Assembly: GCA_030765645.1 (NCBI GenBank) | Contig: JAVCCE010000005.1 | Location: forward strand, 1-46,605 | DNA length: 46,605 bases | DNA from: Candidatus Hinthialibacter antarcticus | GTDB taxonomy: Bacteria > Hinthialibacterota > Hinthialibacteria > Hinthialibacterales > Hinthialibacteraceae | Reading direction: 5' to 3' | Part shown: positions 1-46,605 of the stretch, in pieces | Layout of the letters: the number at the start of each line of letters is the position of its first letter | How positions within the stretch are numbered: the first letter of the stretch is position 1 | Translations under genes and position numbers: made by a program | The notes under the pieces: model-generated | Told to the model about the DNA's origin: nothing | Databases searched by the model: none | What the model saw: the letters and a program-made list of their open reading frames with translations, nothing else

Positions 1-2063
1 CAATACCTGCAAACTTAATCATCCCACGGTTATTGCTGATTTCCACCGATGAATTTCGGTGGCCCCATTGAAGCATGTTAGAAATACCTTATGCGACTAT
101 TATATGGTTTACATTTCCACCGATGAATTTCGGTGGCCCCATTGAAGCACGGGTTTACATTATCGGATATTAGTAAGACAACGGCGATTTCCACCGATGA
201 ATTTCGGTGGCCCCATTGAAGCGCCTATACTCAATTCCGTTAGAGGATAACTATCTAACATTTCCACCGATGAATTTCGGTGGCCCCATTGAAGCGTCGG
301 CTTGTCCGTTTGTCATACGGCGGGTTGCTTTATTTATTTCCACCGATGAATTTCGGTGGCCCCATTGAAGCTTGATGAAATGGAAAAACGCGGTATGAGT
401 CGGGAAGACATTTCCACCGATGAATTTCGGTGGCCCCATTGAAGCTCTCGGAAAAGCAGCGGAGAAGACAGCGATAACAATCGATTTCCACCGATGAATT
501 TCGGTGGCCCCATTGAAGCGCCCGTAAGATACAATTGTGCGCTCTTTGGTCATCGAATTTCCACCGATGAATTTCGGTGGCCCCATTGAAGCCAATCGAG
601 ACGAATTCAGATCGCCAGACTCATCCGATATTTCCACCGATGAATTTCGGTGGCCCCATTGAAGCACTGTCTAGCGTCAATGTTTTTTTAACTCCGGCAA
701 AGTGATTTCCACCGATGAATTTCGGTGGCCCCATTGAAGCGAGCAGAACCCGTCAGCGGTCGAGGTCGGGACGATTGCATTTCCACCGATGAATTTCGGT
801 GGCCCCATTGAAGCAGGAACCTTCCGCAACGCGCCGTCGTGCGTCTGCCAAATTTCCACCGATGAATTTCGGTGGCCCCATTGAAGCAATCAATCCCCTC
901 TCCCCTTGGGAGAGGGTTAGGGTGAATTTCCACCGATGAATTTCGGTGGCCCCATTGAAGCAGCCCCACGTTCACCGCTGTCTTCCAGCCCGAATCAACA
1001 AATTTCCACCGATGAATTTCGGTGGCCCCATTGAAGCATCCTCGGAATGATAGAAAACGCCCAACAAAAACCGAATTTCCACCGATGAATTTCGGTGGCC
1101 CCATTGAAGCAATCGAAAGTCACAAGCCAAACAACGGCGATACCGTACCATTTCCACCGATGAATTTCGGTGGCCCCATTGAAGCTATACAGCGGTCAGT
1201 CGGTTACACGCTGACCGGGCATTTCCACCGATGAATTTCGGTGGCCCCATTGAAGCCAACCCGCCGTCATCCAATACAAAACGCAGCGTTCCTATTTCCA
1301 CCGATGAATTTCGGTGGCCCCATTGAAGCAAGTTTTCAACCGCCAACATCTCATCGAGTTGTTGGAATTTCCACCGATGAATTTCGGTGGCCCCATTGAA
1401 GCAACCCAAGGATAAAAAGCGTAACAAAAAACCACTTAAAATTTCCACCGATGAATTTCGGTGGCCCCATTGAAGCTTGGGTTCGTCGCCGGGCGCGGAC
1501 CGGGAACGGGCATTTCCACCGATGAATTTCGGTGGCCCCATTGAAGCAGATACTTAACAACCAATTCTATATATTCCACTTTGCCGGATTTCCACCGATG
1601 AATTTCGGTGGCCCCATTGAAGCAAACGGTTTAAGCGCGGGGAAAAACGGAACCCTCACCCATTTCCACCCATGAATTTCGGTGGCCCCATTGAAGCTAA
1701 AACTCCCGCTCCATCAAATACCCGGTTTGCGAAATTTCCACCGATGAATTTCGGTGGCCCCATTGAAGCACCTCTTGTATTCGGCTGGGACGCCGCCGCC
1801 CTTGCGATTTCCACCGATGAATTTCGGTGGCCCCATTGAAGCCCAGAGCGCATTGATTGGATCGACGTAATCGCCTGCGGGGATTTCCACCGATGAATTT
1901 CGGTGGCCCCATTGAAGCGATTGTGAAACAACACAGCATAAATTATATCCTAATTATTTCCACCGATGAATTTCGGTGGCCCCATTGAAGCAGCGGGCAA
2001 GGCGTCAAGGATCACAGTTTTTTGATCATTTCCACCGATGAATTTCGGTGGCCCCATTAGACA
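1..2063 (+). CRISPR. CRISPR array, 28 repeats visible, leader end cut by window edge
   Basis: A 36-nt repeat begins at 39 and recurs 28 times to 2063, separated by 27 unique spacers of 35-40 nt. Bases 1-38 are a further complete or partial spacer, so the array continues to the left. The repeat holds a 7-bp stem (CCACCGA / TCGGTGG) with a 6-nt loop and ends in ATTGAAGC. That end resembles the 8-nt 5' handle of type I and type III crRNAs, which suggests transcription on the plus strand. The orientation is supported by decay at the right end: the last repeat (2028-2063) matches only up to CCCCATT and then diverges. The repeat at 1662-1697 has G to C at 1671, which breaks one stem pair. No cas gene lies in the window, so the subtype is open. 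The reading frames that run through the array are artefacts. Confidence 0.98.
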
Positions 2064-2088
2064 TAATTTTGTCAGAGCTATGCTTGGC

Positions 2089-3306
2089 TCAGTTCACATT
2101 ATGCACGCGGTGCGGCTCGTCCGTGTCCGGTGGAGTTTGTGATTGGGCGCCTTTTTCCTCAAGCCCGATAATCTCTGGCGCTTTTGTGCGAAAGTATTCC
2201 AGCCATTGCTTTATAATCGCATCTGGCAGGCTGTGATGTTTCGCACCGTATTCTTCGATGGTCTTGCCCCAATAGAAGCTGATCCATCCATCGGCGATCT
2301 TTCTCGATCCGTCAATAAACATGTTCATCTCGTCTATACCACATTTCAGTGGAAACATCTCCTCGATAACCAGAGGTTTGCCGATATCATAGACCTCAAG
2401 CGCCTTGAGCGCCTTGTCGACTTCGTTTTTCCCGGGATAGAAGTGGACGCTGACGAAATCTAATTTGTCGCTTACTTCTTTTGAGTAAAAGAGCGGTTTG
2501 GCATTTGGCCAAGTGTGAGCCCAGGGGATTACTCCAACGGTAATCAGATGATGATTATCGTGCTGCCGGATTGCCGCGACGAGCTTGTTGACCCAGGCCT
2601 TGGCAACTTGTTCTCTCTGGCGTCCGGCGAGATCAAGTGTAATACGCTGGACAAAGTGCTTGCCCCCTAACTCTCCAGCCAACCACTCCGGTTCCGTCTT
2701 TTTCCCGCCCGCAAGGATCGGTTCATTCATAAGGTCGTAACAGAAGACCGCCGGGCTTTGAGCACAAGTCTTTGCGACCGCCTCCCAGAATAGGGCTTGA
2801 ACGTCCCAGCGCTCGGCCTCGTTCATCGAGTCATACCACTGAGGAACGTCTTTCTTGTGGTAGCACCCAAGCCCTGTGATATCGAGGTAGAGTCCGGTTT
2901 TCTCGGCCAGATCCACAAGGCGCGCTAGTTGCCTGAGTTCCAATTCGTTTGGTGTATCCGGCGCCTCCATAAATTTCGCTGTTTGCAGGTGAATCCGCAC
3001 AACATTAGCGCCGAGGGCTTTGATCTCATTGAAGTCTTCAACAACAGTCGACCATTCTTCGTTCCAGTAATCTTCTATGAGGCGTCCTGAGTCGTCATGG
3101 TCGTAGTTGACTCCCCAGATAACGAACCTGGTTCCCGATTCAGAACGGATAAATTGAGTTCCGTCCTCACTGAGGTGAATCAATTCTATGTCTGATTGGA
3201 TGCTCTTTGAGTTTGTATTGGAGTAACTGGATGGGAGTAAAGATATCGCCGCTATCAGAAGGATTACATACACTATTGTGTGCGATGGTTCTTTTTTCGA
3301 AATCAT
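2089..3306 (-). CDS. Secreted glycoside hydrolase, GH5-like (cellulase/mannanase fold)
   Basis: A protein of about 405 residues. The N-terminus is a signal peptide or membrane anchor (MISKKEPSHTIVYVILLIAA), followed by a TIM-barrel region. DLMNEP near residue 195 fits the acid/base Glu of clan GH-A (NEP motif), and VIEEMFP near residue 314 fits the nucleophile Glu. The YYDPYDHDDSGR-type early region with NVVRIHLQ matches the beta-strand 2 area of GH5 enzymes. It probably cleaves a beta-linked glucan or mannan outside the cytoplasm; the substrate cannot be told. I chose the ATG at 3306 because GGAAG lies 8 nt upstream; an in-frame TTG at 3333 would add nine residues and spoil the signal peptide. 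The gene runs towards the CRISPR array, and its stop lies 26 nt from the last repeat. Confidence 0.8.
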   Translation of the reverse strand: MISKKEPSHTIVYVILLIAAISLLPSSYSNTNSKSIQSDIELIHLSEDGTQFIRSESGTRFVIWGVNYDHDDSGRLIEDYWNEEWSTVVEDFNEIKALGANVVRIHLQTAKFMEAPDTPNELELRQLARLVDLAEKTGLYLDITGLGCYHKKDVPQWYDSMNEAERWDVQALFWEAVAKTCAQSPAVFCYDLMNEPILAGGKKTEPEWLAGELGGKHFVQRITLDLAGRQREQVAKAWVNKLVAAIRQHDNHHLITVGVIPWAHTWPNAKPLFYSKEVSDKLDFVSVHFYPGKNEVDKALKALEVYDIGKPLVIEEMFPLKCGIDEMNMFIDGSRKIADGWISFYWGKTIEEYGAKHHSLPDAIIKQWLEYFRTKAPEIIGLEEKGAQSQTPPDTDEPHRVHNVN

Positions 3307-3449
3307 TCTTAATTCTTCCGCACCCAACATCAATTAAATGGACCTGTATAAGATGAGGGCATCTTTTTTTTCTGTCCGTATAAAACCCCTTTGGGAAACT
3401 CCTCAAATCCGTAATAAGTCTTCATCTCCCGGATGAGCGCTTAAATAAT

Positions 3450-3522
3450 CGCGCCTGGAGGGATTTGAACCCCCGGCACCATGAACCGGAATCATGTGCT
3501 CTATCCGCTGAGCTACAGGCGC
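3450..3522 (-). tRNA. tRNA-Arg (anticodon CCG)
   Basis: Read on the minus strand, this forms a complete 73-nt cloverleaf. It has acceptor stem GCGCCTG/CAGGCGC, D arm GCTC/GAGC, anticodon stem CATGA/TCATG around loop TTCCGGT, and T loop TTCAAAT. The anticodon CCG reads CGG (Arg). The discriminator base is G and no CCA is encoded. Confidence 0.96.
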
Positions 3523-3600
3523 ATTGAAGTTGCCGTAGGTATCCTACAAAGTTCACGCCGAAAATCCAGACGCAGAGCCACTCTTTTAACTTAACGATTG

Positions 3601-3659
3601 TGTCATCGCGAGCGCAACGAAGCGACCTGCCTTCGGCAGGCAGGCTTCTCGCTATGACA
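3601..3659. repeat. Short palindromic repeat (TGTCATnGCGAG family)
   Basis: The ends TGTCATcGCGAG and CTCGCtATGACA are inverted copies of each other, and an inner hairpin CCTGCC-ttcg-GGCAGG sits between them. Palindromes beginning with GTCATTGCGAG are widespread non-coding repeats in many bacterial genomes. This copy lies between tRNA-Arg and the HNH gene and probably has no coding role. Confidence 0.7.
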
Positions 3660-3682
3660 AACACGGGATCGGATTATGCGTT

Positions 3683-4228
3683 TTATATCGTTGCTTTCAT
3701 TTGCTCGGGTTCATCGAAGAACAGATACTTGCGCCAAACCTCGCGGCGTTCGCCGATAAGACGAACGAGGTGCAAGAAAGTCGGCAGGGTCGGCTTGCGG
3801 GGGCGATGAATCAATTTCATGCCGATATGGTCGAGCAGGTGGTTGCCTTTTTTGTGGTTGCATTTCTTACAGGCGGTCACGACGTTGTTCCATGAATCCA
3901 CACCACCGCGCGAGACGGGGATGACGTGGTCGAGCGTAAGCTCGTCGGCTTTGAAGACGGTATTGCAATACTGGCAACGAAAGCCGTCGCGCAACATGAT
4001 ATTTTTTCGGCAGAAGGGAATCGGTCGGTAGGGAAGCCTGACGTAGCGGCGCAGGCGAATGACTTCGGGCAAGGGCACGTTGAGGCTGGCGGAGCGTACG
4101 CATTTCTCGGCCTTTTCGATCATATCGGCTTTTTCCGCCAGAAGCATCATCAGCGCACGGCGGGCGTTGCAGATATTAATCGCTTCGTAACTCGAATTCA
4201 GAACGAGCACCCGGTGTTGATGCAGCAT
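3683..4228 (-). CDS. HNH endonuclease family protein
   Basis: A protein of about 181 residues. The N-terminus (RVLVLNSSYEAINICNARRA) is the typical opening of a stand-alone HNH family common in bacteria. The C-terminal half holds the zinc-binding and catalytic HNH core: CQYC, then LDHVIPVSRGG, WNNVV and CKKCNHKKG. The two CxxC pairs bind structural zinc, and the DH of LDH is the catalytic His region. The target and role are unknown; members are often chromosomal singletons, and no restriction or homing partner is adjacent. I start at the ATG at 4228 rather than the TTG two codons upstream. The gene follows the GNAT gene on the same strand, with a 32-nt gap. Confidence 0.88.
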   Translation of the reverse strand: MLHQHRVLVLNSSYEAINICNARRALMMLLAEKADMIEKAEKCVRSASLNVPLPEVIRLRRYVRLPYRPIPFCRKNIMLRDGFRCQYCNTVFKADELTLDHVIPVSRGGVDSWNNVVTACKKCNHKKGNHLLDHIGMKLIHRPRKPTLPTFLHLVRLIGERREVWRKYLFFDEPEQMKATI

Positions 4229-4260
4229 CACCAAACTCGCTTCGATACGCTGCCGGGGTC

Positions 4261-5250
4261 TTACGGCGAATCGGTCCAGTAGTGCAAATGTTGGTCCGCC
4301 GAGAGAAGCCGGAACCCATGCGTTTGATAAAAGCGGATCGCTTTCACGTTTTCCGCCATGGTCCGTAATTCAATCCGGTTAACTTTGCCTTGAAACCATT
4401 CTAGCGCGGCGCCCAATAAGAGCGAACCGAGCCCTTTGCCCTGAAAGCGGCTGTCCACCACGATGAAGTCAATGACGCCGATACTCAAGTTGATATATGA
4501 AAGTAACGCATTGTTAGACAGCAATGAGCAAAATCCGGCGATTTCACCATCTTGCTCAATCACGATGACGGCGTCCGCCATGCCTTCGGCGCTTTTTTGC
4601 GTCCAGATCGCAAAAAGTTCTTGCGTCTTTGCTTGAGGAAACTTCGCCTCATGAAAGAAATGGCTGTAGGCGTGATCGCTTCCTCCAATTCGCTTGAGCG
4701 CGTCAACGTCTTGCGGCCCGGCGTTGCGAATTTGAAAATTATCATATTGCCGCTCGTGTAACCTGTCAATTTGATTTTTTAATTCTTGATCGCGCAATAC
4801 CATGCGGACCGACGTCCCCACCGGGCGGAAGCCCTGTTCGCAAAGCGCGTATGTGATGTTCGATTCATCGGCGTCGACGCGGGTGGTGTAGACGGCGCGT
4901 TCAGGTATTTGCATTTTCTGTTGGAGCGCTTGGGCAATTTTTGAGACAACGCCGTAGTCGTTCGTAAACCAGAATCCTGGTTGGATTTTGTAGTAGGGAA
5001 CTCCGTAGTGATTGGTATGAAATGCGGATTGCTGGATTCCGATTATCGCCGCCAAACGGTCTCCATCGAATACGACTTCGAAGGTTGCTTTATTTTCTTC
5101 GATAGAACGAACCAATCGGTCGCGGTGAAAATCAGTGACGCCCGGTTCCGCCAGATAATCGACAAACCGCCGCCGCCGATCTTCGCGCATGGCATCGAAG
5201 GCGTCTTGGATCAATGGAATATGTTCTGGCTTTGCTGCTTCAAATTTCAT
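4261..5250 (-). CDS. GNAT family N-acetyltransferase, tandem-domain
   Basis: A protein of 329 residues. The C-terminal half (about 170-325) is a clear GNAT domain: IDFIVVDSRFQGKGLGSLLL carries the acetyl-CoA pyrophosphate loop (R/Q-x-x-G-x-G/A) and is followed by NVKAIRFYQTHGF, motif B. The N-terminal half (about 1-150) also begins like a GNAT domain (MKFEAAKPEHIPLI) but lacks a clear acetyl-CoA loop, so it may be a degenerate second copy. Length and layout recall WecD-like enzymes that acetylate amino sugars, but the substrate is not evident. It is transcribed with the HNH gene and lies divergent from adenosine deaminase. A soluble cytoplasmic enzyme is expected. Confidence 0.82.
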   Translation of the reverse strand: MKFEAAKPEHIPLIQDAFDAMREDRRRRFVDYLAEPGVTDFHRDRLVRSIEENKATFEVVFDGDRLAAIIGIQQSAFHTNHYGVPYYKIQPGFWFTNDYGVVSKIAQALQQKMQIPERAVYTTRVDADESNITYALCEQGFRPVGTSVRMVLRDQELKNQIDRLHERQYDNFQIRNAGPQDVDALKRIGGSDHAYSHFFHEAKFPQAKTQELFAIWTQKSAEGMADAVIVIEQDGEIAGFCSLLSNNALLSYINLSIGVIDFIVVDSRFQGKGLGSLLLGAALEWFQGKVNRIELRTMAENVKAIRFYQTHGFRLLSADQHLHYWTDSP

Positions 5251-5295
5251 GGGAACAGAACTCGGTAATCAACGTGTTATTTTAATTCCGGGTAG

Positions 5296-5319
5296 GGTGG
5301 GCTCGCGAAGCAGCCCACC
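5296..5319. repeat. Short hairpin repeat in the GNAT/add intergenic region
   Basis: GGTGGGCT and AGCCCACC form an 8-bp stem around an 8-nt loop, CGCGAAGC. The motif (GTGGGCT, CGCGAAGC, AGCCCAC) is a recurring intergenic palindrome in diverse bacteria. No T tract follows, so it is probably a REP-like repeat, not a terminator. Confidence 0.5.
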
Positions 5320-5421
5320 ACTCGATTTCTATATCCATCATACTAAACAGCCGTTCCACCCGAAAGTGACCGGATTATACTTGGGTGTGAATAAATACCA
5401 TTTGGAGTATCACATCAAGAA

Positions 5422-6558
5422 ATGTTAAGAACCTTTCGCAATCTCTTTTTTCGTCCGAAACCAAAGCAAACATCTATTGCGAAGCCGCCTTCAATCAACG
5501 AGAGCGACCGCGCGTTTATTGAAGCCATCCCCAAGGTCGAAATTCACTTGCATTTTGAAGGCGCCATCCATGCGCAAACGATTTTAAAACTGGCGAAAAA
5601 ACAGAACGTCGAAGAAATCCGCACATTTGCTGATGCGCAATGGGCGTTGTATTTTCAAAACCCGCATGAATTTTTTCAAAAATTTTTATTCATTTCCGGT
5701 TTGCTTCGTTCGCCGGATGATTTTCGCCTCGCCGCGTATGACTTGGGCGCCTATCTCGATCAACAAAACATCCGCTATGTTGAACTGACCTTTGCGCCGC
5801 ATAAATTCATGATGGCGGGCATGGAATACGCTTCGATTATGAATGCGATTGATGAGGGGTTGCGAGAAGCCCCCGGTTCAGAAAAACGCAGTCACCGCTT
5901 CGTGATTGACATTGTGCGCGACCTCGGGCCCGAAGCGGGGATGCGAGTGATTAAAACTGTCGAAGAAAATCCAAATCCGCTTGTGGTTGGCGTCGGTCTG
6001 GGCGGAGGAGAAAACTACCCGCCCGAACAATCGAAAGAAGTGTTTGAATACGCTGCTGGTTTGGGGCTGAGAAAGACCGCCCATGCTGGCGAGGGGCTTG
6101 GCGCGAATTCGATCTGGCGTACGTTGGAATCGCTTAAACCCGAGCGTCTCGATCACGGCGTACGCGCCCATGAGGATGAAAAGTTAGTCGCCTATCTCGC
6201 GGAAAATAAAATCCCGTTGAATTTATGTTTGACCAGCAATGTCATGCTAGGCGTCGTTACGAATATTGAAAATCACCCCTTCAAACAATACGATCAACGC
6301 GGCATTCCAGTAAATCTTAGCACGGACGATCCGCCGTTTTTCCGTACCACGCTTAATGACGAATTTGCCAACCTGGTGCAATATCATGGATACAAGACAA
6401 ACGAGTTTCCACGTTTAATTCAAAACGCGTTACAAGCATCTTTCTTAGATGATGATTCAAAACAAAAACTCAGCGCTGAGATAACCCGCGAGACCGATGC
6501 GCTGGCGCAGTCGCCTTCCACTGTTTCGGAACCCGCATCGGTTCGTTCGGGCCGGTAA
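5422..6558 (+). CDS. add: Adenosine deaminase family protein
   Basis: A protein of 378 residues, slightly long for the family (about 330-350). All metal and catalytic positions of adenosine/adenine deaminases are visible. These are the HxH of EIHLHFEG (H42, H44), HAGE near 221-224 (zinc His and catalytic Glu), LDHG near residue 245, and STDDPPFF near 300 (zinc Asp plus substrate Asp). The family hydrolyses adenosine or adenine to the inosine or hypoxanthine form in purine salvage. The first 30 residues are an extra basic stretch with no obvious function. The last 89 nt overlap the 3' end of the convergent TPR/ASPIC gene. Whether the substrate is adenosine or adenine cannot be decided here. 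Confidence 0.9.
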   Translation: MLRTFRNLFFRPKPKQTSIAKPPSINESDRAFIEAIPKVEIHLHFEGAIHAQTILKLAKKQNVEEIRTFADAQWALYFQNPHEFFQKFLFISGLLRSPDDFRLAAYDLGAYLDQQNIRYVELTFAPHKFMMAGMEYASIMNAIDEGLREAPGSEKRSHRFVIDIVRDLGPEAGMRVIKTVEENPNPLVVGVGLGGGENYPPEQSKEVFEYAAGLGLRKTAHAGEGLGANSIWRTLESLKPERLDHGVRAHEDEKLVAYLAENKIPLNLCLTSNVMLGVVTNIENHPFKQYDQRGIPVNLSTDDPPFFRTTLNDEFANLVQYHGYKTNEFPRLIQNALQASFLDDDSKQKLSAEITRETDALAQSPSTVSEPASVRSGR

Positions 6559-9500
6559 TCGTTCGCGTGTTATATTCCAACAAGTATTCAAGATTCTCCG
6601 CCGTGAGCGGGTAACTCTTGTCGTCTCCGTATGGATAGCCGCCCATCTCCTTAAACGGCAATGGCTCGACGGTGACGCTGTGCGCAGTGCTGATGTCGGC
6701 GTCTTTCACCCAACCATGCAAGTGCAAAAAGTAAGTCAGGTTCGCGGCTTTTTGTTGATTGCTCGCGTCAAACGTCGCGGCAACCTCATCGCCCGGCGCC
6801 ATGATAACGTAATGGTCGTCGAAATCGGTCAGCAATGAATGCACGTCGCCGAAGCGGGTGTAGTCGCCGACGTTGAAACTCCAACGCTGATTGTCATTGC
6901 GCTGACTATAGTCGTACCAATGCGGCCCGACGCCCGCGAGGTCATACATGCGCGAGTAGCCGCCAAAACGAAAGTCGGCGGAGGTCATCTCATGTGTGAT
7001 GATCTTGAAGCCTTCTGTGATCGGCGCGGGATCAACCCAGATGCGGTCCCAATGCACCATCAGAGTCGAGACGATTCGGACCGTATGATCATTTGTTTTG
7101 AACAAGCCGCTCAAATCCAGCGGGACGGTCTTTAATTTGCCCGCAGGGAAGCCCATCGGATTTTTGACCGTTTCCCATTCGCCGCTTTCATTTTTGACTT
7201 GCAAGTAGGGCATGACAAAATCGAGCGATGGGTTCTGTTCCAACGAACGCGCCACGCTGGAATTGGGCCAGTCAACGTAGCCGGTCATAAATAATAGGAC
7301 TGGCTGCGTTTCGTCAAAATCTCCCAAGTCGATCTCGAACCAGTATTCATGATCGACGCCTTCAAAGTGTGTGTCTAAATTAAATGGACGCGGATAACGG
7401 TTGTCATTTTCTTTCACTAAATCCGTTACGTCATTGCCGAAATTGTCCACCATGCGTGCGATGAGGCGCGCCTGTTTCGACATGCCGTAGAGTTTGAATT
7501 TAGGAAACGGCGGCAGAGTAAAACTCTCGTTGACATGAATCTCAATCGCGTCTGGATGCGAAGCGGACAGCAGTTCGAGGCGGTCCAGATAAGTGATCTC
7601 GCGCAGTTCTTCCGAAGCGCGAACGTGATATTCGCCGTCGAGTGGTTTCATCTGGTCGCCGCGTATGCGGATGTATTCCTCCGGGCGCGGCGGGAAGAAT
7701 CCTCCGCCGACGTATAGGCCAAGCGGCCCAGTGGAAAGCGCATCGCTGATGAAGTCAAACTTCTCGCCGTCCCAGGTATAGATAAACGGACACGAACCCG
7801 CATAACCAGGCTTCTCCGAGACGTTCAAGATCGCAGGAGACGCGGCGGCGGTATGAATTTCATTTTGGAAAATGCCGTTGGGCCAGGTGATTCGCAGCAC
7901 GTCGACTTGGTCGCGGTTGCCGACGCCGATATGCGTGACGGGTTCTTGAATTTCACGATAGGCGCGAAACAGGCCGTCTTTGATCTGAATCTTGGCGCCG
8001 TAACCGAATGAAGTGTTTTTCTCCCCATTCACTTTCACCAGAATGGATTTGTTGCTCTCTTTCAAATCATTTTCGTATGGAAGCAAATAACCGTCGTCAT
8101 AGTTGACCAGCAAATCCAAATCGCCGTCCCAGTCGATGTCAGCGGGGATGGCTGAATGGACGCTTTGATTGGTGCGTTGGTTTGTGAAAATAGATTTAGT
8201 CAAAATGGAATTTTGGGGCGAGTGTATAATGGTAAGCGCCGCGCGGTCATTGCCTTTTCGTTCATGCAACACATCAAGAAGCCCATCGTTATTAAAATCA
8301 CACACAGACAACGGGCTGTATCCAGGCGTTTCAATTAACGGAATTTCAATTTCACCCTCTTGATTGACACGAAATAGCTGCTCATTCATCCAAGCATTGA
8401 AAACAACCAGTTGCTTTGAATTATTTGATTCAAAACTAAAGCATCGAATATAGGGCGTCGTATCGAGATTGGAAACTAGCGGCTTGTCTTCAACTAATTT
8501 AAAGCGCACTTCTCTTAGATTATCAAAGACGCGTACGTTTCCATCTGATGTGAGCTGAAAGATATCCAAATCGTTATCGAAATCATAATCAGAGGTAGTA
8601 ATTGAATAGCTGTTTCCTAATTGCAATCCATCAATGGTTTCTGTCACATTTTTAAATGAACCGTCGCTGTTGTTTTGAAGAATTAAGTCGCCTTCGTTTG
8701 GCCTTGCGAGAAAAAGATCAAGGTCGCCTTCGTGGTCAAAGTCTGTCCAACAGGCGTCATTTACGCCGTCCGTTTCAGCAGTGAAAAGGTTATCCAATAA
8801 ATCGTATCCGCTTCCATTGTTCTTAAACAAAACGACTTTATCTGGCGAGATGAAAAGCAGATCAAGTTGTTTGTCGTTATCAAAATCAGCGGGATAGCAT
8901 TTGTCGTACGCAACTTCGCCAATCAGTTTCTGTGAGATGATTTCTGCATTCTTGTCTATGCGAACGATATGAGTTTTCTCTTCGCTGGTGATGACGAGAT
9001 CAGTCTGTTTGGCTTCGAGGTCAGGCAATGACGCCAATACGCGAGTAGAGGAAACGTCTAGTTTTTTCTTCAATGCGTTTGACCAGTCAGTGTTGATTGT
9101 AAACTCTGAGGATGTCTTACTGCTGGTTGGTGTTTCTGATGGTTGCTTTGTGATTTCATATTCCAGCGGGCCGAAGAATATACCTTCATCAACGGCGTCG
9201 GGAGGGCGCTGCGCTTCGTTTTTTTTGTATTCCTGAAATTGCTTTTGTAACTCGCGGCTGCGGTCGCGTTGACCGTTACGCGCAGCAAACAGCATGAGTT
9301 GATAAATTGCGCTGGTATGCGCCGGGTCGAGTGTAAGCGTCTTCTCAAACCAGGGGATGGCTTCCTGATTGCGGCCCAGATTCACCAGCGATAAGCCGAG
9401 GTTATAAAACAACGCCGCATCTTCTGCGTTATTCTTTGCAATCTCCTCAAAGCAGGGCAGAGCGTCTTTGAAGTTGCCCTGTGTTTTATAAATGAGTCCC

Positions 9501-9799
9501 AGGTTGTAGCGAGCGACGGTGTTATCGGGTTCGAGTTCAAGAGCGCGCTTAAGGGAGATGATTCCATCATCAAAGCGTTCGGCGTGGTAATAAGACTTGC
9601 CCAGGTTCGCGGCGTCTTTGGCGGAATCCGGCGCGAGTTTGACGGCTTGTTCAAAATATTCAACGGCGTTTGGAAAGTCGTCTTCTTCCATGTAGGCGAG
9701 GCCCAATGCGCGAGATCGTTCTAAGGTTTCATCTTGTTGACAGACGCCGGACACGGCAACAAAAATTAGGAGTACAATTCCCCAGATTACGCTTTTCAT
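6470..9799 (-). CDS. Secreted TPR / FG-GAP (VCBS) / ASPIC-UnbV protein
   Basis: A protein of about 1109 residues. Its order is: a signal peptide (MKSVIWGIVLLIFVAVSGVC, possibly a lipoprotein given the Cys); about five TPR repeats (roughly 25-190, such as AARYNLGLIYKTQGNFKDAL-like units); a long run of FG-GAP/VCBS blades with DxDxDGxxD calcium motifs (DFDNDKQLDLL, DFDHEGDLDLF, DYDFDNDLDIF, DIDWDGDLDLL); and an ASPIC/UnbV domain at about 585-645 ending in ITWPNG. A C-terminal module of about 450 residues (from SCPFIYTWDGEKFDF) is not recognised. I choose the ATG at 9799 because GAGGGAG lies about 8 nt upstream; the frame is open further up, but that part looks non-coding. It is likely a surface or periplasmic beta-propeller protein. 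It diverges from nadC and overlaps add by 89 nt. Confidence 0.85.
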   Translation of the reverse strand: MKSVIWGIVLLIFVAVSGVCQQDETLERSRALGLAYMEEDDFPNAVEYFEQAVKLAPDSAKDAANLGKSYYHAERFDDGIISLKRALELEPDNTVARYNLGLIYKTQGNFKDALPCFEEIAKNNAEDAALFYNLGLSLVNLGRNQEAIPWFEKTLTLDPAHTSAIYQLMLFAARNGQRDRSRELQKQFQEYKKNEAQRPPDAVDEGIFFGPLEYEITKQPSETPTSSKTSSEFTINTDWSNALKKKLDVSSTRVLASLPDLEAKQTDLVITSEEKTHIVRIDKNAEIISQKLIGEVAYDKCYPADFDNDKQLDLLFISPDKVVLFKNNGSGYDLLDNLFTAETDGVNDACWTDFDHEGDLDLFLARPNEGDLILQNNSDGSFKNVTETIDGLQLGNSYSITTSDYDFDNDLDIFQLTSDGNVRVFDNLREVRFKLVEDKPLVSNLDTTPYIRCFSFESNNSKQLVVFNAWMNEQLFRVNQEGEIEIPLIETPGYSPLSVCDFNNDGLLDVLHERKGNDRAALTIIHSPQNSILTKSIFTNQRTNQSVHSAIPADIDWDGDLDLLVNYDDGYLLPYENDLKESNKSILVKVNGEKNTSFGYGAKIQIKDGLFRAYREIQEPVTHIGVGNRDQVDVLRITWPNGIFQNEIHTAAASPAILNVSEKPGYAGSCPFIYTWDGEKFDFISDALSTGPLGLYVGGGFFPPRPEEYIRIRGDQMKPLDGEYHVRASEELREITYLDRLELLSASHPDAIEIHVNESFTLPPFPKFKLYGMSKQARLIARMVDNFGNDVTDLVKENDNRYPRPFNLDTHFEGVDHEYWFEIDLGDFDETQPVLLFMTGYVDWPNSSVARSLEQNPSLDFVMPYLQVKNESGEWETVKNPMGFPAGKLKTVPLDLSGLFKTNDHTVRIVSTLMVHWDRIWVDPAPITEGFKIITHEMTSADFRFGGYSRMYDLAGVGPHWYDYSQRNDNQRWSFNVGDYTRFGDVHSLLTDFDDHYVIMAPGDEVAATFDASNQQKAANLTYFLHLHGWVKDADISTAHSVTVEPLPFKEMGGYPYGDDKSYPLTAENLEYLLEYNTRTITGPNEPMRVPKQWKATAPAHRSRGLSQR

Positions 9800-9938
9800 C
9801 ACAATGGCTCCCTCAGGTATGGTATGATCCAATATTAGAATCATACCTAGGCGGCTGTATAGTCGATGCGGGTCTGTTGTAAGATTTGTGGTTTGAAGTA
9901 AAATCCATTCCCATTCCAATTTGAGTATACAAAAACTA

Positions 9939-10880
9939 ATGGACCCATCAGTCGCTGAAAAGAACGAAGAATTCGCCCAAACCGGAAAATCTGTTGATGG
10001 TTTGATTGACGTCCCGATCCAGATTGATGATGACATCCATCAAATGATTCAAAATGCGCTTCGCGAAGACATCCGCGACGGCGACGTAACCACGATGGCT
10101 ACCATCGAAGAAGAAAAACCCGGATCGGCGCGTGTGGTCGTAAAACAAATGGGGATTCTCTGCGGGGCGCCCATCTTTCAAGAAGTCTTTCGTTTTGTCG
10201 ATCCACGGGTTGAAGTCAACGCCTGGGCGCGCGAAGGCCAGACGATCACGCCTGGACGCACCATCTTTACCATCGACGGCCCGATTCAATCAATATTGAT
10301 GGGTGAACGGGTCGCGCTGAATTACTTGTCATATCTCTCCGGCATCTCTACAACTACATCGGAATTTGTCAAATCAGTGCGTCATACCAAAGCGCGGATA
10401 TTAGACACGCGAAAAACAGTGCCGCTATTGCGCCGTCTGGAAAAATACGCAGTACGCGTTGGCCGCGGCTTAAATCACCGTATTGGTTTGTTCGATATGG
10501 TGTTGATTAAAGACAACCACATCGACAGTTGCGGTTCGATTCAGGGCGCGGTGAATGCCGCCAAACAAAAATGGGGCAACCGGTTCGCGATTGAAGTCGA
10601 AACGCGCAACCTGAAAGAAGTGCAAGAAGCCATCGACGTCGGCGTCGACCGCATTATGCTCGACAATATGGACATCGAAACCATGACCGAAGCGGTCGAA
10701 CTCATCGCCGGTCGCGCTGAAACCGAAGCCTCCGGCGGCATTAATCTCAGCACGGTGTCTTTTGTTGCCGAAACCGGCGTTGATTATATATCCGTTGGAT
10801 CGCTCACCCACTCAGCGAAGTGGTTAGACTTCTCCTTATTGCTAGATCGTTCGCGCACGGAAGCCAAACAGGGCGGCTAA
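9939..10880 (+). CDS. nadC: Nicotinate-nucleotide pyrophosphorylase (carboxylating)
   Basis: A protein of 313 residues from this ATG. Quinolinate phosphoribosyltransferase converts quinolinate and PRPP to nicotinate mononucleotide, CO2 and PPi in de novo NAD synthesis. Family signatures are EDIRDGDVTT, the ALNYLSYLSGIST region, DTRKTVPLLRRLEKYAV, GRGLNHRIGLFDMVLIKDNH, VEVETRNLKE-like, IMLDNM, and the phosphate-binding ASGGIN near the end. The N-terminal 35 residues are longer than usual. An in-frame TTG at 9921 is possible; neither start has a strong ribosome site. No other nad gene is near, so it appears to be a single-gene unit divergent from the TPR/ASPIC gene. Confidence 0.95.
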   Translation: MDPSVAEKNEEFAQTGKSVDGLIDVPIQIDDDIHQMIQNALREDIRDGDVTTMATIEEEKPGSARVVVKQMGILCGAPIFQEVFRFVDPRVEVNAWAREGQTITPGRTIFTIDGPIQSILMGERVALNYLSYLSGISTTTSEFVKSVRHTKARILDTRKTVPLLRRLEKYAVRVGRGLNHRIGLFDMVLIKDNHIDSCGSIQGAVNAAKQKWGNRFAIEVETRNLKEVQEAIDVGVDRIMLDNMDIETMTEAVELIAGRAETEASGGINLSTVSFVAETGVDYISVGSLTHSAKWLDFSLLLDRSRTEAKQGG

Positions 10881-12546
<1,666 letters not shown>

Positions 12547-12553
12547 AAGTGTC

Positions 12554-12868
12554 ATGCTTCAGTGGCTGAAAGCCTTTATTCATGACCCTGTTTCTTGGGG
12601 GCTGGCGGCAGCGCTTCTTTTTACATTGGCAGTCTGTGTGTCAACCTTGATTAATCGTTATGATCGTGTTGATGTCCTTAGGCTTAGGCTCTATCAACTC
12701 GAATACGACTTATCTGTTCTTAGTGTAGAAAAACAGCAGAAGACTCAGTGGCTGGGTCGCTTGGAGGGTGATCCGGCCTCCTGGGAGCAAGTCGCCAGAG
12801 AAAAGATGAATTATTTAGGTTCGGATGAGGTTTTAATCAATTTTACGCCTCAAAACGAACCAAGATAA
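12554..12868 (+). CDS. FtsB/DivIC-like septum formation initiator protein
   Basis: A protein of 104 residues. One transmembrane helix lies near 17-35 (GLAAALLFTLAVCVSTLI), followed by a short coiled coil (LRLRLYQLEYDLSVLSVEKQQ). A C-terminal segment with ARE-KMNYLGSDEVLI matches the conserved 'ARExLgmvkpgE' end of FtsB/DivIC proteins. The family links FtsQ and FtsL in the divisome at the cytoplasmic membrane. Placement 7 nt after eno supports the call, since eno-ftsB is a recurrent pair. The start is the ATG at 12554; the longer open frame runs back into eno and is discarded. Confidence 0.85.
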   Translation: MLQWLKAFIHDPVSWGLAAALLFTLAVCVSTLINRYDRVDVLRLRLYQLEYDLSVLSVEKQQKTQWLGRLEGDPASWEQVAREKMNYLGSDEVLINFTPQNEPR

Positions 12869-12974
12869 CGTCGCTTGTTTTTGATGACTACGTTTGTACT
12901 GAATGGCGGTTCTCAACTTAGGGTATTCCAAGAGGTTGTATAACTGCTTTTTGATAAAAAACTTAGAAATTTCC

Positions 12975-13003
12975 TTGACAAGACAAGAGGTATAGGTTAA
13001 CGT
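12975..13003 (+). promoter_or_regulatory. Candidate promoter of tRNA-fMet / HU
   Basis: A perfect -35 box TTGACA lies at 12975-12980. A weak -10 (TAACGT, 12998-13003) sits 17 nt further on, about 45 nt before the mature tRNA. The -35 is convincing and the -10 is not. Confidence 0.35.
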
Positions 13004-13048
13004 AGCTTCGGCTTATAAGGCTTGTTCTATCAGATATAAAGCGATTGG

Positions 13049-13120
<72 letters not shown>

Positions 13121-13231
13121 TTATTGATAAATTTCGCGAGGCTTGGCGAAGAGCGCCGTTTTTAACTCGCGAATGGCAGAATCGTACATAGACGAAGCCA
13201 ACTGTTTTGAGCAGACCGGGAGACGAACCGC

Positions 13232-13567
13232 GTGACCAAGAAAGAGATCATTGAACTTGTCGCGGAACGAACGAAGTTAAACAAGAACCTGACGAAGGCG
13301 ATTGTTGAGTGCGTTCTTGATGTGTTTATCGAGATTTTGGCCAACGAAAAACGCATCGAAGTTCGTAACTTTGGCGTGTTTAAGGTAAAGCGGACTCCTG
13401 CTCGCGTTGGTCGTAATCCGGTAACAAAAGAAACGGCTGACGTGCCGGCCCGTAACATTGTGCAGTTCAAGGCAGGCAAGTACATGAAAGAATTGGTTGC
13501 GGATGGCAAGTCTGAAACGGAACTCTCAACGCCTGAAAGCGCACCGCAGCAGCAAACACTGTTATGA
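13232..13567 (+). CDS. HU/IHF family DNA-binding protein (copy 1)
   Basis: A protein of 111 residues. MTKKEIIELVAERTKLNKNL and the beta-arm region RNFGVFKVKRTPARVGRNPVT are diagnostic of HU/IHF; the RNP loop (GRNPVT) intercalates DNA. A 15-20 residue acidic and polar tail extends beyond the usual 90-residue family length. The start codon is GTG, supported by GGGAG 9-10 nt upstream. The stop overlaps the start of the Asp23 gene, so the two are translationally coupled. It would act as a nucleoid-bending protein. A paralogue lies at 20230-20535. Confidence 0.95.
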   Translation: MTKKEIIELVAERTKLNKNLTKAIVECVLDVFIEILANEKRIEVRNFGVFKVKRTPARVGRNPVTKETADVPARNIVQFKAGKYMKELVADGKSETELSTPESAPQQQTLL

Positions 13568-13956
13568 GCGAACAAGAAGCAAGCGCCCCGGAATGGGGCG
13601 ATATTGGCGTATCGAACGAAGTCTTTGAAAATATAGCCGCAATCTGCGCCCGGAAAATATCAGGCGTAGCAGGAATTGAAAATACAGAAGGTCTAGTCGA
13701 TAGCCTCTCAAAAGTTTGGGGGCGCGGAGACGGCGCAAAAGGCGTTAAGGTCTCCACCGACGAAGAAGAAGTCGCAATTGATTTGACCGTTCTTGTTGAA
13801 GAAGGCTACCCCATCCCTCAGGTGGCGGAGTCGGTGCAAAAAGAAGTGAAAAGTATGGTTGAGGATATGACAGGGCAATCGGTTCACAGCGTCAACATCC
13901 TCATCGCCGATTTACAAACTGCCGCAGCCGAAACAGAGTTAATACCGCCTCTGTAA
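13564..13956 (+). CDS. Asp23/Gls24 family envelope-stress protein
   Basis: A protein of 130 residues. GDIGVSNEVFENIAAICARKISGVAGI at the start and VAIDLTVLVEEGYPIPQVAESVQKEV in the middle match the Asp23/Gls24 (DUF322) family; VNILIADL closes the domain. Members are small cytoplasmic or membrane-associated proteins tied to envelope homeostasis. The ATG overlaps the HU stop (ATGA arrangement). Asp23 is best known from Firmicutes but occurs in many other phyla, so it says little about taxonomy. Confidence 0.88.
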   Translation: MSEQEASAPEWGDIGVSNEVFENIAAICARKISGVAGIENTEGLVDSLSKVWGRGDGAKGVKVSTDEEEVAIDLTVLVEEGYPIPQVAESVQKEVKSMVEDMTGQSVHSVNILIADLQTAAAETELIPPL

Positions 13957-14091
13957 GTTTGCTGGGAGTGAATGTGTAACAAACGGATATCGTAAACAAG
14001 TGAGTCATAATGACTTGCTTAAGATAGATTAAAAAACTGGAACCTTCGAGAACCGTCTAAACAGGGCGGCGCAGATAGAGGAGGATGCATG

Positions 14092-17000
14092 ATGTTCAAA
14101 TCGAAAGGGCTGTTGTCTTTGGTCAAAGCACTGGCTGTAATGCTTCTGGTCGTGGCCCTACCCACCGCCGCTTTGGCGCAAGACGCATCGCAGGCTCGTG
14201 TCAAAGTCAACAGTGGAGCAAGCGGCTTCGAGGATCTGCTATTGGTCAAAGACGGTGACGTAGTAACGGTCATTGGTTTGACGGAATCAGTGCCTCCTCA
14301 AAGCACAGTTTTAATCGAAGCAGGCGGACAATCGTTCACCAAAAACGCTTCGGTGTATGGTCAGTTTCCGATTCAAGATGCGACTCCGGTTGCGTTTGAC
14401 ACGGCGACGACCGGGCTTGTTGCTTCAATCACGGCAACGCGGTTAAATGGCTCCGTCATCAATGGGACGTTTTCACTTGACGTTGCGAATGAGCAAGTGT
14501 TGGCTGCTCTCGAAGCAAAGACGACGCCAGCAAACAAATTGTTGAACGTGGTAGCAGTCAATCCTGACAACCAAGCATTGGTGGGTCAGATACTGCTGTC
14601 TCAAGCGCGTCAGTCTCAAGGTGGCGTTGTCAGCATCGTTGATAAATTCGAAGGTATCCCTGGAAGCGTACCCAATTTCGCGCAGATCGAAATTTACCAA
14701 GGTGCGTTTAATGGGACTACGCCTCCTCCACCGGGACGTTTGATTCGGATTACGTTAAACGAAAACCTTCAAATTGATGGTAACGGTGATGCGATTGTCG
14801 ATGGCAATGGCAATCCGGTGCTGGTAAGCAACGGTTCATTCTTCCCGTTCCTTACAGGTGACATTAATAGCGGTAATGTTGGAACCGGTTCGTTCAGCCC
14901 CGTCGTTAGTATGCGGATAACCAGTACGAAAAGTCCTGCTGCTTTCGCACCTTTCTGGGCGCAAGTTACCAATGATACCTCTGTTAGCATCAGCAATATT
15001 TCTGTAACCCAAAGCGTAAACGGCGAAAACTCCGCTGTTGTCAACGCCACTGTTGATCCTTACTCGCTCGTTACAGTTTATGCGCAAAATGACGCGACCG
15101 GTGCAGTTCTTGCCAGTGGTCGCGCAGCAGCAGACGGCACGATATCGGTCATCGTCCCTCCAGCCTTTATTGGTGGATTTCCGGTCTTGCAAGAAAATGT
15201 GTACTTGTTGGTGCAAGACCCATTTGCCAACCAGAGCGCAACCTTGCAAGAAGTGTTGATCGACGATGGAACAGATACTCCAACCATCTCGCAAGTTGCC
15301 TCCGTATTTCCTGGCGGGTTTTTGGTCAGTGGTTCGGCTGAAAGCCGCGCTCGCGTCCGTATCTGGGCGGTTGATTCAGTACCAACCGATGTGCCGGATA
15401 CCGTTGCTTTAGGCAACCTACCTGCGAATGCCTTCTTCTTTACGGGTTTAAGAGCAGGCGCGGACGGTTCATTTTCAATCAAATTGCCTCCAGCAATCAG
15501 CCGTGTCGTTTACGTAAATGCGGTTGATGCGTATGGCAACGAAAGCGATTACCGTGTTGTTGACTTGCGAAATGTGGCTCCTGGCGATATTCCAGATATG
15601 GGCGGCCCATGGAGACTACAGGTTGATAGCATCACGAATAAATTGCCAGGCGGCGCAAGTTCTAACGATGTCGTCAACGGCTCACTCTTCATAGTCGCAG
15701 ACGATGGTTCTGAATCTTTAACGGATGGAACCATTGATTTCATTATCAGCGGAGCAACTGTGACAGCAAACGTGATTGTGACAGCCTTCTTGAATGCTGA
15801 CGCCAATCCCGAATCTCCTTTCCCATTCACCAATGAACTGTCGTCGGCACAGGCGGGTTCTGCTGGAACGTTTGCTATTAATGTTCCAAACTTTGACCCA
15901 ATTGATGGCGAGTTTGTGCAGGAATTTTTCTTAGTCGCGCTTGCGGTTCTTCCTGACCAAACCGTTGCCGTCCTCGCTTTTGATCGAATCGTTGAATCCG
16001 ACGGCTTTGATCGCACTGGCCCACGCATCGTTCTTGCGCCTATTGCTGATGATGTTGAATTGGTGCAGCGCGGTAAGGGCAGCGACGACATCATGAACAT
16101 CCGTCGCATCTATGTTTCTAATTTGCCAGCAGACGCTCTTCCGTTCATTGTTGTGTTGGCGGACGAAAATGATGACCTCTCGATCGACGTACATGACCCA
16201 GGCTTAAGCATTGTCGATGTCAAACCACTGAACCAAGTTCTATACCAACAGTACCTGGGTGGCCTTATGGCTCCGCTTCCAGGCGCTAATGGGTTGAACT
16301 TAGGTGAAAACTACTGGAACCCGGCAGCGGGCGCTTCAGTTGGACGCTCTGTTGTCTTCATCAGTTTAGTTGACGCCTTTGGTAATTTCAGCAGCAACCC
16401 GATTGCTGTTGAACTTGATGTCGAAACGTCTGATCCTGATCTTTCAGTCATCACCGGTTCGGGCACAGTGGTTCAAGGCAACACAGGAGCAGTTGAAGAA
16501 AACGCTTATGTTACGTTGTATGAAAACGCTGACAAAAGCGGCGTGATTGCTTCAACGCAAGCAAATGGAATTGGAGCCTTCTACTTTGGCGGATTGCAAC
16601 TGATGAAAAAGCAAGTCTATGTTGCAGTGACCGACGCCGCAGGCAACGACAGCAACGCAATTAAAGTCAAAATTGCCAATCCCGTTATGGAACCGCAGTT
16701 TGTGATTCTTGACGGTTTCGGCCTGATGCAAACTCCTGACGGCGCTTTCTCAAGTAACATTTCTACCAGCGATTCCGTTCGCGCAATGGCTGGCGTTGAA
16801 GACGTCACCGGCGCACAACTGGAAAGCGGAACGCCGCTGTATGTCTTAAATGACGATGGCGTCATTGTTAAGATTGGCTCGAATGGCGATGCGCCTCTCC
16901 CCAGTGAATCTTTCGAAGCGCCTGGTCGCTTCGCGCAAGACATTGAAGTTGTTTCCTACAGTCCATTTGCTGGATATGTCTTGATGGGTAATGGCGTAAT

Positions 17001-17820
17001 TGTTCCCTTTGGTGATGTTCCGTTCCTCGGCGACATGGTTACTTTGGATCCACAAGGCACAAAACGCCTTCGTCTCCCGGGTTCACAAGTCATGTTTGAT
17101 GATGCCAATGGAAACAATGAATATGACACCGAAGACGCAAACGGAAATGGACAACTGGATCAAATTTCGATTCCGAATCCTCCGTTCATCATCACAGAAG
17201 ATATCAATGGTAATGGACAACTTGACCAAGAGGCCGTAATTGATCCGGCAAACTTGGGACAAGGGTTCTTCATCGACATCGCTCGTGATCTCGAACTGGT
17301 ACAGAATCCAGACGGCACAGTCGTTGGCTACGTAGTTCTTGATGGAAACGGCGTGTTGTGGACATTTGGTTCTGGTTATGGCGAAGCGGTCATCAACGAT
17401 ATTACATTTACCAATGGCTTCTCGCCGGATGATATTTTCCGTGATCTAGAATTGATCGTCCAAACCGATGGCGATTCTACTCAGTTGGTTGACTTTGTAA
17501 CCATGAATGGCTTTGGCCAAGTGTTTGGCGCTCCAGGCGGATTGTTAGGCGCAGGGCCTTCTGATGATGTTGAAAACCGGGGCAATCTGTCAGGGAAACT
17601 TGGCGCTCCAGGCTTTAACTTCGATATCGCCCGCGACTTACGCATCAGCCCCGCTGATGTGAATGGCGACGGTTCAGTCGATTGGAAAGACGGTTTCTAC
17701 ATTCTTGATGGTTATGGCGGAATTCATTCATTGGGCGGCGCTACAGCGATCACAGAGTCACCGTTCCTCGGTTGGGATATCGCGCGTGATTTGGAATTCG
17801 TAACACAATCATTGCGCTAG
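14092..17820 (+). CDS. Large secreted repeat protein with Ca-binding loops and C-terminal propeller-like repeats
   Basis: A protein of about 1242 residues. It begins with a clear signal peptide (KALAVMLLVVALPTAALA, cleavage before QD). Roughly residues 30-860 are beta-rich, Ig-like segments; several read as 'G..a.v.vyan...G.v...a.adG.fsv.lp....' and YVNAVDAYGNESD. From about 867 come four to five units of 45-60 residues built on DIARDLELV... DGNGVLWTFG, including GFGQVFG and DGYGGIHSLGG. Near 1000-1050 two acidic loops (DANGNNEYDTEDANGNGQLD, DINGNGQLD) and near 1185 DVNGDGSVDW resemble dockerin or thrombospondin calcium sites. AGAGGAGG at 14077-14084 favours the ATG at 14092 over that at 14089. 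A strong terminator follows. Function unknown; a surface or extracellular structural role is plausible. Confidence 0.75.
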   Translation: MFKSKGLLSLVKALAVMLLVVALPTAALAQDASQARVKVNSGASGFEDLLLVKDGDVVTVIGLTESVPPQSTVLIEAGGQSFTKNASVYGQFPIQDATPVAFDTATTGLVASITATRLNGSVINGTFSLDVANEQVLAALEAKTTPANKLLNVVAVNPDNQALVGQILLSQARQSQGGVVSIVDKFEGIPGSVPNFAQIEIYQGAFNGTTPPPPGRLIRITLNENLQIDGNGDAIVDGNGNPVLVSNGSFFPFLTGDINSGNVGTGSFSPVVSMRITSTKSPAAFAPFWAQVTNDTSVSISNISVTQSVNGENSAVVNATVDPYSLVTVYAQNDATGAVLASGRAAADGTISVIVPPAFIGGFPVLQENVYLLVQDPFANQSATLQEVLIDDGTDTPTISQVASVFPGGFLVSGSAESRARVRIWAVDSVPTDVPDTVALGNLPANAFFFTGLRAGADGSFSIKLPPAISRVVYVNAVDAYGNESDYRVVDLRNVAPGDIPDMGGPWRLQVDSITNKLPGGASSNDVVNGSLFIVADDGSESLTDGTIDFIISGATVTANVIVTAFLNADANPESPFPFTNELSSAQAGSAGTFAINVPNFDPIDGEFVQEFFLVALAVLPDQTVAVLAFDRIVESDGFDRTGPRIVLAPIADDVELVQRGKGSDDIMNIRRIYVSNLPADALPFIVVLADENDDLSIDVHDPGLSIVDVKPLNQVLYQQYLGGLMAPLPGANGLNLGENYWNPAAGASVGRSVVFISLVDAFGNFSSNPIAVELDVETSDPDLSVITGSGTVVQGNTGAVEENAYVTLYENADKSGVIASTQANGIGAFYFGGLQLMKKQVYVAVTDAAGNDSNAIKVKIANPVMEPQFVILDGFGLMQTPDGAFSSNISTSDSVRAMAGVEDVTGAQLESGTPLYVLNDDGVIVKIGSNGDAPLPSESFEAPGRFAQDIEVVSYSPFAGYVLMGNGVIVPFGDVPFLGDMVTLDPQGTKRLRLPGSQVMFDDANGNNEYDTEDANGNGQLDQISIPNPPFIITEDINGNGQLDQEAVIDPANLGQGFFIDIARDLELVQNPDGTVVGYVVLDGNGVLWTFGSGYGEAVINDITFTNGFSPDDIFRDLELIVQTDGDSTQLVDFVTMNGFGQVFGAPGGLLGAGPSDDVENRGNLSGKLGAPGFNFDIARDLRISPADVNGDGSVDWKDGFYILDGYGGIHSLGGATAITESPFLGWDIARDLEFVTQSLR

Positions 17821-17841
17821 TACGTATTAAATAGAGTTGTT

Positions 17842-17876
17842 AAAGCGGGCAGGATTTTTCCTGCCCGCTTTTTTTA
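17842..17876 (+). terminator. Rho-independent terminator after the secreted repeat protein
   Basis: AAAGCGGGCAGGA and TCCTGCCCGCTTT pair perfectly around a TTTT loop and run into TTTTATTATT. It lies 22 nt after the stop codon. Confidence 0.92.
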
Positions 17877-18086
17877 TTATTTGTTGTTTACTAACTCTTT
17901 CTATGATGCTAATATCTTACAGTTAATGTAATTATTCTTTTCTATTGGGTTTGAGGGGCTTTGCGCGCAATGCGGTAAGCGGTTGTAAAAAGCGCTATCC
18001 CTCAGCAAAACAGATTTATATTATTCGCCTATAAAGAGCCGAAGTGCGCCTATTTACCTATTCATTTGGCTGATTGAGCGAGGGAT

Positions 18087-20027
18087 ATGAAAAACCGGTT
18101 ATTGGTCTCGTTATCCGCCGCTTTTGGCGTAGCGATTTTATTGTTTATTGTCACCGTTATCTTTTTAATGGTGGTTCGTGAACAGCGCGTCCAAGACCTC
18201 GCCAGTCATTCATCTCACATTGCGCAGATGGTTGGCGAAAACTCCTCGATACGAACTTATATCCAAGACCAGCCTCAAGCCCCGACACTTGAAACCGTTG
18301 AAGAGGAACTTCTCAACCTAATTCAGGGTGATCCATTTATTGAAGAACTTTCCATTTTTGATCCATTTGGAAAAATGCAAACAAGAGTCGCTCGTACGAG
18401 AGAAGAACCGTCTCCCAATCCCGTCAGACGCGCATCTCCCTCCTTGCATGAAATCCTCACGACGGGCCAGCCGACATTAGAAGAAAGCGGTGAATACTTC
18501 ATTCCGCTTGACTATCAGAATGACCGCTGGGGTGTGTTACGCGTTCGATGGCAGCCAGAAGCAACAGAGATGTATTTCAATCGTCTGAAGAACGGCGCTT
18601 ATTACATGGTGATTGGTTTCTTTGTTTTTGTTGCGTTATTCGTGTTCTGGTTATTGCGAATTACGTACGAAAAAGAACACATGCGAATGGCGGCGGAACT
18701 TCGAATTGCTTCGTCTGGAAATTCGAACTATCAATTAGAACCCCAGTCCTATTCATCCATTATGGCGGAAATCAGCGCCTATATAAATCGCCTCCAGCGA
18801 GGCCATGAAGAAGCGCGTTCTAAGTCGCATGTTTTGGATGATGCATTGCGCCAGGCGGAGCGAGGCTGTGCGGATTCACGAAAATCGCTAGAAATACACT
18901 CTCAATCAATGGAATCAATGCGAAAAGAAATGCGGGAAGGGCTGAACACCATTCTTGAACTTTCTTGGAGCGCCGTTTTAATCATCGACCACAATTTCCG
19001 CCTTCATTATATTAACCCATCTGCTGAACGCTTGTTGCGTTTAGTTCAGCGCGATAAAGAAGTAATTGATGATGAGCGCCTTCGCAGGTGCCTTTCGCCT
19101 CTAATTACGCAGTCAAAGGCGGAGCGTATTGACGATTTATGCGCTTGGCCTCAACCCGGGCTAGGCCGCTCGCTCTCCTGCCGTATACGTGCGGCCCAGC
19201 TGCCTGTCGTGGATTCGTTAAAGTTGTTCATCGTGTTGCTGCGAGAAGAAAGCGGCTATCCGTCAGCGTTGGATTCATCCTACTTCTCCGAGCGCGTATT
19301 GCGTGATTTGATTTCACCCCGTGGAACGAGGCTCCCGTGGATTGATTCACGGGACGCGCCGCTTGATGCTGATGTTGAGCGCCGCTTTAAGACCTGCCTA
19401 CAGCGCATCGTCTTTTTCCATGATTTAGAACGCCGTAAAGTCGAGCCAATGGTGTCCGTCCGTTTTTCACGTTGGTTACGCGAACGTTTTTTAGCGGAAG
19501 ATTTATTCTCAGAACATCTGAATTTGAATGTTCATGCGGCGGATGCTGATATTAGTCTTTGCATCCCAGAAAAATCGACAGCTGAGTTAATTGATTGTCT
19601 AATAATTTTGATTGGGCAATTGGCTGATTATGATAAACATAGTGAGAATAAGCCGATTGATATGTACGCGTCATCCGATTCGCAGGGGCAGCCGGTTTTA
19701 ACGTTATCAATCATTTGCGGCTCAAGAAAACGCGCACAGTGGATGCAAGACGTCTTGGATGAACAATGCGACCTCTTGCAGGAAAGCGCCCTGGATGACT
19801 ATACATTAGACCGCCTGGAACGGGATGTCTGTTATTGTATCTATCGTTGCGCTAAAGATATATTGCGCGTAAAAGTGGAGACGGTCTATTCCGAAAATAA
19901 GCATATTGCGAGCATACACGTGTTATTTCCACGGATTCAAGGCCAGCCCCGGGTTGAAGTTGATTCAACGACAGGCACAGCCGAAAGCGTCGACCAATTG
20001 ATGCGAACCTATTTTCGTCCATCTTAA
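18087..20027 (+). CDS. Membrane sensor with PAS and degenerate kinase-like C-terminus
   Basis: A protein of 646 residues. TM1 lies at about 7-30 and TM2 at about 174-195, enclosing a periplasmic sensor of about 140 residues (FIEELSIFDPFGKMQTRV is Cache/PAS-like). A coiled coil (about 235-285) and a PAS domain (about 290-390, SWSAVLIIDHNFRLHYINPS) follow. The last 220 residues look like a worn histidine-kinase core: STAELIDCLIILIGQLADY sits where the N box would be, and no HExxN-P H-box or GxG ATP-lid motif is visible. It is therefore probably not an active kinase but a sensor or scaffold. The start is supported by GAGGG 6 nt upstream. The next genes are HU and an HDOD protein, with no response regulator nearby. 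Confidence 0.65.
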   Translation: MKNRLLVSLSAAFGVAILLFIVTVIFLMVVREQRVQDLASHSSHIAQMVGENSSIRTYIQDQPQAPTLETVEEELLNLIQGDPFIEELSIFDPFGKMQTRVARTREEPSPNPVRRASPSLHEILTTGQPTLEESGEYFIPLDYQNDRWGVLRVRWQPEATEMYFNRLKNGAYYMVIGFFVFVALFVFWLLRITYEKEHMRMAAELRIASSGNSNYQLEPQSYSSIMAEISAYINRLQRGHEEARSKSHVLDDALRQAERGCADSRKSLEIHSQSMESMRKEMREGLNTILELSWSAVLIIDHNFRLHYINPSAERLLRLVQRDKEVIDDERLRRCLSPLITQSKAERIDDLCAWPQPGLGRSLSCRIRAAQLPVVDSLKLFIVLLREESGYPSALDSSYFSERVLRDLISPRGTRLPWIDSRDAPLDADVERRFKTCLQRIVFFHDLERRKVEPMVSVRFSRWLRERFLAEDLFSEHLNLNVHAADADISLCIPEKSTAELIDCLIILIGQLADYDKHSENKPIDMYASSDSQGQPVLTLSIICGSRKRAQWMQDVLDEQCDLLQESALDDYTLDRLERDVCYCIYRCAKDILRVKVETVYSENKHIASIHVLFPRIQGQPRVEVDSTTGTAESVDQLMRTYFRPS

Positions 20028-20229
20028 TCTATAAATAAATAGCCGTCGCCATCATTTTTGATTGTCTCGCCGTTGCCCTAAGTGTAAGTTTTTCTTGGAA
20101 AAAGAAGAAATTGACTTGATTCATTTCAATGGTTGGGTTATAGTTTTTTTGACAATCATCCATTTTATATGCGCCTGAACAGGTTCCGATAAAGCATTCG
20201 TCGGGTATATGACGGACAGAGGCCGTGTT

Positions 20230-20535
20230 ATGACTTCGACCAAAAAAGACATTGTCAAAGAAGTGGCTTCACGGACCGGGTTTGATATTTCGAGCGTCAA
20301 AAATATCGTTCAAACCATGTTCGACGCTATGTGCGTTGGTTTGGCTCGTGATGGAAATATCGAAATACGAAACTTTGGCATATTCAAAGTCAAAAGTACG
20401 CCAGCGCGTAAAGCGCGCAATCCAAAAACCAGTGAAATCATCACTGTCCCAGCGAAAAAGCACATCAGCTTTAAGCCAGGGCAAGAGATGAAAAAGAAAA
20501 TTAACGACGAACCTGCTGAATCAACTGAATCTTAA
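20230..20535 (+). CDS. HU/IHF family DNA-binding protein (copy 2)
   Basis: A protein of 101 residues. STKKDIVKEVASRTGFDISSVKNIV, EIRNFGIFKVKSTPARKARNPKT and KHISFKPGQEMKKKI are the three conserved blocks of HU/IHF. It shares the RNFGxFKVKxTPAR core with the copy at 13232 but differs elsewhere, so the two may form homo- or heterodimers. I choose the ATG at 20230, preceded by AGAGG, over the ATG seven codons upstream. A short acidic tail (EPAESTES) ends the protein. Confidence 0.93.
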   Translation: MTSTKKDIVKEVASRTGFDISSVKNIVQTMFDAMCVGLARDGNIEIRNFGIFKVKSTPARKARNPKTSEIITVPAKKHISFKPGQEMKKKINDEPAESTES

Positions 20536-20611
20536 CTCGAAATTTTTAATTTGATGATTTGCCGAAGTTAGCCCTTATAGCCTCGGTACATTATTGAATT
20601 CTGGAAAGACC

Positions 20612-21475
20612 ATGACAGAGCAACCGCAGATACCTGAGGCCATACAAAAATATGCTGATAGTATCCCGGCATTGCCTGACGTCATGGTTCGAGTCATTCA
20701 ACTTACCCGCGACCACAATACCAGCGCAAAAGAGCTCACGCGAGCCATTAATCAAGACCCGGCCTTAACGGGTAATATCCTCAAACTTTGCAATTCAGCG
20801 TTTTACGGCTTGCCACGAGTGGTTGCTTCGCTTTCTCAAGCAATCATGTACCTTGGTTTCTACACGGTCCGTAATCTCGTATTAACATGCTCCATGCGCA
20901 ACGTGTTTGAAGTCAATAACAAAATTTATGGGTATGAAGACAACGGTCTCTGGCGCCATTCGGTGGCTTGCGCCATTGTTTGTGAACTAATTTGTGAAAA
21001 ATTACGCCCCGATATGCGTGACGCGGGTTTCACGGCGGCGTTGCTGCATGACATTGGTCAAATGATCATTGCTATGAGCATCAAAGACACCGCTGATTCG
21101 ATCGTTGATTTAATGACGGAAAACAACCTGACCGACTGGCAGGCGGAACAAGAAGTCATTGGCATGTCACACGATGTTTTAGGGGGCATTGTTGCCGATA
21201 ACTGGAACTACCCCGATGAATTGATCCATTCGATTCGCTTTCACCATAAGCCGTATGAATCGAAGTCGCCCTCTTTTTTGACCTCGGTCGTCCATTTGTC
21301 AGATAGTATCAGCCTTCAGTTGGGATATGGTCTTGAAGCAGAACAAATGAAGTTTGAGCCTCATCCGTCTGTTCTTCAGTCGCTTGCAATTAACGCGGAA
21401 GCTGTGGAAATATTCACAGAGCAAGCAAAATTGAAGATTGAAGAACGATCCAACCTCTTTATGGACGAAGCGTAG
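20612..21475 (+). CDS. HDOD domain protein
   Basis: A protein of 287 residues, mostly one HDOD domain (about 15-215). Markers are IPALPDVMVRVIQLTRD, NQDPALTGNILKLCNSAFYG, IMYLGFYTVRNLVL, LWRHSVACA and AALLHDIGQMI. The HD pair (LLHDIGQ) is present, but HDOD domains generally lack the full metal-site set and act in signalling instead of phosphohydrolysis. Here it stands alone, without a GGDEF, EAL or receiver module. The ATG at 20612 has GGAAAG close upstream. It lies 76 nt after the HU gene and may share its transcript. Confidence 0.9.
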   Translation: MTEQPQIPEAIQKYADSIPALPDVMVRVIQLTRDHNTSAKELTRAINQDPALTGNILKLCNSAFYGLPRVVASLSQAIMYLGFYTVRNLVLTCSMRNVFEVNNKIYGYEDNGLWRHSVACAIVCELICEKLRPDMRDAGFTAALLHDIGQMIIAMSIKDTADSIVDLMTENNLTDWQAEQEVIGMSHDVLGGIVADNWNYPDELIHSIRFHHKPYESKSPSFLTSVVHLSDSISLQLGYGLEAEQMKFEPHPSVLQSLAINAEAVEIFTEQAKLKIEERSNLFMDEA

Positions 21476-21554
21476 TCAATCTTCGTCGCAGAAACAACAT
21501 TAACTCTACGTTCCTAATCTTAATCCATTCAGGTTGTTTCGGAATTTAAGTGCT

Positions 21555-21795
21555 TTATCACAAATTGAATTGCGTTTTTTGACGCTTTTTCGTAATTTCT
21601 TGATCATTCGCTGTATCAGGCATGGGTACAACTCTGCTCGCTTCAGTGCGGGCTTTCAAGCCCTTATGCACAGGCGCTCCCAGAGTCGCACCCATGCTTG
21701 ATTGGTTTGTCAATTTTTGATATGCCGGAGCCCGTTTCGGAATCAAAGAAATGGCCATCCATCAAGGTAGGTACTCACTTCCCAGATGAACCCAA
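21555..21795 (-). repeat. Dispersed inverted-repeat element, copy A (80-bp core 21619-21698)
   Basis: The core 21619-21698 is bounded by imperfect terminal inverted repeats (GGCATGGGTACAACTC at one end, GAGTCGCACCCATGCT at the other) and has an inner GGGC/GCCC hairpin. Compared with the copies at 29707-29786 and 31751-31830 it is inverted. With the 29707 copy it also shares about 95 bp of flank on one side (to about 21795: ATCAAAAATTGACAAACC and GGAAGTGAGTAC-like blocks, reverse sense) and an AATTCAATTT block on the other. It fills the gap between the HDOD and RraA-like genes; no ORF is seen in it. Confidence 0.8.
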
Positions 21796-21909
21796 TAAAT
21801 ACGTTTCACCAATTCTCATACATGCTTAATATTGTGTATATTGTATTCAACCTGTTGATTGCCGGTTGAATTTTTCTTATTCTAACAACACCTTAAGGAG
21901 AGAACCAAA

Positions 21910-22650
21910 ATGAAATCATTGCGCCTAGCCTTGTTATTTGTAAGTATATTCTCATTTCTCATTTTGTCTTCATGCCAGACGGCGTCCATTAAACAAAATG
22001 CTTCCGGCGATCCGCTCATCGACGGCTATTTAAGTGTCGCGACAGCATCCGTCTCTGACGCCGTTGACCAAATCATCGGCAAGCGCGGTTACATGTCGCA
22101 CCAAATTCGTCCATTGTCTCCCACAAAAATGTGTGGACGCGCAGTGACGGTCTTAGCGAAACCCTCAACCGAAAAACAGCCGCCCAGCATGGCGTTGGAA
22201 TTGATTGACGAAGAACCGCCGGGAAAGGTGTTGGTCATCGTGATGGACGGGCCTGACGGCGCGGACGTAGCAGCGTTTGGCGGCATCATGTGCACGGGTT
22301 CGGTACAACGGCAGTTTGCGGGAGCGGTGCTCGACGGCGGCTGCCGCGATGTGTTAGAAATCGAAGCAATGGGCTTTCCCGTATTTACGAAAGGCATCGC
22401 CCCGACAAACTCGGTCGGTCGCTATATAAACGTCGGCAAGAATATCCCGGTAAAATGCGGCGGCGTAATGGTGGCGCCCGGCGACATCATCATTGGCGAT
22501 TCGGACGGCGTAGTGGTGGTTCCCCAAAAACACGCGGCTGAAGTTTTGGCCCGCGCACAAGAGCTCGAGGCGAAAGAAGCCGTTACAACCAAAGCCGTAA
22601 AGAAACTGAAGTCGATCCGTAAGGCGGCAGAAAAAAATAACCGTATTTAA
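21910..22650 (+). CDS. Lipoprotein with RraA-like (HMG/CHA aldolase family) domain
   Basis: A protein of 246 residues. The first 22 residues are a lipoprotein signal with lipobox LSSC. Residues about 35-225 match the RraA / 4-hydroxy-4-methyl-2-oxoglutarate aldolase fold: SVSDAVDQI near the start, GRAVTV, VLVIVMDG, AAFGGIMCTGSVQRQFAGAVLDGGCRD with the substrate-binding RD pair, FPVFTKGIAP, and VMVAPGDIIIGDSDGVVVVP near the end. The family either cleaves 4-carboxy- or methyl-2-oxoglutarates or, as RraA, inhibits RNase E; both are cytoplasmic, so a lipid-anchored form is odd. AAGGAG lies 8 nt before the ATG. The next gene follows after 14 nt in the same operon. Confidence 0.82.
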   Translation: MKSLRLALLFVSIFSFLILSSCQTASIKQNASGDPLIDGYLSVATASVSDAVDQIIGKRGYMSHQIRPLSPTKMCGRAVTVLAKPSTEKQPPSMALELIDEEPPGKVLVIVMDGPDGADVAAFGGIMCTGSVQRQFAGAVLDGGCRDVLEIEAMGFPVFTKGIAPTNSVGRYINVGKNIPVKCGGVMVAPGDIIIGDSDGVVVVPQKHAAEVLARAQELEAKEAVTTKAVKKLKSIRKAAEKNNRI

Positions 22651-22664
22651 TGAGGAGATTCTCT

Positions 22665-23762
22665 ATGCAACGCCGCGACGCAATTCAAATTCTTTCATCC
22701 GCCGCACTCGCAAGCCAAACACTGATATCACTCGCCGATGACGCGCCGTTGCGTCTGGCCATCGTCGGGTTGGTGCATGGGCACGTCGGCGGTTTTTTAC
22801 GGCAAGCCGTTGAGGACAAAGCAATTGAACTGGTCGGCGTGTTCGACCCGACCCAAGCGTTGCGGGAGCAATACGCTGGGCGCTATGGCTTTGATTCAAA
22901 GCATTTATTCGGCAACCTGGACGCCATGCTCGACCGGGCCAAACCCGAAGCGGTCGCGTTAATGACCAGCACCTTCGACCATACCGAAGTCGTCGAGAAA
23001 TGCGCGGCGCGCGGCGTACACGTTATGATGGAGAAACCGCTTGCGGTCAACATCGAACACGGCGCCCGCATCGAACGCGCCGCCAAGCGCAATGGCATTC
23101 ATGTTTTGGTGAATTATGAAACCACCTGGTACTCCAGCCATCATGCGCTTAAGGCAAAAGTGGAAGATGGCGCCATCGGCGAACTGCGCAAATTCGTCGT
23201 ACGCGATGGGCACCCCGGCCCCAAAGAAATTGGTTGCTCGGACGAGTTTCTCAATTGGCTAACCGACCCGGTCTGGAACGGCGCCGGCGCGTTATATGAC
23301 TTTGGTTGTTACGGCGCAAACTTGGCGACTTGGTTGCTGAACAATCAACGCCCCGTTTCAGTGACGGCCATCACTCAGCAGATCAAACCAAACGTCTACC
23401 CGAACGTCGACGACGAAGCGACGATCATTTTGGAATACCCCAAAGCGGTTGCAATCTTGCAAGCGTCATGGAACTGGCCGTATAACCGCAAAGATATGGA
23501 CGTGTATGGAACCAATGGATCAATCAAAGCGCTGAACAACGATAACGCCCTGATTAAAATTGGGGGAGAAAAAGAAAATCCGTTAGCGACAAAAGCGCTT
23601 GCGGCGCCGCATCATAATCCTCTGGCGTATTTCAAAGCGGTCGTTCGCGGCGCCGTCAAACCGGGTGGGTTATCATCGCTGCAAAACAATTTGATCGTCA
23701 ATGAAATTCTCGACGCAGCGCGCCGTTCGGCGAAAACAAGCGAGAAAGTATTGCTCGCGTAG
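22665..23762 (+). CDS. Gfo/Idh/MocA family oxidoreductase, exported
   Basis: A protein of 365 residues. The N-terminus MQRRDAIQILSSAALASQT carries a twin-arginine-like signal, common in this family in Planctomycetes-like bacteria. The Rossmann part opens with LRLAIVGLVHGHVGGF (an altered GxGxxG), continues with VGVFDP, and has the EKPLA motif (MMEKPLAVN) that carries the catalytic Lys. A C-terminal MocA domain follows. Members oxidise or epimerise sugars and inositols using NAD(P). I start at the ATG at 22665, 8 nt after TGAGGAG. The RraA-like gene ends 14 nt upstream, so the two probably serve one sugar-acid or aldol-type pathway (inference). Confidence 0.88.
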   Translation: MQRRDAIQILSSAALASQTLISLADDAPLRLAIVGLVHGHVGGFLRQAVEDKAIELVGVFDPTQALREQYAGRYGFDSKHLFGNLDAMLDRAKPEAVALMTSTFDHTEVVEKCAARGVHVMMEKPLAVNIEHGARIERAAKRNGIHVLVNYETTWYSSHHALKAKVEDGAIGELRKFVVRDGHPGPKEIGCSDEFLNWLTDPVWNGAGALYDFGCYGANLATWLLNNQRPVSVTAITQQIKPNVYPNVDDEATIILEYPKAVAILQASWNWPYNRKDMDVYGTNGSIKALNNDNALIKIGGEKENPLATKALAAPHHNPLAYFKAVVRGAVKPGGLSSLQNNLIVNEILDAARRSAKTSEKVLLA

Positions 23763-23805
23763 GCCCGCACTGTAGCGAAGCGAGATGCGCCCAAGCCGTT
23801 ATGGA

Positions 23806-25167
23806 TTACACTTTAATTGGTTCAATCTTGAACGCTTCTCCTTTTACGCGAAGTTCAATTACCGTCGCGATGGGATCGCGTTTTCGCGCTCCCAACTCAA
23901 TGCGCAGCGACTCGCCATCTTGTTGATGATTGAGAATGGGGCCATTCAACAGTTTGACCATCTCAGGCGCTTGAGGCAGAGGCGGCAGTTTGAGCGTTGC
24001 CCCCGTCTCACTCATAACGAATAAGTAAATCTTATTGCCTTTGCAAGTCGCGGCGCCCCACTCGCCCGGCATGTAGGGGCCGCCGCGGGTTTCGTAGATC
24101 GCGTCCTGATGCGCCTTGATCCATTCGCCCATTTTGCGCAGGCGTTCGACTTGGCGCGGTTCGATGCGACCGTCTGGCATCGGCCCGACGTTGAATAACA
24201 AGTTGCCGTCGCCGCCGATGGTTTGAATTAATGTATGCAGGCATTCTTTGAGCGATTTAATTTCGTCATCAGGCTTCCATGACCACTGTTTGCCGATGGT
24301 CATGCAGGTTTCCCAAGGCGTATCGCGATTGAATAGGCCAACCCGTTGCTCCGGCGTACCAAAGTCGCCCGCATATTGAACGCCGTCATTGATGGACATT
24401 CCCTCCATGCCTTTGCGCCCGGTGTCGACGCGGTTGTTAATCAACACGCTGGACTGCAACTCACGGCAGAAGTTATTTAACTCGACGCCGCGTTCATGCG
24501 TCCAAGGTTTTTCCCACTCGCCGTCAAACCAGAAAACCAAGTACGGCCCGTATTTTTCGATTTGTTCGCGCAATTGGTTTTGGTTGTATTCAACAAAACG
24601 GTCGAAATTCGGTTCGCCCCCTTCAGGCGTGTATCCCGCTTGCGCATGGTGCGAATAACCGTAGTCAGGGTTGCGCCAGTCGCAGATGGAAAAGTAGGGG
24701 CCAAAAGCGACGCCCTTTTGTTTGCAGGCGTCGGTCAATTCTTTCAAAACGTCGCGGCGAAACGGCGTCGACATGATGTCGTAATCCGTATAGGCCGAAT
24801 CCCACAAACAAAAGCCGTCGTGATGGCGCGAGGTCAACACCACGTATTTCATGCCTGTATCTTGCGCGACGGAGACCCATTCATCGGCGTCAAACGATTC
24901 GGGATTAAAGCGCTTGTACAGTTGGTCATATTCCTGCCAGCGGGTTTTGGTTTCGTTGGTTTCACTGGCGCGGGACCAGCCGATTTCCTTGCCCGTCAGG
25001 CTCACCGGCCCCCAGTGAATGAACATGCCGAAGCGCATCTTGCGCCATTCGTCTAAACTTTCAGCGCTTGCAGGAAGAATTTTTGTTTGCGCTGCGTATG
25101 AATTTGCGCCGATGGTCAATGCGCCCATTGCGCCTGCGCCGAGTTGTAATGCGGTTCGCCGTTTCAT
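23806..25167 (-). CDS. Alpha-L-fucosidase, GH29 family, secreted
   Basis: A protein of about 453 residues with an N-terminal Tat-like signal (MKRRTALQLGAGAMGALT). GH29 signatures are RFGMFIHWGPVSL, YVVLTSRHHDGFCLWDS, DVLKELTDACK, FGPYFS and YLVFWFDGEW, whose Asp (near residue 212) is the nucleophile. GDGNLLFNVGPMPDG closes the barrel. The enzyme removes alpha-L-fucose from glycans. The ATG at 25167 has GGAAGGA upstream; a GTG at 25197 would overlap the sulfatase stop. It lies directly behind the sulfatase, so the two probably act together on sulfated fucose-containing polysaccharides. Confidence 0.93.
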   Translation of the reverse strand: MKRRTALQLGAGAMGALTIGANSYAAQTKILPASAESLDEWRKMRFGMFIHWGPVSLTGKEIGWSRASETNETKTRWQEYDQLYKRFNPESFDADEWVSVAQDTGMKYVVLTSRHHDGFCLWDSAYTDYDIMSTPFRRDVLKELTDACKQKGVAFGPYFSICDWRNPDYGYSHHAQAGYTPEGGEPNFDRFVEYNQNQLREQIEKYGPYLVFWFDGEWEKPWTHERGVELNNFCRELQSSVLINNRVDTGRKGMEGMSINDGVQYAGDFGTPEQRVGLFNRDTPWETCMTIGKQWSWKPDDEIKSLKECLHTLIQTIGGDGNLLFNVGPMPDGRIEPRQVERLRKMGEWIKAHQDAIYETRGGPYMPGEWGAATCKGNKIYLFVMSETGATLKLPPLPQAPEMVKLLNGPILNHQQDGESLRIELGARKRDPIATVIELRVKGEAFKIEPIKV

Positions 25168-25193
25168 TTGTTGCGATTCCTTCCCGTTAACAA

Positions 25194-26717
25194 TCACGCT
25201 TCTTCGTAGGGCTTTGCCGTCTCATCGCCGTATTGCTTTTGCAAGCGATACAATTCATCTTTGAGATGATGTCCGATGACATTGTAATCTTTTTCGCCAT
25301 AGACGCTGTTCATTTCACGTGGGTCTTTTTCTAAATCAAACAGTTCCCATTCGTCAATCAAATAATAATGAATCAACTTGTAGCGTTGCGTTCGGATGCC
25401 GTAATGGCGCTGCACCTGATGCTCCGCCGGAAACTCATGGTAATGATAATAAATCGCGTCGCGCCAATCGTCGGGCGTCTCGCCTTGCAGAATCGGTTTG
25501 ATGCTGGCGCCTTGCATGTCTGCGGGTATGCTTGCGCCTGCGACATCCAAAAAGGTTTCGGCGAAATCTAGGTTTTGCACCAGGTCGCGGTTTACCGTCC
25601 CCCGGTCAATAACGCCAGGCCAACGCGCCACCAGCGGCATCCGCAGTGATTCTTCATACATCCAGCGCTTGTCAAACCAGCCGTGATCGCCCAAATAAAA
25701 TCCCTGGTCGGAACTATAAATCACCAGCGTGTTCTCGGCCAATCCCGAATCGTCAAGGTAGTCCAAGACGCGGCCAATATTCTCGTCGACGGACGCGATA
25801 CAGCGCAGGTAGTCTTTCATGTACCGCTGATATTTCCAGCGTACCAGGTCTTTGCCCTTTAGATTCATCTTCTCAAATAATTCATTTTTGGGGCCGTAAG
25901 CGGCGTTCCAGGCTTCGAGTTGTTCAGGCGTGAAATTGCGAGGCTGGGTAAATTTCAAATCGTTGGGCGTCAGGTGCCGCGCGACTTCCATTTCCTGGGT
26001 CTTAGCGGCGCTGGTGCGGTTTTCATAGTCGTCGAATAAATTGTCTGGTTCATAAAGATCAATGTCATCGTACTTATTTAAATATTTCGGGCCGGGCTGC
26101 CAGTTGCGGTGCGGCGCCTTGTGTTGAATCATCGCCATAAAGGGTTTGTCGGGATCACGCTGTTCTTGCATCCAATTCAAAGCGATGTCAGTGATGATGT
26201 CCGTTGTGTATCCAGTATGTTTTACTTGGCCTTGAGGCGTACGCATGGGCGGGTTGTAATACGGCCCCTGTCCAATCAAGACGTTCCAGAAGTCGAACCC
26301 CGTCGGCTCGGATTTCAAATGCCATTTTCCGATCATGGCGGTTTCGTACCCCGCCTGTTTTAGCAATTTGGGGAACGTCTGTTGGTCGCCGTCGAAGGCT
26401 TCCCGATTGGTCAATACGCCGTTCACAAAGCTGTGCTTTCCGGTTTGGATCACAGCGCGGCTGGGCGCGCAAATCGAGTTCGTACAAAAACAATTGTCGA
26501 AACGTACGCCTTCATTGGCGATGCGGTCGATGTTGGGCGTGTGATTAATCAGCGAACCATACGCACTGATCGCATGAGACGCATGATCGTCGGTAAATAT
26601 GAAAACAATGTTTGGACGCTTCGCTGTATCCGCCGAAAACGCCTGCGGCGCGGCGAGCGAGGCGGCGCCGCATCCAAGTAATTTCATAAACTGATTGCGG
26701 TTCAATTGCGTATTCAT
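25194..26717 (-). CDS. Secreted sulfatase (type I, formylglycine dependent)
   Basis: A protein of 507 residues with an N-terminal signal ([19 protein letters not shown]). [12 protein letters not shown] holds metal-binding Asp residues, and [16 protein letters not shown] contains the C-x-P-S-R sequence whose Cys83 is converted to formylglycine. GKWHLK and [12 protein letters not shown] (metal and catalytic positions) complete the site. The formylglycine-generating enzyme is not in this window. GGAGG lies 9-10 nt before the ATG. Adjacent to GH29 on the same strand, it probably desulfates fucose-rich algal or host polysaccharides (inference). Confidence 0.96.
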
Positions 26718-26917
26718 TTAAAACAACCTCCATCGGGTCTATTCGGATCATTTCATAAAATTGAATTCAACATTGCATGTTGCTATAGAAAAAACTTATT
26801 TCATCCAAGTTAGATTATGATAGTCTAAAATCATGCCTGCACAACATAATGGCTCCACAACGTAATCAAGCATTTGCTAAATTCTGGCGCCATTGCAATC
26901 ATGGTTCTACACTTCGA

Positions 26918-28192
26918 TCACCAGCGAAGCATCAAGCCAAATACGACGCCGTGCTTCGTCCAGATTTGGTCCAGATCATAATAGGTATAGCCAACATAGG
27001 CGCCGAGTTGATCGCTAAAATAGTGTTGGGCGCGGATTTCAAAAAACGCCGTATCCACCGTCTGCAAGACAGGCCCCGCCGCAATCGCGATCACTTCTTC
27101 GCCGATCCCGCCGGACGCTTCGAGAAAACTATCGTCATTCAAATAATAGCGGGCGGTCAGTGCTGTGGTGTTGAGGACGTGATTGCCAGACGTGGTAAAC
27201 GATTCCGCAACGCGCACATAAAACGGCCCGATGTATTTGCCGAAACCGACGCCGAAAATGTCAACATCATCAGTCGCAAAATTCATCCGCCGATAGTTCG
27301 CCGAGACTTCCCAGGTTTCATACAACGACTGAAATACTTCGATGCGAATATCCGTCTGCGGCAAGAAATCCACATCGCTGGCAATTTGAAATGAAAGGTT
27401 TCCGTAGGCGCCTTCCCATAAATCCAGATAGCCGTCGAACTTGAGCGCTTCGTCTTCCTGATGGTAGCGATGGTACCGGGTTCCCTGCAACGTGATCGAA
27501 CCCTGGTCAAACTTACGTTGCACTTCGAGTGAATACTGATGCCAGTCTGAACGCGGCCCGCTCAGCGAATCAAAGGCGTAACGCAGCGCGGCCTGCCATT
27601 GGCGTTTTTCATCAATGCGATCAAGAATGGCCTGAACGTCATTCTCAGAAGCGCCGCGTTCTTTCGCAGAGAGCGCATCGGCTTTCGCCAGGTCTTCGTC
27701 TCCCATTGCGGCGTACGCTTTCGCTCTTGCGGACAGCGGTTCATACGCGTCAGGATTCAGCGCCGCCCATTTTGAATAGGCTTCGACGGCGGCCTCATAT
27801 TGCTTCGACCATAAATAGACGTTGCCTAAGGCAGACCAAGCGTCGGCATATTCCGGGACGGCGTCTACGACTTGCACCAAGTCGGATTGCGCATCGCCGT
27901 AGCGTTTCATCCACCCATAGAGAATTCCGCGCAGCAACCTGACATCGTGGTTGTCGCTATTTTTGTCCAGCAACTGGCTATAGATAGATTCAGATTCATC
28001 ATACTGACCCGATGCGGAAAATGCGCGCGCGAGACCAACTTGTGCGTCGTATAAATCCGGCTCCGCCTTAAGCGCACTTTGGTAGAGTTCAATTGCGGCT
28101 TGGTACGATTGCGCTTCCATCGCCTGTTTTGCTGATTGAAGTGAGTCAGTCGGTTGAGCGCAAATTACGATAAAGAATAATGTCGCAATCAT
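26918..28192 (-). CDS. TPR protein with C-terminal outer-membrane beta-barrel (YaiO-like)
   Basis: A protein of 424 residues. The N-terminal half carries about five TPR units (LQSAKQAMEAQSYQAAIELY onward, roughly 15-180). The C-terminal half (about 200-424) is rich in alternating aromatic/polar strands (WHQYSLEVQRKF, YLNDDSFLEASGG, AFFEIRAQHYFSDQLGAYVGYTYYD) and ends in LMLRW, a C-terminal aromatic typical of barrel proteins. This TPR-plus-barrel layout is like YaiO and PgaA, the outer-membrane part of polysaccharide export systems. The signal sequence is short and lacks early charge. It stands between GntP (42 nt upstream) and the sulfatase. A PgaC-like glycosyltransferase lies about 5 kb upstream on the same strand. 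Confidence 0.78.
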   Translation of the reverse strand: MIATLFFIVICAQPTDSLQSAKQAMEAQSYQAAIELYQSALKAEPDLYDAQVGLARAFSASGQYDESESIYSQLLDKNSDNHDVRLLRGILYGWMKRYGDAQSDLVQVVDAVPEYADAWSALGNVYLWSKQYEAAVEAYSKWAALNPDAYEPLSARAKAYAAMGDEDLAKADALSAKERGASENDVQAILDRIDEKRQWQAALRYAFDSLSGPRSDWHQYSLEVQRKFDQGSITLQGTRYHRYHQEDEALKFDGYLDLWEGAYGNLSFQIASDVDFLPQTDIRIEVFQSLYETWEVSANYRRMNFATDDVDIFGVGFGKYIGPFYVRVAESFTTSGNHVLNTTALTARYYLNDDSFLEASGGIGEEVIAIAAGPVLQTVDTAFFEIRAQHYFSDQLGAYVGYTYYDLDQIWTKHGVVFGLMLRW

Positions 28193-28234
28193 TTCAGGCT
28201 TCCATTCAATGAGATTTCATTCATAAGATGATTT

Positions 28235-29569
28235 TCATCCAAATACGTTTGACAACAGCCAAACGCATACGCCAGCGGCAAGCGCCTGCACAACGCTACC
28301 GATGGAATGCAGTTTATATCCAGTCTTAGCGTCCATGCGTGAAAATTGCGTCACCACCCAAAAATAACTATCGTTCGCGTGAGAAACGCACATGGACCCC
28401 GCCCCAATGGCAACCACCGTCAATGCGATTTGGTTGGGCGTTGTGAACCCGAGCGAGTTCATCATCGAACTGAGTATTGTCGCTGTGGTGATGATTGCTA
28501 CGGTTGAGGAGCCTTGGGCGGTCTTAATCGCAGCCGCTAAAACAAACGGCAGCCAGACCCCCAACTCCCACTGCGACAGCGGGCCGCTGACCGCATCAGC
28601 AACGCCGGAGTTTTGCAGCACTTTACCAAATGAACCGCCCGCGCCAGTAATCAAGATAATCATCGCAGCGTTATTCAATCCTTGCCCGATCCAGCTGTTG
28701 CTAACGCTCCATGCGCGGGTTAGCGTCATGGCGAGCGCGACGCCGATCATCAATGCGACCACCGGGCTTCCTAAAAAAATGAAGCCGTCGCGTACTGCGC
28801 CTGCGCCAAGCGGTTCGGTCGGATATTTTGCGATGGATTGCATGACGATCAATGCGATTGGAACCAAAATCGGCAGAATGGAATGAAGAGCAGACGGCGC
28901 CGATTGTACAATAGATAAAATTTCGTCTTCGCTATGTTCAGGGTCAGGGTCAATTGAAATCCGAGATGCAATGTTGACCGCAAACAACCACCCCGCCAGT
29001 AATGCAACCGCGCTGACCGGCAAACCAAATAGAATCACCAACCCTAAATCAGCGTTCAATAATCCCGCTGCAGCGATTGGCCCCGGCGTTGGAGGAACCA
29101 TAGTATGCGTCGCGTAGAGGCCAAGCGCCAATGCGACGGAGCCAGCGGCGAGGCTCACGCCGCCGCGCTTGCACAACGCTTTATTTAGCGGCGATAGAAT
29201 CACAAAGCCGGAGTCGCAAAAAACAGGGACGGAAACAACATAGCCAACCAGCCCCATCGCCAGCGGCGCATTGTTGCGTCCCGTGATTTTCAAAACGCTT
29301 TCAGCCAATGCGTAAGCGCCGCCGGATTTTTCCAGATAGACGCCGATGATGGTCCCCGCAGCGATCACGATGCCAATGTTGCCCAGGGTCCCGCCAAAAC
29401 CGTTGTTGATTGACGCGACCACGTCCGCTGCAGGCATTCCAACGGCTAATCCATATCCAAATGCGGCCAAGAGCAGCGCGAGAAATGGATGCAACCGCAA
29501 CCATGCCGTCGAGAGGATAATAAATAAGACGGCGCCAAGTAGTAGGTAAATTGCTGTCATTGTCCCCAT
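28235..29569 (-). CDS. GntP family permease (gluconate/sugar-acid transporter)
   Basis: A protein of 444 residues, normal for GntP. It is almost entirely hydrophobic, with about 12 predicted helices. Markers are GFGGTLGNIGIVIAAGTIIG, FCDSGFVILSPLNKAL, ATHTMVPPTPGPIAAAG and GAGGSFGKVLQNSG. Members are proton symporters for gluconate, idonate, fructuronate or related sugar acids. The start is uncertain between the ATG at 29569 and that at 29560. As the first gene of the run GntP, YaiO-like, sulfatase, fucosidase, it probably imports a product of that catabolism (inference). Confidence 0.92.
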   Translation of the reverse strand: MGTMTAIYLLLGAVLFIILSTAWLRLHPFLALLLAAFGYGLAVGMPAADVVASINNGFGGTLGNIGIVIAAGTIIGVYLEKSGGAYALAESVLKITGRNNAPLAMGLVGYVVSVPVFCDSGFVILSPLNKALCKRGGVSLAAGSVALALGLYATHTMVPPTPGPIAAAGLLNADLGLVILFGLPVSAVALLAGWLFAVNIASRISIDPDPEHSEDEILSIVQSAPSALHSILPILVPIALIVMQSIAKYPTEPLGAGAVRDGFIFLGSPVVALMIGVALAMTLTRAWSVSNSWIGQGLNNAAMIILITGAGGSFGKVLQNSGVADAVSGPLSQWELGVWLPFVLAAAIKTAQGSSTVAIITTATILSSMMNSLGFTTPNQIALTVVAIGAGSMCVSHANDSYFWVVTQFSRMDAKTGYKLHSIGSVVQALAAGVCVWLLSNVFG

Positions 29570-29607
29570 CCAATATATCGTTCAGTATATCCGCATTATA
29601 CAAAATT

Positions 29608-29825
29608 TTGGGTTCATCCGGTAAGTGAGTACTTGCATTGATGGATGGTCGTGATTTTGATTATGAAAACGTATCCCGGCGCATCAAAAATTGACAAACC
29701 AAATCAGGCATGGGTGCAACTCAGGAAGCGCCTGTGCATAAGGGCCTGAAAGCCCGCACTGAAGCGAGCAGAGCTGTACCCATACCACATGCAGCAAAAT
29801 CTCAATTCAATTTATAAAATAAAGT
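29608..29825 (+). repeat. Dispersed inverted-repeat element, copy B (80-bp core 29707-29786)
   Basis: The core 29707-29786 is bounded by GGCATGGGTGCAACTC and GAGCTGTACCCATACC (imperfect inverted repeats), with an inner GGGC-CTGAAA-GCCC hairpin. It has the same orientation as the copy at 31751-31830, and the two flank the FAD oxidoreductase gene. Upstream, from about 29608, it matches copy A over about 95 bp (GTGAGTAC, TTGATGGATGG and ATCAAAAATTGACAAACC blocks). It occupies most of the 353-nt gap between the divergent GntP and FAD oxidoreductase genes. Confidence 0.8.
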
Positions 29826-29922
29826 ATCCAATTTACGGAAGAACAAAATTTTGAGAATTGAGAGAGACGGCTATAATTCATCCTCAACTTGAATTGAATC
29901 TCACAAACAGAAAGCGCTTGTT

Positions 29923-31614
29923 ATGAAACGACGATCTTTTATTCAATCTTCAGCCATCGCCGCATCTCCGTTTATACTGCCTGCCGCCATACGGTCCGCT
30001 GCGGCAATACCCAATGAATACGCGGCGGACGTGGTAATTGTCGGCGGCGGGCTTGGCGGATGCGCAGCGGCGTTGTCGGCGTTAAAAAACGGATTGCGCG
30101 TAGTGATGACCGAAGAAACCGATTGGATTGGCGGTCAGCCGACGTCGCAAGCGGTCCCGTTTGACGAACATCCCTGGATCGAACAGTTCGGCGCGCCGCG
30201 CAGTTACCGCGAATTACGGACCGGCATCCGCGACTATTACAAACGCAACTACCCGCTGACCGCCGCCAAGATGCGCGATGCGAACCTAAACCCCGGCAAT
30301 GGCTGGGTAAGCCGCATTGGCTGCGAACCCAAAGCCGTATTGGCGGTCTTACAAAATTTATTCGCTCCCTACTTGAGCAGTCGCCAATTGGCGCTTTTGC
30401 TTGAGCATCGCCCTGTCACGGCTGAGATGGACGGCGACCGCGTCGCTTCCGTCATCATGCACGATGTTCGCAACAACCATCAAACTACGCTCACCGCGCC
30501 CTACTTCATTGACGCGACGGAACTCGGCGACCTCTTGCCGTTAACCAATACGGAATACGTCACGGGGTTTGAAGCGCAGTCGGACACGGGCGAAGAACTG
30601 GCGCCGTCTGAAGCCCAGCCAGACAACATGCAAGCAGCGACTTGGTGCTTTGTGATAGATTACCTGAAGGACGAAGATCATACCATTGAAAAGCCGGAAC
30701 AGTATAACATTTGGAGAGACTACGTCCCGCAGTTGACACCGCCCTGGCCGGGCAAACTGTTAAGTTTCACCTACTCTGCCCCGAATGGCCCAAGCAATGC
30801 GCGTACGCTTGGCTTTGATCCAACAGGCGACACGATGGGTTGGTTTAATTACCGCCGCATTATCGACGACGCCAACTTTACGCCGGGCGCCTATCCCGGA
30901 GACGCCGCCGTCGTAAACTGGCCGCAAAATGATTATCTCGAAGGCAACCTGTTTGACGTTTCAGAAGAAGAACGCAAGAAGCATTGGAGCGGCGCACAAC
31001 AGCTTTCGCTCTCGTTATTATATTGGCTGCAAACCGAAGCGCCGCGTCCTGACGGCGGGGTCGGATGGTCGGGGCTGCGCTTGCGCGGCGACATGACGGG
31101 AACCTCTCACGGACTCGCGAAGTATCCCTACATTCGTGAAGCGCGGCGCATCCGCGCAGAATTCACGGTCGTCGCCGAACATGTCTGGGCGGAACCGCTC
31201 AGCAAAGCCCAAAAAGTCCCGCTGCATGATGCAAAGGCGGAATCGTTTTATGACAGCGTCGGCGTCGGCAGTTACCGCATCGACCTCCACCCATCAACCG
31301 GCGGCGACAATTATGTCGATATCCCGACATGCCCGTTTCAAATTCCATTGGGCGCGTTGATCCCCAAGCGCGTTGAAAATTTGGTTCCCGCTTGCAAGAA
31401 CATCGGCACGACCCATCTCACCAATGGGACCTACCGTCTGCACCCAGTCGAATGGAACATTGGAGAATCAGCGGGGGCATTGGTCGCGTATTGCTTGAAC
31501 AAAAAAGAACCGCCGCGCGGCGTACGCAACAAAGAGACGTTATTGAAAGAGTTTCAATCGAAACTACGCGCGCAAGGCGTCGAGTTGGAATGGCCAAGCA
31601 TTCGAGTGAGATAA
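29923..31614 (+). CDS. FAD-dependent oxidoreductase, exported (FAD_oxidored family)
   Basis: A protein of 563 residues. A Tat-like leader (MKRRSFIQSSAIAASPFILP) is followed at about 36 by the FAD-binding fold VVIVGGGLGGCAAALSAL and EETDWIGGQPTSQ. FIDATELGDLLPLT and the C-terminal GTTHLTNGTYRLHPVEWNIGESAGAL match the family that also carries xanthan-lyase-like and other sugar-linked domains in Planctomycetes and Bacteroidetes. Its substrate is unknown. AGAAAG lies upstream of the ATG. It is monocistronic, with the 80-bp element on both sides in direct orientation. Confidence 0.88.
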   Translation: MKRRSFIQSSAIAASPFILPAAIRSAAAIPNEYAADVVIVGGGLGGCAAALSALKNGLRVVMTEETDWIGGQPTSQAVPFDEHPWIEQFGAPRSYRELRTGIRDYYKRNYPLTAAKMRDANLNPGNGWVSRIGCEPKAVLAVLQNLFAPYLSSRQLALLLEHRPVTAEMDGDRVASVIMHDVRNNHQTTLTAPYFIDATELGDLLPLTNTEYVTGFEAQSDTGEELAPSEAQPDNMQAATWCFVIDYLKDEDHTIEKPEQYNIWRDYVPQLTPPWPGKLLSFTYSAPNGPSNARTLGFDPTGDTMGWFNYRRIIDDANFTPGAYPGDAAVVNWPQNDYLEGNLFDVSEEERKKHWSGAQQLSLSLLYWLQTEAPRPDGGVGWSGLRLRGDMTGTSHGLAKYPYIREARRIRAEFTVVAEHVWAEPLSKAQKVPLHDAKAESFYDSVGVGSYRIDLHPSTGGDNYVDIPTCPFQIPLGALIPKRVENLVPACKNIGTTHLTNGTYRLHPVEWNIGESAGALVAYCLNKKEPPRGVRNKETLLKEFQSKLRAQGVELEWPSIRVR

Positions 31615-31650
31615 TTTTTCGCCTTTGTATTTGGCGTGCATTCCCGTAGG

Positions 31651-31684
31651 AGCCCCCCTCAAAAAAAGAGTGGGGAGGCTTTTA
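31651..31684 (+). terminator. Candidate terminator of the FAD oxidoreductase gene
   Basis: AGCCCCCCTC pairs imperfectly with GAGTGGGGAGGCT across an A-rich loop and is followed by TTTT, 37 nt after the stop. The stem has a mismatch, so the call is moderate. Confidence 0.5.
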
Positions 31685-31750
31685 AAGCCATCTCAATAAT
31701 TTTTAGTTCGAATTTCGTTTTCATTTATATAAAGACAGATAACCTATTCA

Positions 31751-31830
31751 GGCATGGGGGCGACTCTGGGAGCGCCTGTGCATAAGGGCCTGAAAGCCCG
31801 CACTGAAGCGAGCAGAGTTGTACCCATGCC
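31751..31830 (+). repeat. Dispersed inverted-repeat element, copy C
   Basis: An 80-bp copy of the element seen at 21619 and 29707, bounded by GGCATGGGGGCGACTC and GAGTTGTACCCATGCC. It differs from copy B at few positions in the core, but its flanks do not match the flanks shared by A and B. It lies in the 416-nt gap between the FAD oxidoreductase and CHRD genes, where no gene is seen. Confidence 0.85.
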
Positions 31831-31974
31831 TGAAAACATTAATGATTCAATTGTTTGTGATGGTTTCGAGTAATACGTGCGGTTTGATTTTTACAACTGC
31901 GTCTATCGCTGAATCGCTGGTCCGCCGTAGCCGATACGGGCGCGCTTAACGCAAGTATTTTTTCAAACACTCTA

Positions 31975-32008
31975 ATAAAAGAAGGCGTCTCGATTGAGAC
32001 GCCTTCTT
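31975..32008 (-). terminator. Rho-independent terminator of the CHRD gene
   Basis: On the minus strand AAGAAGGCGTCTC and GAGACGCCTTCTT form a perfect 13-bp stem around AATC, then run into TTTTATTAG. The stem starts 22 nt past the CHRD stop codon. Confidence 0.9.
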
Positions 32009-32030
32009 GATATACGTATTTTTTGGTGAA

Positions 32031-33170
32031 CTAGCGGTAGATAAACCATCCATCAACCGCAGAGGCAACCGGAAACTCGGCGTCATATTCCACTTGACCG
32101 CGAATTTCACCGGCAGGGTTCGCCGATGTATGAACATTGATATACGCCTGTTCGGCGAGGATCAGTTTGAGATGGTCTTCCGACAGCGCTGCTTCGCCGC
32201 TGGTTTCCGTCGAAAACGCTTGCGAGATTGCAATCAACACGCCGCCCGATTCACTGGCCCCGCCCTCATGAAAATGCGACGCAGTAATGTTGTCTAACCC
32301 AGTGACGGTTAGCGTCCAACTGATTAATGACCAGTCGTTGCTGATTGAAATCGACGCCGCACCCACGCCTGAAGAGTCGATTGGCGTCGGTTGTTTTGCG
32401 CCCGACAACTCAGATTTGAACGCGTAGGGTTCATCTGTAATTTGCCCGCGAATTTCACCGCCGGGGTTCTCGCTGGTATGAACATTCACGTAGAGCGAGC
32501 CATTGGCGAGGCGCTCTGCGTCAGCGGTGTCAATCGTTATCGTACCTGACGACTGCCCGCTCATGGGCGCGTCGAGCGGATACACAACCCCGCCGTCTTG
32601 CCCGGCAACGCCGTCATGGATATGCGCAGCCGTCACGCCGTCGAGGTCAAAGACCTGTAAAATGTAATCCAAGTCGGTTCCATTCGGCTGCAAACGAAAC
32701 ATTGCTACGCCCCGGCCTTGCGATGAAATGGGGCTAGTTAGATTTTGGCTATGCAAGGTTGCAACAAATCCTTCAGCCGACGCCTGCACCGGAGGGATGG
32801 AACTGAGCGCACCGGGATTGCTCACATTGGCTGAGACTCCCGGGCTGGGATCGCCCTGTTCCCATGCTCCAGCCGGATCGCCCAACTCTTCGCCGTTGGT
32901 AAAACCGTCTCCATCTGAATCAAGTTCCGCCAGATCAGGCGACCAGAAATTGGTGCTGCTTGAAGACAAAAAGGTCAATACATCTTCACCAAACGGCGTG
33001 CGCGGACCGCCGCCGCCTGCGCTGATATGGCAATTGGCGCAATTAAACACAGACCCGTTTGGAATTAATCCAGGCCGCTCAGGCCGCGCTTCTGCATGAA
33101 ACGAAAGAGCAACGAACAATAATCCAAAAACAATGCTCCAAATTGATAAAGTAAATCTCCGGTTTAACAT
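32031..33170 (-). CDS. Secreted protein with one CxxCH motif and two CHRD domains
   Basis: A protein of 379 residues. A signal peptide (about 1-28) is followed by a short region with CANCH near residue 44, a c-type heme attachment motif, and an EF-hand-like loop DSDGDGFTNGEELG (about 83-96). Two CHRD domains follow (about 130-250 and 255-370); each ends in the family signature NVHTSxNPxGEIRGQ. CHRD domains were named from animal chordin and occur in many secreted bacterial proteins with unknown ligands. The ATG has GGGAGA 6 nt upstream. The C-terminus GWFIYR is short and has no sorting signal. Confidence 0.88.
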   Translation of the reverse strand: MLNRRFTLSIWSIVFGLLFVALSFHAEARPERPGLIPNGSVFNCANCHISAGGGGPRTPFGEDVLTFLSSSSTNFWSPDLAELDSDGDGFTNGEELGDPAGAWEQGDPSPGVSANVSNPGALSSIPPVQASAEGFVATLHSQNLTSPISSQGRGVAMFRLQPNGTDLDYILQVFDLDGVTAAHIHDGVAGQDGGVVYPLDAPMSGQSSGTITIDTADAERLANGSLYVNVHTSENPGGEIRGQITDEPYAFKSELSGAKQPTPIDSSGVGAASISISNDWSLISWTLTVTGLDNITASHFHEGGASESGGVLIAISQAFSTETSGEAALSEDHLKLILAEQAYINVHTSANPAGEIRGQVEYDAEFPVASAVDGWFIYR

Positions 33171-33351
33171 AAACCGTCTCCCTTCATTGAGAAAAAAATG
33201 GTGTTCTTAAACGAGCCGTTCGATTGTGATCGGTGCAGAAAAACCAAAGATACGAGTTAAACAAACCCAGTAAATTAATTATACTGATTTAGTATACAAC
33301 GATAATACAGATATGCCTAAATTTGTTTTGACGGATTGAATCAACGGAGAG

Positions 33352-34782
33352 TTATTTTTTTGGTTGAAAGCCTTTTCGTTCCATTTTGCCCCACCCTTTT
33401 TGTCTGAAAATTGCACCGACAAAACCTTTAAAACGCCAGTAGGAATTGAGTTGGCGATATCCGACGCCTTCAATGACAGACAACAAAAACAAGCGAATTA
33501 AATCACGGAAGCGGCGATAGCGGCGGAACGATAATTCTTCGAGCGCAATCGCTGCAAGCGACAACGCAATCCCTAAAACAATCGCCGCCATGAGAAAACA
33601 CACGATAAATAACCAGGAGGCCTGTCCCAAAACAATGGTTAGAAGAAAACTGACATAGCCAAAAAATTCGATCGCCGGGCCTAATCCTTCCAGCAAGCAA
33701 AAATACGGAAATGCAATCAAGCCAATGCGCCCATAACGCGGATTGAACAACATTTTGAGATGATGAAAGGTGACTTCATTCAGCCCGCGCTGCCAACGGT
33801 CGCGCTGACGGCCAAGCACCTTCATCGACTCGGGGCACTCCGTCCACGCTACGGGATCAGGCACATACGCCACTCGATAGGGAATACGATTTTCATAGCA
33901 ATGGCGATGTAAGTGAACGACCAGTTCGATGTCTTCGCCAACCGTTTCAAACCCCGTAAACTTTGATGAGTAGCCACCCACGTCAACAACCGTTGAGCGT
34001 CGAAAGAGACCGAACGCGCCTGAAATAATGAAGGTCGCGTTGAGAGCGTCCCACCCCATACGTCCGGCGAGGAAAGCGCGCAGATATTCCAACACTTGAA
34101 ATTGCGCCCAGATATTACTTGGCAGCCGAACATCCGTCACGATACCCGCTTCGACTGTGCATCCATTCGCGATGCGGATAATTCCGCCCGCCGCGACGGT
34201 GCGCGACTCTTCTAGAAACGGACGCACGATGCGCATCAACGCTTCCGGCTCGAGTAAACTGTCGGCGTCCATCGCGCAAAACAATGGCGTCCGGCAAAAG
34301 TTGACGCCGACGTTGAGGGCGTCGGCCTTGCCGCCGTTTTCTTTGTCGATCACCCACAAGGCAGGGTTGCGCTTGCTTCGGTAGACGCCGCGTATCGCAG
34401 CGGTCGCAATCTCAGCGGTTGGCGCGCGCGCCGCCGGGACGAGATGAAACGCCTCTTTCAGGCGCTCTAAGGTTTTGTCTTTGGAACCGTCGTTAATCAA
34501 CAGCATTTCATATTCGGGATAGCGCAGCGTCAGCAGCGAACGGGTCGATTCAACGCAGGTCGCCTCTTCGTTATAAGCAGGCGCAAACAAGGTAATCGGC
34601 GGCGCCCCGCCGGATGCAATCAAGTCGTCAACGTCGAACGAACGCAAGCGACGCGCATAGCGGCGCAACGAACGAAACGCCATTACACTCGTCGCGAAAT
34701 AGACAATGTTCAGCGCAATAAAATAAACCAGCACCACCCAGTTGAATCCATGTATGAGGCGCCATAGCCAGACTTCGATCAT
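33352..34782 (-). CDS. Membrane glycosyltransferase family 2 (BcsA/PgaC-like polysaccharide synthase)
   Basis: A protein of 476 residues. One TM helix at about 15-37 precedes the GT2 domain: ITLFAPAYNEEA, MLLINDGSKDKT (first Asp), NGGKADALN, CAMDADS (DxD), FETVGEDIEL (TED-like base) and QRDRWQRG (QxxRW). Three or more TM helices follow from about 335. This is the plan of processive beta-glycan synthases such as cellulose or poly-GlcNAc synthase, which polymerise a nucleotide sugar and export it across the inner membrane. No PilZ domain is attached. Its ATG overlaps the TGA of the HEAT gene tail (ATGA), placing it last in a four-gene overlapping operon. Confidence 0.9.
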   Translation of the reverse strand: MIEVWLWRLIHGFNWVVLVYFIALNIVYFATSVMAFRSLRRYARRLRSFDVDDLIASGGAPPITLFAPAYNEEATCVESTRSLLTLRYPEYEMLLINDGSKDKTLERLKEAFHLVPAARAPTAEIATAAIRGVYRSKRNPALWVIDKENGGKADALNVGVNFCRTPLFCAMDADSLLEPEALMRIVRPFLEESRTVAAGGIIRIANGCTVEAGIVTDVRLPSNIWAQFQVLEYLRAFLAGRMGWDALNATFIISGAFGLFRRSTVVDVGGYSSKFTGFETVGEDIELVVHLHRHCYENRIPYRVAYVPDPVAWTECPESMKVLGRQRDRWQRGLNEVTFHHLKMLFNPRYGRIGLIAFPYFCLLEGLGPAIEFFGYVSFLLTIVLGQASWLFIVCFLMAAIVLGIALSLAAIALEELSFRRYRRFRDLIRLFLLSVIEGVGYRQLNSYWRFKGFVGAIFRQKGWGKMERKGFQPKK

Positions 34783-34976
34783 TCTTCTTCCTCGCTTAAG
34801 ACTTGCAAGGCCAACTCATGGCGCGCATGTCCGCTCTTGCTTAAATCTTCCAGGACAGACGCGGCCCCCAAGTGCTTCAAGCCCCACGCCGCGTGGATCG
34901 ACACCCAGGGCGATGGATCAAAAAATGCAGACGTTAGACGTTGGATATCGGCTTCATCGCCGAGAAATCCTAGATG
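34779..34976 (-). pseudogene. Out-of-frame C-terminal piece of the HEAT protein
   Basis: This stretch of 65 codons plus a stop has no start of its own and continues the HEAT solenoid after the frame change. It reads HLGFLGDEADIQRLTSAF, then HAAWGLKHLGAASVLEDL, another HEAT repeat, and ends in SEEEE. It restores the ATGA overlap with the glycosyltransferase gene, which supports it being the original 3' end. No slippery heptamer is evident, so mutation or a sequencing error fits better than programmed frameshifting. Confidence 0.8.
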
Positions 34977-35880
34977 CGCGAATCGCGTTGGCGCGGATCA
35001 CTTGGTCAGACACGTCGCACATCCGACGAATGGCGCCGAGGTGTTGCGGACGCCCGACTCGCCCAACCAGACGAAGCGTAGCGGAAAGCAAGTCGCGGTC
35101 ATGTTCATTTTCTAAGACGCCGGGCGTTTCGTCAGCCGACGCGAAATCATTCAGCAAACTGAGCGCGTCCGCAGCAACGGCGCGCGAACGCGGCGGCAGC
35201 GTCGCGTCTGAAAAACATTGACGCAACGTCGGTACCGCCTCTTGGCCGATGCCAGCCAACATGGAAGCAATAAAACTGGTTCCCCAATATTCAAAACGAT
35301 GCAGCCGCTCTAACACCGCCGGCAAATAGTCCGCTGAGTAGGTTTTTAATAGCGAACGCGCCGCCAACATTGCCACCAAGGGCGAGAAATCATCCAGCGC
35401 GTTGATCAGTATGGATAAACTCTGAGGACGCCCCAACACGCTGAGCGTCTGCACCGCTCTCGCGCGTTGTTCCGAATCGCCCCGCTTGGCGTTTATTTCG
35501 ACGAGTTCAATGAATGGTTCCGCGAGACCTTGTAAGTGACGGCGTTCTTCCCCGCTCAGCCTCATGGCAACCCGGTATAGATAATGAATGAAATATAATC
35601 GGTTTTTTTTACGGACGCGCGACCAGAGTTCGTCGGGGCCGTTGGGTTCGGCGAGATAATTTAATACGCGCGGCTCCCACACCGCTTCGAGTTTCTTCCA
35701 TTTTGCCGCTGACCGAATATTGCCCAACCGCAACAAAACAACCAGCGCCGCAAATATTAATGTGATCGTAAATAACACCCCGATGGACGCGATGATCCAT
35801 AATAGAACCTGGTCTTGCAACGCAATCGAGTTTAGGTGATTGCGAAACGCGGAAAAATACGGTTCTAGCGTCTCAATCAC
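34954..35880 (-). CDS. Membrane-anchored HEAT-repeat protein, frameshifted near its 3' end
   Basis: The open frame gives 308 residues. One TM helix lies at about 27-50 (LLWIIASIGVLFTITLIFAALVVLL), and a cytoplasmic HEAT-repeat solenoid covers about 115-300 (EQRARAVQTLSVLGRPQSLSILINAL, FSPLVAMLAARSLL, PRSRAVAADALSLL, VIRANAIRA). The frame ends early at 34954, but the other frame continues the last repeat as HLGFLGDEADIQRL and runs to 34779, where its TGA overlaps the glycosyltransferase ATG. An intact protein would be about 368 residues, so a one-base indel at about 34973-34980 is likely. The start is GTG, overlapping the receiver gene's stop (GTGA). HEAT proteins are scaffolds, so it probably links the receivers to the glycosyltransferase (inference). 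Confidence 0.8.
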   Translation of the reverse strand: MIETLEPYFSAFRNHLNSIALQDQVLLWIIASIGVLFTITLIFAALVVLLRLGNIRSAAKWKKLEAVWEPRVLNYLAEPNGPDELWSRVRKKNRLYFIHYLYRVAMRLSGEERRHLQGLAEPFIELVEINAKRGDSEQRARAVQTLSVLGRPQSLSILINALDDFSPLVAMLAARSLLKTYSADYLPAVLERLHRFEYWGTSFIASMLAGIGQEAVPTLRQCFSDATLPPRSRAVAADALSLLNDFASADETPGVLENEHDRDLLSATLRLVGRVGRPQHLGAIRRMCDVSDQVIRANAIRASRISRR

Positions 35881-36242
35881 GATTCAAGCAACCGGCGAAC
35901 GTCATCGGGCAGGCTTCGCGGCTCGAACGGTTTTTTGAGAATGCCCTTCACGCCCAGTTCGCGGTAATCGTCAACATTGAGTGAATCCGCCTTGGCGGTA
36001 ATAAAGATGGCCGGTTGCGTTTTCAACTCAGGACGTTCGCGCAACTGGCTTAACAGTTCGGGGCCGCTCACGCCATCCAGTTCGAAATCTAAGATGATTG
36101 CGTCCGGCGTTTCTTGATCGACGGCGGCTTCCATCGTCACTGCGCATTCGGCTTTCATAACCGAGAAACCGCCAATCGTCTCTAATGCCAACGCGGCCAG
36201 CGCCAGGATATCCGGGTCGTCATCAACCAATAATAATTTCAT
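35877..36242 (-). CDS. Stand-alone response-regulator receiver domain
   Basis: A protein of about 121 residues, a single REC domain with no output module. KLLLVDDDPDI supplies the acidic pocket, AIILDFELDG the phospho-acceptor Asp (near residue 53), FITAKA the Thr switch, and LKKPFEP the conserved Lys-Pro. The ATG sits in TGATG with the upstream gene's stop; a GTG one codon earlier is possible. Its own stop overlaps the HEAT gene's GTG. As a single-domain receiver between the Hpt-REC protein and the HEAT protein, it probably relays phosphoryl groups or binds the HEAT protein (inference). Confidence 0.93.
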   Translation of the reverse strand: MKLLLVDDDPDILALAALALETIGGFSVMKAECAVTMEAAVDQETPDAIILDFELDGVSGPELLSQLRERPELKTQPAIFITAKADSLNVDDYRELGVKGILKKPFEPRSLPDDVRRLLES

Positions 36243-37777
36243 CACGCTTTTAACAACCTTTGCACACGCGCTAATAACTGAACGGGAGAAAACGGTTTCA
36301 AGATGTAATCATTTGCGCCGAGTTTAAACCCTCTTACGATATCTTTTTCGCTCCCCATTGCGGTCAATAACACAATGGGGCGTTTTGCATATTCGGATGT
36401 CTCACGTAAGCGGGACAACACTTCAAAGCCATCCATCACGGGCATTTTTACATCAAGGACCACAATTGAATAGAGGCGCTCTTGGGCAGCGTTGAGGGCC
36501 GATTCTCCATCGGTGAAATGGGCGACTTCAAACCCTTCGCGTCCGAGACGGTGTTTGATAATTGACGCGATGAGTTCGTCGTCTTCCGCCAACAACAGCG
36601 TTTTCTTCGCCTCGCGGGTAGACTCTTGTTCAATCGCAATTCGGTTGCGGCCTTCCGACTTAGCCAGGTAACAAAATCGTTGCGCTTTGAGGACCGCTTC
36701 GTCAACCGGCTGCGGCGCGCTCACGCTGGCGATCCCCGCTGAAAAGGTCAATGTGATTGAATCCGCGCCGCCGAGTGACATTGGTTCGGAACGCAGGTTT
36801 TCTAACGCAGCGCTGATGCACTGCTTGGCTTGGTTCACATCAGACGAAGGGAACAAGACAACCAGGTCTTCCCCGTTCCAGCGCGCAAGAATATCAGCGT
36901 CATTCAATTGTTCGGTAATCAGCGCAGCGGTTCTGATAATCACCAGGCGCGCATTTTCGCTGCCATAACGGTCTTGAATCATGGAGAACGAATCAATATC
37001 AATAAAGGCCATCACCAACTGCGCCTTCGAATTGGTTTGGCAGACCTCGTCATAGGTTACGCAAAACTCCGCCCGGTTCGGCAACCCCGTATCTAAATCC
37101 GTCCGCTCATTCGATTGGCCCACTTGGTGTTTTTCAAGTTCATCGGTTACCGTTTGCCCAATTTCTTTGAGTTCATAGGGCTTCGCAAAAAAATGGGTGG
37201 CGCCCAGCGCCATACATTCTTGTCTTGGTTGATCGCCAACCAACCCGGTCACAATCAAGATGGGGATTGACGCCGTTTTTGGCGCTTGCCGCAATTTCAT
37301 CAAAAAATCGCGCCCATCTACGTCCGACAACACAATATCAAGAACAATAAGCGAAAAAGAGTTTTGCGCAATCAGGGCTTTGGCTTCAGCCGCATCATAG
37401 GCAATCTGAATATCGCGATCCGGTTTTGTGAGCACAACCTTGAGGAGATCCGCCGATGACGCGTCGTCATCAATTATCAGAATTGACGTATTGTCATCCG
37501 GCGTATGCGAGGTTTGACGCAAAACGGTCAGCAGCGCGTCTAATGCTTCAACTAAATCCGACTCCGCAGATTCTTCGACGATTTGAGCGGTTTGCGTGAT
37601 TTCGGGAAATCCATAGGTCGCGCCGGACCCGCGCAACATGTGCGCAATTCGCCGAATGGAGTTTTCTGCGCCGGGATCGCCAGTCCGAAACGAATGGCTA
37701 GCCGTCTCCAGCGCTTGGACCAAACCGTCAATTTTTTCGACATACTCCGCCCGTAATTGATCTTCAAATGATGTCAC
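36242..37777 (-). CDS. Hpt-REC-GGDEF(degenerate)-REC hybrid signalling protein
   Basis: A protein of 511 residues. In order: an Hpt domain (about 1-95) with the phospho-His motif RIAHMLRGSGATYG; REC1 (about 98-215), ILIIDDDASS and IVLDIVLSDVDG; a GGDEF-like domain (about 222-385) with DLDTGLPNR, MAFIDIDSFS and RWNGEDLVVL; and REC2 (about 393-510), LLLAEDDE and IVVLDVKMPVMDG. The GGDEF signature reads NGEDL, so cyclase activity is doubtful. I take the GTG at 37777, 5-6 nt after GGAGG; the longer TTG frame lacks a site. It is the first gene of the overlapping operon with REC, HEAT and the glycosyltransferase, and diverges from the kinase at 38052. Confidence 0.9.
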   Translation of the reverse strand: MTSFEDQLRAEYVEKIDGLVQALETASHSFRTGDPGAENSIRRIAHMLRGSGATYGFPEITQTAQIVEESAESDLVEALDALLTVLRQTSHTPDDNTSILIIDDDASSADLLKVVLTKPDRDIQIAYDAAEAKALIAQNSFSLIVLDIVLSDVDGRDFLMKLRQAPKTASIPILIVTGLVGDQPRQECMALGATHFFAKPYELKEIGQTVTDELEKHQVGQSNERTDLDTGLPNRAEFCVTYDEVCQTNSKAQLVMAFIDIDSFSMIQDRYGSENARLVIIRTAALITEQLNDADILARWNGEDLVVLFPSSDVNQAKQCISAALENLRSEPMSLGGADSITLTFSAGIASVSAPQPVDEAVLKAQRFCYLAKSEGRNRIAIEQESTREAKKTLLLAEDDELIASIIKHRLGREGFEVAHFTDGESALNAAQERLYSIVVLDVKMPVMDGFEVLSRLRETSEYAKRPIVLLTAMGSEKDIVRGFKLGANDYILKPFSPVQLLARVQRLLKA

Positions 37778-38051
37778 GATGTCCTCCAGGGCTATCAAAA
37801 AGCAAGAATAAGACCAAAAGATTAAAATAAGGTAATCTATACAACCATCTGATATTACTTCACAAACAGAGAAGCAATCTCTACGGTCTGAACAACAAAC
37901 CGATTAAAACATTCTTATTTTGACTCATAAATTATCACAGCAAAGTATACTACAATGAATAAGGGCGGCGACGCCAGCTCTTCCCCCGGTTGGAAGAGTA
38001 AAAAGAAACCATTACACGAGCAACATGGAAATTCACCGGAGCATTCGATTT

Positions 38052-39983
38052 ATGAGTCTGCGATTTCGGCTCACGCTTGGTTTGATCGCCGTTATTTTAT
38101 TGGCGTACGCATTTCTTTCCGTTGTCGTCATCCAACACGTCAACCGCGTTTTTTTGCATGAAGTCCAAAACCGCGTCCGGCTTGATTTAAATTCCGCCCG
38201 CCGGGTGTTTGACGGTCATGCAAAGCAAATTTTAGAACGACTGGAAACTGTCCGCGACCTGCACCAGACCGAATTAAATATCCAACATCTAAAAGATGAT
38301 ATCCACAATCTATTTTCATCCGTACAGAATAAAAAAATCTGTGATCTGATGCTTCTCGTCAATCCAGAGGGCGAGGTCATTTTTCGCGCACATCAACCAG
38401 ACAACACAAGCGGCGATTATTCGCAAAACCCTCTGGTTGAGCAAGTGCTGCAAACACGCGCCCCGGCGACGGGCGCATTTCTCGCGCCGCTAGACCAACT
38501 TACGGTGGAAAACCCGGAATTGGCCGCCCGCGCAAACATCCAATTGATAGAGACGCCCGCTGCGAAGCCCACCGACGCCGTCGAACTCAATCAGGGAATG
38601 GTGCTGGGCGCCGCAGTCCCAATTTACCATCAAAGCGACCCAAACCAGCTGCTCGCGGTTGCATACGGCGCCATACTGCTGAACCGTCGCTATGATCTTG
38701 TCGACGCCATCCGCGATGAAATTTATCAAGAACCCGTGGAAGGAAAACACATCGGCATGGCGACCGTGTTTCAAGGCGACGTTCGCATCGCGACCAATGT
38801 CCCCACCGTCGAACAAGGCCGCGCCGAAGGGACCCGCTTAAGCGAAGTCGTCTACCAACGCGTCCTCGAAAACGGCGAAGTGTTCGCCGACAAAGCCTTC
38901 GTTGTCAATGATTGGTACATTACCGCCTACGAACCCATCCGCGACCCGAGCGGCGCCATCATTGGGGCGTTATACGTGGGGCTGCTCGAAACGCCGTTCA
39001 CCCAGCCGCAGCGGGTCATCATTATTTTTTTCTTACTGATGGTCTTGAGTTCCGTCCTTGCAACGCTCATTTTGCTTTCGCTTCTCATCAAACGCTTGCT
39101 GGCGCCAATCGCTCCCATTATGAAAATGGCGCACAGGGTCATCGAAGGCGACCTGAGCGCCCGGGTCGGCATTCGCCCCAAAGACGATATGGGCGTGTTA
39201 TGCGAAGCGATTGACCTCATGGCGGACGCCGTCGCCCAACGCGAAGCCATGATTAAACAACACGCCCATCAGCAAATTTCTCAAAGCGAAAAATTAGCGT
39301 CCATCGGGCGCCTGGCAGCGGGGGTCGCGCACGAAATTAATAATCCATTGACCGGCGTCTTGACCTTTGCTCATCTGCTTCGCGAAAAACCCAACCTGAC
39401 CGGGCAAGATAAAGACGACCTCAATGTGATCGTAAACGAAACCACCCGCGTTCGTGAAATTGTGCGGGGCTTGCTTGACTTTGCGCGTGAATCGCCGTCC
39501 AAAAAAGAACCGCTGCAAGTAAATGATGTCATTATGCGGGCCATCAAGTTAGTCGGCGCCAACAAAGAATTCCGCAACATAACAATTCAGACGGCGCTCG
39601 ACGCTCAACTGCCTCTCACTTACGGCGACCCGAACCAGTTGCTACAAGTGGTTCTCAATCTTTGCCTCAACGCTTGTGAGGCCATGCCGTCCGGCGGACA
39701 ATTAACAATCAACTCCGAACAAATAGACGATCGGGTTATCGTCACGATTCAAGACACAGGTTGTGGAATTATTCCAGACAATTTAGAAAAAATATTCGAC
39801 CCCTTTTTCACCACCAAACCCGTCGGCAAAGGCACCGGCCTCGGGCTTAGCGTCAGCTATGGAATTTTGAAGGCGCACGGGGGTATGCTGGAATGTGAAA
39901 GCGAATTCAATGTAGGAACAACCTTTACGCTGTCATTACTCTTAGAAAATCAACAAGAATTGAACCAGACAAATTCTGAATAA
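38052..39983 (+). CDS. Sensor histidine kinase (Cache, HAMP, HisKA, HATPase)
   Basis: A protein of 643 residues. TM1 (about 6-28) and TM2 (about 318-342) bracket a periplasmic double-Cache-like sensor of about 280 residues ([17 protein letters not shown] and [10 protein letters not shown] are Cache features). A HAMP domain follows ([23 protein letters not shown]). HisKA has [16 protein letters not shown] (phospho-His), and the ATPase has [10 protein letters not shown] (N box), DTGCGI (G1), FDPFFTTK (F) and GKGTGLGLS (G2). All catalytic boxes are intact. I prefer the ATG at 38052, with CGGAG 10 nt upstream; an ATG at 38025 would add nine residues. It is followed after 10 nt by its likely partner, the sigma-54 regulator. 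Confidence 0.94.
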
Positions 39984-39993
39984 GTAGAAACCC

Positions 39994-41427
<1,434 letters not shown>

Positions 41428-41513
41428 TCGACCAAAGTGTTTAAGCGAATCGTCCTGTGATATATTTAGTTGAGAGTGTTATTTAGAGTCCAATTTCCTT
41501 TAGAAAAAGTGCA

Positions 41514-44204
41514 ATGCGCCTGTTATTTATATTGTTCATCTTTCACATTCTATGTACGCCGTTTTCCATTGCGGCTGCGTACGAAGGCATCGTCATTAAT
41601 GAAATTCTCGCCGCGAACACATCAACCAATTTAGACCAACGGAACTATAACTTCGGCGACTGGATCGAACTCTACAACAGCACGGATGAACCCCAGGATT
41701 TGCGCAGCTGCTACTTGACCGATGACCCGTTTGATCTAAAAAAATGGCGAATCATTCGCGCCCGCATGGCGCCCAAATCCCACACGCTGATATGGGCGGA
41801 CGCCGAGCCGTCGATTGACCACTCTAATTTCAAACTCAATCAAACAGGCGAATTCATCGCGCTTGTCTCAAAGGACGGCGAAATCATCGACTCGCTTTTT
41901 TACCCGGCGCAAATGGCGGACGTCTCCTACGGCCGCAGCCCAGACGCCTCGTCTATCTGGCGTTATTTTATGGAGCCGACACCCAACGCACCCAATTTAA
42001 AGACCGGAGAGATTTCTCTCAATCGCATTGCCGCGCCTGTCGCGTCGCTCCCGGCGGGTTTTTACGACCAGCGCGTCCGCGTTACGCTTGACGCAGATGC
42101 AGACGCGCAAATTCACTATACGCTTGACGGCAGCCTCCCCACGCTTGACTCGCCGCTCTATCAACGCCGTTTGGTTTTTTCGCAAACCAGCGTCCTGCGC
42201 GCCCGGGCGTTTTCTGTCGGTCGAATCCCGAGCCGCGTCGTAACGCATACGTATTTGATTGGCGAACAAGTGGCCCTGCCAGTTGTATCGCTAGCGGCGG
42301 AACCCGACCATTTCTTTGATGACGAAATTGGCATTTACGTCGATGGCTCCAATGGAACCACCGGCAATTGCTCTGATGATCCGCGCAATTGGAACCAGGA
42401 TTGGGAACGCCCCGTTAGCGTTGAATTTTTTGAGACGGACGGAGCCCCTGGCTTTACGCTGGATGCAGGCGTTAAAATTTACGGTGGATGCAGCCGTCAA
42501 CGCGACCGGCGCTCGCTCGCCATTTTCGCCCGTGAAAAATATGGCGCCGCAGAACTCGCCTATCCACTGTTTCCCGACAAGCCCATCCAATCCTTTCAAT
42601 CGTTTGTTCTACGAAATTCCGGCAACGACGCAGAACACACTCTCATCCGCGACGGCTTGATGCAAGCGACCGTCAAAGGCCAATTGGATATTGATTACCA
42701 AAGTTTCAGGCCCGCGGTTGTGTTCCTAAACGGTGAATACTGGGGGCTGTATAACATTCGGGAAAAAATCAACGAGCATTATGCGGCCTCCAACCACGGC
42801 GTTGCGCCCGATCAAGTTGACCTGCTCTACAACGACCGCAAAATCTTCTCTGGCGAAAAAGACCACTACGAAGCCTTGCGATTGTTCTTGCTGCGAAATG
42901 ACTTGGCTGATGCTGACACATACCGTTGGGTCAAAACTCAAATGGATATCAATGAATATATCAATTATCAAATCGCGCAAATCTATTTTTCTAACACCGA
43001 CTGGCCCAGCAATAATCTAAAATATTGGAGACCACATACGCCATCCGGCCGCTGGCGTTGGATTTTATTTGACACCGATTTCGGGTTCGGCCTCAAAGAC
43101 AACGGACTATCGCACAACACACTGGCATTTGCGCTTGACCCCAATGAAACCGGATGGCCCAACCCGGCCTGGTCAACGCTGCTGTTTAGAAAACTCATCA
43201 GGAACGACGAGTTTAAGCAGACCTTTATTCAACGATTCACTGTTTGTTTACAAGCAGCATTTGAACCCGCCCGCGTGATGGACTTGGTCGAATCATTCAG
43301 CGCACAAATCGCCGCCGAAATCCCAAGACATATTTCACGTTGGGACGCTCCCGATTCATTACAGGCTTGGCAAAATAAAATTTCTGGAATGAATACGTTC
43401 GCGCGAGTCCGGCCTCGAGTAATCTATCGCAACCTTGAACGCGAATTTGATCTGAACGAACGTATCGCTATCGAAATAAAAACAATCGGCGATGGGCGTG
43501 TATACGTCGCTGGGGCGCCGCTATTCGACGGAGAAAACCAGATTGAACTTTACGCCGACATCCCGGTTACGTTACGCGCGGTCCCGCTCGCCGGCAGCCG
43601 TTTCGTCAATTGGGAACCCTTTGACGAAACCCACGCAGATAAAATTTCACTAACGCCGCAATCTGCGCAAACCATTTCAGCCGTATTTGAACCTGGCCCT
43701 TCTCTTGTTATCAACGAAATTCACTATCACCCGTTCATTGGAAGCGGCAACCAAGACTATGAATATATCGAACTATTGAATGCGGGCAAAACGCACATGG
43801 ACTTAGAGGGATACAAACTATCCGGCGGCGTGAATTTTATCTTCCCAGAAGAGATGTCGATCTCGCCCGGCGACTATCTCATTCTGGCGAAAGACGCTTC
43901 GCTCTATCCGCATCTTGAGTGCCAGGTTCTATCATGGGGAGACAGCAAACTAGCGAACGAAGGTGAAAGAATTCATCTGCAAGGCCCCATGGGCGAGACA
44001 ATCGACTCGGTGCACTATAATTCGTCGTCGATCTGGTCGCATAACGCAGACGGCGCGGGGTTTTCGCTATCGCTGGTGGATCCCAATTCCGATCACGATG
44101 ATCCAGACAATTGGTTTGCCAGCCCATCTCCTGGTGGAACTCCAGGGCAACAGAATTTCCAAACGCCTCCAACGAAAATTCAAGACTGGATGTACCATAA
44201 TTAA
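41514..44204 (+). CDS. Secreted CotH-kinase / lamin-tail-domain protein
   Basis: A protein of 896 residues. After a signal peptide (about 1-22) comes a lamin-tail (LTD) domain, about 23-155 (IVINEILAANTST, DWIELYNSTDEPQDL). A chitobiase/hexosaminidase-type module (about 175-245, IHYTLDGSLPTLDSPLY) follows. The CotH kinase-like domain spans about 260-610: FFETDGAPGFTLDAGVKIYGG, FVLRNSGNDAE, LNGEYWGLYNIREKI, and NLKYWRP...WRWILFDTDFGFG. A short repeat-like stretch and a second LTD domain (about 730-870, LVINEIHYHP, DYEYIELLNAGKTHMDL) end the protein. CotH-family kinases phosphorylate proteins in spore coats; the role of secreted LTD-CotH proteins is unknown. It sits between two regulators and may be their target. 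Confidence 0.88.
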   Translation: MRLLFILFIFHILCTPFSIAAAYEGIVINEILAANTSTNLDQRNYNFGDWIELYNSTDEPQDLRSCYLTDDPFDLKKWRIIRARMAPKSHTLIWADAEPSIDHSNFKLNQTGEFIALVSKDGEIIDSLFYPAQMADVSYGRSPDASSIWRYFMEPTPNAPNLKTGEISLNRIAAPVASLPAGFYDQRVRVTLDADADAQIHYTLDGSLPTLDSPLYQRRLVFSQTSVLRARAFSVGRIPSRVVTHTYLIGEQVALPVVSLAAEPDHFFDDEIGIYVDGSNGTTGNCSDDPRNWNQDWERPVSVEFFETDGAPGFTLDAGVKIYGGCSRQRDRRSLAIFAREKYGAAELAYPLFPDKPIQSFQSFVLRNSGNDAEHTLIRDGLMQATVKGQLDIDYQSFRPAVVFLNGEYWGLYNIREKINEHYAASNHGVAPDQVDLLYNDRKIFSGEKDHYEALRLFLLRNDLADADTYRWVKTQMDINEYINYQIAQIYFSNTDWPSNNLKYWRPHTPSGRWRWILFDTDFGFGLKDNGLSHNTLAFALDPNETGWPNPAWSTLLFRKLIRNDEFKQTFIQRFTVCLQAAFEPARVMDLVESFSAQIAAEIPRHISRWDAPDSLQAWQNKISGMNTFARVRPRVIYRNLEREFDLNERIAIEIKTIGDGRVYVAGAPLFDGENQIELYADIPVTLRAVPLAGSRFVNWEPFDETHADKISLTPQSAQTISAVFEPGPSLVINEIHYHPFIGSGNQDYEYIELLNAGKTHMDLEGYKLSGGVNFIFPEEMSISPGDYLILAKDASLYPHLECQVLSWGDSKLANEGERIHLQGPMGETIDSVHYNSSSIWSHNADGAGFSLSLVDPNSDHDDPDNWFASPSPGGTPGQQNFQTPPTKIQDWMYHN

Positions 44205-44468
44205 ACAGAGCGCTCAGGGCTTCATTTTTTCTCTCGCTTCATACACTGTATAATTTCTTCATACATTCACTTCCTGCTTTTTATATATTTGGCTCGATGG
44301 CCTCAAAAAACTATACGCTTCATATCCTCATTAAATAAAACAAGTTACGCTGCGCTTCGTTTTTTTATTCATTCTTAAACGAACTTGGCGCCATTCGTGC
44401 ATTTATACATTCACGAATGAGATCACGGATGAAAACAAAAGGGCCAATCGCCCAGGGAGACATACATC

Positions 44469-46052
44469 ATGATCGCCGAACGCCGCCTACTTGTCGTTGA
44501 TGACGAACCTATTGTTTGTGAAAGTTGCCAGCGAATCTTCGCAGGCAGAGGTTTTCAAGTTGATTCAAGCACCGATTCAAGCCAAGGCTTACAACTCGCC
44601 GCCGATAACCACTACAGCGCCATCTTGCTTGATCTCCACATGCCGGGGATCACAGGACTCGAGTTTTTACATCAGCTGCGCGACCGCAGCATTGATTCTC
44701 CCGTGATGCTGATTACCGGCTACCCAAGCGTCCCGACCGCAGCGCAGAGTATGCGCCTTGGCGCGGCGGATTATATTGCAAAACCCTTTTCGCCGGATGA
44801 AATACTCAGCGCAGTCAACCGCTTGTTTGAAGAAGAACCTGTTGAAAATTTCCCTGACCAATCCCCAAACACACAAGCGTCTCATCCGCCCGTAAACGAA
44901 TATCGCTTTGTACAGAACTCCTGGTACACCGTAGATAACACAGCATACGTTTCAACCGGCGCACTTGTCGCCTCACGCATTGGCGCTGAAATTCAAGACA
45001 TCCAACTGCCTCAAGTCGGGCAAATGGTCTACCGGGGGCTTCCTTACGCGTCAGTCCATTGGAGCGACGGCAAGCAAAGCCTGATTGCTTCTTCGCTCAC
45101 AGGCGCCGTCGTCGCCGTCAATCCAGCGTATATTTCAAATCCTGAAACGTTATTTGAGCGCCCAATCCATGAAGGTTGGCTCGCGCAAGTTCGACCAACG
45201 CAAATTGAAGAAGACTCAAAGAATTCAACCCAACGAAACGTCGTCATTGTTTCTTCAAACGGCGGTATGATTTCAGAAATCGGCAAGCGCCTGCAGGATT
45301 ACGGCTCTAGCGTAAAAGCGGTCAATTCAACCGAAGCAGCCAAAACGCTCTTCAACCATCAACCATTGCCGCTCGTCATCTGGGATGATTCTTCCTTTGG
45401 AGAAGACGGCCCATCCAAACTCGGTGAAATGCTCGAGCAAAATCCGGGTCTCAAAGCAATCGTCTACAACCGGGATGAACAAACCCTTGAGTTTGACTAC
45501 CGCCATTATCCAATTTTTTATTACGGCATCGAACCGATGGAAGATAGCGAATTAATTGAAGCGCTGAATTCAGCCTTTGTTGCGAAGCCCGTAACACGAG
45601 TAGTGCGCTCATCGACGCCTCTGCCTTCAACGGTTAGCAAAATACAGATTACGAACCGCAGCAACGAAACCAATACGTTGCTATCGTCAGGCATTTTACT
45701 TGACCGCAACACAGGCTTCGGCGCAATTCTCATCGACCAGCTTTTGCGCGAAGGGTTCCCCATCCTGGTTGAATACGGCGAAAAATATCACAGCGCCAGT
45801 ACATTAACCAACGAGGAAAAACAATGCGCCCGCCTGATCCACCTGAATGTAGAGTTTGGGTCCGGCATCCATGGATCAATCCGAAATAACCGGTTTGAAA
45901 ACGGCGATAAGAATAGCCTGGCAGAAGAGATCACAATTCACGCCAACACGGGTCTCAGTAGCGCATTCAATTTTGGCGAGGCAAGCCAGGCGTTGGCCGA
46001 ATATCTCTATCAACGGCTGACAGCCAGTCAAAAGAGCGCAGCATCAAACTAA
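44469..46052 (+). CDS. Response regulator fused to a GcvH-like domain and a second receiver-like domain
   Basis: A protein of 527 residues. The N-terminal REC (about 5-122) is intact: LLVVDDE, AILLDLHMPG with Asp55, LITGY, AKPFSPDE. A linker leads to a segment (about 145-246) that follows the glycine-cleavage H-protein fold: NSWYTV, IQLPQVGQMVYRG, LIASSLTGAVVAVN, NPETLFERPIHEGWLAQVRPT. The lipoyl-Lys position is not clearly kept; K202 lies close by in an altered SDGKQS context. A third segment (about 256-372) looks like a degenerate receiver, and about 390-520 is unrecognised. GGGAGA lies about 10 nt before the ATG. Its REC is a paralogue of the one in the regulator at 39994. It has no DNA-binding domain. 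Confidence 0.8.
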   Translation: MIAERRLLVVDDEPIVCESCQRIFAGRGFQVDSSTDSSQGLQLAADNHYSAILLDLHMPGITGLEFLHQLRDRSIDSPVMLITGYPSVPTAAQSMRLGAADYIAKPFSPDEILSAVNRLFEEEPVENFPDQSPNTQASHPPVNEYRFVQNSWYTVDNTAYVSTGALVASRIGAEIQDIQLPQVGQMVYRGLPYASVHWSDGKQSLIASSLTGAVVAVNPAYISNPETLFERPIHEGWLAQVRPTQIEEDSKNSTQRNVVIVSSNGGMISEIGKRLQDYGSSVKAVNSTEAAKTLFNHQPLPLVIWDDSSFGEDGPSKLGEMLEQNPGLKAIVYNRDEQTLEFDYRHYPIFYYGIEPMEDSELIEALNSAFVAKPVTRVVRSSTPLPSTVSKIQITNRSNETNTLLSSGILLDRNTGFGAILIDQLLREGFPILVEYGEKYHSASTLTNEEKQCARLIHLNVEFGSGIHGSIRNNRFENGDKNSLAEEITIHANTGLSSAFNFGEASQALAEYLYQRLTASQKSAASN

Positions 46053-46125
46053 CAGTACCTTTAACAAAGCGATAACGGAAAGAAGGTCTTGCCTTTTTCT
46101 CCGTCCATCCACTCCCCACTATCCG

Positions 46126-46154
46126 GGGCGGCTCCCCAGCCGCCCTCTTTTTTT
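46126..46154 (+). terminator. Rho-independent terminator after the REC-GcvH gene
   Basis: GGGCGGCT and AGCCGCCC form an 8-bp GC-rich stem around CCCC, followed by TCTTTTTTT. It lies about 75 nt past the stop. Confidence 0.9.
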
Positions 46155-46314
46155 AGGCTGATAATGTCACATGAAGTTGCATTGGCTTAATGGAAATTAA
46201 ATACGAAGCCATTACTCAAACGGCCAAGAAAACGACTGCTTAAACCAATAGCGATCAAATAGTTAAAAGATTTTGTCTTGGAGGCTTGACTATTGCGTTT
46301 AGGGGGATAATCTT

Positions 46315-46344
46315 TTGACTTGGCTGCGATAGCCATGTTAGATA
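46315..46344 (+). promoter_or_regulatory. Candidate promoter of tRNA-Asn
   Basis: TTGACT (46315-46320) and TAGATA (46339-46344) are spaced 18 nt apart and lie 12 nt before the mature tRNA, a good arrangement for a sigma-70 promoter. Confidence 0.55.
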
Positions 46345-46356
46345 AAAGACGAATGT

Positions 46357-46429
46357 TCCCCTGTAGCTCAATTGGTAGAGCATGCGGCTGTTAACCGCAG
46401 TGTTGTTGGTTCGAGTCCAACCGGGGGAG
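46357..46429 (+). tRNA. tRNA-Asn (anticodon GTT)
   Basis: A 73-nt cloverleaf with acceptor TCCCCTG/CGGGGGA, D arm GCTC/GAGC, anticodon stem TGCGG/CCGCA around loop CTGTTAA, and T loop TTCGAGT. The discriminator base is G and no CCA is encoded. The remaining 176 nt to the window end show no gene. Confidence 0.97.
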
Positions 46430-46605
46430 CTTTTAATCCCTCTATCGAACCTACCTAAGACGCCGTTAACACATTCAGCTTTTTCATACTTTTCGTATCT
46501 TCAAACACGTTGGCGAGTTATCTGAATAGCAATTACTAGAATCAAATCTCTTCAAATATTGAATTGGATATCAACCCGAAATAATACTTCTTAATTTCAA
46601 ATCAA

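Follow-up and report, generated by a model that had tools for sequence, protein, structure and literature searches.

A lysine-less H-protein-like domain and a tentative maturation-protease-like tail in a response regulator of Candidatus Hinthialibacter antarcticus

Introduction

The H-protein fold is known as a lipoyl swinging arm, and hydrogenase is known to be controlled by a kinase and an NtrC-type regulator in HoxJ/HoxA-type systems. Here we describe a response regulator gene from Candidatus Hinthialibacter antarcticus that recalls both. The gene lies in a stretch of 46,605 nucleotides (contig JAVCCE010000005.1), hereafter called the window. The parts of the regulator are of familiar kinds, but their arrangement is new: behind its receiver stands a domain of the GcvH family (PF01597), assigned by a profile match above the cut-off and carrying the H-protein signature with a GW motif near its end. 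It differs from GcvH in lacking the lipoyl lysine, in a hairpin one residue longer, and in its fusion to a receiver. The locus resembles the HoxJ/HoxA-type systems in pairing a histidine kinase with a sigma54 activator and in a possible link to hydrogenase, but here a membrane kinase of the Cache type acts as sensor, and what appears to be the dedicated target is not the hydrogenase operon but a further regulator. Two NCBIfam models, NF045810 and TIGR03077, are related to lysine-less GcvH-like proteins; searches of open-access papers turned up no account of a response regulator that contains a GcvH domain.

Results

A conserved four-domain regulator

The regulator is real, well conserved, and no artefact. 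The open reading frame announced by the original prediction is present at precisely the coordinates given and encodes 527 residues (Table 1), and five orthologues align over their full length at 30–35% identity, the GcvH part showing conserved glycine, proline, and tryptophan positions. The gene occurs in 4 of the 14 genomes examined from the phylum, all of one family (the window genome, G003, G004, and G006), and a fifth copy comes from genome G014, on a contig (L004) whose title gives Candidatus Sumerlaeota. The sections below set out what was computed: the domain makeup, the loss of the lysine and of the conserved metal ligands, the conserved promoter and upstream element, and the conserved neighboring genes.

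Table 1. Features of the regulator locus in the window.
Feature	Coordinates	Strand	Basis or detail
Membrane sensor histidine kinase (Cache, HAMP, HisKA, HATPase)	38025..39983	+	Pfam
NtrC-type sigma54 activator (receiver, AAA+, Fis-type HTH)	39994..41427	+	Pfam
Element CATACACTGTATAATTTCTTCATAC, conserved upstream of the gene; putative NtrC binding site	44240..44264	+	One exact copy in each of the 4 gene-bearing genomes
Predicted sigma54-type promoter TTGGCGCCATTCGTGCA	44385..44401	+	46–73 bp before the start codon in 4/4 genomes
Regulator ORF (REC, GcvH-like, pseudo-REC, maturation-protease-like)	44469..46052	+	527 aa
Intact receiver, residues 8–116	44490..44816	+	Pfam 8.8e-30; alignment
GcvH-like domain without lipoyl lysine, residues 148–251	44910..45221	+	GCV_H 2.4e-10; lysine column
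Pseudo-receiver, residues 256–380	45234..45608	+	Beta3 Asp retained; acidic pair and Lys gone
Degenerate hydrogenase-maturation-protease-like domain, residues 382–527	45612..46049	+	NCBIfam, hhalign, AlphaFold/Foldseek
Terminator-like inverted repeat, then T-run, 3' of the regulator gene	46125..46154	+	GGGGCGGCTCCCCAGCCGCCCTCTTTTTTT, read in the sequence

The first receiver is intact, as had been claimed, and has the full residue set: the acidic pair D11 and D12, the phospho-Asp D55, T83 at the Thr/Ser position, and the Lys K105. The degenerate second receiver that the original prediction described was likewise borne out, both by profile comparison (hhalign probability 91, E 1e-6) and by Pfam, whose Response_reg model matches it in three of the five orthologues (best 2.6e-4). 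An AlphaFold model of the full-length protein was of low confidence (pTM 0.30), and the packing of the domains was left uninterpreted.

Two further features of the window may be recorded here. A CRISPR array occupies positions 1–2060; its 36-base repeat (ATTTCCACCGATGAATTTCGGTGGCCCCATTGAAGC) is present 28 times with a period of about 74 bases, and reading of the window ORFs brought no obvious cas gene to light. A tRNA-Asn (GTT) lies at 46357–46430, shortly 3' of the regulator gene and near the contig end.

An H-protein fold without its carrier lysine

That the region behind the receiver follows the H-protein pattern was confirmed in several ways. The GCV_H match reaches 40.8 bits where the curated cut-off is 22.2, a cut-off also exceeded in the orthologues from G003, G004, and G006, and a PDB sequence search with residues 145–246 ranks GcvH structures first (3tzu, 3.6e-7). 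The H-protein motifs quoted in the original prediction fall at residues 180–185, 209–218, 224–232, and 236–243, and the hairpin HWSDGKQSLI is encoded at 45057–45086.

The lipoyl lysine had been described as displaced or missing, and the alignment decides for missing. The lipoyl column holds K in true H-proteins; besides the sequences named next, five GcvH-type sequences of the alignment keep the lysine. The column holds G, N, E, G, and G in the five orthologues and K in none of six aligned Desulfobacterota proteins that join a receiver to a GcvH-like domain (REC-GcvH proteins, below). K202, proposed as a possible equivalent of the carrier lysine, adjoins this column, one column off, and is private to the window copy; near the lipoyl position the orthologues carry R, P, S, or M. 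A functional lipoyl carrier employed in signaling, with K202 or another lysine lipoylated, would fit the GcvH family fold and the closeness of K202 to the lipoyl position, but given the lysine column we reject it as highly improbable. Because the lysine is missing from every orthologue and from the six Desulfobacterota domains, the suggestion that a working swinging arm has been reused in signaling is not supported, and the alignment argues for an H-protein fold without carrier function. Moreover, the window genome encodes a separate, normal GcvH with the lysine (C47, E 4.8e-40), so the regulator is not this organism's H-protein; when its surroundings were considered with regard to glycine cleavage (GcvP/GcvT), the neighbors were the kinase, NtrC, and CotH genes.

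A C-terminal domain resembling hydrogenase maturation proteases

The C-terminal domain, previously left unassigned, can now be assigned tentatively. Among 18,950 NCBIfam models, the maturation-protease model TIGR00072 ranks first for the tails of four of the five orthologues (E 5.6e-4 to 0.045), all four matches falling below the curated cut-off; the window copy's own domain matches none of these models. A profile of the tails, compared with 13 maturation proteases from these genomes, gave an hhalign probability of 96 (E 2.7e-9), where 20 column-shuffled versions reached at best E 0.04 and an unrelated profile a probability of 0.6. The AlphaFold model of the domain alone is moderately confident (pLDDT 79, pTM 0.78). 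In a Foldseek search with this model, maturation-protease structures were weak matches at ranks 2 and 9 (E 0.2–0.3; for 5ttx, E 0.21 and TM 0.42), and the fold search was set aside as a firm assignment and taken as suggestive only. Homology to the hydrogenase maturation proteases is thus likely, not proven.

The likeness to HycI, HybD, and HoxW (PF01750, TIGR00072) covers their first two thirds, including the GN.L..DdG.G and D......PG regions. The tail differs from them in being fused to a regulator, in missing the His region, and in its metal ligands: the positions D17, D62, and H92, invariant in the 13 proteases, are not conserved as Glu/Asp, Asp, and His in the tail family, and the window copy has T and N with no alignable His. 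The gene-bearing genomes additionally have intact proteases at their hydrogenases.

A putative dedicated target of the neighboring kinase/NtrC pair

The regulator gene adjoins the kinase and the sigma54 activator in three genomes, with the order kinase–NtrC–regulator the same in G003 and G004; in G006 some 14 kb separate it from the activator. The NtrC orthologues of the gene-bearing genomes are 64–68% identical, with near-identical helix-turn-helix segments, and among the NtrC proteins compared, the next closest to that of the window (46%) comes from a Desulfobacterota REC-GcvH cluster (G057). We also observed that GSFSGA replaces GAFTGA in the sigma54 contact loop of these orthologues. An antiphage role was discarded, as the PADLOC matches of the NtrC protein are to its generic AAA and HTH parts. 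Between NtrC and the regulator, at 41514–44204, lies a gene for a CotH-kinase/LTD protein, and a similar gene stands directly upstream of the regulator copy in G006.

The promoter pattern TTGGCRC-N6-TGCA precedes the regulator in all four genomes for which the upstream region is available, and under a stricter sigma54 pattern the promoter in Table 1 is the sole match in the 46.6 kb window (0.37 expected). Upstream of this promoter, all four related gene-bearing genomes have the element CATACASTGTA-N8-TCATAC; with 3 mismatches allowed, 0.06 matches to it would be expected across the window. The element was found by inspecting these same regions, so its uniqueness genome-wide serves as the independent test: each of the four genomes has a single perfect copy, and the ten relatives without the regulator gene have none even when up to 2 mismatches are allowed; the sole additional match across the 14 genomes is one with 2 mismatches in G003. 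Single-site copies with 1 mismatch were near or only somewhat above a reversed-pattern control in most genomes and were not interpreted. This distribution indicates that the neighboring kinase/NtrC pair probably controls the regulator gene, and the simplest reading of the sequences is that the gene is a dedicated target of the linked NtrC through putative binding to the element. The hydrogenase operons were dismissed as further sigma54/NtrC targets, because none of the three regions checked upstream of hydrogenase operons contains the promoter pattern.

In G000, G003, and G004 the regulator's receiver is most similar to the receiver of the linked NtrC (102–107 bits); the next among the matches listed score 76–79 bits. 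This resemblance, and a dedicated site that apparently couples expression to that NtrC, would fit a phosphate sink or feedback device, made on demand, in which the receiver would divert phosphate from NtrC and so weaken the signal of the kinase while the other domains served as stabilizing ballast. The G006 orthologue, however, has lost exactly the receiver and retained the promoter, the upstream element, and all downstream domains, an unexpected outcome if the receiver were what mattered, and we therefore regard a sink as unlikely. The same loss indicates that the domains downstream of the receiver are probably the effector.

Related proteins in other phyla

The original prediction held that reuse of the carrier fold in signaling would be unusual. 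The combination of a receiver with a GcvH-like domain is not unique to the window: matches spanning both domains occur in at least 4 of 395 Desulfobacterota genomes, a lower bound because few candidates were scored per genome. In one Desulfobacterota genome, G057, the gene order is histidine kinase, NtrC, REC-GcvH, and REC-STAS, followed by REC-GcvH, REC-GcvH-4Fe4S, HdrB, and an HdrA-like gene. Both REC-GcvH transcription units have a good predicted sigma54 promoter (TGGCACAAYAATTGCTC), and no further match occurs within the 19.9 kb; 200 shuffles gave none at all. By this comparison a kinase–NtrC–REC-GcvH module with predicted sigma54 promoters, related to that of the window, is present in a Desulfobacterota genome. 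At L073 979–2331, a REC-GcvH protein fused to a 4Fe-4S dicluster (HdrC-like) domain adjoins HdrB- and HdrA-like genes.

REC-GcvH genes are also found in G094, G028, and G199 beside kinases, some beside HybA/NrfD or cytochrome genes, where redox subunit names, here and throughout these neighborhoods, were read from the sequences without a profile scan unless Pfam is cited. Membrane-anchored, lysine-less GcvH-like proteins lie beside HybA/NrfD, histidine kinase, and NtrC genes in G001, and an Acidobacteriota genome has similar proteins. Other lysine-less forms were noted: a protein that combines two GcvH-like domains in tandem with a membrane-type N-terminus (L056 739–1995), two with a cysteine-rich N-terminal region ahead of the domain (L061 1312–2229 and L062 1072–2013), and a cysteine-rich one in L083, not far from genes for a PAS kinase and an NtrC-type protein. 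The REC-GcvH proteins of Desulfobacterota and the membrane-anchored proteins resemble the regulator in a domain mostly without the lysine and in a setting beside kinase, NtrC, and electron-transfer genes, and the former also in their predicted sigma54 promoters. They differ in that none was found with the pseudo-receiver and protease-like tail, which were seen only in Sumerlaeota-type genomes; at 1e-18 the full architecture was not found in the 395 Desulfobacterota genomes, and only a REC-GcvH-FeS protein reached that level.

The placement of these proteins next to Hdr, HybA/NrfD, and cytochrome genes, and the weak fold evidence for the tail, would suit a general adaptor whose lysine-less GcvH domain docks on Hdr-, HybA/NrfD-, or Hox-type electron-transfer complexes, the protease resemblance of the tail being incidental. 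We consider this somewhat doubtful, since four of the five tails match maturation-protease models ahead of all others and the profile comparison stands far above its shuffled controls.

A possible link to hydrogenase

On L004 the orthologue is immediately followed by a Hox [NiFe]-hydrogenase operon encoding HoxE, F, U, Y, H, and an intact HoxW. This operon, together with the protease-like tail, points to hydrogenase as the target we infer. Hydrogenase genes are adjacent in only one of the five orthologues; the four related gene-bearing genomes each have two [NiFe]-hydrogenase large-subunit genes, and the relatives G002 and G005 have hydrogenases and no regulator gene. Separately, the window genome (C11; L146 10293–17261) has an HdrABC-like cluster with an Mvh-like [NiFe] hydrogenase and its own maturation protease, which suggests electron bifurcation in this lineage.

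Discussion

Weighing these observations, we see about an even chance that the protein is a non-DNA-binding, lipoate-free response regulator that acts by protein contact on a redox enzyme, most likely a Hox-type [NiFe] hydrogenase, under kinase/NtrC/sigma54 control. All binding events, all phosphorylation events, and the hydrogenase target in the scheme that follows are what we infer. The membrane sensor kinase would phosphorylate the NtrC-type activator, which would bind the upstream element and drive the regulator from its predicted sigma54 promoter; the same kinase would probably also phosphorylate the regulator's own receiver, which may gate the effector module. Output would be by protein–protein contact through the lysine-less GcvH fold, the pseudo-receiver, and the maturation-protease-like fold without a conserved metal site, three domains that would descend from active proteins and have lost their active residues. 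The module may bind the redox enzyme or a maturation intermediate, most likely of the Hox-type hydrogenase, and so adjust the enzyme's maturation or activity.

A bolder form of this proposal is tentative, though possible: the dedicated target of the two-component system would be a second, non-DNA-binding regulator built of retired enzyme domains, a phosphorylation-controlled mimic of a maturation protease that controls the maturation or activity of [NiFe] hydrogenase, and lysine-less H-protein domains would form a wider, unrecognized class of adaptors in anaerobic redox signaling.

The findings suggest that redox signaling in two or more phyla has taken over the H-protein fold as an adaptor free of lipoate, and that a regulatory pseudo-enzyme may have arisen from a hydrogenase protease. 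With a promoter and an upstream element private to the gene, this would be a single-target circuit, one that is directly testable.
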